64,000 bases of DNA, taken from NCBI RefSeq assembly GCF_011008905.1, contig NZ_JAAIVI010000017.1:1054001-1118000 (forward strand). Direction: 5' to 3'. Numbering within the stretch: the stretch's first letter is position 1; every line of letters begins with the position of its first letter. The notes beneath the pieces were generated by a model. The model saw only the letters and a program-made list of their open reading frames with translations. It searched no databases and was not told the DNA's origin. The DNA is from Wenzhouxiangella sp. XN201 (lineage in GTDB: Bacteria > Pseudomonadota > Gammaproteobacteria > Xanthomonadales > Wenzhouxiangellaceae). Positions 1-64,000 of the stretch are shown piece after piece. Made by a program: the position numbers and the translations under genes.

Positions 1-699
1 GCGCAGGGCGTCTCCGAACTGTTCCCACAATTCGTCGGCACGCTCTTCGCCGGCGGCTTTCACGACCGTGTCGTAGGGTCCGGCACGATCTTCGTCCAAG
101 GCCGCGAAGTTGTCATAGTGCGCGACGACGAAGTAGTCGGGTTCCGTAGAGTCGTTGCCAATATTCTGGTACCAGGTACCCAGGTGTTCATATTCAGCTT
201 CCTTCATGATGCCGGTAATGGCACTCACGGCATCGCGGAAGTCGCTGTTGTCGTCGACGCGGAAATGATGCAGGCGCACGACCGTGTAGCCTTCGGCCTC
301 CCCGCTCCAGTCGGCCATATGGCGGGCGTAGTGGGTGGAGACCGATTCGACATGCGGCGTGAGGTGCTCTTCGTGCTCCGGCCAGCAAGCTTTTCCCGCC
401 TCCCAGGGAGAATCCATTTCGGCCCAGTTGTCCATTCGGGAGACAAAGTGATACTGGCGGCCTTCACCCCCGACGTTGCTCCAGGTACTCCAGGTGCCAG
501 CGTCTTCGTGTTCCTCCAGACAGGCATGGTAGTCCTTGACGGCCTCGCGGAAAGCGGAGTCGTGTCCGATCTTGACACCGACTTCGGTGATTTGAAGCAT
601 GTAGCTGTCGTTTTCTTCCTGTGCAAGCGCGGCTGTGCCTCCCCCCAGGAGGACACAGGCGCTCAGCGTCAGAGTCAGTTTGGTCATGGTCGATTTCAT
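1..699 (-). CDS. Secreted protein with two tandem ferredoxin-like repeats (partial)
   Basis: The gene runs off the left edge, so 233 codons are visible and the C-terminus is missing. The start ATG at 699 is preceded by GGGAG at good spacing; a second ATG four codons on is the alternative. Residues 1-26 form a signal peptide ending at ALA-Q, so the product is exported. The mature part repeats itself: about residues 35-95 (FREAVKDYHACLEEH ... GTWSTWSNVGGEG ... DNWAEMD) align with about 155-215 (FRDAVSAITGIMKEA ... GTWYQNIGNDSTE ... DNFAALD). This resembles a duplicated dimeric alpha-beta barrel (NIPSNAP/ABM-like), which I infer from pattern only. No catalytic residue is recognisable and the function is unknown. 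A CRP-type palindrome lies about 55 bp upstream of the start. Confidence 0.8.
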   Translation of the reverse strand, partial: MKSTMTKLTLTLSACVLLGGGTAALAQEENDSYMLQITEVGVKIGHDSAFREAVKDYHACLEEHEDAGTWSTWSNVGGEGRQYHFVSRMDNWAEMDSPWEAGKACWPEHEEHLTPHVESVSTHYARHMADWSGEAEGYTVVRLHHFRVDDNSDFRDAVSAITGIMKEAEYEHLGTWYQNIGNDSTEPDYFVVAHYDNFAALDEDRAGPYDTVVKAAGEERADELWEQFGDALR

Positions 700-751
700 G
701 GCTGAACTCCCAAGTGAAAATGTCAATCGCATTGAATAATGATCAATGAAA

Positions 752-767
752 TGTGAAACATATCACA
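752..767. promoter_or_regulatory. CRP/Clp-type binding palindrome
   Basis: TGTGA-AACATA-TCACA is a perfect match to the CRP consensus (TGTGA-N6-TCACA). It sits between the divergent secreted-protein gene (start 699) and nadA (start 913). Its centre is about 60 bp from the ATG at 699, and a plausible -10 (TATTCA, 738-733 on the minus strand) would put it roughly 35 bp upstream of transcription. That suits activation of the secreted-protein gene. The rest of 700-912 shows no further gene. Confidence 0.7.
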
Positions 768-912
768 AAAATAGGGGCTTTCGCCATGGGGATGTGTGCG
801 AGGGAGCGCCTGTCCGGGCGCTCGGTCGTGGAAAATTGATGCTGGCCACCCCACATGTGTGAAGCCAGGCGGTTAACATGCCGTCGTCTTGATTGGTGGA
901 TACCCCAAAAGC

Positions 913-2019
913 ATGCAAAGCAACAACCCGCAAACACCCGCCCATCTCGTCTTTGACCAGGGCGTTCGAGACCGAACAGACGCACTTTACGAGCGGGTGC
1001 GCGACGTTGTCCCGGCGGTTGAATGGCCGATGTACGCGCCGCTGGTCGACGCCATTAACCGGCTCAAGGTCGAGCGCAATGCCGTCGTCCTGGCGCACAA
1101 TTACATGACGCCGGAAATTTTCAACTGCGTCGGCGACATCACTGGCGACTCGCTCAGGTTGGCCCAGGTGGCGGCCGAAGCCGAGCAGGACATCATCGTC
1201 CAGGCCGGCGTGCACTTCATGGCCGAAACGGCCAAGATCCTGTCGCCGGAGAAGACGGTCCTGATTCCCGACCTGGAAGCCGGCTGCTCGCTGGCTGCCT
1301 CGATCACCGGAGAGGACGTGCGGCGCATCCGGGCCGCCTATCCCGATTATCCGATCGTGACCTACGTGAACACCTCTGCCGAGGTCAAGGCAGAGTCCGA
1401 TATCTGCTGCACCTCTTCCAACGCCGTGGGCGTGGTCGAGGCCATCGCCGCGCAGTGGGGCAGTGACACTGTCATCATGATCCCCGACGAATACCTGGCG
1501 AAGAACGTCGCCAGCCAGACGGACATCCGTATCCTGACTTGGAAAGGCGATTGCGAGGTACACGAGAAATTCACGCGCGCCGAGATCGAGCAGTTGCGCG
1601 CCGAGCACCCGGACGCGATGATCATCACCCATCCTGAATGCCCGCCCGAGGTACTCGGGGCAGCCGACTTCGCCGGCTCGACCGGTGCCATGTCGGCCTG
1701 GGTGAGCGAGTATCGGCCCAAAAAGGCGATCCTGATTACCGAGTGCTCGATGAGCGACAACGTGGCCGTGGCCAATCCGGGCACGCAGTTCATCCGCCCC
1801 TGCAACCTGTGTCCGCACATGAAGCGCATCACGCTGGAGAAGATCTATCGGACACTGCGTGATCTGCGCTACGAGATCCATGTTTCCACAGATATTGCCG
1901 ATCGTGCGCGGGCCAGCCTGCGTGCGATGCTTGATCTCCCGCGCGGTGCCCAGCCGCCAGGCTTCGATACGTCCAGGCCCGAGCGCCGCGCCGAATACGT
2001 CAGCGTGTCGACAGCATGA
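913..2019 (+). CDS. nadA: Quinolinate synthase
   Basis: Cytoplasmic [4Fe-4S] enzyme that condenses iminoaspartate with dihydroxyacetone phosphate to quinolinate, the first dedicated step of de novo NAD synthesis after NadB. The 368-residue product is full length for the long NadA type. The three cluster cysteines are visible in EAGCSLAASI, THPECPPEV and RPCNLCPHMKRI. Substrate-binding patterns include LAHNYMTPEI near residue 59 and TYVNTSAEVKAESDICCTSSNA. I chose the ATG at 913, with GGTGGA about 12 bases upstream; an in-frame TTG at 889 would add eight residues. The stop overlaps the nadC start as ATGA, so the two are translationally coupled. nadB is not in this window. Confidence 0.95.
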   Translation: MQSNNPQTPAHLVFDQGVRDRTDALYERVRDVVPAVEWPMYAPLVDAINRLKVERNAVVLAHNYMTPEIFNCVGDITGDSLRLAQVAAEAEQDIIVQAGVHFMAETAKILSPEKTVLIPDLEAGCSLAASITGEDVRRIRAAYPDYPIVTYVNTSAEVKAESDICCTSSNAVGVVEAIAAQWGSDTVIMIPDEYLAKNVASQTDIRILTWKGDCEVHEKFTRAEIEQLRAEHPDAMIITHPECPPEVLGAADFAGSTGAMSAWVSEYRPKKAILITECSMSDNVAVANPGTQFIRPCNLCPHMKRITLEKIYRTLRDLRYEIHVSTDIADRARASLRAMLDLPRGAQPPGFDTSRPERRAEYVSVSTA

Positions 2020-2867
2020 ACGAGTCGCTGCCCGGCAACGTGGTTTCCGACATCGTGCGTCGCGCGTTGGCAGAGGATCTCGGCGGCCGAGGCGATGTCA
2101 CCACCTGCGCCACGGTTCCGGAGGCGGCGTGTGGGCGTTTTCGCCTGGTTGCGCGACAGGCCGGGGTGCTTTCAGGCGTTCAGGCTGCAAACGAAGTCTT
2201 CGCGCAAGTGGATCCGGATATCGAGATCGAGTGGCATGAAGTCGACGGTGGTTGGTTCGAGACCGGAGCGGTGTTGGCCGATTTGACTGGCCCGGCGGCC
2301 GGAATTCTCACGGCCGAGCGAACGGTGCTCAACTTCCTGGGACGCTTGAGCGGTATTGCGACGCTGACTCGCCGATATGTGGATGCCGTGGCTGGTACCG
2401 GTGCACGTATCGCTCACACGCGCAAGACCACGCCCGGGCTGCGTGCGCTGGAGTTGCAGGCCGTTGTCGCCGGCGGCGGCGCGCGCCACCGTTTCGGGCT
2501 GGATGACGCCATCCTGATCAAGGACAACCATGTGGCTGTAGTCGGCAGCGTGGGCGAGGCGGTGCGCCGCGCCCGGGCCTTTGCCGGCCACATGCTGCGT
2601 GTGGCCGCCGAAATCGATTCTCTCGACCAGCTCGATGAGGTGCTCGATGCCGGTGTCGACAGTATTCTGCTGGACAATTTCAGTCATGCCGAGCTCAGGC
2701 AGGCGGTCCTGAAGAGCCGGGGGCGTGGCGTTGTGCTCGAAGCTTCGGGGAAGGTCTCCCTGGAGAGCGTTGACCGGGTCGCTGCCACCGGTATCGACGT
2801 CATCTCTATCGGCGCGCTGACCCATTCGGCGCCCTGTCTCGATCTGGGTCTTGACGAACACGTCTGA
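2016..2867 (+). CDS. nadC: Nicotinate-nucleotide pyrophosphorylase (quinolinate phosphoribosyltransferase)
   Basis: Converts quinolinate and PRPP to nicotinate mononucleotide with loss of CO2, taking the NadA product directly. At 283 residues it has the normal family length. Characteristic stretches are HTRKTTPGLR near residue 130 (quinolinate and PRPP contacts), GGGARHRFGLDD, IKDNHV, AAEIDSLDQL and SILLDNFSH in the barrel, and ASGKVSLESV near the C-terminus. The start overlaps the nadA stop by four bases, so the genes form an operon. Confidence 0.96.
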   Translation: MNESLPGNVVSDIVRRALAEDLGGRGDVTTCATVPEAACGRFRLVARQAGVLSGVQAANEVFAQVDPDIEIEWHEVDGGWFETGAVLADLTGPAAGILTAERTVLNFLGRLSGIATLTRRYVDAVAGTGARIAHTRKTTPGLRALELQAVVAGGGARHRFGLDDAILIKDNHVAVVGSVGEAVRRARAFAGHMLRVAAEIDSLDQLDEVLDAGVDSILLDNFSHAELRQAVLKSRGRGVVLEASGKVSLESVDRVAATGIDVISIGALTHSAPCLDLGLDEHV

Positions 2868-2918
2868 AACAAGGCGGCGTGCTATCTTCGTCCCTGAATT
2901 CATGATGACGGGCAGAAC

Positions 2919-4157
2919 ATGAGCGAGCGCGAATTCGATGTTGTCCTGATGGGAGCTACCGGCTTTACCGGGCGTCTCGTGGCTGAACATCTGCTGCGTC
3001 GGCACGGCGCGAATGGTGGCTTGCGCTGGGCCCTGGCCGGGCGCAGCCGGGAACGGCTCGAACAGATCCGCCACGGCCTGGGCGAGTCGGCCGCCGACCT
3101 GCCGCTGATCGTCGCCGACAGTCATGATCGGGAGTCGCTCGACGCCATGGTGAAGCGAACCCGAGTGGTCTGCACCACGGTCGGACCTTATGCCCTGCAC
3201 GGATCGGACCTGGTGGCGGCCTGCGCCGCATCGGGTACCGACTACTGCGATCTCTCCGGCGAAGTGCCCTGGATGCGCCGGATGCTCGACGAACATGCCG
3301 AGGCCGCACACGAAAGCGGCGCGCGCATCGTGCATTGCTGCGGTTTCGACTCAATTCCCTCGGACATGGGCGTGTGGTTTCTGCAGAAGCAGGCCCGGGA
3401 GCGTTTTGGCGGTCCGCTGGAGCGCGTACGGATGCGGGTCAAGGCGGCCAAGGGCGGCCTGAGCGGCGGCACTTATGCCTCGATGCTCAATATCGTCGAG
3501 CAGGCGCGTCGCGACAAGGATATCGCTCGTATCCTCAAGAACCCCTATGCCCTGTGCCCACCCGACGCGCGCAAGGGCGAGCGCCAGCCCTACGTGTCAT
3601 CGGCTGATTACGACGCGGTCTTCGGGGTGTGGACTGCGCCGTTCATCATGGCTGCCATCAATACGCGCGTGGTGCTGAAGGCCAACGCGTTGTCCGGGTT
3701 CGCCTATGGCCGGGAGTTTCGTTACGACGAGGCCGTTATGACCGGTCGCGGCTTCTCCGGTCGCATGAAGGCCATTTCCGTTTCCCTGGCCATGGGCGCT
3801 TTCGCCCTGGGCTCGGCGTTGGGTCCGACCCGGGCACTACTGAAGAAGATCGCGCTGCCGAAGCCGGGCGAGGGGCCTTCGCCCGAACAGCGCGAGGCCG
3901 GATTCTTCAAGATCGTGATCGACGGGCGCAATGAGGGCGACGACCGGTCGCTGCGTGTGTCGGTCAGCGGCGACCGAGATCCCGGCTACGGCTCGACTTC
4001 GAAGATGATCGGCGAAACGGCCGTCGCCCTGGCGCGCGATTTGTCCCCCGAGGATTGTCCAGGTGGGATCTGGACGCCTTCGACGGCGCTCGGTGAGCGG
4101 TTGCTTGATCGGCTGCAGCAACACGCTGGTCTGAAGTTTGAGGTAGTCGACGCCTGA
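2919..4157 (+). CDS. Saccharopine dehydrogenase-like (trans-acting enoyl reductase family) protein
   Basis: A 412-residue protein with an N-terminal Rossmann fold: VLMGATGFTGRLVAEHLL at about residues 9-26 gives the GxTGFTG nucleotide-binding loop, followed by ALAGRSRERLEQI. The middle has TVGPYALHGSDLVAACAASGTDYCDLSGE and HCCGFDSIPSDMG, hallmarks of the saccharopine-dehydrogenase-like or trans-acting enoyl reductase family. These proteins probably act as NAD(P)-dependent reductases on lipid substrates, but the substrate here cannot be read. It starts 51 bp after nadC on the same strand and may be read through, although the functions are unrelated. The following 0.8 kb is repeat copy A. Confidence 0.85.
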   Translation: MSEREFDVVLMGATGFTGRLVAEHLLRRHGANGGLRWALAGRSRERLEQIRHGLGESAADLPLIVADSHDRESLDAMVKRTRVVCTTVGPYALHGSDLVAACAASGTDYCDLSGEVPWMRRMLDEHAEAAHESGARIVHCCGFDSIPSDMGVWFLQKQARERFGGPLERVRMRVKAAKGGLSGGTYASMLNIVEQARRDKDIARILKNPYALCPPDARKGERQPYVSSADYDAVFGVWTAPFIMAAINTRVVLKANALSGFAYGREFRYDEAVMTGRGFSGRMKAISVSLAMGAFALGSALGPTRALLKKIALPKPGEGPSPEQREAGFFKIVIDGRNEGDDRSLRVSVSGDRDPGYGSTSKMIGETAVALARDLSPEDCPGGIWTPSTALGERLLDRLQQHAGLKFEVVDA

Positions 4158-4170
4158 GGGTGGTGGTTTG

Positions 4171-4957
4171 GTTGTTGGCACTGGACGCAGTGGCGGCTTC
4201 GACACTTCAAAGGCGGTTCATCAATTGCTCTGCCGCGGGCTTGTGCGTTGCTACCACCGGGTTCGGCGGCTTCGACAAGTCAAAGGCGGTTTCGCCCGGC
4301 TGCTTCGCAGGCGCTGGATTGGCTGACGCCGCTCGTCGCGGCGCGGGCCTCGACAAGTCAACTTCTGTTTCGCCCGGCTTGCTTCGCAAGCTCTTTGGGC
4401 GAGGTACTTTTGTCGCTTGCAACAAAAGTACCCAAAAGTGCGCTTACAAGACGCGGTTGTGCCGCAAGACCAGTTGGCTTCAGGGCTTAACGGAGATACC
4501 GCTTCTGCCTTCGCTAATGCTCGGTCGTGAAACATGGCGTTTTCGATAAACGCCTGGCGTAGCCCGCACCCAGAAAGGACGACCTCGATCGGGGCCGGCT
4601 TCGATTGAGGGGGGACAAGCGCTCAGGGTGGTACGCCACTCGAAGTCGCGGTGCCAGATGCGGGCCGCACCAAGTGTTGTCGCAAGCCAGCATGTTCGGC
4701 AGCCGGGCCCAAGCAAAGCCCCAGTCACAGTCCGTGAAGCCACTCCGCTCAGATATTCCTGAGACGTAACCGTCATCTTTTAAGCGCATTTTTTGGGTAC
4801 TTTTTTGGCGCGACAAAAAAGTACCTCGCCGCAAGAGCGCGCGAAGCGCGCCGGGCGAAACCGCCATTGACTTGTCGGGGCCCGCCAACCCGGCGGTAGC
4901 CACACACTTCCCAGCGGCAGAGCAGTTGATGAAACAGCCTGCGCAGCAGGCGGGCGG
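4171..4957 (-). repeat. Composite inverted-repeat element, copy A (reverse orientation)
   Basis: Copy A fills the gap between two convergent genes. Its core runs from a hairpin at 4796-4825 (stem GGTACTTTTTT / AAAAAAGTACC) to one at 4403-4432 (GGTACTTTTGT / ACAAAAGTACC), 423 bp, in the orientation opposite to copies B-D. Outside the core, units of about 65-75 bp carrying CGACAAGTCAAAGGCGG and CGCCCGGC followed by a short GC-rich hairpin point inward from both sides: three at 4171-4400 and about two at 4840-4957. Bases 4681-4860 match copy C (10458-10637) with one visible difference. Small open frames inside are by-products, because copies differ by single-base indels. Confidence 0.9.
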
Positions 4958-4978
4958 CCCCGCCTCAGATTGGGCCGG

Positions 4979-6031
4979 TCAGCCTTCCTTCAAACTCTTC
5001 ATGTCGATAACAAACCGGTAACGTACGTCGCCCCGCTGCATGCGCTCGTAGGCTTCGTTGATGTTCTTGATGTCGAGCATCTCGATATCGCACTCGATGC
5101 CGTGTTCGGCACAGAAGTCCAGGCATTCCTGCGTTTCGGGCAGGCCGCCGATCAGCGATCCGGCCAGGGCTCGGCGTCCGAAGATCAATGGGCCGGCATC
5201 GAGCGGCGGGTCAATCGGTTCGGGCATGCCTACGAGGATATGGATGCCGTCGTGCTTGAGGGTAGCGATATAGGGGTTGAGGTCGTGTGCCACCGGAACG
5301 GTATCGAGCAGGAAGTCAAAGTGTCCGACTGCGGCCGCCATCTGTTCGTCGTCGGTCGAGACGATGACCTGGTGGGCGCCCTGGCGCTTCCCTTCTGCTG
5401 CCTTGTCGCTGGAGCGGGTGAAGAGGGTGACTTCCGCGCCCAGCGCCCGGGCGAGCTTCACGCCCATGTGCCCGAGCCCGCCCATGCCGATCACACCAAC
5501 GCGGTGTCCCTCGCCGACGCCGAAGTGCTTGAGCGGCGAATAGGTGGTAATTCCGGCGCAAAGCAGTGGCGCAGCAGCGGCCGGGTCCAGCGCATCTGGA
5601 ACTTGGACAACGAAGCGGTCGCTGACGACGATAGCTTCGGAGTAGCCGCCGTAGGTCTTGCTTCCATCGTGAAGGTCCTGTCCGTTGTATGTCAGCACAT
5701 TGCCGCCGGTGCAGTACTGTTCCAGGCCTTCCTCGCAAGCATGGCACTTGCGACATGAGTCGACCAGGCAACCGACGCCGACCCGGTCGCCCACCGCGAA
5801 TTGCTTCACGTCTTCGCCCACAGCCGTGACCCGACCGATAATTTCGTGGCCGGGCACCACCGGGTAGTCGGTCATCCCCCAGTCGTTGTGCACGAAGTGC
5901 AGGTCAGTGTGACAGATCCCGCAGTAGTCGATTTCGATCCGGACGTCGTCCGGACGGAGGTCGCGGCGCTCGATTTCGAGCGGGGCCACGCCGGATGTGT
6001 CCGATTCTGCGCCGTAGGCTCGTGTTGACAT
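4979..6031 (-). CDS. Zinc-dependent NAD(P) alcohol dehydrogenase (YahK/CAD-type)
   Basis: Medium-chain dehydrogenase of 350 residues that interconverts aldehydes and alcohols. Catalytic zinc ligands appear in DYCGICHTDLHF (Cys near 37) and PVVPGHEIIG. The structural zinc loop is CRKCHACEEGLEQYC near residues 94-108. The cofactor fold is IGMGGLGHMGVKLARALGAE near residue 185, followed by TRSSDK, which suggests NADPH preference as in YahK-type aldehyde reductases. The spacing of YNGQDLHDGSKTYGGYSE is typical of the cinnamyl-alcohol/YahK branch. No strong ribosome-binding site precedes the ATG at 6031. Repeat copy A lies just beyond its stop and copy B begins about 50 bp upstream of its start, so its promoter lies within or against the repeat. 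Confidence 0.93.
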   Translation of the reverse strand: MSTRAYGAESDTSGVAPLEIERRDLRPDDVRIEIDYCGICHTDLHFVHNDWGMTDYPVVPGHEIIGRVTAVGEDVKQFAVGDRVGVGCLVDSCRKCHACEEGLEQYCTGGNVLTYNGQDLHDGSKTYGGYSEAIVVSDRFVVQVPDALDPAAAAPLLCAGITTYSPLKHFGVGEGHRVGVIGMGGLGHMGVKLARALGAEVTLFTRSSDKAAEGKRQGAHQVIVSTDDEQMAAAVGHFDFLLDTVPVAHDLNPYIATLKHDGIHILVGMPEPIDPPLDAGPLIFGRRALAGSLIGGLPETQECLDFCAEHGIECDIEMLDIKNINEAYERMQRGDVRYRFVIDMKSLKEG

Positions 6032-6084
6032 GGTGGGGTCCCGATTATTTGACTAGGATGTTGATCATAACGCTGAAATGGTGA

Positions 6085-6827
6085 GCCTGCTGTGCAGGCT
6101 GGTGTATCAATTCCTGTGCCATTGGATTGGCTGATGCCACCGGCCGCTGTACGAGCCTCGACACGTCAAAGGCGGTTTCGCCCGGCGCGCTTCGCGCGCT
6201 CTTGCGGCGAGGTACTTTTTTGTCGCGCCAAAAAAAGTACCCAAAAAATGCGCTTAGAAGATGACGGTTGCGTCTCAGTAATACCTGGTCGGAGTGGCTT
6301 CACGAACTGTGACTGGGGCTTTGATGTTGCCCGGCTGCCGAACATGCTGGCTCACGACTATGCTTGGCGCGGCCCGCATCTGGCTCAACGACTTCGAGTG
6401 TCGTCCCACGCCAGGGGCTCGTCCCACCCTTAATCGAAGCTGACCCCGATCGAGGTCGTGCTGTTCTGGTGCGGGCTACACCAAGCTTTTATCGAAAACG
6501 CCATGTTTCACGACCGAGCGTTAGCGATGGCAAGAGCAGTATCTCCGTTAAGCCCTGAAGCCTTCTGGTCCTGCGGAACAACCGCGTCTTCTAAGAGCGT
6601 TTTTGGTGACTTTTGTCGCGATTGACAAAAGTTACTCGCCCAAAGAGCTTGCGAAGCAAGCCGGGCGAAACAGAAGTTGACTTGTCGAGGCCCCCACAGC
6701 GACCCGTGGCATCAGCCAATCCTGTGCTCGCGAAGCAAGCCGGGCGAAACCGCCTTTGAAGTGTCGAGGCCCGCGCCGCGACCCGTGGCGTCAGCCAATC
6801 CCGTGTCTGCGAAACAGGCCGGGCGAA
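6085..6827 (+). repeat. Composite inverted-repeat element, copy B
   Basis: The core runs from the left hairpin at 6211 (GGTACTTTTTT stem) to the right hairpin ending at 6635 (GACAAAAGTTAC arm), 425 bp. On the left are one full unit and part of another, beginning with the hairpin GCCTGCTGTGCAGGC. On the right are two full inverted units and a truncated third, each with GCGAAGCAAGCCGGGCG or a variant, then CGACAAGTC or CGACACTTC read in reverse, then a GACCCGTGGC-TCAGCCAAT tail. The element ends exactly at the stop codon of the next (minus-strand) gene. No transposase gene and no clear target-site duplication is visible. Confidence 0.9.
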
Positions 6828-8411
6828 TCAATCCCATCGATCGGACCGGGCAGTTCGCCACGAATCACCAAATGGCCCCTGGCCGTTGGTTTCATCGAGC
6901 AACTGGCCTGGCTCGAGGAAATTGTAGAGATCGGCGAAGGTTGAAACGTTCAGTTCGGTGGCTCGGCGGTAGATATGGTGCGGTCGGATCTCGTCGGTGT
7001 GACTCAGGCCCATGGCCGAGAGCATCTTGATCAGGCTCTCGATGGTCTTGCGGTGGTAGCGGGCCACGCGCGGTGCCTTGTCGTCGACCACCAGTCCACG
7101 CACCAGGGACGGGTTCTGGGTGGTGACACCGGTCGGGCAGGTGTTGTTGTTGCAACTCAGCGACTGGATGCAGCCCAGGGCGAACATCATCCCGCGCGCA
7201 CTGTTGCAGCCGTCGGCACCGAGTGCGAGGGCGCGGATCATGTGAAAGGCACTCAGGATCTTGCCGCTGCAGAAGATCTTGATATCGTCGCGCAAGCCGG
7301 TGCCCGTGAGAATGTCATGTACGGTCACGATCGCGTCGCGCTTGGGCATGCCAAGGGAGTTGGTGAATTCCAGCGGTGCGGCACCGGTGCCGCCCTCGCC
7401 GCCGTCAACGGTGATGAAATCGGGGCGGATTCCGGTATCGAGCATCGCGCGACACATGGCCATGAAGTCGCTGATACGACCCATGCAGAACTTGATGCCG
7501 ACCGGCTTGCCGCCGGACAGATCACGCAGCTGACCGATAAATTCCATCAGCTCACTGGGCGTGGAAAAGGCGCTGTGGGCTGCCGGAGAAATACAGGCCT
7601 CGCCCGCTGGAACTTCACGCGCCTCGGCGATCTCCCGGCTCACCTTGGGGCCGGGCAGAATGCCGCCGGCGCCGGGCTTGGCGCCTTGCGAGAGTTTCAG
7701 TTCGATCATCCGGACGGTCTCGCCGGTTGCCGTTTCGCCGAACCGTTCGGGATTGAATCGGCCCTCGGGCGTGCGGCATCCGAAGTAGCCCGATCCGATT
7801 TGCCAGATCAGGTCACCGCCGCCTTCGAGGTGGTAGCGCGAAACACCCCCTTCCCCGGTGTTGTGTGCGAAGCCGCCTTCGGCCGCCCCCCGGTTAAGCG
7901 CCATGATGGCGTTCTTCGACAGCGAGCCGAAGCTCATCGCCGAGACGTTGAGCAGTGATGATGAATAGGGCTTGCCACAGTCCTTGCCGCCGATGTCGAT
8001 GCGCGGTTCCTCCTCCAGCAAGGGAGCCGGCGTGGTCACATGGGCGGCCCACTCATAGCCGGGTCGGTAGACATCGCGCTGGGTACCGAAGGGCTTGGTT
8101 TCGAGTTCGCCCTTGGCGCGTTGATAGATCAGCGCCCGGTATTCGCGTTCGACCGGATAGGCATCGAGATTGCTTTCGATCAGGTACTGCTGGATTTCCG
8201 GTCGGAAGTGTTCGATCAAGTAGCGGAAATGTCCGATGATGGGAAAATTCCGCAACACGGTGTGCTTGGTCTGCATGGCGTCGCGAAGCCCCAGCGCCAG
8301 CAGCGGAACGATGATCAGTTGCAGGTACCAGGCCGGTGACCAGGCCATGCCGACCAGGCCGACAACCGCGAAGCCGATCAGCAGGAATACGAATACCGAT
8401 TGTCTTGCCAT
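6828..8411 (-). CDS. Membrane-anchored FMN-binding glutamate synthase-like oxidoreductase
   Basis: A 527-residue stand-alone version of the GltB synthase domain. Two membrane helices (residues about 5-22 and 29-45) precede a cytoplasmic barrel. FMN-site features include LNVSAMSFGSLS, GEGGVSRYH, GQLRDLSGGKPVGIKF and VDGGEGGTGAAP. CIQSLSCNNNTCPTGVTTQ near residue 420 matches the cysteine spacing of the 3Fe-4S centre in GltB. It lacks the glutaminase domain, so ammonia-dependent glutamate formation is not assured and the physiological reaction of these short paralogues is uncertain. The C-terminus (TARSDRWD) looks natural, although the stop abuts repeat copy B. It is divergent from efpL across 190 bp. 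Confidence 0.9.
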   Translation of the reverse strand: MARQSVFVFLLIGFAVVGLVGMAWSPAWYLQLIIVPLLALGLRDAMQTKHTVLRNFPIIGHFRYLIEHFRPEIQQYLIESNLDAYPVEREYRALIYQRAKGELETKPFGTQRDVYRPGYEWAAHVTTPAPLLEEEPRIDIGGKDCGKPYSSSLLNVSAMSFGSLSKNAIMALNRGAAEGGFAHNTGEGGVSRYHLEGGGDLIWQIGSGYFGCRTPEGRFNPERFGETATGETVRMIELKLSQGAKPGAGGILPGPKVSREIAEAREVPAGEACISPAAHSAFSTPSELMEFIGQLRDLSGGKPVGIKFCMGRISDFMAMCRAMLDTGIRPDFITVDGGEGGTGAAPLEFTNSLGMPKRDAIVTVHDILTGTGLRDDIKIFCSGKILSAFHMIRALALGADGCNSARGMMFALGCIQSLSCNNNTCPTGVTTQNPSLVRGLVVDDKAPRVARYHRKTIESLIKMLSAMGLSHTDEIRPHHIYRRATELNVSTFADLYNFLEPGQLLDETNGQGPFGDSWRTARSDRWD

Positions 8412-8601
8412 GGGCGAAGCCTAGCCCGAATCAGGGGTGATTTGAAGTCCCCGGTTTCAGAAGCTCGCCTCGATCCGGGCGTGAACGAAACGACCGTTGA
8501 TGCCGATTGGACTGATCGAGTCGACCCAGGGAACCAAAGTGCGCGCCGACCGGTGGCAGATGCAGTATGCTTTGCGCCGATTCAATCGCGATGGAGACAG
8601 C

Positions 8602-9168
8602 ATGCCCAGGGTTAGTGAAATCAAGCGCGGCCAGGTGATCGAGCACGACGGCAAGGTGTTTGGCGTTCGGCAGATCGATCGTTCGGCGCCGACCGCCCGA
8701 GGTGGCGGCACGCTCTACCGCTTCAAACTGGAATCCATTCCGGGCGGGGACCGCAAGGAGGTTACGCTCAAGGGCGACGACATGCTCAAGGATGCCGACC
8801 TGGTACGACGCCAGTGCGAGTTCTCCTATCGCGACGGCAACCAGTTCGTTTTCATGGACAGCGAGGACTTCAGCCAGTATCTGATCGATGCCGATGTCAT
8901 CGGTGACGGTGCCGGGTACATCACAGATGGCCTGCAGGGCATCTACGTGATGATCATCGACGACACGCCCGTTGCCATCCAGTTGCCGCAATCGGTGGTG
9001 CTGGAGGTCAGCGATACCGCCCCGGTGATGAAGGGCGCGACGGCCACAAAATCGAATAAGCCGGCGAGCCTGGAGACCGGGTTGGAGATCCTGGTTCCCG
9101 ACTACATCACGCCCGGCGAGACCGTACGCGTCAACACCGAAACCGGCGAATTCATGGGCCGCGCCTGA
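8602..9168 (+). CDS. efpL: Elongation factor P-like protein EfpL (YeiP)
   Basis: A 188-residue paralogue of EF-P that helps ribosomes through difficult peptide-bond steps. The start at 8602 is set by GGAG eight bases upstream; the longer open frame to 8497 lacks such support. Domain I has IKRGQVIEHDGKVFGVRQID, and the beta-turn tip reads APTARGGGTLYRF. Arginine thus stands where EF-P carries its modified lysine, which is the hallmark of the YeiP/EfpL branch. Downstream blocks such as VTLKGDDMLKDADL, FVFMDSEDFSQY, LPQSVVLEV and NKPASLETGLEILVPDYITPG (split across domains II and III) match YeiP. tyrA begins three bases after the stop, so the two are probably cotranscribed. Confidence 0.93.
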   Translation: MPRVSEIKRGQVIEHDGKVFGVRQIDRSAPTARGGGTLYRFKLESIPGGDRKEVTLKGDDMLKDADLVRRQCEFSYRDGNQFVFMDSEDFSQYLIDADVIGDGAGYITDGLQGIYVMIIDDTPVAIQLPQSVVLEVSDTAPVMKGATATKSNKPASLETGLEILVPDYITPGETVRVNTETGEFMGRA

Positions 9169-9171
9169 GCC

Positions 9172-10281
9172 ATGGAACAAGGTGAATGGAAGGCACGACT
9201 CAAGGCGTTGCGGGACGAGCTTGATGGTGTCGATACGGCGCTGATCGAGCTGGCAACACGGCGCCAGCAGCTGGTTTCCGATATCGGACGCATCAAGAAG
9301 CGGTACGGCGAGCAGTTGCGTGACTTCCGGCGCGAACGCGAAGTGCTCGATGGCGTACGCCGCGCGGCCGAGTCCCGGGGTCTGGATCCCGAACTGGCCG
9401 AGGATCTGTTCCAGCGCCTGATTGAGGCTTCTTTGACTCGCCAGGAGCAGGAGCGGCTGCGCCTTGGGCGTCACGGTGATGGTCGACGAGCATTGGTGAT
9501 CGGTGGCTCTGGTCGCATGGGCCGTTGGTTGGCCGCTTTCCTCGACGGCCAGGGTTTCGATGTGCTGATTGCCGATCCTGCCACGACATCGGATGGAAGT
9601 TCGCGCTTCACCGATTGGCGCGATGCCCCGGCCGACGTGGACGTCATCGCCATCGCCGCACCCCTTGCGATATCGGCCGAGGTGCTGGCCGAGCTCGCAC
9701 AGCAATCGACGGATGCGCTGGTCTTCGATATCGGATCACTCAAATCGCCGTTGGGTCCGGCCCTGCGCGCTGCTGCCGATGCCGGGCTGCGGGTGTGTTC
9801 GGTGCACCCCATGTTCGGTCCCGACACGCAGCTGCTTTCGGAAAAGCATGTTCTCCTGATGGACGTCGGCAACGCCGAGGCTGTCGTTGCCGCGAAGTCC
9901 CTTTTTGCCGACACCCTGGCTGAACTGGTCACAATCGGGCTCGAAGAACACGACCGGCTTATGGCGCCGGTGCTGGGTTTATCCCACGCGTTGAGCATCG
10001 TCTTCTTCACCGCCCTGGCAGATTGCGGGGTGTCGGCCACGGGCCTGTCGCAGCTGTCGAGCACCACCTTCGATCGGCAATTGTCCATTGCGCGGGCCGT
10101 GGCCTGCGAAAACCCCGATCTCTACTTTGAAATCCAGTCCCTCAACCGCCATGGCGGTACCATGCGCCAGGCGTTGCTCGCGGCCGTTCAGTTGTTGATC
10201 GAGAGTATCGAGAACGATGATTCCGAGGCATTTCGGCAGTTGATGGCGCGGGGCAAAGCGTATCTTTCCGATTTGAAGTAG
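9172..10281 (+). CDS. tyrA: Bifunctional chorismate mutase / prephenate dehydrogenase (T-protein)
   Basis: Catalyses chorismate to prephenate and then prephenate to 4-hydroxyphenylpyruvate in tyrosine synthesis. Residues about 1-95 are an AroQ-type mutase helical domain (LRDELDGVDTALIELATRRQQLVSDIGRIKK, in pieces the usual R, K and Q contacts). LVIGGSGRMGRWLAAFLDGQG near residue 107 begins the NAD-binding dehydrogenase domain, and SVHPMFGPDTQLLSEKHVL and the C-terminal LNRHGGTMRQALL belong to the same domain. At 369 residues it has the usual T-protein length. It follows efpL by three bases. Repeat copy C starts about 30 bp after the stop. Confidence 0.95.
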   Translation: MEQGEWKARLKALRDELDGVDTALIELATRRQQLVSDIGRIKKRYGEQLRDFRREREVLDGVRRAAESRGLDPELAEDLFQRLIEASLTRQEQERLRLGRHGDGRRALVIGGSGRMGRWLAAFLDGQGFDVLIADPATTSDGSSRFTDWRDAPADVDVIAIAAPLAISAEVLAELAQQSTDALVFDIGSLKSPLGPALRAAADAGLRVCSVHPMFGPDTQLLSEKHVLLMDVGNAEAVVAAKSLFADTLAELVTIGLEEHDRLMAPVLGLSHALSIVFFTALADCGVSATGLSQLSSTTFDRQLSIARAVACENPDLYFEIQSLNRHGGTMRQALLAAVQLLIESIENDDSEAFRQLMARGKAYLSDLK

Positions 10282-10309
10282 GTTGAGGTTACAAGTTCGT
10301 TGCCGCTAG

Positions 10310-11140
10310 ATTGACTGTTGCCACTGGTCGCAGTGGTGTACTCGACACTTCAAAGGCGATTACGCCCGTCTGCTTCGCAGATTGGTTCGTCAACTCGCTG
10401 ATGCTAGCTAGTGTGATGCTACCGCCGCGGTCGGTGGTCTCGACAAGTCAAAGGCGGTTTCGCCCGGCGCGCTTCGCGCGCTCTTGCGGCGAGGTGCTTT
10501 TTTGTCGCGCCAAAAAAGTACCCAAAAAATGCGCTTAAAAGATGACGGTTACGTCTCAGGAATATCTGAGCGGAGTGGCTTCACGGACTGTGACTGGGGC
10601 TTTGCTTGGGCCCGGCTGCCGAACATGCTGGCTTGCGATACCGCCTGGCGCGGCCCGCATCTGGCACTGCGACTTCGAGTGGCGTTCCAGCCCTGAGATC
10701 TGTCCCAACCTTAATCGAAGCCGACCCCGATCGAGGCCGTGCTGTGTGGGTGCGGGCTACGCCCGAGCTTTACCGAAAACGCCATGTTTCACGACCGAGC
10801 ATTAGCGAAGGCAAAAGCGGTATCTCCGTTAAGCCTCCGAGACTTCTGGTCCTGCGGACCACCCGCGTCTTCTAAGAGCGTTTTTGGTGACTTTTGTCGC
10901 GACTGACAAAAGTTACTCGCCATCAGCCTGCGAAGCACGCGGGCGAAATCGCTTTTGATTTGTCGGGCCCCCCACGACAACCCGTGGCAATAGCCAGCGC
11001 CGTGCCTGCACAGCAGGCGGCGAATCCGCCTTTGACTTGTCGAGGACACCACCGCGCCCGGCGGCAACAATTGTGCAAGGGCCACCCGGCCAACAAGTCT
11101 AAGCGCAAGCACCTGCCAAGTATGCCGGGCGCAATCTCGG
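10310..11140 (+). repeat. Composite inverted-repeat element, copy C
   Basis: The core runs from the left hairpin at 10493-10522 (GGTGCTTTTTT / AAAAAAGTACC) to the right hairpin at 10887-10916 (GTGACTTTTGTC / GACAAAAGTTAC), 424 bp. The left arm 10441-10545 and the reverse complement of 10863-10967 align over about 100 bp, so the ends form a long imperfect terminal inverted repeat with a hairpin nested in each arm. Degenerate units continue outward on both sides; the right-hand ones, after 10990, are the most decayed. The element occupies the whole gap between the convergent tyrA and the PHA-type gene. Confidence 0.9.
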
Positions 11141-11161
11141 CCGTCAGAGATGCTACCCGAC

Positions 11162-11434
11162 CTACTGAAAGTGCTCATCCAAATAACGATTGATTTCCTT
11201 CTCGACGGCTGGCTGCAGGTAGGTAAACAGAAAGTTGAGCCGGGCCCGTACGTGAACGCATTCTTCGTCAACGTCGATTTCGCCGTGAACGCCGGGCCGC
11301 TCGAAAACGATCGTGTCTTCATCCCAGCCATATTCGATGCTGAATTTCTCGGCCAGGTCGGCAGCCAGTTCATCGGCGACTTGCTGCGCATCTTCGAGGC
11401 TCATGCTATGGGTCTTTCGAATGTCGATACTCAT
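11162..11434 (-). CDS. Polyhydroxyalkanoic acid system family protein
   Basis: A 90-residue cytoplasmic protein beginning MSIDIRKTHSMSLEDAQ and containing LAADLAEKFSIEYGWDEDTIVFERPGV in pieces, then GEIDVDEECVHVRARL and a C-terminal helix ending EKEINRYLDEHF. This is the pattern of the short PHA-system family (PHA granule region proteins), whose role is not well defined. It starts nine bases after the stop of the receiver-GGDEF-EAL gene, so it looks like the last gene of that signalling operon. No phasin or PHA synthase is nearby, so a link to polyester storage is only a family association. Confidence 0.75.
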   Translation of the reverse strand: MSIDIRKTHSMSLEDAQQVADELAADLAEKFSIEYGWDEDTIVFERPGVHGEIDVDEECVHVRARLNFLFTYLQPAVEKEINRYLDEHFQ

Positions 11435-11443
11435 GTGACCGGC

Positions 11444-14197
11444 TCAGTCATCCGCTTCGAATTTCTCGATCCAGGGTGCGAACTCATCGGCCGGAAGCGC
11501 CGGGCTGTAGAGAAAGCCCTGTGCCAGGTCGCAGCCGGCTTCGGCAAGATAGTCTCGTTGGGCACGGGTTTCAACACCCTCGCCCACGGTTCCCAGGCCG
11601 AGACTACGGGCCAGACGGATGATGGCTACCACGATGGCCTCTGCTTCGCTGTGGTCGTGCAGGTCATGGATGAAGCTGCGGTCGATCTTGAATTGGTCAA
11701 TCGGGAAGCGGCGCAAATAGGCCAGCGAAGAATAGCCGGTGCCAAAGTCGTCGATGGAAATTCCCAGACCTAGCAACTTGAGTTCACGCAGGATAGATGC
11801 GGCTTCTTCGGCATTGTCCATGACTACGCTCTCGGTAATCTCCAGACGCAGAGCCGAGGCAGGAAGCGCGGCCTTCTTGAGTGACGAATGGATGTATTCA
11901 CTCAGGCCGGGGTCACGAAACTGGCGCGCCGAAAGATTGAGCGCCACGACCAGATTGAGACCGGCATCATGCCACGCTCGCGACTGGCGGGCTGCTTCGT
12001 CAAGCACCCAGCGACCGAGCGGAATGATCAGCCCGGTTTCCTCGGCCAGCGGAATGAACTCGTCGGGCGGGATCATCCTGCCTTCGTGCTCCCAGCGCAG
12101 GAGTGCTTCGGCGCCGACCACGCGGCCGGTGGCAAGCTCGATTACCGGCTGGTAATGCAGCCTCATTCTCTTGTCTTCGACTGCCCGCCGCAGGGTCGAT
12201 TCCATATCCACACGCTGCAGCGCTGCCTCGTTCATGTCCTCTGTATAGAAGCGGAAGTTGTTTGCGCCGAGCTGCTTGGCGCGATACATGGCGATATCGG
12301 CATTTCTGAGAAGGGTGTTGTAGTCGTCGCCGTTACCCGGGTGGATGGCAATGCCCAGGCTGGCGGTGATATTCATCTCGCGACCTGCCACCTGGAATGG
12401 TGCCTCCAGCACTCTCAGGATGGCGGTGGCGCGTCCCGGGAGGTCGCTGCGTTCCTCGATATCGTTGATCAGGATTACGAATTCGTCACCACTGATCCGG
12501 GCCACGGTGTCACGCGCGCGAACCGTACCGCGCAGTCGTTCAGCGACCTCGCGCAGTACGCTATCGCCGGCGCTGCGGCCGAGGCTGTCGTTGATGCGCT
12601 TGAACTGATCGAGATCGATGAACAGCAGGGCGAGGTGATGCTGCGTTTCTCGGGCGGCGGTAATTGCCTGTTCGACACGGTCCTGAAGCAGGTTGCGGCT
12701 GGCCACCCCGGTAAGGGTGTCCTGGCTGTACTGGCGCTCGAGCTGTTCTTCGTATTGCTTGCGTTCGGTGATGTCGTTGATGATGCCGACGAAGTGCGTC
12801 GCCACGCCCTCGTCGTCGAACACCGGCGCGATGGTCAGTTCGTTCCAGAACAGCGTCCCATCCTTGCGGTAGTAGCGCAACACCGCTTCACCTTCGTGCT
12901 GATTATTGATGGCATTGCGAATCGTGATCAGGCCTCGCTGGTCACGATCATTGCCATACAGAAACCGGGGGTTGCGGCCCATGACTTCGTCGCGGCTGAA
13001 TCCCGTGATCCGCTCAAAAGCACTGTTGACGTAGACGAGGGGCGCATCGTCGGATGGATCGGCGGAGGTGATCATCACGCCGTTTGGAGATGCTTCAATG
13101 GCACGCCGGCTCAGGCGGTTGAATTCTTCGGCCGACTTGAGGCTGGCTTCTGCCTCCTGGCGCATGGACTCACGGTGATAGTTCTCGAGTGCATAGGAAA
13201 GATCGCTGACCACTTCCTCGACCAGCCCGGTCAGCGACGAGTCGAAAAAGCCGGTTTCACTCGCGTACAGACAGAGCGCACCGATGATTCGGCCATTGGC
13301 ATAAAGCGGACACGCAGCTGCCGAACGGAGTTGGTACTCCTTGAGCAGTGGCTGAATAGAGCTGATAGAGGGTTCGGCAGAAAGGTCGTTACTCAGGAAA
13401 TTCCGGGCCTCGCCGATGGCGATTTCTCCTGGAGTCCTGAACGGCGGCTCGGCCACGAACGGGCCCGCCCGGTTGAAGATCTCGTCGTCGCCGCCGTGCC
13501 GGGCAGCAAGCCGCACGGTCTTGCCGTCTTCTTCCAACAGGCCGACCCAGGCAAGCGTGAAACCGCCTCGTTCGACGACAATCCGGCAGGCGCCGTCCAG
13601 CAATTCCTGTTGCGAACTGGTGTGGACGATGAGCTGATTGATGGCACTCAGGGCTGAGTAAAGCCGATTGAGCCGCTCGATCTGTACCTTGGCCAGCTGC
13701 AGTTCCTCGAAACGCTGGGCCAGCTCAGCGCTGCGTTCCTCGAGCTTGCGCACCAGGGCCTGGCTGTAGCGCCGGTCCGCCTCGGCACCCTGCGTGACTG
13801 GCTTGCGCGGCTGTTGCTCGCGCTTGTCGGCTGTAGTGAGCACCTTGTCCAGGCGCTTGAGGAATACGACCGGTTCGGTTGGCTTGATCAGGAAGGCATC
13901 GGCACCGAGATCGCGCGCCAGACGTTCGTCCTCGGACTGGGTGTAGGTGGCCGTGTAGACGACGAAGGGAATTGTCGAGAGCCGGTGGTCGGCTTTCCAC
14001 TCGCGCAGCAATGTATAACCGTCCATCGTGGGCATCAGCAGGTCGCTGATAACCAGGTCTGGCGGGTGTTTGCGCGCGAGATCCAGCGCCACGGCACCAT
14101 TCTCGGCCTCTTCGACCTCGAAATCGTTGGCGCTCAGCAACGACCGCAGCAGGTAGCGGTTTTCGTCGTGATCGTCAACGACCAGTATCCGCTTCAT
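11444..14197 (-). CDS. Response regulator with GAF, PAS, GGDEF and EAL domains
   Basis: A 917-residue c-di-GMP enzyme. Residues 1-120 are a receiver domain (ILVVDDHDENRYLL, phospho-acceptor in LVISDLLMPTMDGY, lysine in FLIKPTEP). A coiled stretch leads to a GAF domain (about 190-350), a PAS domain (about 370-490; RISG-type repeats, FVGIINDITERKQYEEQ), a GGDEF domain (about 500-660; FIDLDQFKRINDSLG, active-site variant SGDEF) and an EAL domain (about 665-910; GAEALLRWEHEG, IDDFGTGYSSLAYL). Both signature motifs look intact, so it could make and break c-di-GMP under control of phosphorylation. The start at 14197 overlaps the stop of the preceding receiver gene (ATGA), which rules out the longer open frame. 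It is probably a target of the kinase upstream. Confidence 0.93.
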   Translation of the reverse strand: MKRILVVDDHDENRYLLRSLLSANDFEVEEAENGAVALDLARKHPPDLVISDLLMPTMDGYTLLREWKADHRLSTIPFVVYTATYTQSEDERLARDLGADAFLIKPTEPVVFLKRLDKVLTTADKREQQPRKPVTQGAEADRRYSQALVRKLEERSAELAQRFEELQLAKVQIERLNRLYSALSAINQLIVHTSSQQELLDGACRIVVERGGFTLAWVGLLEEDGKTVRLAARHGGDDEIFNRAGPFVAEPPFRTPGEIAIGEARNFLSNDLSAEPSISSIQPLLKEYQLRSAAACPLYANGRIIGALCLYASETGFFDSSLTGLVEEVVSDLSYALENYHRESMRQEAEASLKSAEEFNRLSRRAIEASPNGVMITSADPSDDAPLVYVNSAFERITGFSRDEVMGRNPRFLYGNDRDQRGLITIRNAINNQHEGEAVLRYYRKDGTLFWNELTIAPVFDDEGVATHFVGIINDITERKQYEEQLERQYSQDTLTGVASRNLLQDRVEQAITAARETQHHLALLFIDLDQFKRINDSLGRSAGDSVLREVAERLRGTVRARDTVARISGDEFVILINDIEERSDLPGRATAILRVLEAPFQVAGREMNITASLGIAIHPGNGDDYNTLLRNADIAMYRAKQLGANNFRFYTEDMNEAALQRVDMESTLRRAVEDKRMRLHYQPVIELATGRVVGAEALLRWEHEGRMIPPDEFIPLAEETGLIIPLGRWVLDEAARQSRAWHDAGLNLVVALNLSARQFRDPGLSEYIHSSLKKAALPASALRLEITESVVMDNAEEAASILRELKLLGLGISIDDFGTGYSSLAYLRRFPIDQFKIDRSFIHDLHDHSEAEAIVVAIIRLARSLGLGTVGEGVETRAQRDYLAEAGCDLAQGFLYSPALPADEFAPWIEKFEADD

Positions 14198-14568
14198 CCG
14201 CTGGTCTCCAAGTACGCTTCGACCCGGTCGGCGAAATTGCCGGGGTCGATGGGCTTTTCGATATATCCCGTGCAGCCGGCGGCGAGACAATTCTCACGAT
14301 CGCCGGGCATGGCATAGGATGTCACGGCCACAATGGGAGTCTCCGCCATTTCGGGCATCCGGCGCAACTCGCGCGCGACCTCGTAGCCGTCCATGCCGGG
14401 GAGCTGGATATCGAGCAGGATAAGGTCCGGTTGCTCGCTGGCAGCCATTTCGATGCCGGTTTGACCGTCGCTGGCGCAGACCATTTGCCAGTCGCGCGCG
14501 CTCAACAGGTAAGACGCCAGGTAGGCGTTCTGCTCGTTGTCTTCGATCAGCAGGATCTTCCCTTTCAT
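14194..14568 (-). CDS. Single-domain response regulator
   Basis: A stand-alone receiver of 124 residues (KILLIEDNEQNAYLASYLL, phospho-acceptor aspartate in LILLDIQLPGMDGYEVA near residue 52, threonine/serine in VAVTSYAM, lysine in GYIEKPIDP). It has no output domain, so it probably relays phosphate or acts by protein contact. The start at 14568 overlaps the stop of the kinase gene by four bases, and its own stop overlaps the next gene by four bases, so the three are tightly coupled. The likely flow is kinase to this receiver and/or to the receiver of the GGDEF-EAL protein. Confidence 0.93.
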   Translation of the reverse strand: MKGKILLIEDNEQNAYLASYLLSARDWQMVCASDGQTGIEMAASEQPDLILLDIQLPGMDGYEVARELRRMPEMAETPIVAVTSYAMPGDRENCLAAGCTGYIEKPIDPGNFADRVEAYLETSG

Positions 14569-16715
14569 GCCTCTTCCCCGGTTGCAGCCGCGGCTGCGAG
14601 CGGCAGTTCGACCGTGAATGTGGTACCTACACCCCAACGACTGGAAACCCGGATCTCACCATCCATCATACTGGTCAGCCGCTTGCAGATCACCAGGCCC
14701 AGACCGGTGCCTTCATGTTTCCTTGAAAGCGTCGAGTCGATCTGGCGGAAAGGTAGGAACAGGCTCTGCAAGTCCTGCTCCCGAATACCGATACCCGAGT
14801 CCTGGACGGCGATGATCACCGATTCCTCGCCTTCGCTGTCGTCGGTATCGATCGTGATCTTCACCGATCCCGAGTCCGTGAACTTGACCGCATTGCCGAT
14901 GAGGTTGAACAGGATCTGCTCGACCCGGCGCAGATCGCCCATACGATCGCCCGGGTCGGTTCTCCGATCGATCTCGAGAGTGATGTTCTTTCGCTCAGCC
15001 AGTGGCCGAATGATTTCGATAACCTTGTCGACCGACTCCAGCAAGCTGAAGGGTTCGCTGGAGAGCGTCATCTCCCCGGCCTCGATGCGTGAGATATCGA
15101 GAATGTCGTTGATCAGGGTCAGCAGGTGTTCGGAACTGTTGCGCACCATTGTGAGCTGCTTGCTTTGTTCCGCGTTGAGGGGGCCCGCCAATTCCTGCAG
15201 GAGAATGCCGGTGAACCCGATGATGGAATTGAGTGGGGTTCTGAGTTCGTGACTCATGGTGGCAAGAAATGCCGACTTGAGGCGATCGGCCGCCTCGGCC
15301 TTGTCCCGGGCCACGGCCAATTGATCCTCGACCCGCTTCTGGTGGGTGATGTCGACCAGCAGGCCGACGATACCCAGTGGCTGCTCCTCGGGGCCGATAA
15401 TACGCGCTGCGGAGTAGAGCATCTCGTGGCGCGTGCTGTCGGCGAAATCCAGTGTGACCTCGCGCCGAATCTGACCACCACTTTCAAGCAGCCGCTTCTG
15501 TTCCAGTTCGAATTTTCGACCGTCAGATGTTGAGACGAACTCCAGGTCATGGACGGTCTTGCCGACGATTTCCTCGCGCCTGATGCCGAATGCCTGCTCG
15601 TAGGCCTTGTTGCAGCCCGTGAAGTGCAGTTGGTTGTTCTTGTAGTAGATCAGGCTCGGAATCTGGTCGATCAGGGCCTGGAAGAATGTCGAGGTCTCGC
15701 TGAGTTCACGCGTTCGGTCGTGCACACGCCGCTCGAGCTGCCGGGTATGTTCGCGCGCCTGAGTGTAAACCTGGTGCGTTTTCGCCCGGACCTGATTTCG
15801 CAGAACCAAAACCAGCGCCAAACCGCCACCAAGCATGATGGCGATGGCTGCCGCGGCGGCGGGCAGCCAGTTCGGCCAGGTGGTCAAGGGCGGGTTGTCG
15901 GTCCAGCGCTCGAGCGATGCATAGTAGGGTGAGTCCGGGTCCTGTTTGAATGCGATCAGGTGATGGTCGATGGCCTCGAGCAGGTGCACCCGTCCGGTCA
16001 GGGGTGCGGCAAAGAACAGGCGCGAGGGCGCAAAGATCACGGCCGTGTCTTCCAGGCCGAAGTCATCGGCGTGATGCTCGCCGTAAAACCGATTGGTGAC
16101 CACGGCATCTGCCTGGCCCGAATGAACAGCGGCAAAGGCCGATCCGAAATCGCGGAAGGGCAGTAATTTCACCGCAATACCAAAGCCCTCGACCATGTTC
16201 TCGAGTTGTGATTGCTGGACTGATCCGTCGAGCACTGCGACCGAACGGCCATTGAGATCGATGATCGAACGGATGCCGCTGTTCGGCGACGCGTAGACCT
16301 GGTGCCAACTCGACAGGGCCGGTTCGTCATGGAAGGCAAAGAGCTGAGTGCGATCGGCCGTTCGCGCGACATCGGGCATCAGGTCGATTTGCCCCGTGCT
16401 CAGTCTATTGAGGCCCTCCTGCCAGCTGCCGGGTACGTATTCCAGCTGCCAGCCTTCACGTTCGGCAATGGCTTCGATGATATCGACGAAAATGCCTTCT
16501 GGTCGGCCGTCCTCGCCGAGGCCCACCTTGGGGCTGTTGGCGTAGATGCCGACTTGAACCGACTGCTTGGTGACCGAAAGTGCCGGTGATTGGTCTGCCA
16601 GTGCGGGGAATGGCAGGCAAAGCAGTAGCGAGAGGGCGACCACCACCCCCTGTCGCAGCCTTCGGCCCGCTTCAACGTGGGGCCGGCGATACCGTGCCTG
16701 CTTGTTATCGTCCAC
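14565..16715 (-). CDS. Sensor histidine kinase with periplasmic solute-binding domain
   Basis: A 716-residue inner-membrane kinase. A GTG start at 16715 has GGAGG eight bases upstream. A signal helix (residues about 22-40, ALSLLLCLPFPALA) precedes a periplasmic SBP_bac_3-type domain (about 50-275; VQVGIYANSPKVG, GIFVDIIEAIAEREGW, DLMPDVARTADR). A membrane helix follows (about 288-310), then a PAS domain (about 345-460), HisKA with FLATMSHELRTPLNSIIG (phospho-histidine near 490) and an ATPase domain (NLIGNAVKF, DSGIGI, GTGLGL). It should sense a small solute, perhaps an amino acid, in the periplasm. It is first in a tight operon with two receiver genes. Confidence 0.94.
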   Translation of the reverse strand: MDDNKQARYRRPHVEAGRRLRQGVVVALSLLLCLPFPALADQSPALSVTKQSVQVGIYANSPKVGLGEDGRPEGIFVDIIEAIAEREGWQLEYVPGSWQEGLNRLSTGQIDLMPDVARTADRTQLFAFHDEPALSSWHQVYASPNSGIRSIIDLNGRSVAVLDGSVQQSQLENMVEGFGIAVKLLPFRDFGSAFAAVHSGQADAVVTNRFYGEHHADDFGLEDTAVIFAPSRLFFAAPLTGRVHLLEAIDHHLIAFKQDPDSPYYASLERWTDNPPLTTWPNWLPAAAAAIAIMLGGGLALVLVLRNQVRAKTHQVYTQAREHTRQLERRVHDRTRELSETSTFFQALIDQIPSLIYYKNNQLHFTGCNKAYEQAFGIRREEIVGKTVHDLEFVSTSDGRKFELEQKRLLESGGQIRREVTLDFADSTRHEMLYSAARIIGPEEQPLGIVGLLVDITHQKRVEDQLAVARDKAEAADRLKSAFLATMSHELRTPLNSIIGFTGILLQELAGPLNAEQSKQLTMVRNSSEHLLTLINDILDISRIEAGEMTLSSEPFSLLESVDKVIEIIRPLAERKNITLEIDRRTDPGDRMGDLRRVEQILFNLIGNAVKFTDSGSVKITIDTDDSEGEESVIIAVQDSGIGIREQDLQSLFLPFRQIDSTLSRKHEGTGLGLVICKRLTSMMDGEIRVSSRWGVGTTFTVELPLAAAAATGEEA

Positions 16716-16800
16716 CTGGGCGCCCTCCTGCGCCAGAGCGGAAGCGGATGACCAGCATACGGCAATTGGTCTGTGGCCGCCATGAATGCAATTGACTGCC

Positions 16801-18093
16801 CTACAAGGTATTTCTGGGCGGAATCAGGACACTGGCCAGGATCATTCCGGTGGTCAGGGCAACGGCGATCACCCCGGCGAGAATGGCGGTTTCGAGGCCG
16901 GCGACGACGTCGTCGCCGAGCAGCACAGCCAGACTTCTCAGCCCGATCGAGCCGGGCACCAGCAGGATCATCCCCGGGATGTGCAGGATCGACGAAGGCC
17001 GGCTGGTGAGCTGCACATACAGGTTGCCGGCCAGGCCCACAGCCAGGCCCCCGATGAAAGCGCCGATCACGGGCGCTTCGAGCCAATCGCCGAAGCCAGC
17101 CCCCATCCAGGCCACCCAGGTCACACCGAGAATCCAGATCCAATCGCGCAGATGCGCCTGGATCAGCATCATCAGGCCCATCGCTGCAATCGGCACGCCG
17201 ACGAGCGGCAGCCATATCGGCTGCGGTGCCGGATCGATCAGGCCGACCTCGCCCACGATTGCCCGGGCGCTGATCGAGCCCAGCACCAGGCCAAAGGTGA
17301 GCAGCGCGAAGATGGTTACGGCAAAGGCCAGCCGCGACGACCCGGAAACCAGATGGCCGGTGGAGAGTTCACGAGCCGCAGTGGTCAGGTCCATACCGGG
17401 CAGAAGGGGGATCATGGCGGCGAGAATGGCCGGCATCAATGCGGTCTGGGCGTCGTAGCCGCACCAGAGCGTGCCCAGGAAGGTGATGATCGTCGCCACC
17501 ATGGGATTGATCAGGCGGGCACGCTCGACATGGCGGCTCATCCACACCACGGTCAGGCCGGTGACCAGACCGAGCGGTACGGCCAGCAGGGCTTCACGCC
17601 ATCCACCGCCGAGTAGAGGCACCACGCCGCCGGCAATCAGCACGAAAGCGGCCAGCTGCAGCCAGCGATTGTAGAGCGGTGGCGCAGCATCGATGGCGCG
17701 CACACGTTCGTCGGCCGTTTCCGGATCGATCCGGCCCTCGGCCAGTTCTTCCATCACCTCCGTCAGGTCGGCAAGCTTGCTCAGGTTGGCCGAGCCCGGA
17801 TCGGAACGCGCCAGGAAGGTTTGCTGCTTCTCGCCGTCCCCAAGCGAGACGATCAGCGAAGTCGGGGTGGAGAAGAACTCGGCCTGCAGGCCGAGGCGTT
17901 CGGCCATGATCTGCATGGATGACTCAAGCCGGTGGGCCGGCGAGCCGACATGCAACAGGGCCCGGCCCAGGTTGAGCACCAGGCGGGCGTAGCGGTCGGA
18001 GGCGTAGGGCTGCTCGTCGCCCAGGATATCGTCCGGCTGGTCAGTCAAGGCGTCGTTGTCCGGCGTGCTGGAATCCCGGAACAAGTGTCGCAT
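16801..18093 (-). CDS. Threonine/serine exporter family (ThrE-type) membrane protein
   Basis: A 430-residue inner-membrane protein that fuses the two halves of the ThrE family. The N-terminal soluble and DUF1212-like part (RYARLVLNLGRALLHVGSPAHRLE, AEFFSTPTSLIVS) is followed by about ten membrane helices, with FLGTLWCGYDAQTALMPAIL and HIPGMILLVPGSIGLRS as family landmarks. Members export threonine or serine by proton antiport, but the substrate here is not proven. The ATG at 18093 is only 34 bp from the divergent PhzF start, so the two genes share one short control region. A solute-sensing kinase operon lies downstream on the same strand. Confidence 0.85.
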   Translation of the reverse strand: MRHLFRDSSTPDNDALTDQPDDILGDEQPYASDRYARLVLNLGRALLHVGSPAHRLESSMQIMAERLGLQAEFFSTPTSLIVSLGDGEKQQTFLARSDPGSANLSKLADLTEVMEELAEGRIDPETADERVRAIDAAPPLYNRWLQLAAFVLIAGGVVPLLGGGWREALLAVPLGLVTGLTVVWMSRHVERARLINPMVATIITFLGTLWCGYDAQTALMPAILAAMIPLLPGMDLTTAARELSTGHLVSGSSRLAFAVTIFALLTFGLVLGSISARAIVGEVGLIDPAPQPIWLPLVGVPIAAMGLMMLIQAHLRDWIWILGVTWVAWMGAGFGDWLEAPVIGAFIGGLAVGLAGNLYVQLTSRPSSILHIPGMILLVPGSIGLRSLAVLLGDDVVAGLETAILAGVIAVALTTGMILASVLIPPRNTL

Positions 18094-18127
18094 AATGCGT
18101 GGCAGGCGCCCACCCGGAATCCCGACA

Positions 18128-18919
18128 ATGAGACTCGAGCTCTACCAGGTCGATGCCTTTGCCGAAAAGCTGTTCGAGGGCAATCCGGCCGCCGTCGTAC
18201 CGCTGGCCGAATGGCTCGACGATGATCTGCTGTGCGCTATCGCCAATGAGAACAATCTGTCGGAAACCGCCTTTTTCGTGCCCGAGGGCGATGGCTACCG
18301 ATTGCGCTGGTTCACGCCCGCGGCGGAAGTGGATCTGTGCGGCCACGCCACCCTGGCCAGCGCCCACGTCTTGTACAAGCATCTCGGGTACGACGGCGAG
18401 GAAATCGTTTTCGACACCCGTAGCGGTGAACTGCGGGTAAGGCGAAGCGAGGGCAGCCTGCGTATGGATTTTCCGGCGAGTCTTCCCGAAGCCGTCGATG
18501 CGCCTGATGAGCTGCTTTCGGGTCTCGGTGCGGTTCCGGCAGAGGTGCTGGCGGCCGCGGACTACGTCGCCGTGTTCGAGCGCGAGTCGGATATCCGTGA
18601 ACTTGTGCCGGACTTTTCCCGCCTGGCCGGGCTCGATCGTCGTGGTGTGCTGGCTACGGCACCGGGCAACGAGGCCGATTTCGTCAGCCGCTGCTTCTTT
18701 CCCGCACTGGCGGTCAATGAGGATCCGGTTACCGGGTCAGCGCATTGCGAACTGGCACCGTACTGGGCGGCCCGTCTCGGCAAGCAGTGCCTGAGCGCCA
18801 GGCAGCTTTCACGTCGAGGCGGTTGCCTGGGCTGCGAGGTCGGCCATGGTCGGGTGGTGCTCTCCGGCCGAGCGGTGGATTACCTGAAGGGAGAAATCCT
18901 GATTCCCGACCGGTTGTGA
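18128..18919 (+). CDS. PhzF family isomerase/epimerase-like protein
   Basis: A 263-residue cytoplasmic protein of the PhzF (diaminopimelate-epimerase fold) family. The start at 18128 is the first ATG that fits the family's N-terminus (LYQVDAFAEKLFEGNPAAVV). The catalytic glutamate lies in NLSETAFFV near residue 46. Other landmarks are GHATLASAHVLY near residue 73, NEDPVTGSAHCELAPYWA and a GRVVLSGRAV stretch near the end. Most such stand-alone members have no known substrate; phenazine genes are absent here, so phenazine synthesis is not implied. Confidence 0.92.
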   Translation: MRLELYQVDAFAEKLFEGNPAAVVPLAEWLDDDLLCAIANENNLSETAFFVPEGDGYRLRWFTPAAEVDLCGHATLASAHVLYKHLGYDGEEIVFDTRSGELRVRRSEGSLRMDFPASLPEAVDAPDELLSGLGAVPAEVLAAADYVAVFERESDIRELVPDFSRLAGLDRRGVLATAPGNEADFVSRCFFPALAVNEDPVTGSAHCELAPYWAARLGKQCLSARQLSRRGGCLGCEVGHGRVVLSGRAVDYLKGEILIPDRL

Positions 18920-19034
18920 GGATTCATGGCGCCGGTTTCGGCATCGTGATATCCGTGTGATGTGCGTTCCGGGACGTAAGCCGCTATGCTGCACGCAAGG
19001 GTCAACGCCCTGTTTTATGGGAAGGGAATCGACC

Positions 19035-21911
19035 ATGGGGACATGTTCCAGGCGGGAGAGCGCTGCCGCAGCGTTGCGGTGGGTCGCTTCCTGTCTATGC
19101 TTGTGGCTGGTCAGTGCGCCGGCACAGGAGCGTAATTTCCATCACTATTCTACGGTCGACGGCGTGCCCCAACGACAAGTGCTGGCCGTGGCACGGGGAC
19201 CGCAGGGTTTCATGTGGCTGGGTACTTTCGGTGGTGCAAGCCGCTTTGATGGCCGCGAATTCACCACCTTTACCACCCGCGAAGGCCTGAATTCCAACAC
19301 CATCCTCGACCTGGTTGTCGACGGCGGGAATCGGCTGGTGGCGGCTACCGGTCGCGGGCTGTGCTATTTCGAAATCGAGACATCGCGCTTCGATTGTCCG
19401 TTCCGCGAAGGACCACTGGCCAGCGGCTACGTCAATCAATTGCTGGTCGATGGTGATGACATCCTGTGGGCGGCGACCGAGCGCGGACTGGTGCGCCTCG
19501 ACGGTCGTGACGTTCGACAGTTCGCTTCCGGCCACGGTCTGCCCGTGGATCAGGCGCTGAGTGTGGCGACCGACCGTGCAGGCCGAATCTGGGTTGGAAC
19601 CGAATCGGGGCTGGTCCGGCTGGCCGAGGACGGTTTCGGGCCGGTACATTTGCCCGGCCGGCAGGTCACCGCCTTGCTGGCCGGCGAAGACGGCTTGCGC
19701 GTGGCCACCGATCGTGGCTTGTATCGAATGGCTGGCGGTCGGACCGAGCGATACCCGGGTGTGCCCGAGGCCTTCGTGGCCGCACCCTTCAGCGCGATCG
19801 AACGCGGCACGGATGGGACGATCTGGTACGGGACGCAGCGCGGCGCACTCGAGGAACGCGACGGTCGCTTCAGGGTGGTCGATGAGCGTGCCGGGTTGCT
19901 GGACGGGGTTGTCCATACCATTGTCGTGGATCACGAAGGCAACGTCTGGTTCGGCAACCAGGGGGGACTGAGCAAACTCGCGCCGGGCCCGATTGCCAGC
20001 TTCGACGAGCGTCACGGTCTGCCGCATCCTTTCGTGCGGGCGCTGGCAACAGCACCGGACGGCACTTTGTGGGTGGGGACGCGTGCCGGCTTGGCGGTGC
20101 GTGATCCGCACGCGGCAGAGTGGCTGGTGCACCCGGCCGAGAATCCTGCAATGTCCGGCCAGCGCATCTATTCGCTGGCCCCGTTAGCCAGGGATCAGGC
20201 CTGGATCGGGACCGACGACGGCCTTTTCTTCTACGACCGTGGCCGCGTTGATCGGCGGCTTGACGGGGCCCGCGGTTTGCCGAAGGCCTACGTGCCTTCC
20301 CTGCTGTTGGCCCGGGATGGGACACTGTGGATCGGAACGGCGGGGGGCGTGCGGACATTCGACGGTGAACGCCTGCAACGGCCGAAAGCCGCGCAGCTGC
20401 ATCAGGCCTTTGTGCTGCGAATGATCGAGGATGGCGACGGGCGCATCTGGTTCGCGCTGCGCGACGGCGGCGTGGTCGTCAGGCAACCCGATGGTGGCCT
20501 GGTCCATCTTGACGCCGAGGCCGGGTTGACCGATCAGACGGTGTGGGATCTCGGCCTTGATTCGGACGGCCGGGTCTGGGCGGCCAGCAACGGCGACGGC
20601 GCGTTCAGGATCGGTACCGACCTGTCTGCCGAGCAGTTCCTGCGGAGTCCGGAGGGTATCCACGACGACTTCATCTGGAATCTGCTGGTCGACGAGCGTG
20701 ATCGCGTGTGGTTGTACGGTAATCGTGGCCTGCTCCGCTTTTATCCGCAGGGTGGGGAAAGGCGCCTGTATACCGATCGGGATGGACTGCCGGATCTGGA
20801 AGGCAGCGCCACGGCTGCCGCGGCAGCCGGCGGCAAACTATGGTTCGGCAGCAGTCGGGGCCTGGTCCGCTTCGACCCACAGGACGAATTCAGCAATACG
20901 CTCGCACCCAAAGTCGTCGTGACCGCCACTCGGCGCGGTAACGGGGAGCCTCTTGCCCGGGACGAGGTACGGCCTCATGCCGATCAGGGTGTTCAATTTC
21001 ACTTCGCAGCCAACAGCTTTCGAGACGAGCAACGCGTGCGCTATCGATACCGCCTGCTGGGGCACGATCAGGACTGGTCGGCGCCTACCGAGGATGAAAG
21101 TGTGAGTTACGGCAGCTTGAGTGCCGGCCGCTACGAGTTCCAGGTCATCGCCGCCAACGACGACGGGGTTTGGTCGGAGTCGCCGGCATCCTTCCGGTTT
21201 GAAACGGCACGACCGTGGTGGGGGCATCCGCTGGCCTGGAGCAGTGGCGTATTGCTGCTGGCCTTGACCGGTTGGGGCGGTATTCGCCTGAGCCTGTGGC
21301 GCATCGACCGTCAGCGCCGCCAGCTCAAGGCGCTGGTGGCCCAGCGCACCCGTGAACTGGAAGACAAGAATCGCCAGCTCAAGCAACTGGCCATCACGGA
21401 CGAGCTGACCGGCTTATTCAATCGCCGTCATTTCCTGACCCGCCTGCGGCATGAATGGGAGCTGCTGCTGCGCTCGCCGAACCCGACGCCCTTGTCCCTG
21501 ATCATTCTCGATCTGGATTACTTCAAGGAGGTCAACGACCGGTTCGGGCATCAGGCCGGGGACCGGGTACTGGCCGAGACGGCGCGTCGGTTGCTGACCA
21601 CCGCGCGCAAGGCCGATACGCTGGCCCGTTACGGCGGCGAGGAGTTCGCCATGGTGCTGCCGTTCACCGATCGCCAGGGCGCGCTCCAGGCGGCCCGGCG
21701 CATGCTCGACATCCTGGCCCAGCGGCCGGTGGAGGTCGACCGGCAGCGGACCGTCGACATCTCGGCCAGTATCGGCACGGTGTCGGCGGAAATCAGCCGC
21801 GACTCGGTCCCCTACGGCATCGATGAACTGATCCGCCGTGCCGATGCCGCCTTGTACAAGGCCAAACGCGGCGGTCGCGGCCGCATCGTGACCGCCGAGG
21901 AAATGGCCTGA
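19035..21911 (+). CDS. Diguanylate cyclase with periplasmic beta-propeller sensor
   Basis: A 958-residue signalling protein. The ATG at 19035 is chosen for the GAAGGGAA site just upstream; earlier ATGs lack one. A signal/membrane segment (about 12-30) is followed by some 14 reg_prop repeats (about 35-650), recognisable by recurrent GRIWVGT, GTLWIGT or DRVWL strands and GLP turns. A Y_Y_Y domain (about 660-735; FHFAANSF, YRYRLLGHDQDWS, YEFQVIAANDDGVWSE), one membrane helix (about 745-765), a coiled coil and a C-terminal GGDEF domain (about 793-955; ITDELTGLFNRRHF, RYGGEEFAMVLPF) complete it. The intact GGEEF motif predicts c-di-GMP synthesis driven by an external signal, perhaps a saccharide as in related hybrid sensors. 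Confidence 0.93.
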   Translation: MGTCSRRESAAAALRWVASCLCLWLVSAPAQERNFHHYSTVDGVPQRQVLAVARGPQGFMWLGTFGGASRFDGREFTTFTTREGLNSNTILDLVVDGGNRLVAATGRGLCYFEIETSRFDCPFREGPLASGYVNQLLVDGDDILWAATERGLVRLDGRDVRQFASGHGLPVDQALSVATDRAGRIWVGTESGLVRLAEDGFGPVHLPGRQVTALLAGEDGLRVATDRGLYRMAGGRTERYPGVPEAFVAAPFSAIERGTDGTIWYGTQRGALEERDGRFRVVDERAGLLDGVVHTIVVDHEGNVWFGNQGGLSKLAPGPIASFDERHGLPHPFVRALATAPDGTLWVGTRAGLAVRDPHAAEWLVHPAENPAMSGQRIYSLAPLARDQAWIGTDDGLFFYDRGRVDRRLDGARGLPKAYVPSLLLARDGTLWIGTAGGVRTFDGERLQRPKAAQLHQAFVLRMIEDGDGRIWFALRDGGVVVRQPDGGLVHLDAEAGLTDQTVWDLGLDSDGRVWAASNGDGAFRIGTDLSAEQFLRSPEGIHDDFIWNLLVDERDRVWLYGNRGLLRFYPQGGERRLYTDRDGLPDLEGSATAAAAAGGKLWFGSSRGLVRFDPQDEFSNTLAPKVVVTATRRGNGEPLARDEVRPHADQGVQFHFAANSFRDEQRVRYRYRLLGHDQDWSAPTEDESVSYGSLSAGRYEFQVIAANDDGVWSESPASFRFETARPWWGHPLAWSSGVLLLALTGWGGIRLSLWRIDRQRRQLKALVAQRTRELEDKNRQLKQLAITDELTGLFNRRHFLTRLRHEWELLLRSPNPTPLSLIILDLDYFKEVNDRFGHQAGDRVLAETARRLLTTARKADTLARYGGEEFAMVLPFTDRQGALQAARRMLDILAQRPVEVDRQRTVDISASIGTVSAEISRDSVPYGIDELIRRADAALYKAKRGGRGRIVTAEEMA

Positions 21912-21949
21912 TCATTCACCCGGACTGAAGCGCGGCGCCGGGCGGTGGC

Positions 21950-23167
21950 TCAGCGCCGTCTTTCGCTCACCCGCCGGCCCTCGATGACCGTGCCCAGCAC
22001 GTGGGTGGTGTACTCGAACGGGTCGCCGTCGAAGAGGGCCAGGTTGCCGTCCTTGCCGACTTCCAGGCTGCCGACCCGTTCATCGATCCCCAGGATGCGC
22101 GCCGGGGCGGTGGTGACCAGCTCCAGCGCCTGGTCGAAGCTGGCGCCGTAGGGCAGGGTCATAGCCGCCTCGAACAGCACCACACGCGTCTTCGGGACGT
22201 AGCCCTCGAAGCCGGACTGCATTGCTACCTCGATACCCGCATCCATCAGCTTCGCCGCGGTGGTAAACGAGATGTGCTGGTAATCACTGCTGCCGCGCGA
22301 GCGGTACATGGTCGGATGGATGATGACCGGCACGTCGGCTTCGAGAATCTCGTCGACCAGCAGGTGGGCATCACTGGCGCCGGCCAGAATCAGTCGGAAT
22401 CCGAACTCATCGGCCAGGCGGATGGCGGTCATGATGTCGCTGTGACGGTGGGCCTCGATGATCAGTGGAATCTCACCTTCGAGAACGTCGACTAGGGCGT
22501 CGAGCCCGAGATCGCGCGGCGGCTGCTTGTCTTCTTCGGCTGACTCGCGCTTGTCGCGATATTCCATGGCCTGGTAAAGCTTGGCGCGTAACAGTGCGAC
22601 CGCCTTGGAGCGGTTGCCGGGGGACTTGCGGTCGTGACGCGTGGCGCCCTCGCCGAGCGTAGCCGCCAGGGCTGAAACCGGCTCTATCATTGCCTCGTCG
22701 ACGGTATCTCCGGTGGTGCGGGCAATCAGAAGCTGCCCGGCCACGACCTCGCCGGGCCCGTGCCCGGTCTGGACGGTGGTGATGCCGTGCTCGCGCAGCC
22801 ATTCGACCAGCTTCTCGTGCGGGTTGTAGGCATCGATGGCACGCAGTTCCGGCTGGATAGCGTCCGAGCGTTCCAGTTGGTCCTGATCATGAGGCTGATT
22901 GAGATAGCCCGACAGGCCGACGGTCGAGCGTGCGTCGATCAGGCCCGGGGTGACCACAGGCACCTCAATGGTCATCAGGTCTTCGGGAATGTCGGTTTCG
23001 GCGACTGGCCCGACGGCGCTGATCTTGCCGTCGACAATCACGACCACGCCATCTGTCACGGATTCACCCGGCGCGATATGCAGAGTGCCGGCGCGTACAG
23101 CGATGTCTTGTGCTGCGGCCGGCAGGCTGAAGGCCAGCAGGGCCAACGTTGCGATGAGGTTCTTCAT
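21950..23167 (-). CDS. Secreted amidohydrolase-fold protein lacking metal ligands
   Basis: A 405-residue exported protein (signal peptide MKNLIATLALLAFSLPAAAQ) with the imidazolonepropionase-like amidohydrolase layout: a composite beta domain, VVTPGLID, a TIM-barrel with IEAHRHSDIMTAIRLADEFGF, and C-terminal GSLEVGKDGNLALFDGDPF. It is a paralogue of the next gene upstream, but two metal sites are missing. The beta-1 HxH is replaced by DARSTVGLSG, and the barrel's last aspartate block (HTDDW in the paralogue) reads QSGFEG. It may be a pseudoenzyme or a partner subunit. The start is fixed by GGAGGTGAACA, and ATGA overlap couples it to the upstream paralogue. Confidence 0.85.
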   Translation of the reverse strand: MKNLIATLALLAFSLPAAAQDIAVRAGTLHIAPGESVTDGVVVIVDGKISAVGPVAETDIPEDLMTIEVPVVTPGLIDARSTVGLSGYLNQPHDQDQLERSDAIQPELRAIDAYNPHEKLVEWLREHGITTVQTGHGPGEVVAGQLLIARTTGDTVDEAMIEPVSALAATLGEGATRHDRKSPGNRSKAVALLRAKLYQAMEYRDKRESAEEDKQPPRDLGLDALVDVLEGEIPLIIEAHRHSDIMTAIRLADEFGFRLILAGASDAHLLVDEILEADVPVIIHPTMYRSRGSSDYQHISFTTAAKLMDAGIEVAMQSGFEGYVPKTRVVLFEAAMTLPYGASFDQALELVTTAPARILGIDERVGSLEVGKDGNLALFDGDPFEYTTHVLGTVIEGRRVSERRR

Positions 23168-24465
23168 TGTTCACCTCCGTGGCCGTGGATATGGCCGTGT
23201 CCATCGTCGTCACTCAGGGCATTGAAGCCGCCTTCGGCCACTCGACGGTCATCCTCGTCGTCGAGGTCGAAGCGGCGCTCGCCTTCGACCCAGGTTTCGA
23301 GAACGCGTGTGTAGACGCTCAAGGGGTCGCCGGAAAGAATGACGAAGTCTGCGTCCTTGCCGGGCGTAAGGGACCCGGCACGGTCGCCGATGTCGAGCAT
23401 GTCGGCACCCGCCTGGGTCAGGGATCGCAACGCGGCCTCACGCGACATGCCGGCGCGCACGGCCATGGCCGCCATGCGCAGGAAATAGCGCGAGTCGGTC
23501 ACCCAGTCATCGGTGTGCAGGGCGACTTTCGCACCGGCTTGTTCCAACGCCGGAGCGGATCGGGCCAGCAGGTTCCTCGCCTCGAGCTTGCCGCCCGGGC
23601 TGTCGACGAGAATCAGTGAGACCGGCACATCGGCGGCCGCAATCTCGTCGGCCACGCGGTAGGCCTCGGAGGTGTGGTGCAGCACCATGCGGAAGCCGAA
23701 TTCCTCTTTCAGGCGCAGGGCGGTCATGAGGTCGTCGTGGCGGTGCGAATGAAAATGCACCATGCGCTTTCCTTCGAGCACTTCGACCAATGCGTCCAGG
23801 CCGAGGTCGCGTGCCGGGCCGTTGTCATCTTCGGCGCTGGCGCGCTTTTCGGCGTACTCCTGCGCCTTGATGTACTGGGCCCGCACCAGCGCGGCCGACT
23901 TGGCGCGCGTGCCGGGAAACGGCGGCTCGCGCATGGAATTGGTGCCGTTGGCCATCTTCAGGCCGCCGAGCACCTCGCCGTCGTCGCGGCGGTAGGCCAG
24001 GTCGGTGACGGCCTGGCCCTCGCGCAGCTTGAGATAGATCGTCTGGCCGCTGATGAGGTGGCCGGAGCCGGGCATGACATTGACCGAGGTAATGCCACCG
24101 GCCAGCGCGCGCTTGAGGCCGGAGCTGCGTACGTTGATCGAGTCGAGTGCCCGTGCCTCGGGCTGGATCGGCCCCGAGCGGTCGCCGCCGGACACTTCGC
24201 CGACGTGGCTGTGGGTGTCGACGATGCCGGGCATGATGACCGTATCGGATTCGAATTCAATCACTTCGGCGTCATCCGGAATGCGGATATCGTCCCGACT
24301 TCCGACGGCATCGATTCGGCCGTCGACGACGACCAGGGCGCCGTTGTCGATCGGATCGGCATCGATAGGAATGATCTTCGCGCCGACAAAGGCGCGCGTG
24401 TCGGCCAGGGCGGCAGACGATATTGAGACCAGCAGCAATGTTGCCGCCAGCCCGTGTGAAAGCAT
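23164..24465 (-). CDS. Secreted metal-dependent amidohydrolase
   Basis: A 433-residue exported hydrolase with a signal peptide (LSHGLAATLLLVSISSAALA). It keeps the full metal set expected in the family: VDTHSHVGE on beta-1, FHSHRHDDLM and MVLHHTSEA in the barrel, and ALHTDDW as the final aspartate. The C-terminal GSLTPGKDADFVILSGDPLSVYTRV is typical. The substrate, probably a C-N bonded small molecule or peptide, cannot be read. A His-rich tail (DDDGHGHIHGHGGEQ) could buffer metal ions. I start at the ATG (24465), with GAAGGAGA upstream; a TTG two codons earlier is possible. It overlaps the paralogue downstream by four bases. Confidence 0.88.
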   Translation of the reverse strand: MLSHGLAATLLLVSISSAALADTRAFVGAKIIPIDADPIDNGALVVVDGRIDAVGSRDDIRIPDDAEVIEFESDTVIMPGIVDTHSHVGEVSGGDRSGPIQPEARALDSINVRSSGLKRALAGGITSVNVMPGSGHLISGQTIYLKLREGQAVTDLAYRRDDGEVLGGLKMANGTNSMREPPFPGTRAKSAALVRAQYIKAQEYAEKRASAEDDNGPARDLGLDALVEVLEGKRMVHFHSHRHDDLMTALRLKEEFGFRMVLHHTSEAYRVADEIAAADVPVSLILVDSPGGKLEARNLLARSAPALEQAGAKVALHTDDWVTDSRYFLRMAAMAVRAGMSREAALRSLTQAGADMLDIGDRAGSLTPGKDADFVILSGDPLSVYTRVLETWVEGERRFDLDDEDDRRVAEGGFNALSDDDGHGHIHGHGGEQ

Positions 24466-24548
24466 CCTCAAGATTGTCTCCTTCAGATCGCTGGGGAAGT
24501 TCTACAAAATGGCAGAAGCAAGGCGCCAATGCAATTGGCACTGCCAAA

Positions 24549-25298
24549 TGGGTTCATTTCTTTGCTGCCGCTGGGTTGTGCGTTATTGCCGCCAGGTTGG
24601 CTGATGCCACGGGTCGCTGTGGTGGCTTCGACACTTCAAAGGCGGTTTCGCCCGGCTTGCTTCGCAAGTGCTGCGTCTACACTGGATTGGCTGTTGCCAC
24701 GGGTCGCTGTGCGAGCCTCGACAAGTCAACTTCTGTTCCGCCCGCCTGCTACGCAGGCTGATGGCGGGTAACTTTTTTCCCGCGCGAAAAAAGTAACCAA
24801 AAAGCGCGCTTAAAAGCAGGCGGTTACGTCTCAAGATTCTTTGAGCGGAGTGGCTTCACGGACTGTGACTGGGGCTTTGCTTGGGCCCGGCTGCGGAACA
24901 TGCTGGCTTGCGATGACGCCTGCAGCGGCCCGCATCTGGCACCACGACTTCGAGTGGCGTACCACCTCCGGTCTCTGTTCCATCATTTATCGAAGCCGAC
25001 CCCGATCGAGGTCGTGCTGTGTGGGTGTGGGCTACGCCCGGACTTTATCGAAAACACCATGCTTGACGACCGAGTGATCGCGAAGGCAGAAGCGGTATCT
25101 CCGTTAAGCCCTGAAGTTACCAGGTCCTGCGGCACAACCGCGTCTTCTAAGAGCGTTTTTGGTGACTTTTGTCGCGACTGACAAAAGTTACTCGCCCAAA
25201 GAGCTTGCGAAGCAAGCCGGGCGAAACCGCCTTTGACTTGTCGAAGCCGCCAACCTAGCGGTTAGCAATACACAACCCAGTGACAGCAAAACCACGAG
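24549..25298 (+). repeat. Composite inverted-repeat element, copy D
   Basis: The core extends from 24767 (left hairpin arm GGTAACTTTTTT) to 25191 (right hairpin arm GACAAAAGTTAC), 425 bp. On the left are two complete units and an outer arm beginning TTTGCTGCCGCTGGG; on the right one unit is followed by the inverted outer arm ending CCCAGTGACAGCAAAA. The outer arms therefore also match each other in inverted orientation, giving terminal repeats well over 100 bp. A unit hairpin here is GCCTGCTACGCAGGC, where other copies have GCGCGC or CTTGC stems. The element fills the space upstream of the amidohydrolase pair and ends at the arfB stop codon. Confidence 0.9.
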
Positions 25299-25299
25299 G

Positions 25300-25716
25300 C
25301 TACTCATCAATACGAGGCGGCTTCCGCGCCCGCTTGATCTCCTTGTGGCGCTGCTTCTTCTTCTTCCAGCGCTTCTTCGCTGAACGACTCGGCCGCGTAG
25401 GAATGCGCTTCTTCGGCTTGTGATATGCCTTCTCGACCAGTTCGGCTAACCGCTCGCGCGCTTCCTCGCGGTTGCGGTGCTGGCTGCGATGGCTCTTGGC
25501 CTCGATCGTGATTACGCCTTCGTTGTCGGCGCGGTGGCCGGCCAGTTCCAGCAGGCGAAGCTTTACCGGTTCGGGAAGGAAGCCGGAGGCAACCACGTTG
25601 TAGCGTAACTGTACGGCCGTCTCGGTCCGGTTGACGTGTTGTCCTCCCGGGCCGCCGGCCAGTATGAATTTTTCCTCCAGTTCATTCTCCGGAGGCAGGT
25701 GTCGCAGTTCGCTCAT
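25300..25716 (-). CDS. arfB: Alternative ribosome-rescue factor ArfB (YaeJ)
   Basis: A 138-residue peptidyl-tRNA hydrolase that rescues ribosomes stalled on mRNA without a stop codon. The release-factor-like domain contains EEKFILAGGPGGQHVNRTE with the catalytic GGQ near residue 24. The C-terminal tail is strongly basic (KKRIPTRPSRSAKKRWKKK, QRHKEIKRARKPP) and inserts into the empty mRNA channel in studied homologues. The ATG at 25716 matches the family's N-terminus; the longer open frame to 25926 does not look coding. It ends two bases from repeat copy D. Confidence 0.93.
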   Translation of the reverse strand: MSELRHLPPENELEEKFILAGGPGGQHVNRTETAVQLRYNVVASGFLPEPVKLRLLELAGHRADNEGVITIEAKSHRSQHRNREEARERLAELVEKAYHKPKKRIPTRPSRSAKKRWKKKKQRHKEIKRARKPPRIDE

Positions 25717-25957
25717 GTCGCCATGGTAACTCCCCAGTTTGTCGTCGCGGCCCCGAGCCGGAATCTCGCCAATGGCGGAAGCGAATGTCGCTCTATCGAA
25801 GCTGCCAGGAGGCATCCTCGTGCAGCTGGCAACGGGCACATCAAGGCCAGGGGCGGTAGGCTTTTGCTGAGAGTCTTGGGTTGGTAGCATCTCACGAAGG
25901 AATGAACTGAAGCTGTAATCCTGCACGCAAGAGTGACTTTGTCAGGAGGGAGGCAAC

Positions 25958-26359
25958 ATGGATAACGCAACTCAAATTTTCATTGTGGGCGGAATGATTG
26001 TTCTGTCATTCGGTTTCCTGCTGGGCATTCCAATGGCCGTGACGCGCAGCCGGTCTCCGAGGGCGCCCCGGTACCTGTTTGCGGCACATCTGGCAGCGAT
26101 AATACAGGGCGCGTTACTGTTGGCGATGACGGTCGCAATTGGTTTTTCGGACTTGTCGCCTGGTGTCGAGACAGTAGCGGCGACTCTTTTGTTGAGTGGC
26201 ATTGTTTTGTTCGACCTCGGTATGGTCATAAACTGGCTACAGGGCGTGGAAGATGCTTTTTCAGAGAAGTCGCTTGGTAACAAGGTGTCATCGATAGGAA
26301 CGCCCTTCGTGCTTATCGGTACTGGAATTGTGCTTTTCGGGGTCATTGCGGCGATTTAG
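25958..26359 (+). CDS. Small four-helix membrane protein of unknown function
   Basis: A 133-residue protein preceded by an excellent ribosome-binding site (AGGAGGGAGG). Four hydrophobic segments at about 5-26, 44-64, 72-92 and 113-131 suggest an inner-membrane protein; RSRSPRAPR between helices 1 and 2 gives a positive cytoplasmic loop. I do not recognise the family. Base composition looks less GC-rich than in the neighbouring metabolic genes, as it also does in the acetyltransferase gene that follows, which may indicate more recent acquisition of this small block. Confidence 0.75.
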   Translation: MDNATQIFIVGGMIVLSFGFLLGIPMAVTRSRSPRAPRYLFAAHLAAIIQGALLLAMTVAIGFSDLSPGVETVAATLLLSGIVLFDLGMVINWLQGVEDAFSEKSLGNKVSSIGTPFVLIGTGIVLFGVIAAI

Positions 26360-26411
26360 CTCTGTGATGAGCGACTCGCCGTCGGCGTTATGGCTTGCAG
26401 AGGGAGTCGTT

Positions 26412-26852
26412 GTGTCACGTGGATTGGTGTTCAGAGAGGCGCTGCTATCCGATATTCCCAGGATTATGGAGATTCGATTTCTGGTGACGGAGAATGAACT
26501 CTCGGATCCTTCGAAGGTGACCGCCGAGATGTGCGAGCAATATCATGGCCCCCTGGGGCGCGGCTGGGTCTGTGAGGTGCAAGGGCAGGTGGTGGGCTTT
26601 TCTTACGCGGCGAAGATGGATTCTTCCATATGGGCGCTATTCGTGCTGCCGGCATTCGAGGGCCAGGGTATAGGAAGGGGGCTCCTAAATCTCGCAACCA
26701 ATTGGTTGTTCTCCTTGGGGAATGAGGAGGTGTCATTGCTGACCATGGTGAATACGCGGGCGGACCGGTTCTATGCTGCTCAAGGATGGGAAAGGGATGG
26801 TATGAAGAGTGAGACTGAAGTTTGCTACCGGCTCCAAAGGCAGACTTTATAG
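26412..26852 (+). CDS. GNAT family N-acetyltransferase
   Basis: A 146-residue cytoplasmic acyltransferase. I prefer the GTG at 26412, which follows AGAGGGAG by about six bases and starts the product just before the conserved LVFREALLSDIPRIMEIR; an in-frame ATG at 26367 would add 15 residues. Motif A, which binds acetyl-CoA, is visible as ALFVLPAFEGQGIGRGLL near residues 76-93, with FYAAQGWERDG as the usual late motif. The acceptor is unknown. The stop codon lies inside the 17-bp palindrome that precedes the next operon. Confidence 0.85.
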   Translation: MSRGLVFREALLSDIPRIMEIRFLVTENELSDPSKVTAEMCEQYHGPLGRGWVCEVQGQVVGFSYAAKMDSSIWALFVLPAFEGQGIGRGLLNLATNWLFSLGNEEVSLLTMVNTRADRFYAAQGWERDGMKSETEVCYRLQRQTL

Positions 26853-26860
26853 TATAAAGT
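26844..26860. promoter_or_regulatory. Perfect 17-bp palindrome, likely operator
   Basis: ACTTTATA-G-TATAAAGT is a perfect palindrome two bases upstream of the -35 box of the following promoter. Its position fits repression or activation of the membrane protein/winged-helix/UppS operon, most simply by the winged-helix protein encoded there. It overlaps the stop codon of the acetyltransferase gene. Confidence 0.7.
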
Positions 26861-26862
26861 AC

Positions 26863-26891
26863 TTGACATAACTCTAAGCCCCGGCTATATA
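26863..26891 (+). promoter_or_regulatory. Near-consensus sigma-70 promoter giving a leaderless transcript
   Basis: TTGACA (26863-26868), a 17-bp spacer and TATATA (26886-26891). Transcription would begin about seven bases on, essentially at the ATG at 26898, so no room is left for a ribosome-binding site and the mRNA should be leaderless. Confidence 0.75.
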
Positions 26892-26897
26892 GTGCCC

Positions 26898-27509
26898 ATG
26901 AACATGTCACTTCGCCGTGATTCGACAAAGTCGCCCGTTGCGCTGCACGATCGCGCCATGGACGACTTGCGCTTCATCCGAGACACCATGGAGCGGGCGG
27001 GGGCGTTCACGGCGGTGCCGGGTTGGGGTGGGGTCGCAATCGGCGTGACAGGCGGGGTTGCGGCGCTGTTGGCTTCCTGGCAGACGACGCCTGAGCGCTG
27101 GCTGTCTGTCTGGCTGGTGACTGCGGCCTTCGCCAGCCTGATCGCGGCGGGCACGCTGTATTGGAAGGCGAAGCGAGCCGGTGTGCCTTTGCGCACGGGG
27201 CCGGGACGCAAATTTCTGCTTAGTTTCCTTCCGCCGGTGGCTGCGGCCGTGGCCCTGACGGCGGCGTTATATGCTCACGGCACGCTCGAGCTGCTACCGG
27301 GTCTATGGCTGCTGTCCTACGGCGCTGCGGTGACCACTGCCGGGACCTTCTCGGTCCGTGCGGTGCCGCTGATGGGCATCGGTTTCATGGTGCTGGGCGC
27401 GCTTGCGCTGGCGACCCCGGCGGCGTGGGCCAACGGCTGGCTGGCGGCCGGGTTCGGGGGACTGCATATCGGGTTTGGGCTGTTGATTGCGAGGCGGCAT
27501 GGTGGCTAA
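26898..27509 (+). CDS. Membrane protein of unknown function, first gene of a winged-helix/UppS operon
   Basis: A 203-residue protein with a short cytoplasmic N-terminus (ALHDRAMDDLRFIRDTMERAGAF, in pieces, looks helical) and about six hydrophobic segments from residue 38 onward, ending LLIARRHGG. I do not recognise a named family, but similar proteins beside winged-helix regulators are usually called hypothetical membrane proteins. Start choice: ATG at 26898, where the promoter spacing predicts leaderless initiation; ATG at 26904 and GTG at 26892 are alternatives. It overlaps the regulator gene by 11 bases, so the two should be expressed together, probably under autoregulation by that protein. 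Confidence 0.78.
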   Translation: MNMSLRRDSTKSPVALHDRAMDDLRFIRDTMERAGAFTAVPGWGGVAIGVTGGVAALLASWQTTPERWLSVWLVTAAFASLIAAGTLYWKAKRAGVPLRTGPGRKFLLSFLPPVAAAVALTAALYAHGTLELLPGLWLLSYGAAVTTAGTFSVRAVPLMGIGFMVLGALALATPAAWANGWLAAGFGGLHIGFGLLIARRHGG

Positions 27510-27897
27510 GGGCCAGTCAGCCAAACACACAGCAGTGCACGAGCAAGAAGGCGACACCTGCGCGACGCCAGCGCGGCGCAGCAAGGGCATAGCTCGGAGC
27601 ATTCCGGTGCAGTTCAACCGCGTCATTCACGAGCGAGTGCGGCTGGCCATCGTCAGTGTGCTGGCCGGCGCGGAATCGATGAGTTTCAACGACCTCAAGC
27701 GCCTCCTCGACATCACCGACGGCAATCTGAGCGTACACGCCCGGCGTCTCGAAGAGGCGGGCTTCGTTACCTGCGAAAAATCGTTTGTCGGCCGCGTGCC
27801 GCATACCGAGTACCGGCTCACGAAGGCCGGACGCAAAGCGCTGAACGAATATCTCGACCATATGGAATCGTTGATCAGTCGGGTGCGTAAGGGCTGA
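27499..27897 (+). CDS. Winged-helix transcriptional regulator (HTH_27-like)
   Basis: A 132-residue DNA-binding protein. After a basic, poorly conserved N-terminus (about 1-32), the domain reads FNRVIHERVRLAIVSVL, SFNDLKRLLDITDGNLSVHARRLEEAGFV in pieces, GRVPHTEYRLTKAGRKAL and a C-terminal helix (YLDHMESLISRV) that probably dimerises. The TDGNLSVH recognition helix is characteristic of the winged-helix family modelled as HTH_27. The start at 27499 has GAGG upstream and overlaps the preceding gene. The likely target is the 17-bp palindrome in front of the operon. Confidence 0.88.
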   Translation: MVAKGQSAKHTAVHEQEGDTCATPARRSKGIARSIPVQFNRVIHERVRLAIVSVLAGAESMSFNDLKRLLDITDGNLSVHARRLEEAGFVTCEKSFVGRVPHTEYRLTKAGRKALNEYLDHMESLISRVRKG

Positions 27898-27942
27898 ACC
27901 CACGCGCCAGACCGGCTGCGAACCACTGCGGAGAGCAACTTT

Positions 27943-28680
27943 ATGTCACAAAGTGGAAGGAGTGAATCCGGCAGATTGCACGTTGCGATCATCATGGATG
28001 GCAACGGTCGCTGGGCACAGAGGCGCGGGCTGCCGCGCAGTGCCGGCCACCGTGCCGGGGCGACGGCGGTCCGGCGCGTAGTCGAGGCGGCCCCGGCGCA
28101 CGGAATCGACACGCTGACACTTTATGCGTTCTCTTCCGACAACTGGAAGCGGCCGGCACCGGAAGTGCGTGCACTGCTACGGCTGCTGGAGAAATATCTG
28201 CGCAAGGAGCTGGACTCCTGTATTGAGAACGATGTGTCCGTCGAGATTCTGGGCAGGCGTGACCGTCTGCCTGCACGTGTGTGCGACGCCATCAAGTCGG
28301 CTGAGCGGGCGACTGTCGGGGGCAATGCACTGCGTCTCCGCCTGGCCATCGACTACTCTTCGCGGGAATCGATCGCGCGGGCGGCCGCGCACGGCCCTGG
28401 CACACGTGCCGAATTGGCGCGGCGGCTGGCACCTGACGCTAACCGGCACGTGCCGGACGTGGATTTGATGATTCGTACCGGCGGCGAGCAGCGGCTGAGC
28501 GACTTCCTGCTTTGGGAGAGTGCCTACGCCGAGCTTTACTTCACCGAGGTGGCGTGGCCGGACTTCAATGGCGATTCGCTTGCCGCCGCGGTCGCCGAAT
28601 TCAGCCGGCGCCAGCGTCGCTTTGGTGACGTCGAGCATATCGCACGGACCTCGGCACTGCTGTCGTCCCAAGTTCGATGA
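27943..28680 (+). CDS. Isoprenyl transferase (undecaprenyl diphosphate synthase family)
   Basis: A 245-residue cis-prenyltransferase that extends farnesyl diphosphate with isopentenyl diphosphate. Motifs are [14 protein letters not shown] (catalytic Asp near residue 19), [29 protein letters not shown] and [18 protein letters not shown], then [16 protein letters not shown]. The usual RTSGE is RTGGE. It does not sit beside dxr, cdsA, bamA or the lpx genes, where the housekeeping uppS usually lies, so it is probably a second copy. It follows the winged-helix regulator by 45 bp, which suggests that polyprenyl carrier supply is controlled by that operon. Confidence 0.9.
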
Positions 28681-28747
28681 CCTCGGTCGGCTGGCAATCT
28701 GGTTGGAATTTCCTACGTTGGCTGGGCTGCAACGCCAGGACGCGCGA

Positions 28748-28776
28748 TTGACAGTTCCCGGAAGCAGGCGTATATA
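28748..28776 (+). promoter_or_regulatory. Sigma-70 promoter of the TPR lipoprotein gene
   Basis: TTGACA (28748-28753), a 17-bp spacer and TATATA (28771-28776) lie just upstream of the lipoprotein start at 28809, with a GGGGGAAGGGAG ribosome-binding region between. The rest of 28681-28747 shows nothing else. Confidence 0.75.
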
Positions 28777-28808
28777 AAAGCTTTTGGGGGGAAGGGAGTA
28801 TTGCCGTC

Positions 28809-30533
28809 ATGAAAAAGTATTTAAGGTTCCCCCTTGCTGCATTTCTCGTTTTCCTGATCGCGAGCTGTTCACCTTCCGACTCGCCTTCCGACGCGCCTGC
28901 CGACGATCCACCAGCTACTGACACCGAAGAATCCACTGCCTATCTGCCTGAACTGGCACCGGTCGGCGCCACGCTGCTCGACGGCCTGGGTGATTACAGT
29001 CGGTCGATCGGCGCTTCAAATCCCGAAGTCCAGCAGTGGTTCGACCAGGCCTTGATGCTGACCTACGGCTTCAACCACCAGGCCGCCGAACGCTCTTTCC
29101 TGAAGGCCGCCGAACTGGATCCGCAGTGCGCCATGTGCTGGTGGGGTTCGGCGCTGGTGCTCGGGCCGCATGTCAATGCGGGTATGGACCCGGCCAACAA
29201 CGAGGCCGCCTGGGAGCGACTGCAGGCGGCACAGGCCGTGGCCGGTGATGCGCCGGAATGGCAGCAGGCCTACATTCGGGCCTTGTCGGCACGCTATGCC
29301 GAGAACCCGCCGGAAGACCGCAGCGGGCTCGACCAGGCCTACGCTGATGCGATGGCCGAACTGGTGGCCGCGCGTCCGGACGACCTGGATGCCGCCACGC
29401 TCTACGCAGAATCGCTGATGAACCTGCAACCCTGGGATTACTGGTCCATGGACGGCCAGCCCCGCGGTCGCATCACCGAGATCGTGTCCGTGCTGGAAGG
29501 CGTGATCGAGCGGGATGCGAACCACGCCGGTGCGCTGCATCTTTACATTCACGCCGTTGAAGCGTCCGAAGAGCCCGAACGCGGTGTGGTTGCCGCCGAT
29601 CGTCTGCGAACGCTCATCCCCGGCTCGGGTCATCTGGTCCACATGCCGGCGCATATCTACGCCCGGGTCGGGCGCTATCACGATGCAGTGATCGCCAACC
29701 AGAAGGCGGTGGAAGCGGACAACGCCTACCTGGCCGCCTGCCGACCTGGCCCCGGTGTTTATCCGCTGGGCTATGTGCCGCACAACCACCACTTTCTGTG
29801 GTTCGCCGCCAGCATGGAAGGCGCAAGCGAGGTTGCCCTGGCTGCCGCAGAGGAAACTCACGCGCGTACCAGTGATCCGGACCTGATGCGTGCGCCGGGG
29901 TTCGAGGGTATGCAGAACTTTGCGCTAACGCCATTGCTTGCCAAGGTGCGGTTCGGCCTGTGGGACGAGATCGCGGCGGAACCGAAACCGGCCGACGACC
30001 TGCCGTACATGCAGGCCATGTGGCACTACGCACAGGGCATGGCGGCGGTGCGAAGCGGCCGTGAGGACGACGCGCGTACCCATCACGAGGCGCTGGTCGC
30101 AGCAAGCACCGACCCTGCCATCGAGCGCCTCATGATGTGGGAGCGATACTCGCTGATCCACGGTGTGCGCGTGGCCGAGCGCACGCTGGCCGCCGAACTC
30201 GCCTATGGCAGTGGCGACCTGGATACGGCAGTGGCCGCGCTGGAGACGGCCCGCGATATCGAGGACGACCTGCCTTATGACGAGCCGCCGGGCTGGCATG
30301 CGCCGGTGCGCCATACCCTGGGTGCCGTGCTGCTGGACGCAGGGCGCGCGGAGGATGCAGAAGAAGCCTATCGTGCCGAGCTCAGGCGCAATCCGGAAAA
30401 CGGCTGGTCGCTCTACGGTCTGGCCGAGTCATTGCGGGCCCAGGGCCGGGACAGCGAAGCTGAAGAAGTGGAAGCCCGCTTCGAGGCCGCATGGGCCCAG
30501 GCCGACGTGAACCTGACGAGTTCGCGCTTCTGA
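28809..30533 (+). CDS. TPR-repeat lipoprotein
   Basis: A 574-residue envelope protein. The lipoprotein signal MKKYLRFPLAAFLVFLIASC gives a lipobox LIAS-C with Cys20 as the lipidation site. A Ser/Asp/Pro-rich linker (about 21-45) follows. The remainder is helical with TPR-like pairs: FNHQAAERSFLKAAELDPQC near 85-105, GVIERDANHAGALHLYIHAVEA, ARVGRYHDAVIANQKAVEAD and, at the end, RAEDAEEAYRAELRRNPENGWSLYG. Conserved HMPAHIYARVGRYH and VPHNHHFLWFAASM stretches are typical of a family seen in many proteobacteria with no assigned role. It probably serves as a scaffold facing the periplasm. Confidence 0.88.
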   Translation: MKKYLRFPLAAFLVFLIASCSPSDSPSDAPADDPPATDTEESTAYLPELAPVGATLLDGLGDYSRSIGASNPEVQQWFDQALMLTYGFNHQAAERSFLKAAELDPQCAMCWWGSALVLGPHVNAGMDPANNEAAWERLQAAQAVAGDAPEWQQAYIRALSARYAENPPEDRSGLDQAYADAMAELVAARPDDLDAATLYAESLMNLQPWDYWSMDGQPRGRITEIVSVLEGVIERDANHAGALHLYIHAVEASEEPERGVVAADRLRTLIPGSGHLVHMPAHIYARVGRYHDAVIANQKAVEADNAYLAACRPGPGVYPLGYVPHNHHFLWFAASMEGASEVALAAAEETHARTSDPDLMRAPGFEGMQNFALTPLLAKVRFGLWDEIAAEPKPADDLPYMQAMWHYAQGMAAVRSGREDDARTHHEALVAASTDPAIERLMMWERYSLIHGVRVAERTLAAELAYGSGDLDTAVAALETARDIEDDLPYDEPPGWHAPVRHTLGAVLLDAGRAEDAEEAYRAELRRNPENGWSLYGLAESLRAQGRDSEAEEVEARFEAAWAQADVNLTSSRF

Positions 30534-30556
30534 ACCAGTCTCGGGCCGCGGCGCCC

Positions 30557-31159
30557 TCAGCGCCCGGCCCGGGCAACCCTGCCGAGATCTTCGGCCAGCG
30601 CATCGGCATCCAGCGGTGCGGTGAAATAGCCGCGCATGTGGCCGCCGGGATCGATCAGCACCAGCGCAGTAGAGTGATCCATGGTGTATTCGCCCTTCCC
30701 GGTTGGTACACGCACGTAGGCTAGTTCGAGGCTGTCCAAAAGGCGGTCCAGTTCTGTTTTCTTCCCGGTCAGAGCAGTCCACTCGGAATTGAAATGGGCC
30801 AGGTACTCGGCCAGGACTTCAGGCGTGTCGCGTTCGGGATCAACGCTGACGAAAACGGTGCGCAGCCGCTCAGGCGAGATACCCGCGCGCTTCTGCACCG
30901 AGTCCAGCAAGGCCAGGGTGCTGGGGCAGACGTCCGGGCAGTGCGTGAAGCCGACGAAGAGAACATTCCAATTACCCCGCAGCTCAACGTTCGTGAAGTC
31001 GCGGCCGTGCTGGTCGCTCATGTGGAACGGGGCTACGGCGCGCGGTTCGTCGAACATGGTGGCGTGCAATAGCTTTGTAGGCGGCTCGCCGCTCCCGGAA
31101 CAGCCACCGACCAGCAGGCAAGCCGCGGCAAGGTAGAGCAGGGCGCGTTGAGTTTTCAC
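30557..31159 (-). CDS. SCO1/SenC family copper-binding lipoprotein
   Basis: A 200-residue thioredoxin-fold protein for copper delivery to cytochrome oxidase, or a thiol redox role. A GTG start at 31159 has AAGGT eight bases upstream; the open frame upstream of it has no signal. Lipobox LVGGC at residues 16-20 anchors it to a membrane. The copper ligands are present: CPDVC in GFTHCPDVCPSTLALLD and the histidine in YTMDHSTALVLIDP. No cytochrome oxidase genes lie in the window. It converges with the TPR lipoprotein gene across 23 bp. Confidence 0.92.
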   Translation of the reverse strand: MKTQRALLYLAAACLLVGGCSGSGEPPTKLLHATMFDEPRAVAPFHMSDQHGRDFTNVELRGNWNVLFVGFTHCPDVCPSTLALLDSVQKRAGISPERLRTVFVSVDPERDTPEVLAEYLAHFNSEWTALTGKKTELDRLLDSLELAYVRVPTGKGEYTMDHSTALVLIDPGGHMRGYFTAPLDADALAEDLGRVARAGR

Positions 31160-31337
31160 GGCGATACCTTGGCGCAGTTGTGACTGCGTAGATTGTACGT
31201 GTTTTGACGCTCTGTCCGCCTCGGCGTAGCGCATTTGTCGTGCTCGGCATGCTGAAGTCCGGATTGACTCCCGTCAACGAGTTGTCGTTCTCCGGGCGCA
31301 TACTGAAGTTGCTATTGATTCATCATGGGAGGGTGAC

Positions 31338-32363
31338 ATGAACTACACCACGCGGGCCGATGAAACCTCGCACCACCGCGCCATCGGTGAAGCGGCCAGA
31401 GACGATAAGACGCTCATCGGCTATGCAACGCTTGCGGCATCCAGTCACAACACGCAGCCGTGGCTGTTCAAGCGAGAGGAAGACGCCATCTGCATTCTTC
31501 CGGATCTGAACCGGCGCTGCCCCGCGGTCGATCCTGACGATCACCACCTCTATGCCAGCCTCGGCTGTGCCGCCGAGAATCTTTTGATCGCGGGGCGGGC
31601 TGCGGGACTGTCGGGGCGGTGCAGCTACGATGCGGCTTCATCGGGCGTCAGACTCGAGTTCGAAGCAACCGCACCCCTGCGATCCGATTTGTTTGCGGCG
31701 ATTCCGGAACGTCAGTGTAGCCGCACCGGGTACGACGGATCGGCACTGAGCGACGACGAGCTGAGCAAGCTCGTCGAGGCCGGGCAGGGCGAGGGTGTGT
31801 CAGTCATGCTGATTACCGATCGCGATCGAATGGAGACAATCGCGGAATTTGTCGCCCGGGGTAACAAGACGCAGTTCGACGATTCCGAATGGAAGCGGGA
31901 GCTCGTGACCTGGATTCGCTTCAACAGCCGCGAGGCCGCCAGCTCGGGGGACGGTCTGTACGGGCCGGTGATGGGCAGCCCGAGCGTGCCCCGATGGCTG
32001 GGCCGGATTGCGATGCACTTCGGTTTTTCCGCCGACAAGCAGAACGCCAAGGATCACAAGCACATCATGAGTTCGTCTGCCATAGCCGTGATTCACTCCG
32101 AGTCGAACGACAAGAAACACTGGATCGAAGCGGGCCGCTGCTACCAGCGCCTGGCACTGCAGGCGACGGCGCTCGGCCTGCGCAACGCCTTCATCAACCA
32201 GCCGGTCGAAGTCGCGGCCTTGCGATCGGAGTTTGCGCAGTTCCTGGGTCTCGGCGAGCGCCGGCCCGACCTGGTCGTCCGTATCGGCCGTGGTCCGGAA
32301 ATGCCAAGATCCCCGAGACGGCCGGTTGATGACGTCATTGTTCGAGGGGGCGATAGCCGGTGA
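31338..32363 (+). CDS. Nitroreductase-fold FMN protein (Acg family-like)
   Basis: A 341-residue protein resembling the Acg group of nitroreductase-like flavoproteins. LIGYATLAASSHNTQPWLF near residues 28-46 is the FMN-binding start of the fold. LGCAAENLLIAGRAAGL and the late GRCYQRLALQATALGLRNAFINQP (in pieces) with QFLGLGERRPDLVVRIG match the closing half. Such double-length members often bind FMN without known nitroreductase activity. The start has GGGAGG upstream. It overlaps the following small membrane protein gene as GTGA. Confidence 0.85.
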   Translation: MNYTTRADETSHHRAIGEAARDDKTLIGYATLAASSHNTQPWLFKREEDAICILPDLNRRCPAVDPDDHHLYASLGCAAENLLIAGRAAGLSGRCSYDAASSGVRLEFEATAPLRSDLFAAIPERQCSRTGYDGSALSDDELSKLVEAGQGEGVSVMLITDRDRMETIAEFVARGNKTQFDDSEWKRELVTWIRFNSREAASSGDGLYGPVMGSPSVPRWLGRIAMHFGFSADKQNAKDHKHIMSSSAIAVIHSESNDKKHWIEAGRCYQRLALQATALGLRNAFINQPVEVAALRSEFAQFLGLGERRPDLVVRIGRGPEMPRSPRRPVDDVIVRGGDSR

Positions 32364-32740
32364 TCCAGTACCTTCTTTGCTGGTTCCTGCTCGCCGCGGT
32401 GGGCGTTGCAAACGGGATGCTTCGGCAGTACACCTATGGCCGCCGCTTGCCCGAACTCGTTGCCCATCAGGTCTCGACGGTCACGGCCATCATCTTCACC
32501 GGCCTGCTCGTGTGGGGCGTGAGTCGGCTGTGGCCCCTGGAATCGCTGGCGCAGGCTTGGTGGGTGGGTGTGGTCTGGTTGACCGCGACCGTCGCCTTCG
32601 AGTTCGGCTTCGGGCACTACGCGGTCGGCCATTCCTGGAACAAGCTCCTCCGCGACTACAACGTTTTCAAAGGGCGTTTGTGGCTGCTGGTCCTGGTCTG
32701 GATTCTGGTCATGCCAGCCATTTTTCATGTCTGGATGTGA
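32360..32740 (+). CDS. Small membrane protein of unknown function
   Basis: A 126-residue protein starting at GTG and overlapping the stop of the Acg-like gene by four bases. Four hydrophobic segments are visible, at about 3-20, 38-57, 67-86 and 103-122, with conserved-looking polar islands (GMLRQYTYGRRLPE, EFGFGHYAVGHSWNKLL). I do not recognise a family. The coupling suggests joint expression with the flavoprotein. The stretch 32741-32891 after it shows no gene. Confidence 0.78.
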   Translation: MIQYLLCWFLLAAVGVANGMLRQYTYGRRLPELVAHQVSTVTAIIFTGLLVWGVSRLWPLESLAQAWWVGVVWLTATVAFEFGFGHYAVGHSWNKLLRDYNVFKGRLWLLVLVWILVMPAIFHVWM

Positions 32741-32891
32741 TTTCTGAATCCACTCGAGCATGTCGCAGCCCGAATGGTCTACCAGGCACTTAAAATCTCA
32801 GAAAGTTGCCAACGTCCTGCGACTTTGTAGCCCTTACGAGTGGGGCGTGCGCGAAAGCGTAATAGCGTCATCGGGCCATGTGTTTTATTGC

Positions 32892-33617
32892 CTATCGCGC
32901 GATCAGCGCAAATCCGGTAGCTACCAGCAGCATGTACACCAACTGCCGAAACCGTCGTTCGTCCAGGCGGTGGTGCAGGAAGTCCCCCAGTAAGTAGCCG
33001 ACGCCGAGGACGGGCAGGTAGATCGCCACTCGGGGCAACACGGGAATCAGCGTGCCGTCCAACAAGAACACCAGCGTCAGTCCGGCATTCAGACTGAACC
33101 ACACGGTCACCAGCGTAGCCCGGAGGCTGCCCTTGTCGAGCTTCGTCCCAGCCATTGCATAAACCAGCAGCGGGCCGCCGGACGCGAACAAACCGTGGGT
33201 GATGCCGGCGGCGAAGGTGAGAACGCGGCTGAGCCATTTCGAATGGGGATGGCTGGCGACGTGGCGCCACAGACGCCAGAGTTCTCGCAGGGCGAACCAC
33301 ACGATCAGGCTGCCGAGCAGCATTTTTAGCAGGTTCTCACCCAGCCAGGGGCGCAGCAGGTAGCCGGCGACGGTGCCGGCGGCCATCAGGGGCAGGACGA
33401 GTTTCAGCAGTAATGTCTTGTCGATGTGGTGGCGGTTCTTCCAGGCGATGGTGCCGGTCATGAAGATATTGAGTGGCACCAGGATCGGCAACATGGCCGA
33501 GATCGGCAGCAGGAGGGCGCCCAGGGCCAGGGCGATGACGATTGAACCGAAGCCGGTGATGGCCTCGATAGTCGACGAAACCAGAATGCAGATACCCAGC
33601 CAGATCACCGGCAGCAT
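32892..33617 (-). CDS. TauE/SafE family sulfite/anion exporter-like permease
   Basis: A 241-residue inner-membrane protein with about eight helices in two similar halves. The N-terminal STIEAITGFGSIVIALALG and the second-half FAAGITHGLFASGGPLLVYAM are the repeated signature of the TauE/SafE (DUF81) family. Members export sulfite, sulfoacetate or related anions. The ATG at 33617 shares a base with the stop of the epimerase gene (TGATG), so it is the last gene of a four-gene operon. The long open frame upstream of the ATG belongs to the epimerase region and is not used. Confidence 0.9.
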   Translation of the reverse strand: MLPVIWLGICILVSSTIEAITGFGSIVIALALGALLLPISAMLPILVPLNIFMTGTIAWKNRHHIDKTLLLKLVLPLMAAGTVAGYLLRPWLGENLLKMLLGSLIVWFALRELWRLWRHVASHPHSKWLSRVLTFAAGITHGLFASGGPLLVYAMAGTKLDKGSLRATLVTVWFSLNAGLTLVFLLDGTLIPVLPRVAIYLPVLGVGYLLGDFLHHRLDERRFRQLVYMLLVATGFALIAR

Positions 33618-34549
33618 CAGCGACGGTCTCTCCCGAGGTGCCGGGCGAAGTAGTCGAAGGCCTCGGCCGAGGTCTTCTGCGGGGTGTAACCGAACTCTTC
33701 CTTTAGGCGGCGGTTGGACAGCACTGGACGGTAGCGCAGGAAGTCGATTTGCTCCGGTCCGGTTGGCTTGCCCAGCCACTTGGCGATTCGCAGCCCGGTC
33801 TTGACGACGCCGACGGGCAGGGTGAGCGCGGGCTTTCGCAGGCGGCGGGCGATTTCGCGCATGTCCAGCGCGCCGTCGCCGGCCAGGTTGTAGATGCCTT
33901 CGGCATTTTCGCGGATGCCTTTCTCCAGGATGTTCAGCACGTCTTCGTCCCAGATAAAGACGAAGGGCGAGTCATGACCTTTCAAGACCAGGATACGGCG
34001 GGCGGTGAACAGGGCGGTGATCTGGTTACGGGTGTCATTGCCCAGTACGGTGCCTGGGCGCAAGACGAGCTGCTTGAGTTCGGGATGGAGCTTGCGGTAG
34101 CGCGCCAGCGTTTCCTCGATGCGACGCTTGTGGTCGGCGTAGGCGAATGTTTCGTTGCCCCTCAAGGGATCGTCCTCGTCGATCCAGTCGGGATTGTCGG
34201 CGTGGTAGCCATAGGCCGCGCCCGAGCTGGTGACGGTCAGGTGCACTACGCCCGTCTGAATGCAAGCCTGGACTACGTTGCGTGTACCGCCGACGTCGAT
34301 GTCGAAATCGTGCTGACGGTCGTTGGAGCCCTGCAACACGGAAGCCAGGTGGACGACGTGCGTTATGGCGTGGGTGTGCATGACTTCGGCCAGGCTACGT
34401 GAGCGGATATCAAGTACTTGCAGCGGAAAGCTCAAGTCCTCGCGCTTCCGTATATCGGTCCCAAAAACCTCGAAGTCGTGGGCCAGGCGATTGCCGAGCT
34501 GGTGTCCGATGTAGCCGGCGGCACCGGTGATGAGAATGCGCTTGCTCAT
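33617..34549 (-). CDS. NAD(P)-dependent epimerase/dehydratase (extended SDR)
   Basis: A 310-residue cytoplasmic protein with the extended short-chain-dehydrogenase fold: ILITGAAGYIGHQL at residues 5-18 (GxxGxxG), HLASVLQ, an active-site serine region TVTSSGAAYG and catalytic YADHK (YxxxK) near residue 137. RPGTVLGNDTRNQ and IYNLAGDGALDMREIA follow as usual. The substrate is not readable. The start overlaps the transporter gene upstream (ATGA) and the stop overlaps the permease gene downstream. Confidence 0.9.
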   Translation of the reverse strand: MSKRILITGAAGYIGHQLGNRLAHDFEVFGTDIRKREDLSFPLQVLDIRSRSLAEVMHTHAITHVVHLASVLQGSNDRQHDFDIDVGGTRNVVQACIQTGVVHLTVTSSGAAYGYHADNPDWIDEDDPLRGNETFAYADHKRRIEETLARYRKLHPELKQLVLRPGTVLGNDTRNQITALFTARRILVLKGHDSPFVFIWDEDVLNILEKGIRENAEGIYNLAGDGALDMREIARRLRKPALTLPVGVVKTGLRIAKWLGKPTGPEQIDFLRYRPVLSNRRLKEEFGYTPQKTSAEAFDYFARHLGRDRR

Positions 34550-35451
34550 GACATGCCGACAACCGGTTGTGGCGTTTCGTCCGGCGGGCGTCGGGCCCAG
34601 AACTGCGACAGGGCGATGCCCGCTATGAGGTGCCAGACACCCCAGAACCCCGCGATCAGAAGCATGCCGCCGGCCGTAGGGAAGAAAGTAAACAGGATGA
34701 CCAGGCCCAGGCCAGAGTTCTGGATGCCGACTTCCATGGTCACCGCGCGCCGGTCCGCGTCGGGGAGCTTGAACAGGCTGGCCATGCCGAAGCCGAGGAA
34801 GAAGGCGAGCAGGTTATGGCCGATCACCAGCCAGACAAAAGTCTGAAATTCCTCCAGGAACGTATTGAAATTCATACCGAAAGCGATTCCGGCGAAAGCC
34901 AGCAGAACCACAAGTGAGAACACCCGCAGTGGCTTCTCGCTCTTGTCGGCGAGCTTTGGCCAGTGTTGGCCGGTGAGTATCCCCAGCACCAGTGGAATAC
35001 CCAGCACCAGAACGACCAGTAGCAGGATATTGCCGGGATCGATGCTGATTTGGGTGAGGTACTCGCGGGTGTAGGGATTGAGCCAGCCGTAGAAGGCAAA
35101 ATTGAGCGGTGTCAGCACGATGGCGGCGACACTTGAAACCGCCGTCATCGACACCGACACGGCCACCGAGCCGCGCGCCATGAAGGTCATGATGTTGGAG
35201 AAATTGCCGCCCGGGCAGGCCGCGATCAGGATCATGCCCAGGGCGATCTCGGGTTCGAGTCGCAATAGCCAGGTGACCGCACAGGTCGCCGCGGGCAGCA
35301 GCAGGAACTGCGCGACCAGGCCGGCAGCCGGCGCGACCGGTGTACGGATCACACGGCTAAAGTCTGCTGGGCGCAGGCTCAGCGCCACGCCAAACATCAT
35401 CAGTGCGAGGATGGCGTTGAGCAGGATCAGGCTGTCAGGATCGAAGCGCAC
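34546..35451 (-). CDS. Bile acid:sodium symporter family transporter
   Basis: A 301-residue SBF-family membrane protein with nine to ten helices. Landmarks are MFGVALSLRPADFSRVIRTP at the start, CPGGNFSNIMTFMARGSVAVS in the first crossover helix (the GG/N/S sodium region) and VTMEVGIQNSGLGLVILFTFF (in pieces) in the second. Bacterial members import or export organic anions other than bile acids. A GTG start at 35451 has GGGGA upstream, 21 bp after the stop of the TPP enzyme gene. Confidence 0.9.
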   Translation of the reverse strand: MRFDPDSLILLNAILALMMFGVALSLRPADFSRVIRTPVAPAAGLVAQFLLLPAATCAVTWLLRLEPEIALGMILIAACPGGNFSNIMTFMARGSVAVSVSMTAVSSVAAIVLTPLNFAFYGWLNPYTREYLTQISIDPGNILLLVVLVLGIPLVLGILTGQHWPKLADKSEKPLRVFSLVVLLAFAGIAFGMNFNTFLEEFQTFVWLVIGHNLLAFFLGFGMASLFKLPDADRRAVTMEVGIQNSGLGLVILFTFFPTAGGMLLIAGFWGVWHLIAGIALSQFWARRPPDETPQPVVGMS

Positions 35452-35472
35452 CGAGTTCTGGTCCCCTTTTAC

Positions 35473-37221
35473 CTAGCCTTTCGGTTCTTCGTGCATCTTC
35501 TTGAAGTGCATCAGTCCCGGCGCCCACATGTGCTTGACGGGGTCGACATCGACGTGGACAACGGCGCAGCCGTCGCACTCGATCGCCCGGAGTAGTGCGC
35601 CTTTCAGATCGGCCGGGTCGGCCACCCGTTCGCCGTGGGCGCCCATCGCCTCGGCCACCTTGTCGAAAGCGATCTCGCCCAGGTCGGCCTTGATGGTTTC
35701 TTCCGGCTTGAGTGACTTGAACATGAGGGTTTTCAGCGGCTTGAGTGCAAATTGCTGATTCATTTTCACCATGCCCCACTGCTTGTCGCAGAGCACGACG
35801 TAGACCACTTTCAGCTTGTTGCGCACCGCGGTTTCGATTTCCTGCGGATGAAAGCCGAAGGCGCCATCGCCGATAATGCAGCAAACCGGTTTGTCGGTTA
35901 GGGCAACAGCCGCACCGAGGGCTTGTGCGACGCCGGCGCCGAGCATGCCGAACTTGAAGGTCGACAGCACGCGATTGGGTATCCGGGCACGGTGATAGAA
36001 CATCGCCCAGATGGCGGTGTTGCCGCCGTCGGCGACGATGGGTGAGTCAGCATCGAAAACTTCGTTGCAGGTGGCGGCCACGTGCGCCGGGTGCATCGGC
36101 ACCGAGTCGTCATCCAGCGCCTTATTCCAGTCGGCCCGGTCGGATTCGAGTGATTTGCCGTAGCCGGCGACCCGCTTGCGACGGGCTTCCATGTTCGCGG
36201 ACTTGCGATCGGTCAGTGCCCGTGCCAGGGCATCCAGGAACTTGCCAATATCGGCCTGGATGGCCAGGTCAGTGGGCTTGTTGAGGCCCAGCATGCGGGC
36301 ATCCAGGTCAACCTGGATGGTGGTCTGCTCGGCCGGCTTGCGCCAGTAGGGCGGCTTGCCCCACCAATCAGTCTCGCCCACGCGCGAGCCCAGGATCAGT
36401 ACGGTATCGGCTTCGTTGCGCACCTGGTGGTTGAGCTTGACGTGCGGCATGGGCATGGCCAGTGGTGAGTCTTCGCCGATGACGCCACGTGCGGCCCAGC
36501 TGGTGGTCACTGGCGCGTGAAGCTGCTCGGCCACGCGCTCGAGTGCGTCGAAGGCTTGCGCATGGATCACGCCGCTGCCGGCGTGAATCATTGGCGCTTC
36601 GGCGCGGGTCAGGAGCTCGGCGGCTTGTTCGACCTGCTCGGGCGTGGGTGCGGTCGGCTCGGAGTTGCGGTACTGGCGGGGTTCCCACAGGGCAGGCAGG
36701 GACTTGAACTTGCCGTTCATGATCGTTTCGGGCACGTCGACGTGGACCACGCCAGGCCTTCCGTCCCAGCAGGCGCGGAAGGCCTTCCGCATCTGTTCCG
36801 GAACGCGCTCCCAGGAAGAGACCGCCTGTGAGAACTTGCCGATCTCGCCGATCACGCCGGCCTGGTTGAAGCACTGGTAGGCGCCGCCACGGTCGGGATA
36901 CATGATCTCGGGCCGGCGCGCGCTGGTGATGGCCAGCACGCGGTTGCCCTCGGCCTGCTCCACGACCAGGCCCGGCAGCAGGTTAGCGACACCCGGTCCG
37001 TTGGAAGCCATGCACACGCCCAGCCGCCCGGTCAGGCGCGCATAGGCTCCGGCCATGTGCGCCGCGCAGGTTTCGTGGCGTGGCGTGACGATTTCGATGC
37101 CGAGCCGGTCGAGCGCCGCGTAGAACCCGAAGTAAGTGCCGTCGATGATGCCGAAGACCTTTTCGACGCCTTCGGCCTGGAGCATGCGTGCGATCAATTC
37201 GCCGCCGTGGTGTTCGGCCAT
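35473..37221 (-). CDS. Thiamine-pyrophosphate-dependent enzyme (acetolactate synthase-like)
   Basis: A 582-residue member of the ThDP decarboxylase/carboligase family with all three domains. The N-terminal pyrimidine domain holds the catalytic glutamate in TPRHETCAAHMAGAYARLTG. The middle domain follows. The C-terminal diphosphate domain has the GDG...N motif as IIGDGAFGFHPQEIETAVRNKL with a following LCDKQWGMVKMNQQ. The start at 37221 is supported by AAGGA. Relatives include acetolactate synthase, oxalyl-CoA decarboxylase and sulfoacetaldehyde acetyltransferase; I cannot decide between them by eye. It leads an operon with an SBF transporter, an SDR epimerase and a TauE/SafE permease. Confidence 0.88.
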   Translation of the reverse strand: MAEHHGGELIARMLQAEGVEKVFGIIDGTYFGFYAALDRLGIEIVTPRHETCAAHMAGAYARLTGRLGVCMASNGPGVANLLPGLVVEQAEGNRVLAITSARRPEIMYPDRGGAYQCFNQAGVIGEIGKFSQAVSSWERVPEQMRKAFRACWDGRPGVVHVDVPETIMNGKFKSLPALWEPRQYRNSEPTAPTPEQVEQAAELLTRAEAPMIHAGSGVIHAQAFDALERVAEQLHAPVTTSWAARGVIGEDSPLAMPMPHVKLNHQVRNEADTVLILGSRVGETDWWGKPPYWRKPAEQTTIQVDLDARMLGLNKPTDLAIQADIGKFLDALARALTDRKSANMEARRKRVAGYGKSLESDRADWNKALDDDSVPMHPAHVAATCNEVFDADSPIVADGGNTAIWAMFYHRARIPNRVLSTFKFGMLGAGVAQALGAAVALTDKPVCCIIGDGAFGFHPQEIETAVRNKLKVVYVVLCDKQWGMVKMNQQFALKPLKTLMFKSLKPEETIKADLGEIAFDKVAEAMGAHGERVADPADLKGALLRAIECDGCAVVHVDVDPVKHMWAPGLMHFKKMHEEPKG

Positions 37222-37452
37222 GCCTGTCCTTTTCGTCAGCGAGTGGCGCCACCGGCGCGCAAGTTTACGATGATTCCAGTGTAGGCGATATCCGGTGCCA
37301 TGCGGGTAAGTGCTTTGCGAACAAGGGCTTGAAGCAATTCTTAAGCGCCTTTTTGGAATCATTCCGAATGCTTCGGGATGGTTTCAGGACTTGATGGGCC
37401 GCGATGCGCAGGATGGAACCCACATTCATCACGCCCATCACGGAATCGCGCC

Positions 37453-40400
37453 ATGAACCTTTTCAAGCTCTCTCATGCCAACCCGGTCGCCACGGTCGTC
37501 ATCTTTCTGATCGTCGCCATCATGGGCCTTGCCGCACTGATCAGTCTGCCGGTGCAACTCACGCCCAACCTTGAGCAGCCCAAGATCACCATCCTCAATT
37601 TCTGGCGCGCGGCGGCGCCGGCCGAAATGGAAGCCGAGCTGGTGGAGCCGCAGGAAGAGGTGCTCGAAACGATCGTGGGCGTGGAGAGCATCAGCTCCTC
37701 GGTACGCGCCGGAATGAGCATTACCACGCTGAACTTCCAGGTGGGCACTGACATGCAGGCCAAGCTCATGGACGTGATCAACGCCATGAATCAGGCGCCG
37801 CCCCGGCCGCGTGACGCCGAGGAGCCGAGGATCAGCCTGGGTGGTCTCGAGCAGCCACTCTCGACCTTGCTGATCCGCAAGACCGTCGAAGGGGCCGACG
37901 GTGATTTCACCGACGACCAGGAGTTGATTCGACAGACCGTGGCGCCGGCGCTTCGCACCATCGAGGGCGTCACCAAGGTCAGGCTCAACAGCTTTCGCGA
38001 CCCGCAGCTCGAGATCGTTTTCGACCCCTACCGCATGGCCGCGCTGGACCTGCAGCTCGACACATTGCTGCAGCGCATTCGAAGCGCCGGCAACGTCTCG
38101 GGTGGTTTCGCCTCTGTCGGACGGCGCGAGTACACGGTGCGTTTTGCCGGACAGTACGTGGCCGATGAATGGGCGCAGATGATCGTTGCCTACAACGACG
38201 GCCGACCGGTGCGACTGGGCGAGATTGCAGAGGTGCGGCCGGGTCACGAGCCGCTGCGCGGCTTTGCCTACCGCGACGGCGACCCTGCCTTCTACATTCA
38301 GTTGTTCGCGGCCAGCAATGCCAATACGGTGGAGATCATGACCGCGCTGAAAGAGCGCGTGGCCACGGTCAACGCCGAGCATCTGTCGGATGCAGACCTC
38401 GAGCTGATTCTCAGTTTCGATGCCTCCGAGCACATCAAGCGCGCCATCGCCCTGGTGCAGGGCAATCTCGGCCTGGGCATCGCGCTGGCGATGGGGCTGC
38501 TCTACCTGATGCTGCGCGGCTGGCGCGCGACCGCGCTGATCGCCATCACCATCCCGTTTTCACTGCTGGCCGCGTTGCTGGTGCTCGATCTGCTCGGACG
38601 CAGCCTCAACATCATCTCGCTGGCCGGGTTGGCCTTCGCCGTGGGACTGGTGCTCGATGCGGCCATCGTGGTGCAGGAGAACATTGTGCGCCTGCTGCAA
38701 CACGGCAAGCCGCTGAAGAAGGCGGTGGTGCAGGGCACTGTCGAAGTGGCGCCGGCCTTGTTCGCCTCCACGCTAACCACGGTAGCGATCTTCACGCCCA
38801 TCGTGTTCATGCAGGGCGTGGAAGGGCAGCTGTTCTTCGACCTGGCTGTGAGCATGGCCGTGGCCGTGTGCGCTTCCATGCTGGGAGCCTTCTTCCTGGT
38901 GCCGGTTGTCGCCGGAATTTTCCTGCGGGGTGGAGCCGACGCCGGCCAGCCGCCGCGCTTCTGGCATCGCCTGGCCAAGCACTACCTGTGCTTGGCTAAC
39001 ACCGACTCGCGCGCGTTGCTCTGGCTGTTGCTGCTCGGCCCCGGAGCAGCGGCCGTGATCTGGGCACTCACCCCCGAAACGGACTTCCTGCCCGAGGCCA
39101 AGTGGGAGGGGATCATGACGGTGTTTACCGTGCCACCGGGCGCCAGCTACGAAACACTGGAGGACGAGATCGGCCGCACACTCATTCGCCGGCTCGAACC
39201 CCACCGCACCGGCGAGAAGTCGCCGGGCATTCGCGCCTACAACCTGGCCATGAGCGAAGGCGGCAAGGTGCTGTTCGTCTACCCGGAGAATCCACGCGAA
39301 GTGCATGACGTGCTTGATCTCCTGCGCACCGAGATTCTCGCGGACCTGCCCGATACACGCGCGTTTTCCTTCCAGTCGTCGTTGCTGAGCATCAACGTGG
39401 GCGGCAGCCGCTCGGTCTATATGAATTTCGCCGGCGAACTCGACGATGCCTCGCGCCAAGTGGCGGCGCAGACCATGCAGCGTATCCAGGCCGAGATTCC
39501 CGGCGCCGGTCTCCGCCCACTGCCCGGCCTGAACGACGCGCAGCCGCAACTGGTGCTCGCACCCGACGACCATGCCGTCGCCCGGGCTGGCCTGAACCGC
39601 AACCAGGTGGCCGACATGGTGCGTGCGACGACCAGCGGTCTCTACGTCGGTGAGCAGTTCGACGGCAGCCGGCGACAGAACATCATCCTCAAGGCGCCGC
39701 CCTGGGCGAACCCCGAGCAACTGCAGGCGGTGCCCATGGCCACGCCCCTGAGCGGCGTACAGACGCTCGGGCAGCTTACACGGGCCGAACGCCGTGCTGG
39801 CCCCACCCAGCTTCGCCGCTACAACGGCGAGCGCACCTTCACCCTGGCCATCACGCCGCCGGCCGATATGTCGCTGGAAGCCACTTTGGAGAAACTGGCG
39901 CCGATCATGGCCGATGCACAGGCGCAGGTCAGCCCCGGCATTCACCTGATGCTCTCGGGCGGTTCCGACGACCTGGCCGACACGATTGCCACCATGACCT
40001 GGAACTTCGCCTTTGCCGTCCTGGTGCTGTTCCTGCTGATGACCGCGCTGTTCCGTTCCACCCTGGACAGCCTGGTGGTGCTCGCCTCCATGCCGATGGC
40101 GCTGGCCGGCGGCGTGCTGGGACTGTGCGCGCTCAACCTGTTCGCCTTTCAGTCGCTGGACCTGCTGACGATGATCGGGTTCGTGATTCTCATGGGCCTG
40201 GTGGTCAACAACGCCATCCTGCTGATCGACCGTGCCCGGCGCGGGCGAGCTGAAGGGCTTTCCGACGAAGAATCCATCCGCATGGCCGTCGAGACCCGCG
40301 TGCGCCCGATCTGGATGAGCACGCTCACTTCGGTGGTCGGCATGCTGCCGCTGGTGCTCGTGCCCGGCGTCGGCAGTGAAATCTACCGCGGCCTGGCCGT

Positions 40401-40533
40401 GGTCATTGTCGGCGGCATGCTCACCAGCACCTTGTTCACCGTCGTGTTCATGGCATCCGCCCTGCGCTTGCTGGCGCGGCTTCGCGCCCGCCGGGCCGAA
40501 GCGGCCATTGATTCAGCGATCCAAGCGTCATAA
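37453..40533 (+). CDS. RND efflux transporter permease
   Basis: A 1026-residue inner-membrane pump of the HAE/AcrB type with twelve helices and two large periplasmic loops. The start MNLFKLSHANPVATVVIFL fits the family, with only a weak ribosome-binding site. In helix 4 the usual pair of proton-relay aspartates reads LDAAIVVQEN, so only one is kept. In helix 10 the AcrB lysine position is asparagine (MGLVVNNAILLID). This suggests a sub-branch with altered proton coupling. The adaptor gene follows 17 bp later, an order opposite to acrAB. No outer-membrane TolC-type gene is present. Confidence 0.92.
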   Translation: MNLFKLSHANPVATVVIFLIVAIMGLAALISLPVQLTPNLEQPKITILNFWRAAAPAEMEAELVEPQEEVLETIVGVESISSSVRAGMSITTLNFQVGTDMQAKLMDVINAMNQAPPRPRDAEEPRISLGGLEQPLSTLLIRKTVEGADGDFTDDQELIRQTVAPALRTIEGVTKVRLNSFRDPQLEIVFDPYRMAALDLQLDTLLQRIRSAGNVSGGFASVGRREYTVRFAGQYVADEWAQMIVAYNDGRPVRLGEIAEVRPGHEPLRGFAYRDGDPAFYIQLFAASNANTVEIMTALKERVATVNAEHLSDADLELILSFDASEHIKRAIALVQGNLGLGIALAMGLLYLMLRGWRATALIAITIPFSLLAALLVLDLLGRSLNIISLAGLAFAVGLVLDAAIVVQENIVRLLQHGKPLKKAVVQGTVEVAPALFASTLTTVAIFTPIVFMQGVEGQLFFDLAVSMAVAVCASMLGAFFLVPVVAGIFLRGGADAGQPPRFWHRLAKHYLCLANTDSRALLWLLLLGPGAAAVIWALTPETDFLPEAKWEGIMTVFTVPPGASYETLEDEIGRTLIRRLEPHRTGEKSPGIRAYNLAMSEGGKVLFVYPENPREVHDVLDLLRTEILADLPDTRAFSFQSSLLSINVGGSRSVYMNFAGELDDASRQVAAQTMQRIQAEIPGAGLRPLPGLNDAQPQLVLAPDDHAVARAGLNRNQVADMVRATTSGLYVGEQFDGSRRQNIILKAPPWANPEQLQAVPMATPLSGVQTLGQLTRAERRAGPTQLRRYNGERTFTLAITPPADMSLEATLEKLAPIMADAQAQVSPGIHLMLSGGSDDLADTIATMTWNFAFAVLVLFLLMTALFRSTLDSLVVLASMPMALAGGVLGLCALNLFAFQSLDLLTMIGFVILMGLVVNNAILLIDRARRGRAEGLSDEESIRMAVETRVRPIWMSTLTSVVGMLPLVLVPGVGSEIYRGLAVVIVGGMLTSTLFTVVFMASALRLLARLRARRAEAAIDSAIQAS

Positions 40534-40550
40534 AAACAGGAGTTTATGAA

Positions 40551-41639
40551 ATGAATATCACACAACGCTTTATCCATGTCATTTTCTTCGTGCCGGCCGT
40601 CCTGGCCCTGGCCGGGGCTGCTCTGGCCGCCGAACGGCCCGTGGTTTCGGTCGTGTCAGTCGAGTCCGACGAAGTCAGTCCCACCCTGATGGTCACGGGC
40701 ACCGTGCAGAGTCGCCACGACTCGGCGGTCTCGGCCGGTATCGCCGGTGCGCTGACCTGGGTGGCCGAGCCCGGCACGCGGGTCGCGAAAGGCGAAGCGG
40801 TCGCGCGCCTCGACGATCGGCCCTTCGAACTGGCCGTGCGAGAGCTGGAAGCACGGCTGAACAAAAAGCACATCGAGATTCGCCGCCTGGACCAGGATCT
40901 CGACCGCTATCGCCGGCTGCAGGAACAGCAGTCGATCTCCGCGCGCGAAGTCGATTCGCTCGAGGCCGACCTGGGCATGGCGCGTTCGGATGCCGAACTG
41001 CTCGAGGTGGAGATTGATCGGGTCCGCCAGGATCTGGCCAGGACCCGTATCGTCGCGCCCTTCGATGGCATGGTCACCAAGCGTTTTCAGCAACAGGGCG
41101 AGAGCGTGTCGGCCACGCAGCCGGTGGCGAAAGTGGTCAGCACCGAAGCGCTCGACATCCACTTCCACGGGCCGCTGGCCCACAGCGCGCTGCCGGCGGC
41201 ATTGGGCACGCTGCGCGTGCACTGGGGCTCGGGCAGCGCCGAGATGACCGTGCGGGCCACGGTGCCGGTCAGCGATGAGCAGTCGCAGAGCTTCCTGGGC
41301 TACCTCAGCGTGCCCGAGTCAATGGCCTCGCAGTTCCGCATCGGCCAGTTGATCAGCGTGGCCGTGCCCACGGCGCTGCCGTCGCAGCAGTACATCGTGC
41401 CGCGCGATGCGCTGGTGCTGGGGGAAAAGCAGATCCGGGTGTTCGTGCTCGACGATGAGGGCCGGGCGCGGGCCATTCCGGTCGAGGTCGGCGCCGATCA
41501 CGGCGACTACGTCGGCGTGGCAGGTTCTCTCGCCGCCGGCCAGCAGGTGATCGTGCGCGGCGCGGAGTCGATTCGCAGCGGTGATCTCGTAACCGTCTTG
41601 TCGCCGGAGGAGTTTCCGGTAACGACTCTGAACAGCTAG
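40551..41639 (+). CDS. RND efflux periplasmic adaptor (membrane fusion protein)
   Basis: A 362-residue exported protein (signal peptide ending ALAGAALA-AE) that would join the RND pump to an outer-membrane channel. It shows the lipoyl half-motifs (ALTWVAEPGTRVAKGEAVARLD and TRIVAPFDGMVTKRFQQQGESV, each in pieces) flanking a helical hairpin (LEARLNKKHIEIRRLDQDLD, SAREVDSLEADLGMARSD), then beta-barrel and membrane-proximal domains (PRDALVLGEKQIRVFVLD). The lack of an N-terminal cysteine means it is not lipid-anchored. It is cotranscribed with the permease. Confidence 0.92.
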   Translation: MNITQRFIHVIFFVPAVLALAGAALAAERPVVSVVSVESDEVSPTLMVTGTVQSRHDSAVSAGIAGALTWVAEPGTRVAKGEAVARLDDRPFELAVRELEARLNKKHIEIRRLDQDLDRYRRLQEQQSISAREVDSLEADLGMARSDAELLEVEIDRVRQDLARTRIVAPFDGMVTKRFQQQGESVSATQPVAKVVSTEALDIHFHGPLAHSALPAALGTLRVHWGSGSAEMTVRATVPVSDEQSQSFLGYLSVPESMASQFRIGQLISVAVPTALPSQQYIVPRDALVLGEKQIRVFVLDDEGRARAIPVEVGADHGDYVGVAGSLAAGQQVIVRGAESIRSGDLVTVLSPEEFPVTTLNS

Positions 41640-41735
41640 GCAGGCTGCCTGTCGTTCCGGAAGCCGCGCAGCTATTGTCTGGGGCCTCGCACTTAACGGC
41701 GGGCACTCAGCCAGGCAGTGCAGGGCGCTGGCGTG

Positions 41736-41840
41736 TGAGATCCCGGCTCTTCGCATCGCTCCGGCCGGGACGACAAGGGTTGGGGGGGCTTAATCAACCG
41801 TGGTCCCGGAAACCGCGTGAGCGGCTATCCGGGATCTCGT
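41736..41840. repeat. REP-like pair of GC-rich hairpins between convergent genes
   Basis: Two imperfect palindromes sit side by side: GAGATCCCGGCT...CCGGCCGGGAC at about 41737-41770, and GGTCCCGGAAACCGC...GCGGCTATCCGGGATC at about 41802-41837. The outer ends (GAGATCCCGG and CCGGGATCTC) are also inverted copies of each other. The arrangement resembles extragenic palindromic units and could end transcription of both the adaptor gene and the convergent regulator gene. It is unrelated to the large repeats A-D. Confidence 0.55.
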
Positions 41841-41843
41841 AAC

Positions 41844-43304
41844 TCAGTCGGAAGACTTCGAGTCGCCTGCCCGCTGCGGCAGGCGATCAAGCAATTCGGC
41901 GAAGCGCGGATCGTTGCGCAGGGGCAGGTAGTGGGGATCGACGTTGACCAGCAATACCTGCGGTTGGCGTTCATCGACCGCCTGATTCAGCCATCGGAAG
42001 GCTTCGTCGTGGCGTTCGGCAACGACGGCATAACGGGCCCATGCCATCGGTGGCTGGTAGTGGCCTATGTTGGATTCGACTCGGTCTTCGAGCAGGCGAC
42101 TGAAGAGCGCGCGCAGGCCGCTCTGCCGATAAAGCTCGGTGTATTCGGCAATCTGTTTCTCGGCGATGTCCTTCTCGCGCATGAGCGCAATGAATTGTTC
42201 GAAAGCGAGTTCCTCGTCGCCCAGGAGCAGGGCGAGACGATGCAGCATCTTTCTGTAAGAGTCGGATTCCGATTCGCTGTTCATCAGCCGACGCGTTTCG
42301 GCCAGCGCCCGTTCGAGTTCGCCTCGCATTGTGTAGACGAAAGACATATTGAGATAGCGATAGGCGGCGGGATCGGCCTCGCGCAATTGCTGCAGCATTT
42401 CTTCGGACCGTTCGAACTCGCCCAGCGTCAGCAGGAATTCGCTGTAGGGCAGGTAATTCGTCGGGTCGTTCGGGTCGAGTTCGATCGCACGCAGATAGGC
42501 ATGCTCGGCGGCCTGGAAGTCCCAGTCAGCCAGCCAGTGTAGTTCCGCCTTGCGCAGCCAGGCGCGGGCATTGTCGGGATCAAGTTCGATCACGCGGTCG
42601 AGCAGGGCGTGGGTTTCGTCCGCGTAGAGCTCGATATCGAGATGGCCATTGCGCGCACTCAATTCGAGCTTGGCTTCGGCGATACCCAGATAGGCCTTGG
42701 CAGAGTCCGGATCTTGTTCCAGCGCTTCCCGGAACTCGGCAATGGCTTGCCGCAGTATTTCTGGCTGCTCGCTGTCGAGCCGCTCGCCGGCTTCTTCGAG
42801 CAACCTGCCCACTTCGGCGTCTGGCGCTTCGATGGGTGGTGTTTCGGGAGCGGGCGCCCGATCACGGCTGATCCACCAGCCGCCCACGCCGGCCACCAGG
42901 AGGCCGACGCCGACCAGACCGGAAGACAACCACCTCTTCGTTCCCGAACCAGCCGTTGAGCTGAGATGCTCCGGTGTGACAACAACACGCCGGGTTTCGG
43001 GTAACCAGATGTAACCCGTGCCGGTCACGGTACGAATGTACTTCGGCGCGGCGGCGCGATCGCCGAGCACGCGGCGCAGCTTGCTGACGGCCACCGAAAG
43101 ACTGTCTTCGTTGACCACGCGCCCCGGCCAGATTTCTTCCATTAGCCAGGTCTTGGTCAACACCTGGCCTGGTCTGCGGCAGAAGGCATGGAGCAGATTG
43201 GCGACCTTTTGCTCCAGGATTACGTCATCGTCACCCAGGTGCAGGCGGCCCTCGCGCGGTGCGAATGAGGCGGAGTTGAAGTTAAAGTGAACGGAATGAT
43301 CCAT
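41844..43304 (-). CDS. ToxR/CadC-like membrane-bound winged-helix regulator with TPR domain
   Basis: A 486-residue regulator. Residues about 10-105 form an OmpR-type winged helix (LILEQKVANLLHAFCRRPGQVL in pieces, EEIWPGRVVNEDSLSVAVSKLRRVLGD, YIRTVTGTGYIWLP). A membrane helix (about 125-143, GLVGVGLLVAGVGGWWI) places the rest in the periplasm, where TPR-like helices follow (FREALEQDPDSAKAYLGIAE, RAIELDPNDPTNYLPYSEFL). It probably senses an envelope signal and binds DNA from the membrane. The ATG at 43304 is chosen because the longer frame starts with a non-standard ATT. The RND pump genes converge with it and are candidate targets. Confidence 0.88.
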   Translation of the reverse strand: MDHSVHFNFNSASFAPREGRLHLGDDDVILEQKVANLLHAFCRRPGQVLTKTWLMEEIWPGRVVNEDSLSVAVSKLRRVLGDRAAAPKYIRTVTGTGYIWLPETRRVVVTPEHLSSTAGSGTKRWLSSGLVGVGLLVAGVGGWWISRDRAPAPETPPIEAPDAEVGRLLEEAGERLDSEQPEILRQAIAEFREALEQDPDSAKAYLGIAEAKLELSARNGHLDIELYADETHALLDRVIELDPDNARAWLRKAELHWLADWDFQAAEHAYLRAIELDPNDPTNYLPYSEFLLTLGEFERSEEMLQQLREADPAAYRYLNMSFVYTMRGELERALAETRRLMNSESESDSYRKMLHRLALLLGDEELAFEQFIALMREKDIAEKQIAEYTELYRQSGLRALFSRLLEDRVESNIGHYQPPMAWARYAVVAERHDEAFRWLNQAVDERQPQVLLVNVDPHYLPLRNDPRFAELLDRLPQRAGDSKSSD

Positions 43305-43483
43305 GGGGTGATGCGCCGCGTGGCGCTCGATCCGGTCAATCGGCAGCAGAGGGCGCAATGATAGTCCACCCGGTCCCCGGATGGCGCCGAATCACTTCAC
43401 GCGTCGCCGGCGACCGGAGTAGCATTACCACCTTTGCCGGCCGCAGCTGGCAAATTCAGGATTCAACCGACGGGCAATGCAGA

Positions 43484-44206
43484 ATGCGCAGATTGATTGA
43501 TCTAAGCCATACCGTCGAAGACGGCCTGATCACCTACCGTGGCTTGCCGGCACCGATCGTGTGCGATTTCCTGTCGCGTGAGGATTCGAAGGAACACTAC
43601 GACACGGACACGAGCTTCCATATCGGTCGTATCGATATGGTGGCGAACACCGGCACTTACGTCGATTCGCCGTTCCATCGCTTTGCCGACGGCAAGGACC
43701 TGTCGGAACTGGAACTCGAGAGTCTGGCCGAACTGCCCGGGCTCTGCATTCATCTTGAAGCAGTCCCGTCGTCCCGGACCCCGAACCGGGAGCTGCCCGA
43801 ATTGCTCAAGGACACCAATCGGAGTTCTCGCGCCATCGGCCCCGAAGCCTTCAAGGGCCTGGACGTCACCGGCAAGGCCGTACTTGTCCACACCGGCTGG
43901 GCCCGTCACTGGAACACCGATGCCTACTTCGAAGGCCATCCATTCCTGACTCGTGAGGCGGCCCAATGGCTGCGTGACGGCGGCGCGGCTCTGGTCGGCA
44001 TCGACTCACTCAATATCGACGATATCGAAGACGGCGAGCGGCCTGTCCACACTACGCTGCTCGGCGCCGATATCCCCATCGCCGAGCACTTGCGCGGACT
44101 GGAGCAATTACCCGAAAGCGGATTCGTCTTTCACGCCGCGCCGGTAAAGGTTCGTGGCATGGGTACGTTTCCGGTGCGCGCCTATGCAGTAATCGAGCAT
44201 GACTGA
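43484..44206 (+). CDS. Cyclase family (kynurenine formamidase-like) metal hydrolase
   Basis: A 240-residue cytoplasmic enzyme of the cyclase/KynB superfamily. The ATG at 43484 begins RRLIDLSHTVEDGLITYRGLP. The metal-binding motif HxGTHxDxPxH is modified: VANTGTYVDSPFHRFADGKDL, with TGTYVDSPFH keeping Asp and the last His, and FHIGRIDM just before. DGGAALVGIDSLNIDDIED and the C-terminal VKVRGMGTFPVRAYAVI are typical. Members hydrolyse cyclic amides or N-formylkynurenine; the substrate is unknown. The downstream region carries a gene remnant. Confidence 0.87.
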   Translation: MRRLIDLSHTVEDGLITYRGLPAPIVCDFLSREDSKEHYDTDTSFHIGRIDMVANTGTYVDSPFHRFADGKDLSELELESLAELPGLCIHLEAVPSSRTPNRELPELLKDTNRSSRAIGPEAFKGLDVTGKAVLVHTGWARHWNTDAYFEGHPFLTREAAQWLRDGGAALVGIDSLNIDDIEDGERPVHTTLLGADIPIAEHLRGLEQLPESGFVFHAAPVKVRGMGTFPVRAYAVIEHD

Positions 44207-44374
44207 TTCGAGCTGGCCCACTACGCCTTCCCGGTGGGCCTGATCGAAGGTGATGTGCCCTGGACGTTCAGCGAGCAGATATTCATTGACGAAAAGCCGT
44301 CTTGGTACGAGTTTGCCAACGAAACGAACAATATGACGGCCGCTGAGGTCTTCGAAAAGTACGGCGAACCCTGA
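44207..44374 (+). pseudogene. Probable C-terminal remnant of a GFA-family gene
   Basis: Directly after the cyclase stop, the same frame stays open for 55 codons: PVGLIEGDVPWTFSEQIF, then IDEKPSWYEFANET, NNMTAAEVFEKYGEP and a stop at 44372-44374. There is no start codon with a ribosome-binding site. The pattern resembles the C-terminus of GFA-type (glutathione-dependent formaldehyde-activating-like) zinc proteins, from memory of the family and not from alignment. The N-terminal cysteine-rich part is absent, so I read it as a deletion remnant. The following bases, 44375-44527, also read protein-like in one frame but I recognise nothing in them. Confidence 0.4.
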
Positions 44375-44527
44375 GGCGGAATCACATCAAGATCTGCCGG
44401 GTCGAAGTCGAGCGCAGCAAGGCCAACTGGGTTGAACTGCCGGAGGGTGGGAACGAGCACCCTTTCGACGATTATCCCGACGAAAACCCGGCCGGCATGG
44501 CGGGAGCACCACTGCCTGGTGCGCTGA

Positions 44528-45682
44528 TCACCAGCCCCGACATCGTTCCAGTGGTTCCGTCGTTTCGTCATCCGAATCGATCAACCACATCGCCTCGAAT
44601 TGCCCCGCGGTTGCGCAGGCGTGGTTGGGCAGAATACGGAGTCGACTCCCGATGGGGAAGGCTCTGGCATCCAGCGCTTCCCCGTCGCGCCGGGCGAGGA
44701 TGCCGTGTTCCTGGTTCGTGGCCCGGACGATGACTTCGGGTGACAGGACACTGCCGGCCTCGTCGCAGACCAAACCGTAGCCCTGGTCGATGGCCTGGTC
44801 GGCGGTGCCGCGGTCGCGCGAGAGCGACATCCAGCCAGCATCGACGATCACCTGCCCGTGCTCGCTGCGGTGGCCGATCACCTCGGTCAGCACTGATATG
44901 GCGACATCGTCGATCTGGCACACGCCCAACCCCGCCATGACCAGGTCCATGAAGGCAAACACGCCGGCGCGTACTTCGGTGACGCCAGTGAGATCTTCGG
45001 CAAACATCGCCGTCGGCGTGGAACCTACGCTGACCACCGGCGCATCAAAGCCGGCTTCGCGCAGCTTCCGTGCTGCAGCGACCGCGGCATCGCGTTCCTG
45101 TCGGGCCATTCGCACCAGACAGTCGCGATCGCGGCAGGCGTAGGAGCCGCCGGCGTGCACCATCACACCCACCGGTGTCGCGCCGCCGCGGGTGAGGGTG
45201 CCGGCGGCCTCGACAAGCGCCGGGTCATCGGGATGGAAGCCCGCCCGGTGCCCGTCTGCATCGACTTCCAGCAGCACACGAAATGCGGTGTCGCGCGCGG
45301 TGGCCGCCTCGGCCAGGGCTTGCGCCGCGTCGGGATGATCCAGGATCAGGGTCAGCCGCATGCCGCCGGCGATCCGGCGGGCGGCTTCTGCGAGCTTGCC
45401 CGGCGCGATGCCGACCGCGTAGAGCAGGTCATGGATGCCGGCAGCGAAGAAATAGTCCGCCTCCGCCAGGGTGGAAACCGCTGCGCCGCCGGGATGCCCC
45501 GCCAGCATGCGCCGGGCCAGCTCGATGTTCTTGACGGTCTTGAGGTGCGGACGCAGGGGAACGCCGAGGTGCTCCAGTTGCCGATCCATCCGCGCCACGT
45601 TGTGCTCGAAGCGTGCGTTGTCGATCAACAGGGCTGGAGTCGTCAGTTCATTTAGGTCCGGCAAGGCACTCTCCCGATTCAT
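44528..45682 (-). CDS. DSD1-type PLP enzyme (D-serine dehydratase / D-threonine aldolase family)
   Basis: A 384-residue fold-type III PLP enzyme. The N-terminal alanine-racemase-like barrel begins ELTTPALLIDNARFEHNVAR and has the PLP lysine in PLRPHLKTVKNIELA near residue 48. GVMVHAGGSYACRD and PVVSVGSTPTA belong to the phosphate-binding face. The C-terminal metal motif is PNHACATAGQF. Its His-x-Cys pair corresponds to the zinc ligands of eukaryotic-type D-serine dehydratase, so D-serine deamination is the first guess and D-threonine aldolase the second. The start at 45682 follows GGGCAGA. The 272 bp to the next gene show no convincing coding region. Confidence 0.85.
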   Translation of the reverse strand: MNRESALPDLNELTTPALLIDNARFEHNVARMDRQLEHLGVPLRPHLKTVKNIELARRMLAGHPGGAAVSTLAEADYFFAAGIHDLLYAVGIAPGKLAEAARRIAGGMRLTLILDHPDAAQALAEAATARDTAFRVLLEVDADGHRAGFHPDDPALVEAAGTLTRGGATPVGVMVHAGGSYACRDRDCLVRMARQERDAAVAAARKLREAGFDAPVVSVGSTPTAMFAEDLTGVTEVRAGVFAFMDLVMAGLGVCQIDDVAISVLTEVIGHRSEHGQVIVDAGWMSLSRDRGTADQAIDQGYGLVCDEAGSVLSPEVIVRATNQEHGILARRDGEALDARAFPIGSRLRILPNHACATAGQFEAMWLIDSDDETTEPLERCRGW

Positions 45683-45954
45683 TCTGCCCGATACTCCATT
45701 GTCCCCAATCCAGGCGCCCAGCGCGACCGAATACTGCCGCGATGAGCAATCGGAGTCCTTGAATGCGCCATGGCCGCAGGGCATTATCACGCCGGCCGGA
45801 CCGGTGGGCACCGGCTCACCGGGGCGTCTGGACGCCAATCGGTCCAGGGGACTCGATCGGGTCACCGGCTCGTGAATCTTGTCCGGGTTCGTGATGACGT
45901 GAAATTGCTGTTTGCTGCAGAGCAGATGGAGAAAGTGGTCGTGGAGAACTTCGA

Positions 45955-47424
45955 ATGAAGGGTAATGCCCTTTTTGTGGGCCTGTTTGTTGGACTGCTGG
46001 CGCTCCAGGCTGGCGCTCAATCCGATTCGTCGACTGCTTCCGCGGGCGCTGCAATGGAGCGGCAGCGCGCAGTCGAGAAAGAGCTGCTGCCGGCTGTCGA
46101 TTTTCCTGACCGGGACAAGCAGGGCTGGAGCCTTGCAAGGCGCATGACGCGATACAAGGTGCCCGGTATCGGTATGGCGGTGGTTCGTGACGGCAGGATT
46201 GACTGGGTAGCCGGCTACGGCACGCATGGAGTGGTTTCCCCGGAACCTGTTACGGCCTCGACGATTTTCCAGGCAGCGTCGATCAGCAAGATGGTTGCTG
46301 CCGCCGGTATGCTTAGCCTGGTCAAGAAGGGCGTACTGGAGCTCGATGGCGATGTGAATGCCCGGCTCTCCTCCTGGAAGGTGCCGAATAACGAGTTCAC
46401 GAGTGGTTCGCCGGTTACGCTCCGAAGATTGCTGTCACATTCCGCCGGTGTGACCGTTCACGGTTTCCCGGGATACGCCCATACAGAAGCGCTGCCGAGC
46501 CTGGTGCAACTGCTGACTGGTACGGAGCCGGCGAATTCGCCCGTGGTCACGGTCGACCAGGTACCCGGCGCCGGCTACCGTTATTCGGGCGGAGGCTATG
46601 AGATTGCCGAACTGCTTGTCGAGGATGTGACGCAACGTCCTTTCGAGCAGGTTCTGGATGAAACCGTTTTGGCACCGCTCGGTATGCTGCACAGTACGTT
46701 TGTCCAGCCATTGCCCGCTGAGAAGGCGGATAGCGCTGCCCGGGGCCATCGATTTGACGGCTCACAGGTTGCGGGGGGATGGTACGTCTATCCCGAGCAG
46801 GCCGCGGCCGGTCTCTGGAGCACGCCAACTGACCTTGCGCGGTTTGTCGTCGAGTTGATCGCTGCCTTTCACGGTGAATCGGAACGCTTGATCGATCGGT
46901 CCATGGCCCGCGCGATGCTCACCCGCCAAGTCGGCAACATGGGGCTTGGCGCGGGAGTCCACGGGGAGGGAGATGGCCTGCATTTCGATCACGCCGGCTG
47001 GTCCCAGGGGTTCCGGACCTATCTGGTGGCCTATCCGCATTCCCGTGACGGTGTGGTGGTCATGACCAACTCGGATGGCGGCCATGAATTGATCCGGGAG
47101 ATCCTCCGTAGTGTTGCCGCCGTCTATGACTGGCCCGATTTCAGAATGGAAGAGGTTTCCATCGCCCGCCTGGCCGCCGACCGACTTGATCGCTTTTCGG
47201 GTAGCTACGAATTCAGCGGAGCGGGATTCTCCGTTGCTCTCCGAAGGGAGCGGGACCACCTGGTTCTGGATACACCGCGAGGTTCGCGCTACACGTTCTA
47301 CCCGGAGTCAGAGACGCGGTTCGTTGCCCTCGAGAACGGTTCGAGGATGACCCTGGTGCAGGCGCCTGACGGCTCGATGTCGATGCAACTGTGGGGGATG
47401 TCGGGACATCGGCCTGAACTTTGA
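45955..47424 (+). CDS. Secreted serine hydrolase (class C beta-lactamase-related)
   Basis: A 489-residue exported protein (signal peptide MKGNALFVGLFVGLLALQAGAQ). The beta-lactamase/D-peptidase fold shows the nucleophile motif SxxK as AASISKMVAAAG near residue 108. The second motif is modified to YSGGGYEIAELLVE (YSG for YxN), and HAGWSQGFRTYLV stands at the third (KTG-like) position. A C-terminal lipocalin-like extension (about 400-489) includes FSGSYEFSGAGFSVALRRE. The substrate could be a peptide or ester; true beta-lactamase activity is unlikely. GGAG lies nine bases before the ATG. Confidence 0.88.
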   Translation: MKGNALFVGLFVGLLALQAGAQSDSSTASAGAAMERQRAVEKELLPAVDFPDRDKQGWSLARRMTRYKVPGIGMAVVRDGRIDWVAGYGTHGVVSPEPVTASTIFQAASISKMVAAAGMLSLVKKGVLELDGDVNARLSSWKVPNNEFTSGSPVTLRRLLSHSAGVTVHGFPGYAHTEALPSLVQLLTGTEPANSPVVTVDQVPGAGYRYSGGGYEIAELLVEDVTQRPFEQVLDETVLAPLGMLHSTFVQPLPAEKADSAARGHRFDGSQVAGGWYVYPEQAAAGLWSTPTDLARFVVELIAAFHGESERLIDRSMARAMLTRQVGNMGLGAGVHGEGDGLHFDHAGWSQGFRTYLVAYPHSRDGVVVMTNSDGGHELIREILRSVAAVYDWPDFRMEEVSIARLAADRLDRFSGSYEFSGAGFSVALRRERDHLVLDTPRGSRYTFYPESETRFVALENGSRMTLVQAPDGSMSMQLWGMSGHRPEL

Positions 47425-47536
47425 GGGGTGCTGCTCGCCGCTCTTGCAACGGAATGTTCGGTGATTTGCTGAATCGTCGGTCGTTTGCAACAGACATTGT
47501 TTACCATTGGGTTCTCTCCCTCCGAGCTCCCGCCGC

Positions 47537-50239
47537 ATGAAACGTCAGGACATCGATTTCCCCTCCGAACACCAGCCCCTGCGCGACGATGTCAGTCTGC
47601 TGGGCGCGATGATCGGCGAATTGTTACGCGAGCAGTGCGGTGACGCGCTGTTCGAGCGCGTCGAGACGGCAAGGGCGGCGGCCATTGCGCGCCGGGTGGG
47701 TGAAGACGACGGTTCGGAACTCCTGGCGCAGTGCCGGATTGACGACTCCGGTGAGGCCAGCGCGTTCGTGCGCGCCTTCGCGGCCTGGTTCCGAATGGTC
47801 AACCTGGCTGAGCAGGTGCACCGCATCCGGCGCCGGCGAGAATACATGGCCGCCGGAGAGGGTGTGCAACCCGAGTCCCTGGCCGATGTGTTTGAAAAGC
47901 TGGCCACGGACGGGCAGGACTGGGAGACGGTTCGTACCATGCTGGCCGGCTTGCTGGTCGAACCGGTATTTACCGCGCATCCGACGGAGGCGACGCGCCG
48001 CTCGATCCTGGAGAAGGAACAGCGCATGGCGCGCTACCTGGTCGAGCGATTGGATCCGGGTCTGTCGGAGAATGCCGCCAACCGGCTGGTCGATCGCGTG
48101 CGTATGGAACAGACGATTGCCTGGCAGACGGCCGAACAGTCGCGCTCGCGCCCGAGTGTTGCCGACGAGGCCGAGCACGCACACTATTACCTGGCCAACG
48201 TGCTCTACAGCGTCGCCCCCGTATTGCATGAGAACCTGGCTGAGGCGGCCACACGAGCCTGGGGCGAGAACGTGTGGCCGGGGGACCTGCCGTCGGTGCT
48301 GCAATTTGGCTCCTGGGTGGGCGGTGACATGGACGGCAACCCGAATGTGACCGGCGAGACGGTGATGGAAACGCTCAATGAGCAACGCCGGCAGGTGATC
48401 GGCAACTATCTCAAGGAAATCCGTAGGCTCAATCGATTGCTGAGCCAGACCGATGGGCGCGCTTCCATCAGCGGGGCAGTCCGAGAGCGTATCGCCGACT
48501 ACCGAAAGCTGTTGCCACAAGAGGCCGAAGCCATTCCGACTCGGCACGCCGACATGCCGTATCGCGGGCTGCTGTACCTGGTGGAAGCGCGCCTGAAAGC
48601 CACGTTGTCTGACGGCGAGGGTGGCTACGGACATGTCGACGAATTCGCCGATGACCTGAAGCGAATTGCCGACAGCCTCAAGGCCAATCGCGGCCGCCGC
48701 GCCGGTCTGTTCCCGGTAGAGCGCTTGCTGCGCCGGGTCGATATCTTCGGGTTTCATCTGGCTGCACTGGACTTGCGGATTGACTCGGGCGACTTGCATG
48801 AGGCTGTCGCCCAATTGATCGATGATCCTGACTGGCCCGAGCGCGACCCGGAAGCACGAACTCGCTATCTCACGGACGCCGTAGGTGGCGGGAACATCCC
48901 AAACGGACGAAATGCCGGCGCGACCCATGCGGTCTACAAACTCCTCACCGCCGCCGCCCGCGCCCACGAAAAATTTGGCGCCCGCGCCATCACCACTCTC
49001 ATCATCTCCATGAGCCGTAACGCCGATGACATTTTGGCCGCCTGGTTCATGGCACGAGCCGCCGGCGTCGAGCGCCACCGGCTCGACATCGTGCCGCTGT
49101 TCGAGACGGTCGACGACCTGATCGCGGCCGAAGGGGTCATGAAGGAGTTGCTCGGACTGGATGTGTGGCGTGAACTGCTGGCCGAGCGCGGCAATCGCCA
49201 GACGGTAATGATCGGTTACTCGGATTCCAACAAGGACGGCGGCATGGCCGCCTCACGCTGGTCGCTGCAGGATGCGCAGCGCAAGCTGTTGGCGTTGTTC
49301 GCCGAGCAGGACGTAAAGATCACTTTCTTCCACGGCCGTGGCGGCACGGTAGGCCGGGGCGGTGGCAAGACCCCGCGAGCCGTGCTGGCAGCCCCGGTCG
49401 GTTCGGTAGGCGGGCGCCTTCGCATGACCGAACAGGGTGAAGTGATCCACCGCAAGTACGGACTGCGTACGATCGCGGTGCGTAACCTCGAGCAGGCCAC
49501 GGGGGCGGTGATCATGTCCGGTTTTCTGGATCGCGATCCGGATACGGAGGAAGGCCCCTGGCGGCGTGCAATGGCCCGCCTGGCAGAATTTTCCCGCGGC
49601 GCTTACCGCGACCTGGTCTACGGCGACGAGACATTCAGCGACTACTTCCGCCTGGCCACGCCCATAGACGTGATCGAACGCATGCGGATCGGTTCGCGCC
49701 CGGCATCGCGCGCCAGGAAGACCGGCATTTCCGGCCTGCGTGCGATTCCCTGGGTGTTTGCCTGGGGTCAATCGCGACAGGGCCTGCCGGGTTGGTACGG
49801 TCTGGGAACTGGGCTTGAAGCTCTGGTCGAGGAATGCGGTTTCGAGCAGGTCGAGGAAATGGCGCGCGAGTGGCTGTTCTTTTCCAACCTGCTCTCCGAT
49901 GCCGAAATGGCAATGGCCAAGGCAGATATCGGCATCGGCCGCCACTACGCCGGTTTGGCCGGCGAGCTGGGCGAGCGCTACTTTCCGACCATCGAGGCCG
50001 AGTTTGACCGAACCCGGCAGATGATCTGCCGTATCAAGGGTCAGGACGGGCTGCTCGACCAGGACCTCACGCTCAAGCGCTCGATCCTGCTGCGCAATCC
50101 CTATGTCGACCCGATGAGTTTTACCCAGGTGGAACTGCTCGAGCGCTGGCGCGCTGGGGGCTGCCAGGACGCAGCACTGGAACTGGCCCTGATCGACAGC
50201 GTCCACGGCATCGCCCAGGGGCTTCAGAATACCGGGTAA
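47537..50239 (+). CDS. ppc: Phosphoenolpyruvate carboxylase
   Basis: A 900-residue anaplerotic enzyme that makes oxaloacetate from PEP and bicarbonate. Catalytic motifs are intact: VFTAHPTEATRRSILEKE (His near 150), FHGRGGTVGRGGG (near 600), the GQSRQGLPGWYGLG region and the invariant C-terminus ending QNTG. The ATG at 47537 fits the family's N-terminus, although the bases before it are pyrimidine-rich and show no ribosome-binding site. It is followed by a strong terminator. Confidence 0.97.
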   Translation: MKRQDIDFPSEHQPLRDDVSLLGAMIGELLREQCGDALFERVETARAAAIARRVGEDDGSELLAQCRIDDSGEASAFVRAFAAWFRMVNLAEQVHRIRRRREYMAAGEGVQPESLADVFEKLATDGQDWETVRTMLAGLLVEPVFTAHPTEATRRSILEKEQRMARYLVERLDPGLSENAANRLVDRVRMEQTIAWQTAEQSRSRPSVADEAEHAHYYLANVLYSVAPVLHENLAEAATRAWGENVWPGDLPSVLQFGSWVGGDMDGNPNVTGETVMETLNEQRRQVIGNYLKEIRRLNRLLSQTDGRASISGAVRERIADYRKLLPQEAEAIPTRHADMPYRGLLYLVEARLKATLSDGEGGYGHVDEFADDLKRIADSLKANRGRRAGLFPVERLLRRVDIFGFHLAALDLRIDSGDLHEAVAQLIDDPDWPERDPEARTRYLTDAVGGGNIPNGRNAGATHAVYKLLTAAARAHEKFGARAITTLIISMSRNADDILAAWFMARAAGVERHRLDIVPLFETVDDLIAAEGVMKELLGLDVWRELLAERGNRQTVMIGYSDSNKDGGMAASRWSLQDAQRKLLALFAEQDVKITFFHGRGGTVGRGGGKTPRAVLAAPVGSVGGRLRMTEQGEVIHRKYGLRTIAVRNLEQATGAVIMSGFLDRDPDTEEGPWRRAMARLAEFSRGAYRDLVYGDETFSDYFRLATPIDVIERMRIGSRPASRARKTGISGLRAIPWVFAWGQSRQGLPGWYGLGTGLEALVEECGFEQVEEMAREWLFFSNLLSDAEMAMAKADIGIGRHYAGLAGELGERYFPTIEAEFDRTRQMICRIKGQDGLLDQDLTLKRSILLRNPYVDPMSFTQVELLERWRAGGCQDAALELALIDSVHGIAQGLQNTG

Positions 50240-50310
50240 GAGGAATCAGTGTGCTGTGCGCCCGGGGAAGTCATTGCCGGGCACAAGCTTTTCAAGCTCG
50301 GGGAATAAAA

Positions 50311-50337
50311 AAGGCGGGACCGAAGTCCCGCCTTTTC
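50311..50337. terminator. Bidirectional rho-independent terminator
   Basis: Stem AAGGCGGGAC / GTCCCGCCTT around the loop CGAA, with T residues after it on one strand and an A run before it (T run on the other). It serves ppc from the left and the convergent surface-protein gene from the right. Confidence 0.93.
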
Positions 50338-50365
50338 AGGGGCGCTTGCGTATCAGGGGATCAGA

Positions 50366-53300
50366 TCACAGCGTGTTGCGACGCTGCAAGTTCACCCCGG
50401 CCAGAAGGGCCATCAGCATGATCAGCAGTGCCATACCCAGGGGATGATTGACCGGTATCGGTATGGACGGATTCTGTGGCTCACCGCCGGAATCCTGACA
50501 GATGGCGATAATGGCCGAGCTGGCGGAGTCGCTGTCGGACAATTCACCTTCCGGAGATGTGCCGGTAATCTCCGCGGTATTGTTCACGCGCGGGTTTTCC
50601 GGCTGCGGCGGGCACTCTTCGGTTTCCGGATCGGGCTCCCAAACCATGTCGGCGGTCAGCGGGAATCTGATTTCGCCGGAGCCGCCTGACGGCAGGTTGC
50701 CGATTTCATAAGTGCAGATACGGTTCTCGCAACTCCAGGAGTTGGCGTCTGGACCTGAATGATTGAAAGTGCTGTTTTCGGGAACGGTTTCCGAGATGAC
50801 GACATCGGTCAGGTCGACTTCACCATTGTTGGAATAGGTCAGAATAAAGTACAGGTCATTTCCCTGGCCGACACTGCTGGTGCTTGCGTTCTTCTGGATG
50901 GAGATGCCCGGATCGAGTTCCCGGTTGGTGAAAGTGCAGGTCACGCTTTCGCCATCGCTCAGTTCGATGTTCTCTATGGTGTTGCCGCCAGTGCAGGTAG
51001 CCGATTCGAGATCCCAGCCTTCCGGTAAGTTTTCGCTGACCGAGTAGGTGCCAACCGGCAGTCCGAAACTGCGGGATTCGTCGTGGGAAAGGCTGAACGA
51101 GTTGAAACCGTCGTCAGAGGACGATCCGGAGAACTGGAAGCTCTCATTCGTATCGCCTCCGGAAACGAGCTTCTCGATGGTCAGCACCCCTTCCAGGTGT
51201 TCGCAGGAGATCGAGATCGGCGTGAAGTCGGAATCGTTGTCGCTGGCCTGGCCATTGTCGGAGTCGCCGACGATGCTGGCGGTGTTATCCACCTGCGGGT
51301 TGCTCGGCTGCTCGTCGCATTGCCCGGTTTCCGGATCGGGCTCCCACAGCAGGTCGACGGTCACGCCGAAGTCCACCGAGCCATTACCGCCAGTCGCCAG
51401 ATTGCCGACATTGAACTCGCAGGTCGTGCCGGGGCCGGCACCGTCTGCACAACTCCAGCCTGACGTCGAGCCGGCGGCATCAAAGGTGGTGTCATCGGGC
51501 ACCGTCTCGGTGATGATCACACCAGTCAGGTCAAGTTCACCGGTATTGGAGTAGCTCAAGCTATAAGCAAAGCTCGCTTCCTGACTGACGATCTGACCGC
51601 CATCGGTCTTGGTGATCTCGATACCGGGGGACAGCTCGCGGTTGGTGAACGTGCACAGCACGCTTTCTCCGTCGGCCAGTTCGATGTTCTCGATGGTGTT
51701 CCCGCCTGTGCAGGTGGCCGATTCGAGTTCCCAGCCTTCCGGCACGGTTTCACTGACCGAGTAGGTGCCGATCGGCAGTGCAAATGTCTGGGACTGACCA
51801 TGGGAGAGGTTGAATGAGTCAAAGCCATCGTCCGAAACCGAGCCGGTGAACTCAAATGCCTGGCTGGTATCACCGTCAGAGACGATCTTTTCGATCGTCA
51901 GGCCGGCTTCCAGGTCCTCGCAGGAGACCGAGATCGGCGTGAAGTCGGAATCGTTGTCGCTGGCCTGGCCATTGTCGGAGTTGCCGACGATGCTGGCGGT
52001 ATTGTCCACCTGCGGGTTGCTCGGCTGCTCGTCACATTGTCCGGTTTCCGGATCGGGGCTCCAGAGCAGATCGACGGTCAGGCCGAAGTCCACTGAGCCG
52101 CTGCCGTCGATTGCGAGATTGCCGACATCGAATTCGCAGGTCGTGCCGGGGCCGGCACCGTCTGCACAACTCCAGCCCGGCGTCGAGCCAGCGGCGTTGA
52201 AGGTGGTGTCGTCGGGTACCGTTTCGGTGATGACGACATCGGTCAGATTAAGCTCGCCGGTATTGGTATAGCTCAGGGCGTAGGCGAAGCTGGATTGCTG
52301 GCTGACGATCTGGCCGCCGTCGGTCTTGGTGATCTCGATGGCGGGTTCGAGCAGGGTGTTGGTGAATGTGCAGGTCACGTCGCCGCCGCTGCCCAGGTCG
52401 ATGGTTGCCGAGGGTGCGCTGACGCTGGTGCTCGAGCCCGAATCACTCACGCAAGAAATCGAGGTCAGGCTCCAGCCCGCGGGCACGGTTTCGGTGACTG
52501 TGTAGGATCCCGGAGAAAGATTGGTGGACAGGTCGCTGCCGCTGCCACCGGACGTTGCAATGGTGAAGTTGCCGAGATCGCCGGAGAAGTCGAAGCTGCC
52601 ATTGCCACCGACCGTGTTCTTGATGATCTCGATCTGGCCGGGCTCAATGGACTGGCAGTCGACGATATCCACGTCCACGACGTTTGACTGGTCTGCTGGA
52701 TAGATGGTCGTTACGGGATCGAAACTGGAGACATCGGCAGAATTTTGCACGCTGCCGCAGAAGCCTTCACTGGTGCCCCCCGATACCATCGTGATGGTGA
52801 TCGTTTCGGATGCGCCTTCAGCCAGTTGGGCGAAGACGCAGTCGAGTGTCGTGCCGGACAACTCGCAGGTCGGCGAGTCAGGCGTAACGGAATCGACGCT
52901 GAGCGCACCGCCAAGCAGGTCCAGCTCGTCGACTACGTTGACGTCTTCGAGCGTACCGTCGCCGGTGTTACTGACCACCAGTTCATACGTGAACGATCCG
53001 CCTGCCGTAACGGTGGCTGAGGTGCTGTTGTCGACGCTCTTTTCGATGCTCACGTCGGGAAAGTCATAATCTTCCGCTTCGCAATCTCCACCGCCGCCGG
53101 TCCCGGACCGATCGATCTTGAAGTCGATGATGGTGACTTCCTGACCGTCGCTCCAGTTGGCCGGCGGAAAGGTAAGCGGGGGGGTATCGCTCTGGGTGCC
53201 ACGGTTTACTTTGGCTTTGGTGCCGAGCAGGGTCGCGGAGCAGGACACGTGAAATTCGGGTCCCTCGTTGCTTCCGTCACCCTGCCAGTCGTAGCCGGGC

Positions 53301-53581
53301 ACGCTGATGTTGTTGCCGCCCAGGTTACCCAGGTCCGCATAGTGCAACTCATGAACGGTGCCGGCGAAATCACTGAATGTGAAATAGCCACTGAAGGTGG
53401 CGTCATTCTCCAGCGTCTGCGAAACCGCAGGTGCGCAGATTGCGAGCAGTGTCACTGCCAGCAGCCAGTGCAACACGTCGGGAGCTAGGCGACGCCGTGC
53501 TCGGTCACATGAATTGGCCGATTGAATTGGGCGAGCCGCGATGCTAGCTGCCGACTCGAAAGCGGGAAAGTTTGCGTTCAC
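50366..53581 (-). CDS. Large secreted surface protein with DUF11 and prealbumin-like repeats and an IPTL-like C-terminus
   Basis: A 1071-residue protein. A GTG start at 53581 has GAGGGG upstream. A long signal region (about 30-55, LHWLLAVTLLAICAPAVS) precedes an N-terminal domain. DUF11-type beta domains (FTYELVVSNTGDGTLEDV, ALSYTNTGELNLTDV, ILTYSNNGEVDLTDV) then alternate with SpaA/prealbumin-like domains (GTYSVSETVPEGWELESATC, CTFTNREL). The tail NPSIPIPVNHPLG, a hydrophobic helix (ALLIMLMALLAGV) and QRRNTL form an IPTL-CTERM-like sorting signal, which suggests anchoring or processing at the cell surface. A likely role is adhesion or an extracellular matrix. The promoter has a CRP-type site in its spacer. 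Confidence 0.9.
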   Translation of the reverse strand: MNANFPAFESAASIAARPIQSANSCDRARRRLAPDVLHWLLAVTLLAICAPAVSQTLENDATFSGYFTFSDFAGTVHELHYADLGNLGGNNISVPGYDWQGDGSNEGPEFHVSCSATLLGTKAKVNRGTQSDTPPLTFPPANWSDGQEVTIIDFKIDRSGTGGGGDCEAEDYDFPDVSIEKSVDNSTSATVTAGGSFTYELVVSNTGDGTLEDVNVVDELDLLGGALSVDSVTPDSPTCELSGTTLDCVFAQLAEGASETITITMVSGGTSEGFCGSVQNSADVSSFDPVTTIYPADQSNVVDVDIVDCQSIEPGQIEIIKNTVGGNGSFDFSGDLGNFTIATSGGSGSDLSTNLSPGSYTVTETVPAGWSLTSISCVSDSGSSTSVSAPSATIDLGSGGDVTCTFTNTLLEPAIEITKTDGGQIVSQQSSFAYALSYTNTGELNLTDVVITETVPDDTTFNAAGSTPGWSCADGAGPGTTCEFDVGNLAIDGSGSVDFGLTVDLLWSPDPETGQCDEQPSNPQVDNTASIVGNSDNGQASDNDSDFTPISVSCEDLEAGLTIEKIVSDGDTSQAFEFTGSVSDDGFDSFNLSHGQSQTFALPIGTYSVSETVPEGWELESATCTGGNTIENIELADGESVLCTFTNRELSPGIEITKTDGGQIVSQEASFAYSLSYSNTGELDLTGVIITETVPDDTTFDAAGSTSGWSCADGAGPGTTCEFNVGNLATGGNGSVDFGVTVDLLWEPDPETGQCDEQPSNPQVDNTASIVGDSDNGQASDNDSDFTPISISCEHLEGVLTIEKLVSGGDTNESFQFSGSSSDDGFNSFSLSHDESRSFGLPVGTYSVSENLPEGWDLESATCTGGNTIENIELSDGESVTCTFTNRELDPGISIQKNASTSSVGQGNDLYFILTYSNNGEVDLTDVVISETVPENSTFNHSGPDANSWSCENRICTYEIGNLPSGGSGEIRFPLTADMVWEPDPETEECPPQPENPRVNNTAEITGTSPEGELSDSDSASSAIIAICQDSGGEPQNPSIPIPVNHPLGMALLIMLMALLAGVNLQRRNTL
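50908..52341 (-). repeat. Two tandem 717-bp coding repeats
   Basis: Within the surface-protein gene two units of 717 bp (239 codons) follow each other, at about 51625-52341 and 50908-51624. Each encodes one DUF11 domain (ITKTDGGQIVSQ ... SNPQVDNTASIV) and one prealbumin-like domain ending CTFTNREL. A third, diverged DUF11 unit continues toward the C-terminus. The high DNA identity points to recent duplication and makes copy-number change by recombination likely. Confidence 0.85.
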
Positions 53582-53791
53582 GATAGTACCCCTCGTTCAG
53601 AAATTTCGAGAGTCGATTGCGGGCGTTCCCGGTATCGACTCTGTGATGACCCAGACCGGAGTGCAGATCCTTAAACCTTGGCCGCAGTGCCTGTAACAGG
53701 CTTTGGCGTTGACGACGGAACCCTCTGTCTGACGATTTGTGCTGCAATTCATATCGCAGCTCAAAAAGAGTGACACGAATCAATGTGGAGA

Positions 53792-53820
53792 AAAATACTG
53801 TGACACACATCACATGTCAA
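53792..53820 (-). promoter_or_regulatory. Promoter with a CRP-type palindrome in its spacer
   Basis: Read on the minus strand: TTGACA (53820-53815), a 17-bp spacer and TATTTT (53797-53792). The spacer contains the perfect CRP-type site TGTGA-TGTGTG-TCACA (53814-53799). A protein bound there would sit between the -35 and -10 boxes, so repression is the simple prediction. The transcript would carry about 200 untranslated bases before the GTG at 53581. Confidence 0.65.
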
Positions 53821-54135
53821 GAGTTTTTTTGACTACTGGGCAGGGTATTGGCGCCGTCGAGGGGCTTTCCTGGCCCCGCGTATGCAGGTACACGAATTCC
53901 GGTCAACGGCGGGACCGACCGGACCCATCCGGTTCGAAATCGGTCGCCGACTTTTCAAAAATGGAATTCGGTACCCCAATCCCCGGGGGTAATGTGACGC
54001 GTTAGACGCAGGTTTTGCTTCCGAGGTTGTCGGCCGATAACTACAATAGATTTAAGAACTTATGAAGCCGTATTCGGCATGTATCGAAGGGCTTCGGGTT
54101 CCGGTTTTATTGGCCAACTCCTCACCGGTTACTAA
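53821..54135. other. Intergenic region without recognised gene
   Basis: This completes the 554-bp gap between the divergent surface-protein gene and the secreted protein at 54136. Short open frames here lack ribosome-binding sites and recognisable products. An AT-richer stretch near 54040-54065 may hold the promoter of the next gene, but no clear box pair is visible. Confidence 0.4.
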
Positions 54136-54666
54136 ATGTTCAATCTGCGTTTCCTAATCGTCGCGATCGCGTTGTTTCTGGCATGCGCCCAGCCTGCAAA
54201 AGCCGAGGAGAACTCGGATGGGGACGCGTTTATCGAGTACGTGCGCATCCACTCAATGGTGGCGGGCAACGACGGCCGCTACGTCATGCGGTGGCTGACC
54301 GATGGGCGAGTCGAAGTAGAGGTTCCGCCGTATGCCCGTAATGGCGGACGGCATGTCCTGGAACCCGGGGAATATGACATCGATACGCTCGAAAACGTGA
54401 TTTCCCGGACTGAGCGCGCCCAGCAGGAACTGCAGAACATCGATATTCGCCGCAACCTGTCCCGCAGCGGGGAAATTCACCAGGTTCATGACGCCGACAT
54501 CGTGTTGATCAAGACCCACCCTCATAGCCGGTCCCCCGTCGATCTTCGGATTGAGTCCCCGGACCACTGGGCCGAGGTCATGTCCAGCGATCAGGCTCTG
54601 GCCGTGGCGGCGGATATCGACCGCATTCTCATGGACTGGATTCAGGCTCACGCCTCCGCAAGGTAG
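54136..54666 (+). CDS. Secreted protein of unknown function
   Basis: A 176-residue protein with a clear signal peptide (MFNLRFLIVAIALFLACAQPAKA-E). The mature part is mixed alpha/beta with DGRYVMRWLTDGRVEVEVPP, a stretch of acidic helices (ENVISRTERAQQELQNIDI) and a C-terminal helix with VAADIDRILMDWIQAHA. No cysteine remains after the signal, and no catalytic motif is evident. No good ribosome-binding site precedes the ATG. It stands alone between the surface protein and the metalloprotease. Confidence 0.72.
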   Translation: MFNLRFLIVAIALFLACAQPAKAEENSDGDAFIEYVRIHSMVAGNDGRYVMRWLTDGRVEVEVPPYARNGGRHVLEPGEYDIDTLENVISRTERAQQELQNIDIRRNLSRSGEIHQVHDADIVLIKTHPHSRSPVDLRIESPDHWAEVMSSDQALAVAADIDRILMDWIQAHASAR

Positions 54667-54744
54667 TCCTCCCTCACTTTCCCGGCGCTTTCATCAATTG
54701 CGCCTCGGTTGCCAATCTGGGTGTCTCGAATTTGCAGATTTGTG

Positions 54745-54766
54745 ACGGATTTGCTCAAAAATCCGT
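54745..54766. terminator. Small perfect hairpin, possible terminator or operator
   Basis: ACGGATTT (54745-54752) and AAATCCGT (54759-54766) form an eight-base stem with a six-base loop, 80 bp after the secreted-protein gene. No T run follows on the plus strand, so termination is uncertain. Confidence 0.3.
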
Positions 54767-54867
54767 TGCTGTGTGACCGCTTCGAGCATGGTTTTCCTTC
54801 TGTTCCCAGAGCCCGTCCAATAAAATAGTAAGCCTGTAATTTCAGTTAGTTATGTCTGGTGCCTCCA

Positions 54868-55920
54868 ATGGTGATTGCCTTCAACCGCAAGCTTGTCTTG
54901 CTGCTCCTGATGTCGGGGATTTACACCCCGGTATTTGCAGGGGCGTTCAGCTTCGCTGATCTGCTGAAGGAGCCGGCCACCATCACCCATTCGAGTGGCT
55001 ACAACGGCGAAGGCGGAAAAACGACCGTGTCGGTCTGCATTGCTTCCGACAGCGAGAGCAAGACCGAGATGGCGATCGCCATCCAGAACAGCATCGATCA
55101 CTGGAATCGGCTCGAACCGATGCATGGCAACAGCGAAATGTCGCCACAATCCGGTGTCCCGTCCGATAGCGTCGACGCCGAATCGGTTCTGCTGCACGAA
55201 ATCGGCCATTGCATCGGCCTGGCTCACCCGAACCTGGCCTCGGAATCCGGTTTGGAGGGTGAGCAGCGACGCTACGCCAGGGCGCTCCCGGGCGGCGGCA
55301 GGGACGACGGCTACACCCTGGATGCCGGAAGCGACGGGGTGATTGCCACTGCCAATGATAAGCGCGGTACTGACGTCAATCTCCACTGGTTTCGAAAGAG
55401 TGACAATGATCCGTTCGCGCTTGGTGAGATCGTCGACGCATCGACCTACAGTGTTGACCTGAATGATTTGCCGAGTGGCCATGACTTTCCGGCGGTGGCC
55501 GGAGCGCAGGTATCGAGTAGCCGAAACCTCGAACGGACCGAAGCGGTCATGCACCAGGGTATCTACTATGGTGAAAAGCGTGTCGGCCTGGGTCACGATG
55601 ATGTTGCGATGCTCCGTCTGGCCATGGCCGGCACCGACCAGGTACAGGGCAGCGAAAGCAGCTATGAGGTGGAACTGGTCTACGAGGGTGTTTCGGACGA
55701 CTGCGACATTACTGTCAAGATGGGTGGTACCAGCTTTGCCATGTGCAGTGCTTCGGGAACCCAGGTTGCGCCCAATCACATGAAAGTGACCCAAGGCACG
55801 ATCAAGATGGCGTCCGCCTCGAACATCAACTGGCATTTCAACGATACGCTCAACAATGACAGTCCCCCGGAGGACGACAACGACCGTATTTTCGGCAGCG
55901 GTTTCTCGGGTTCGGACTGA
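54868..55920 (+). CDS. Secreted matrixin-like zinc metalloprotease
   Basis: A 350-residue exported protein (signal peptide ending YTPVFA-GAF). VLLHEIGHCIGLAHPN near residues 109-124 is the extended zinc motif HExGHxxGxxH of metzincins, which makes it a likely protease of the matrixin/M10 type. The barrel part before it (TTVSVCIASDSESKTEM) and a long C-terminal region (about 250-350) have no recognised domain. It ends DDNDRIFGSGFSGSD, similar to acidic -IFxxGF- tails I associate with secreted proteins of Xanthomonadales-type bacteria. Start: ATG 54868, with an in-frame GTG three codons earlier. Confidence 0.85.
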   Translation: MVIAFNRKLVLLLLMSGIYTPVFAGAFSFADLLKEPATITHSSGYNGEGGKTTVSVCIASDSESKTEMAIAIQNSIDHWNRLEPMHGNSEMSPQSGVPSDSVDAESVLLHEIGHCIGLAHPNLASESGLEGEQRRYARALPGGGRDDGYTLDAGSDGVIATANDKRGTDVNLHWFRKSDNDPFALGEIVDASTYSVDLNDLPSGHDFPAVAGAQVSSSRNLERTEAVMHQGIYYGEKRVGLGHDDVAMLRLAMAGTDQVQGSESSYEVELVYEGVSDDCDITVKMGGTSFAMCSASGTQVAPNHMKVTQGTIKMASASNINWHFNDTLNNDSPPEDDNDRIFGSGFSGSD

Positions 55921-56048
55921 ATCCGGCCGTTCCCGGTCCCTCCAGCCGCAGACTCTGTAGACATTTCAGAATTTCTTGAGGATTCCTGCATGACTCGGGC
56001 AATGCCCCGGGTCAGACTTTCAGCATGTTCAAGCCTGGGAGTCCTCAA

Positions 56049-56471
56049 ATGAAGCTGTCATTCGATCGTGCTCACCTGATCGCCGGTCTGGTCTATGCCG
56101 CCCTGGGCATGGGGCTAGGCATCTACATGGCCGCCGGCCAGAACCATGTTCAGCATGTGACTCATGCGCACCTGTTGCTGGTCGGGTTCCTGCTTTCGGT
56201 CATCTACGCCACCATCCACCGCCTCTGGCTGCGCGAATCCGGATCCGTGCTGGCCCGATTGCAGTTCGGCTTCCACCATGTCGGCGTCGTGCTGATGGTC
56301 GCGGGACTGTTCCTGCTCTACGGTGGTCATTTCAGTCATGGCCAGCTCGAGCCGGTGCTGGCCGGTTCATCCATTCTGGTGCTATTGGCCCTGCTGAAGA
56401 TGCTGGCGCTGGTCGTGATCGTGGGACGGAAAGCTGCACCGGTGCCGGAGGCGAAGGAATTCGCCGGCTGA
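56049..56471 (+). CDS. Small four-helix membrane protein with histidine pattern
   Basis: A 140-residue inner-membrane protein with hydrophobic segments at about 10-30, 41-60, 75-95 and 106-127. Histidines recur at helix edges (QNHVQHVTHAHLLLVG, FGFHHVGVV, GGHFSHGQ), reminiscent of heme-copper oxidase subunit I relatives but much too short to be one. I do not recognise a named family. The ATG at 56049 is preferred because it starts directly before the first helix. It precedes the tRNA gene on the same strand. Confidence 0.78.
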   Translation: MKLSFDRAHLIAGLVYAALGMGLGIYMAAGQNHVQHVTHAHLLLVGFLLSVIYATIHRLWLRESGSVLARLQFGFHHVGVVLMVAGLFLLYGGHFSHGQLEPVLAGSSILVLLALLKMLALVVIVGRKAAPVPEAKEFAG

Positions 56472-56520
56472 TTTCGATGCATCGCCCGGGCAGAATCGGT
56501 ATAATTCCCCGCCTGCCCCG

Positions 56521-56596
<76 letters not shown>

Positions 56597-56610
56597 GAAT
56601 CAGCGATTGA

Positions 56611-56635
56611 GCCCCGTCACTCGACGGGGCTTTTT
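56611..56635 (+). terminator. Rho-independent terminator of the tRNA gene
   Basis: Stem GCCCCGTC / GACGGGGC with loop ACTC followed by TTTTT, 14 bases after the tRNA. Confidence 0.93.
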
Positions 56636-56782
56636 CGTTTTTGCAGTTCCTCGTTTGCCATTCCGGCGCAGCGCCCGTAGTCTATGGCGTGCCTGCCAGC
56701 CAGAACAGACTGTCGATGCCACCTGCAGCCCATTATCGAATGATGCAGTTCCGCTGTGAGCCCGGCCAAGCGGGGGTGATGC

Positions 56783-57715
56783 GTGCCTGAACCAATTGCC
56801 GCAGCCGGCTCGCTCGGCTACCGTCTGCGCCTCGGCCTGATCTGGCTCGCGGCCAGCGGGTTGGCGCCGGCGCGCTGGTTTCAGTCGCCGCCGCCGCCGC
56901 CTGAAAGGCGGTCGGCACAGACCGGCCGACTGCGAATCGAGATCGTCAGCCATTGCTGGCGGTATGCGCATCTTTTGTCCTACCAGTTGAGCTCCCTCGT
57001 CAATCATCCGCCACAGGATGTGGACGTGACGATGACGGTGTTTCACTCGCCCGACGATGCGGAAACCGTCGAGTTGCTCAAGCGGTTCGGTCGTTTTGAG
57101 GTGCCCGGCGTCACCTGGAACTGGCAGGCGCGCGACAAGACACAACTGTTTCGCCGCTCGATCGGTCGCAACGAGGCGGCAGTGGCCAGCCAGGCCGACT
57201 GGGTCTGGTTCACGGACTGCGATGTGGTGTTTCACCAGGGCTGTCTCGATGGGCTCGGGAAATCGCTGCAGGGGCGCCGTGATGCCCTGGTTTTCCCGGA
57301 CCATGAGTTCTGCTCACCAGTCTATGAGCCGGGAGATGAGGTTCTGGAGGCGGCCCGTCACGCTGACCTGGTGGAGATCGATCCGAGCGTGTTCGTATGC
57401 CAGGAACGTGATCGCGCGACCGGTCCTCTGCAGATCACCCACGGGGACGTCGCGCGCGCCTGTGGCTACTGCAGCGAGATCGCCGTCTATCAGCAACCGA
57501 CCGATCGCTGGGCCAAGGCACAGGAAGATCGCGCTTTCCGTTGGTTGCTCGGCACCGTTGGCGTGCCCGTGGATGTGCCGGCCGTTTACCGCATTCGCCA
57601 TCAGGCCAAGGGACGGTATCGCAAGCGGGGCATGCACAGCCGCCTGCGCACGCGCGTGCGACAGGCCCAGCTTCGGATGCGTGAGGGCAGCCAGAATTCC
57701 GGTGACGATGATTGA
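56783..57715 (+). CDS. Glycosyltransferase-like protein
   Basis: A 310-residue protein with a GTG start preceded by GGGGGT. After an N-terminal hydrophobic stretch (about 12-28), the central domain reads IEIVSHCWRYAHLLSYQLSSL, DVTMTVFHSPDD, then WVWFTDCDVVFHQGCLDGL near residue 150. DCD is in the position of the DxD nucleotide-sugar/metal site of GT-A enzymes. The C-terminus is basic. Sugar donor and acceptor are unknown. A sulfotransferase-like gene follows after 21 bp, so the pair may modify a polysaccharide or glycolipid. Confidence 0.72.
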   Translation: MPEPIAAAGSLGYRLRLGLIWLAASGLAPARWFQSPPPPPERRSAQTGRLRIEIVSHCWRYAHLLSYQLSSLVNHPPQDVDVTMTVFHSPDDAETVELLKRFGRFEVPGVTWNWQARDKTQLFRRSIGRNEAAVASQADWVWFTDCDVVFHQGCLDGLGKSLQGRRDALVFPDHEFCSPVYEPGDEVLEAARHADLVEIDPSVFVCQERDRATGPLQITHGDVARACGYCSEIAVYQQPTDRWAKAQEDRAFRWLLGTVGVPVDVPAVYRIRHQAKGRYRKRGMHSRLRTRVRQAQLRMREGSQNSGDDD

Positions 57716-57736
57716 GACAAGGTCGGTCCGACCCGC

Positions 57737-58513
57737 ATGACCCGCATTCGTTTTCATATCGGTGCGCACAAGACCGCCACCACGCATCTGCAGTTGACCC
57801 TGGCCGGCTGCCGGCTGGCGCCCGGAACGCGTTACGTGCCCTTGAAGCGCCTTCGGCGCTGGCTGATCTCTCCGATTCGCAAGGGCCGGCCGCATTTGCC
57901 CTGGCACCGTTGGCATACAGGAACCTGGCTATTCTCCGACGAGAATATCCTGGGCACCACGGCCAACGCCCTGCGCATGTACCCGGACCCAGCGGCGGCC
58001 CTTAAATACTTTGTCGACTGCGATCTGAGTCTTTTCCTGTGCGTGCGAAGCTACGAGAGTTTTCTGCCCTCGGCCTGGGGTGAGCGGTTGTGGCACCACG
58101 AATTCCAGCCGTTCGAAGCGAAACTGCCGGTGCGCCGATGGACCGATGTGGTTGCCGATTTACGATCGGACCTGCCTGGTGTACCGATACACGTCTGGCG
58201 TTACGAGCATTACCGCGAGCACGCCGAGGCCATTGCCCGTTACTACGCCGATAATGCCATCGAACGCTTTCCGACCGGATTGGTGGCCCGGCCCAAGTCC
58301 GGATTTTCGGCCCGGGCGGTGGCGGAGCTCGGCCAGTGCTCAGGCTCCAGGGTCGGCAAACGGCGGCTGGAACGGGTTCGCGCACGGTTCCCCGTGGGCA
58401 AGAAGTATCCCCGTTTTGATCCCTGGACCGAAGCACAGAAAAGTGAACTGCGGGACATGTACCGTTGCGACCTCGAACAGATCGCGGCCATGGCTCGTGT
58501 CTGGCAGCCCTGA
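57737..58513 (+). CDS. Sulfotransferase-like protein
   Basis: A 258-residue protein whose N-terminus, RIRFHIGAHKTATTHLQLTL, is the 5'-phosphosulfate loop of PAPS-dependent sulfotransferases (HxGxxKTATTxLQ). A later LFLCVRSYESFLPSAWGE stretch fits the 3'-phosphate-binding segment (R...S). The rest is divergent, so the acceptor cannot be guessed. It is close behind the glycosyltransferase-like gene and probably cotranscribed with it. Confidence 0.8.
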   Translation: MTRIRFHIGAHKTATTHLQLTLAGCRLAPGTRYVPLKRLRRWLISPIRKGRPHLPWHRWHTGTWLFSDENILGTTANALRMYPDPAAALKYFVDCDLSLFLCVRSYESFLPSAWGERLWHHEFQPFEAKLPVRRWTDVVADLRSDLPGVPIHVWRYEHYREHAEAIARYYADNAIERFPTGLVARPKSGFSARAVAELGQCSGSRVGKRRLERVRARFPVGKKYPRFDPWTEAQKSELRDMYRCDLEQIAAMARVWQP

Positions 58514-58553
58514 GCTTGTGCTAGTCTGGATTCGGGCAGTCGGGAGACAACGA

Positions 58554-58829
58554 ATGCGCGTGATTCTGTCATTGGCAGTGGGGCTATTGCTGACGGCGTC
58601 CGTCCAGGCCGGCTGCGATCTATCCTCGGCCCGCCTGGGTAATCAGGTGCTCAAGGTCGGCGATGCCGAACGCAAGGTGCTCAGGCACGATCCTGATCGA
58701 ACGGTACAGCTCGAGAATCGTCGGGGCGGTGCTGCGGGCATTCGCTATGACTTCTACCTGCATGGCAAGACGATCCAGGTCTACGTACGCGCTGGCCGCA
58801 TCTCGCGCATCTGCCACTTCAACGACTGA
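58554..58829 (+). CDS. Small secreted protein (DUF2845-like)
   Basis: A 91-residue protein with a signal peptide (MRVILSLAVGLLLTASVQA) and a mature domain of about 70 residues: CDLSSARLGNQVLKVGDAERKVL in pieces, then IRYDFYLHGKTIQVYVRAGRISRI and a final CHF. Two cysteines could pair in the periplasm. The layout (G-N-x-V-x-x-G-D at the start, G-R-I-x-x-I at the end) resembles DUF2845 proteins. GGGAG lies eight bases before the ATG. It converges with the phosphatase gene. Confidence 0.75.
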   Translation: MRVILSLAVGLLLTASVQAGCDLSSARLGNQVLKVGDAERKVLRHDPDRTVQLENRRGGAAGIRYDFYLHGKTIQVYVRAGRISRICHFND

Positions 58830-58839
58830 AAGCCGCCGT

Positions 58840-59376
58840 TCAATCCGCCTGCGCTGGCGACCGGGCACCGTAGCGCGTCTCGATGACATCCATGCCCGTA
58901 TCACCGGGCAGCAGCAGGAACAGGCGATCGTATTCCGATTCGTCGATGGGCGATACCACATGGCCGGCCAGGGCTTCGACGATCAGCCCCACGGTATTGG
59001 AATGTCCGGCGATGACCAGCAGGCCGTCGGTATCCGCTTCCCGCGCTTTTCTTGCAATGGCCTCGATGTGAGCCTCGACTTCACCTGACTCGGCGTGCAC
59101 GACCGCTATTTCCAGATCGTGCCGATCGGCCAGCACCGACAAGGTTTGTTGCGTCCGCTGGTATTGCGTGGCGATCAGTGCACCGATCTCGGATCGTGCG
59201 AGGGCCTCGGCCAGGGCCCCGGCCCGGGCCTGCCCGGCCTCGGTCAGGTCGGGATCCTGCGTGCCGTTGTCGGCCTTCTCGGCGTGGCGGACCACGACGA
59301 TGCCACCGGGTTCGGCCAACGCGGCCGGTGAGAGTCCGAAACTCAACAGAAGTACGAAAGTCGTGACAATGCGCAT
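58840..59376 (-). CDS. Secreted histidine phosphatase superfamily protein (SixA-like)
   Basis: A 178-residue exported protein (signal peptide ending SPAALA-E). The catalytic RHG-type motif is IVVVRHAEKADN near residues 27-38, and the second histidine is in LLVIAGHSNTVGLIVEAL near residue 128. DLTEAGQARAGALAEAL and ATQYQRTQQTLS are typical of the SixA/phosphoglycerate mutase-like branch. Its periplasmic site suggests a phosphomonoesterase rather than a phosphorelay role. The ATG at 59376 starts the signal peptide. Confidence 0.9.
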   Translation of the reverse strand: MRIVTTFVLLLSFGLSPAALAEPGGIVVVRHAEKADNGTQDPDLTEAGQARAGALAEALARSEIGALIATQYQRTQQTLSVLADRHDLEIAVVHAESGEVEAHIEAIARKAREADTDGLLVIAGHSNTVGLIVEALAGHVVSPIDESEYDRLFLLLPGDTGMDVIETRYGARSPAQAD

Positions 59377-59508
59377 GGGGGCAATCCAATCCCGATGATC
59401 CAGGCAGAGAGTATACGAGGTGCTGGCTTGCGTCCGGCAGTGTCCGGTTCCGCCGGCATTCCGACGCTGCCATAATAAGAGAGGCACTCACACGACAACG
59501 GATCAGCC

Positions 59509-60921
<1,413 letters not shown>

Positions 60922-60924
60922 GTC

Positions 60925-61440
60925 GTGGAGCACGATTTCAGACATCTGATTCGAGACGTTGCCGACTGGCCTGAACCGGGCATCGTGTTCAAGGACATCA
61001 CGCCGCTGCTGGCCCACCCGAAGGGCCTGGCCTGGGCGGTGGACCGGCTCTACGAGCCCTTCGTCGGCAAGGGCATCGACCTGGTTGCAGGAATCGAGTC
61101 GCGGGGCTTCATCTTCGCAGTCGGCGTGGCTCGCGCTCTAGGCGCCGGCTTCATTCCCGTACGCAAGCCGGGAAAGCTGCCGCGGGCCACTGTGCGGCGT
61201 GAGTACCAACTGGAATACGGCAGCGACGCGGTTGAAATGCACGCCGATGCCGCGCGCGAGGGGCAGCGAGTGTTGGTGGTCGATGACGTGCTGGCGACCG
61301 GCGGCACGATGGCAGCCACTTGTGAGCTTTTCGCCAAGACGGGTGCCGATGTCGCTGGCGCTGCGGTGCTGGTGGAGCTGGGTTTTCTCGATGGTGCCGG
61401 ACGCGTCAACGTACCGCTGCACTCGGTGGTGATTTACTGA
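60925..61440 (+). CDS. apt: Adenine phosphoribosyltransferase
   Basis: Salvages adenine to AMP with PRPP in the cytoplasm. The 171-residue product has the normal length. Landmarks are PGIVFKDITPLL near residue 18, AGIESRGFIFAVGVA, the flexible loop VRKPGKLPRATVRREYQLEYG in pieces, and the PRPP-binding VLVVDDVLATGGTMAA near residue 112. It starts with GTG three bases after the peptidase gene. A strong terminator follows. Confidence 0.96.
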   Translation: MEHDFRHLIRDVADWPEPGIVFKDITPLLAHPKGLAWAVDRLYEPFVGKGIDLVAGIESRGFIFAVGVARALGAGFIPVRKPGKLPRATVRREYQLEYGSDAVEMHADAAREGQRVLVVDDVLATGGTMAATCELFAKTGADVAGAAVLVELGFLDGAGRVNVPLHSVVIY

Positions 61441-61481
61441 ATGCTTCCGGCCTGGGCTGGAATGTCGTCTTCCCCCCAATG

Positions 61482-61512
61482 AAAACGCCCCGAAAGTCCG
61501 GGGCGTTTTCGT
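61482..61512. terminator. Bidirectional rho-independent terminator
   Basis: Stem AAAACGCCCCG / CGGGGCGTTTT with a six-base loop lies between the convergent apt and protease genes; T runs occur on both strands. Confidence 0.93.
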
Positions 61513-61534
61513 TTCGTTCGAATGAGTTTCGAAC

Positions 61535-63751
61535 TTACGGCGTATCCAGCCACAGATCGTAGCTGCCGCTGCCCGAATAGGACAGGACTCGCCAGTAGTA
61601 GTAGCCGGCTGAGCCGTTGTAGCTGATCTGTTCCTCGCTGTCGGCGCTGGCCGAATTGGCCACGCGACTCCAGCTAGAACCGTTCCAGCGGTAGAGCTCG
61701 AGGTCGAAGTCGGCATCGGTGGGGCCGACCAGCCAGCCGTTGTGCGTGCCGGAGCCGGCGTAGTAGTAGGTACCGTCCGGTTGCACGTCGGCGTCGCCGC
61801 TGCCGGACAGCGAGCCGGTGTACTGGGTGCAGTTGGAGCACGGCGCACCACCGTCACCTCCGTCGCCACCTTCTTCAAAGCTGGCAACCAGGCTCACACC
61901 CGAATAGCTCTCGTAGCCGCGGATCATGATGTGCCAGGTGCCGGCCTGCGGATCGTCGAAGCTGCAGGATTCGTTGTTGCCGGAACGATACGGACGGCAG
62001 TCGTAATCCGAGGTCGTCGGCTCTGAGCCGAACTTCACGTACAGATCGGCATCGCCCGAGCCGCCGCTCATGTCGACATCGAGGCTGATGGCATCGGACG
62101 GGACGCTGATCGTGAAGAACGTTTCCGAGCCCTGGCTTCCCGACAGGTTGTCGACGGGGACGCCGTTGGTCAGCTCGGAATCTCCACCACCACCGCCATC
62201 GGAAGTTTCAAAGCTCCCGACCAGGCTGACGCCCGAGTAGCTGTTGTAGCCATGGATCATGATGTGCCAGGTGCCGGCCTGTGGATCGTCGAAGCTGCAG
62301 TTTTCGTCGTTACCAGATTGGTACGGGCGGCAATCGTAGTCCGAGGTGGTCGGCTCCGATCCGAACTTCACGTACAGATCGGCATCTCCCGAGCCGCCGC
62401 TCATGTCGATATCGAGGCTGGTAGCGTCGGACGGCACGTCGATCGTGAAGAAGGTCTCCGAGCCCTGGCTGCCCGACAGGTTGTCGACGGACTCACCATT
62501 GGTCAGCTCGGTGGTGCCGCCACCGCCGTCACCACCATCACCGCCGTCGCCACCGTCCCCGTCGAGCAGGGAGTAGGTCAGCAGGTTGGGTGAGCCCGAG
62601 CCGATGCTGCTCAGTCGACCGCTGGTGGCGCTGTCATAAATCGCGTTTTCGACCTGGGAAGGCGAGGCACCCGGGTTGTCGGCCAGGTAGAGCGCGGCAA
62701 CACCGGCCACGTGCGGCGAGGCCATCGAGGTGCCGCTGATGGTGTTGGTGGCGGAGTTGCTCGTGTGCCAGGCCGAGGTAATGTCCGATCCCGGCGCAAA
62801 GATATCGACGCAGCTGCCGTAGTTCGAAAAGCTCGAACGCGCATCGGAGCTGGTCGTCGAGCCGACCGTAATCGCGCTGGCCGAGCGGGCCGGAGAGGAA
62901 TTGCAGGCATCCTGGCTTTCATTGCCCGCGGCTACCACGACGGTGACCCCGGCGTTGCGCATGTTGGTCACGGCATCGTCGATGGTCGATGAAGCACCGC
63001 CACCGAGGCTCATGTTGGCTACGGCGGGGAACTGCGCGTTTTCGGCCACCCAGTCCATGCCGGCGATGACTCCGGAGTTGGTGCCGGAACCGTTACAGTC
63101 GAGTACGCGAACGCCATGCACGGTCGCGCCCTTGGCCACCCCGTAGGTGGTGCCGGCCACGGTACCGGCGACATGCGTGCCGTGTCCGTTGCAGTCGTCG
63201 CTGCCGTTGCCGTCGTTGATGGCGGAATAGCCGTTGCCCATGCGACCACTGAACTCGTCATGCGAGGAAAGCACGCCGGTGTCGATGATGTAGGCGTGCA
63301 CATTGCCGGCCGAAGTGTTGTAGGTGTAGTCGCCGTCGAGCGGCAGGTCGCGCTGGTCGACCCGGTCCAGACCCCAGGTTGCGTTGTTCTGGGTGGCGTT
63401 GATCTGAACCACACCGTCTTCCTCGATGTAAGCGATGCGATCATCATCGAGCAAAGCGAGCAGGGCGTCCTCGTCGGCCTTGATCACGAAGCCGGGCAGG
63501 ACATGCGAGAACGAGCCTTTGAGCTGGGCGCCGTAGTCCCGCGCCATGGCGCGTGCGGTCGCTGCGACGTTCAGGCCCTGACCCTGGCCGCGGCCATTGC
63601 CCGGTAGTTCGGCGTCATCGAGAACCACGATGTACTGCCCCGGGACGGGGTTCTTTGTGGTGCGGAAGTCCGCAGCGTGGGTGGTTGAAATGAAGGTGGC
63701 GGCCAGAATGAACATGCCGGCCAGCCAGGTTAAGGATCTAAATCTAGACAT
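61535..63751 (-). CDS. Secreted subtilisin-like (S8, proteinase K-type) protease with two PPC domains
   Basis: A 738-residue exocellular protease. A signal peptide (about 1-27) and an inhibitor_I9 propeptide (about 35-115; [25 protein letters not shown]) precede the catalytic domain (about 125-395). The triad is visible as AYIIDTGVL (Asp), [13 protein letters not shown] (His) and [12 protein letters not shown] (Ser). Glycine/aspartate-rich linkers separate two pre-peptidase C-terminal (PPC) domains (about 410-520 and 525-630) and a third beta domain ending [11 protein letters not shown] domains are normally cleaved after secretion. A one-mismatch CRP-type site lies about 145 bp upstream of the ATG. 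Confidence 0.95.
61850..62515 (-). repeat. Tandem 333-bp duplication encoding the two PPC domains
   Basis: Two units of 333 bp (111 codons) follow each other inside the protease gene, both encoding [32 protein letters not shown] and TSDYDCRPY with few changes. The DNA identity is high enough to suggest recent duplication. Confidence 0.85.
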
Positions 63752-63888
63752 TCAGTTTTTCTCCCGTTCGATCAATTGGTGAGTCCCCTTGATCGCCTTT
63801 TTCAAGCCCTCGCCTCCCGAGCCAGTCACGGGGTATACACGATCGGCTCCACCAATTGCCACCCGATCCGGGCATGAATCCCTGATTT

Positions 63889-63904
63889 TGTGACACCCAT
63901 CACG
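63889..63904. promoter_or_regulatory. CRP-type binding site upstream of the S8 protease gene
   Basis: TGTGA-CACCCA-TCACG matches the CRP consensus except for the last base. It lies about 145 bp upstream of the protease ATG at 63751, within the 63752-64000 non-coding end of the window. A possible -10 near 63835-63840 would place it about 70 bp upstream of transcription, a class I activation distance, but that box is weak. Confidence 0.5.
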
Positions 63905-64000
63905 TCGAAAGTTTGCATTTGCTCACAATCTGCGCAAGATTCTGCGTGCATGAATCAATTGAGCGGGTGACGTGATCGAGGCCAGCGGCTATCATCCCGG

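Follow-up and report, generated by a model that had tools for sequence, protein, structure and literature searches.

Very long quasi-palindromic intergenic repeats in Wenzhouxiangella sp. XN201: partly shared sites, species-specific cores and recombination between copies

What are the four large and related elements that fill whole intergenic gaps in a 64,000-nucleotide stretch of the genome of Wenzhouxiangella sp. XN201 (C17:1054001-1118000, here called the window), and why are their sequences so alike? The genome is a draft of 22 contigs (3.13 Mb, 97.9% complete). A first-pass annotation, made from the letters of this DNA, had described the elements, here designated A to D, as a four-copy family in which A is inverted relative to the others, and had considered two readings for them, a non-autonomous mobile element and a structured chromosomal site. 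All four are real and related (Table 1): their cores measure 525-529 bp and share pairwise identities of 82-89%, and the core of A indeed lies on the strand opposite to those of B-D. A 300-nt stretch recurs in three copies (77% and 81% identity to the reference), and there are inverted matches of up to 314 nt, both beyond chance. Read from the outside in, an element consists of outer units, which are repeats of the outer part of the arm and vary between copies, a loosely conserved edge, the arm, an A-run, the motif GCGCTT or a similar one, and two half-cores, which are nearly symmetrical. The arm, about 105 bp long, holds two hairpins, a nested one and another that in many copies has the form GGTACTTTT.../...AAAAGTACC. 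Taking the whole XN201 family, the word [C/G]T[A/G]G stands 37 bp outside a CGAC anchor at 34 of the 55 ends, and plain CTAG is present 30-55 bp outside this anchor at 15 of the 55.

Table 1. Elements A-D and their parts; positions are those of the window, and the strand of an element is that of its core
Feature	Position	Strand	Structure	Flanking genes
Element A	4171..4957	(-)	core 4351-4877; outer units included in span	convergent: saccharopine-dehydrogenase-like gene and zinc alcohol dehydrogenase gene
Candidate gene-conversion tract A/C	4681..4860	(-)	matches C from 10458 at 179/180	
Element B	6085..6827	(+)	core 6159-6687	two minus-strand genes: alcohol dehydrogenase, glutamate synthase
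Element C	10310..11140	(+)	core 10441-10967	convergent: chorismate mutase/prephenate dehydrogenase gene and PHA_gran_rgn protein gene
Left outer units of C	10310..10440	(+)	partial repeats of the outer part of the arm	
Left arm of C	10441..10545	(+)	nested hairpin, hairpin GGTGCTTTTTTG...CAAAAAAGTACC, A-run, GCGCTT	
Right arm of C	10863..10967	(-)	inverted copy of the arm	
Element D (locus L018)	24549..25298	(+)	core 24719-25243	two minus-strand genes: amidohydrolase, RF-1 domain protein

The core of C is a quasi-palindrome: aligned to its reverse complement, it shows 62% identity over 558 columns. Set against 50 letter shuffles each, the palindromy of A-D reaches z values of 12.7-17.5, and of 3.2-5.0 when the arms are taken away; the predicted fold of C is mainly one long hairpin on each strand (z -7.07 and -6.60). 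No codon-position signal is present in the core, by which a protein-coding core is ruled out and the element has to be regarded as non-coding, and a codon-score gene finder called no gene inside any of the 29 XN201 cores. A search of the window with Rfam 15 at the gathering score yielded a tRNA as the sole match, so that the elements belong to no known structured RNA family in that collection. Plasmid or phage origin was ruled out as well, no match being found in either collection. The seven genes flanking A-D carry ordinary Pfam domains, none of them that of a transposase, as the first-pass annotation had stated.

How many such elements does the genome hold? An 831-bp query gave 116 matches in the XN201 genome, clustering at about 30 places; the loci L001-L030 amount to 29 separate copies, as L030 covers the surroundings of L016 again. 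An arm covariance model, built on 33 arms hand-chosen from XN201 and related copies, found at least 70 matches (150 of 2294 candidates scored), which divide into 27 inverted pairs, 8 strong unpaired arms and 8 weak outer matches. Start-to-start spacing within the 27 pairs is 420-427 bp, with one pair at 537 bp. With 27 arm pairs and 8 single arms the description as a four-copy family does not stand; the family is far larger, with about 30 copies in XN201. Six of the eight unpaired arms lie at most about 330 bp from a contig end (the starts of C13, C17, C18, C19 and C21 and the end of C15), the remaining two being a half element inside C19 and one arm on C13. All six contigs, C13, C15, C17, C18, C19 and C21, begin or finish in or near an element, and it is because of the element that the draft assembly breaks there. 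At L020 (G000:C21:44017-47601) an element is followed by a run of N and then by an apparent partial second copy, probably reflecting an assembly gap.

The observation that the elements fill their gaps extends to the whole family. Both flanking genes were called at 28 of the 29 XN201 loci (L029 is cut by a contig end), and the gaps at these loci measure 609-1159 bp; in the window, by comparison, 35 of the 46 gaps separating called genes are shorter than 250 bp. Genes were called with a home-made finder, which misses some genes; it is silent in 25717-27606 of the window, yet tandem open frames of 133, 174 and 205 aa are found there, the second of them acetyltransferase-like by eye, which points either to a weakness of the finder or to genes with unusual codon use. 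Fourteen of the 28 loci lie between convergent genes and five between divergent ones, and at nine tandem loci (L002, L003, L007, L009, L010, L018, L019, L020 and L027; the gene call at L009 is doubtful) both genes run opposite to the core strand, none being found with both genes on the core strand. In the related genome G017, where both genes were called at 18 of 20 loci, nine are convergent, five and three are tandem in the one and the other sense, and one is divergent. Convergent neighbours make up 10 of the 46 pairs in the window, element sites included, and the enrichment over this rate is significant in XN201 (binomial p 0.0009) as well as in G017 (p 0.008). The one-orientation rule at tandem sites, which holds for 9/9 loci in XN201, was not repeated in G017 (5/8), and no conclusion on a fixed core orientation with respect to transcription was drawn.

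Such a preference for the meeting points of genes would be expected if the elements were functional structures of gene 3′ ends, acting as a bidirectional terminator, as an mRNA 3′-end stabiliser or as a transcription insulator between convergent genes, with their spread as a by-product. The very stable fold predicted for both strands would agree with such a role, as would the short palindromes or terminator-like hairpins seen in relatives at A, L004, L005, L014 and L017 (by eye, with no control) and the maintenance of pairing in the arms considered below. We hold this reading to be unlikely, given that a consensus scan of 4100-11200 found 8 terminator-like sites, no enrichment over shuffles (mean 6.7, sd 2.1), that XN201 retains a separate terminator-like hairpin beside the element at L026 and L014, that five of its 28 sites are divergent, and that no Rfam family was matched. 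As to the arms, 711 of the 720 cells of the modelled pairs in the 33-arm alignment are Watson-Crick (G.T 2, A.C 1), the structure and the pairs having been derived from this same alignment, and 10 of the 22 modelled pairs are seen as more than one Watson-Crick type. The arm hairpins keep pairing while the letters change, which fits selection at the level of DNA or RNA alike. Pairing as strict as this fits DNA-level pairing and would, along with the enrichment between convergent genes, be compatible with a putative chromosomal binding or pairing site, be it for gyrase or a nucleoid protein or as a supercoil sink at convergent genes; this appears highly improbable, as the sites are not conserved across the genus and as column 58/84, outside the model, holds 13 A.C or C.A and 4 A.A combinations beside 16 standard pairs (n=33).

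Comparison with relatives gives a mixed picture of occupied and empty sites. Site A is empty in G011, where about 47 bp with a terminator-like hairpin separate the aligned stretches, and in G017, where about 83 bp do so. Site B is occupied in both G011 and G017, each with its own core, site C is occupied in these two and empty in G003 and G117, and at site D no element was found in G011 and G117. At least one relative is without the element at 11 of the 13 XN201 sites examined (A, C, L002, L004, L005, L014, L017, L018, L021, L026 and L028); the other two could not be judged as empty, since the neighbour gene of B has moved in G003 and the left gene of L008 was not located in the stretches fetched. 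It should be noted that the empty site at L014 depends on a weak left-gene match (43% in G117, 62% in G003) and that at L002 and D emptiness is judged from gaps of 210-575 bp in which no arm was matched, not from a tiny gap. Other relatives carry an element at L017 and L021, or show arms there where a contig ends; at L026 G003 shows a hairpin with an A-rich tail resembling the ends of G017 copies, a remnant that hints at layered growth. These comparisons support insertion or loss at some time. The empty sites that the first-pass annotation had proposed to look for thus exist, but inspection by eye showed no target-site duplication where occupied and empty sites were compared, the junctions there having decayed.

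Presence and absence at orthologous gene pairs fit the non-autonomous mobile element that had been proposed; a RAYT partner encoded in the genome, suggested along with it, finds no support. The transposase search of the genomes covered the Y1_Tnp (PF01797) family, which was not found in the 97.9% complete draft of XN201 (5 of 14 controls positive), nor in the element-rich G017 (85% complete), nor in G003 and G010 (75% complete), both with arms. Y1_Tnp was found in G011, an element-bearing genome, and likewise in G018 and G019, both negative with the arm model; as its presence does not track arms or elements across the genomes, there is no link between them, and mobilisation by RAYT is not supported. 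An autonomous partner with the same ends was not found in the 22-contig draft either, none of the 27 XN201 arm pairs (420-537 bp; 150 of 2294 candidates scored) enclosing a gene.

The family is neither confined to four copies nor placed at conserved positions in all relatives, yet 11 of the 20 G017 loci fetched have genes of an XN201 locus on both sides (two nearest genes considered), and two further loci have one side clearly in common; the chance expectation is about 0.22 for an assumed number of 2600 equally likely gaps. The cores behave differently from the sites. Mean inner-core identity is 0.859 within XN201 (325 pairs) and 0.880 within G017 (120 pairs), and between the two genomes it is 0.754 for 10 orthologous pairs and 0.752 for 406 other pairs, values near the random baseline of a lenient aligner, as shuffles of one pair give 0.739. 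Orthologous pairs being no more alike than others, the site tells nothing about the core sequence. Seven of the 11 shared sites have their elements in the same orientation in both genomes and four have them flipped; the G017 orientation is mapped on one weak block (56 bp at 80%; scores of 24.4 for the same sense, 10.2 for the flipped one and 3.6 for shuffles), and the picture is mixed under either mapping. Judged by an identity of 63-67% over nearly full length in the better orientation (four copies), the G011 core is clearly homologous to that of XN201, and of the four sites that can be judged, B and L026 agree with XN201 in orientation, L024 and L020 being flipped.

G017 copies also carry outer layers and A-rich tails that were not seen on XN201 copies. 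Many of the G017 ends (L082-L101) have A-rich tails of a repeated AACGAAAG/AACCAAAA type, which adjoin GATGCCGAACC and a GGTCCCGGATC...CCGGGAC hairpin. In L112 (G011:C38) a short palindromic repeat of the GTAGGATGCGT...ACGCATCCTAC type lies at 1738-1812 near the core centre, possibly a nested insertion into the palindrome, and a similar word is found beside the element at about 1410 in L094 (G017:C98).

What keeps the copies of one genome alike? Among 26 XN201 copies, those also used for the inner-core identities, with 108 biallelic sites (L027 and L029 (partial), the N-interrupted L020, and L030, which repeats the L016 neighbourhood, were left out), incompatible pairs of sites make up 0.34 of all pairs within 10 bp and 0.62 of those more than 240 bp apart, and not one in 1000 permutations of the site order gave so low a value at short range. 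This supports that the XN201 copies recombine with one another, and thereby lends weight to the earlier wording that the copies are young or homogenised. The match of about 180 bp between A and C, reported with a single difference, was confirmed: after reverse complementing A, 179 of 180 positions are identical in these two elements, which are inverted to each other and 6 kb apart, and outside this patch 287 of 343 core positions agree (by subtraction from the whole-core 466/523). The patch is a candidate for a gene-conversion-like tract, which would be expected from conversion between quasi-palindromes but falls short of proof. In G059, a further genome of the order, copy c agrees with copy d at 87% over its first half when d is inverted; its second half fits d best in direct sense (74%), a pattern which hints at half-unit exchange.

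Could the same data have arisen from a MITE- or REPIN-like element moved in trans, with its transposase elsewhere or lost? Insertion bursts, often into older palindromic copies, would then have given nested layers and random orientation, and there is a precedent in REP palindromes, which are targets of IS elements (PMC1525189). Such a history would suit the element-free sites in relatives, the inverted terminal arms, the constant spacing of the [C/G]T[A/G]G word from the CGAC anchor at 34 of the 55 XN201 ends, the nested layers of G017 and the lone outer-layer-like remnant at one site in G003. Nevertheless, we find it rather doubtful in view of the geneless arm pairs, of Y1_Tnp, the family searched, not being found in XN201 or G017, of a target-site duplication not seen by eye at the decayed junctions and of the recombination signal between copies; moreover, only if old copies were the target would bursts in two species favour shared gene pairs.

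The explanation to which we lean, if only slightly, is that the elements are dispersed, non-coding and very long quasi-palindromic repeats, old insertions whose copies would have been homogenised and flipped by ectopic gene conversion. It is from the shared sites, the species-specific cores, the flips and the mosaic copies taken together that we infer this conversion. Founding copies would have landed mostly at gene 3′ ends through an insertion event, and later the copies would have been held together mainly by ectopic gene conversion. Near-mirror arms would let conversion, or recombination between arms, act in either orientation, and such mirror-image arms would explain how cores flip between species while the sites stay put. 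The elements probably persist since the 3′ ends of genes tolerate them, and a secondary use of the hairpins at these ends is possible. Several points speak against this ectopic conversion account. The gene finder on which the description of the sites depends misses genes, and the account does not cover the single orientation at the nine tandem sites of XN201. The comparison of XN201 and G017 cores lies close to its random baseline, and the core centre is the least alike part among XN201 copies (0.65). In addition, outer layers such as the G017 copies carry are hard to obtain on every copy by conversion alone, and re-colonisation of old sites could fit them better.

BIMEs often lie at the 3′ ends of genes and bind gyrase, IHF or Pol I, and typical MITEs are shorter than the elements described here. 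The present family is of a REPIN/BIME/MITE-like kind and as such known in type. REPINs are REP doublets, extragenic and predicted to fold as one hairpin (PMC3116915), and the elements resemble them in being non-coding and extragenic, with inverted hairpin-bearing ends around a spacer and a one-hairpin fold (27 pairs; z -7.07 for C). They differ from REPINs in arms of about 105 bp, a unit of at least 527 bp, copies numbering in tens, a RAYT that was not found in XN201, and a core that is itself palindromic and species-specific. REPs, which measure 20-40 bp and bear a terminal GTAG or CGTC tag on one side (PMC3733652), are much shorter than the arms, and the end word found here is [C/G]T[A/G]G. 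With BIMEs, mosaics of palindromic modules in alternating orientation (PMC2817692), the family has such modules and their alternation in common, but its modules are far larger and layered round a long core, and no REP-type tag was recognised at the hairpin foot. Like MITEs and other small bacterial repeats, which are non-coding and intergenic with inverted ends and no transposase of their own (PMC2229807), the elements share all these properties and are present or absent at orthologous sites; unlike them, they are quasi-palindromic over their whole length and their copies exchange sequence; a target-site duplication was not seen by eye at the decayed junctions. Searches of the open-access full-text literature listed no description of this repeat family, and the main text of PMC7691419 does not contain the terms 'intergenic', 'transposase' or 'mobile element'.

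How widely the family is distributed depends on the probe. Of 398 genomes in the order, 23 were matched by the nucleotide query, largely in the arms and several of them weakly, and the arm model found matches in at least 47 of 299 genomes (13 candidates scored per genome, strict filters). An exact scan for the end sequence in genome contigs, a narrow search that may leave out XN201 where the arm model is broad, returned Wenzhouxiangella sp. 15190 alone, with 7 contigs. From 19 further stretches, twelve elements were read, belonging to G059, G122, G085, G072 and G092 and chosen for two close inverted arm matches; 11 of the 12 are self-complementary over most of their length (60-72%), and G122_c is so in its ends and a middle block only. 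Cores are alike inside each genome, and between genomes some share the arms alone and others longer weak matches, so that the architecture seems to predate the sequence of the core. A wider claim, that these are members of an undescribed class of giant imperfect palindromes spread through the order, whose sequence and orientation would be kept by palindrome-mediated ectopic recombination and not by transposition, is put forward here as a tentative possibility.

Long palindromes are regarded as unstable in bacteria. In spite of this, about 30 quasi-palindromes of half a kilobase each are carried per genome at partly shared sites, with sequences alike within the genome. If the account by ectopic conversion is true, any copy can overwrite any other in either direction, leaving old sites with species-specific sequences and perhaps shuffled halves, and dispersed non-coding bacterial DNA would evolve in concert with the palindrome as the engine. 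Arms of like architecture occur in other genera too, which suggests a broad and unstudied class of repeats, and the family offers a natural system for measuring ectopic gene conversion and inversion in bacteria.
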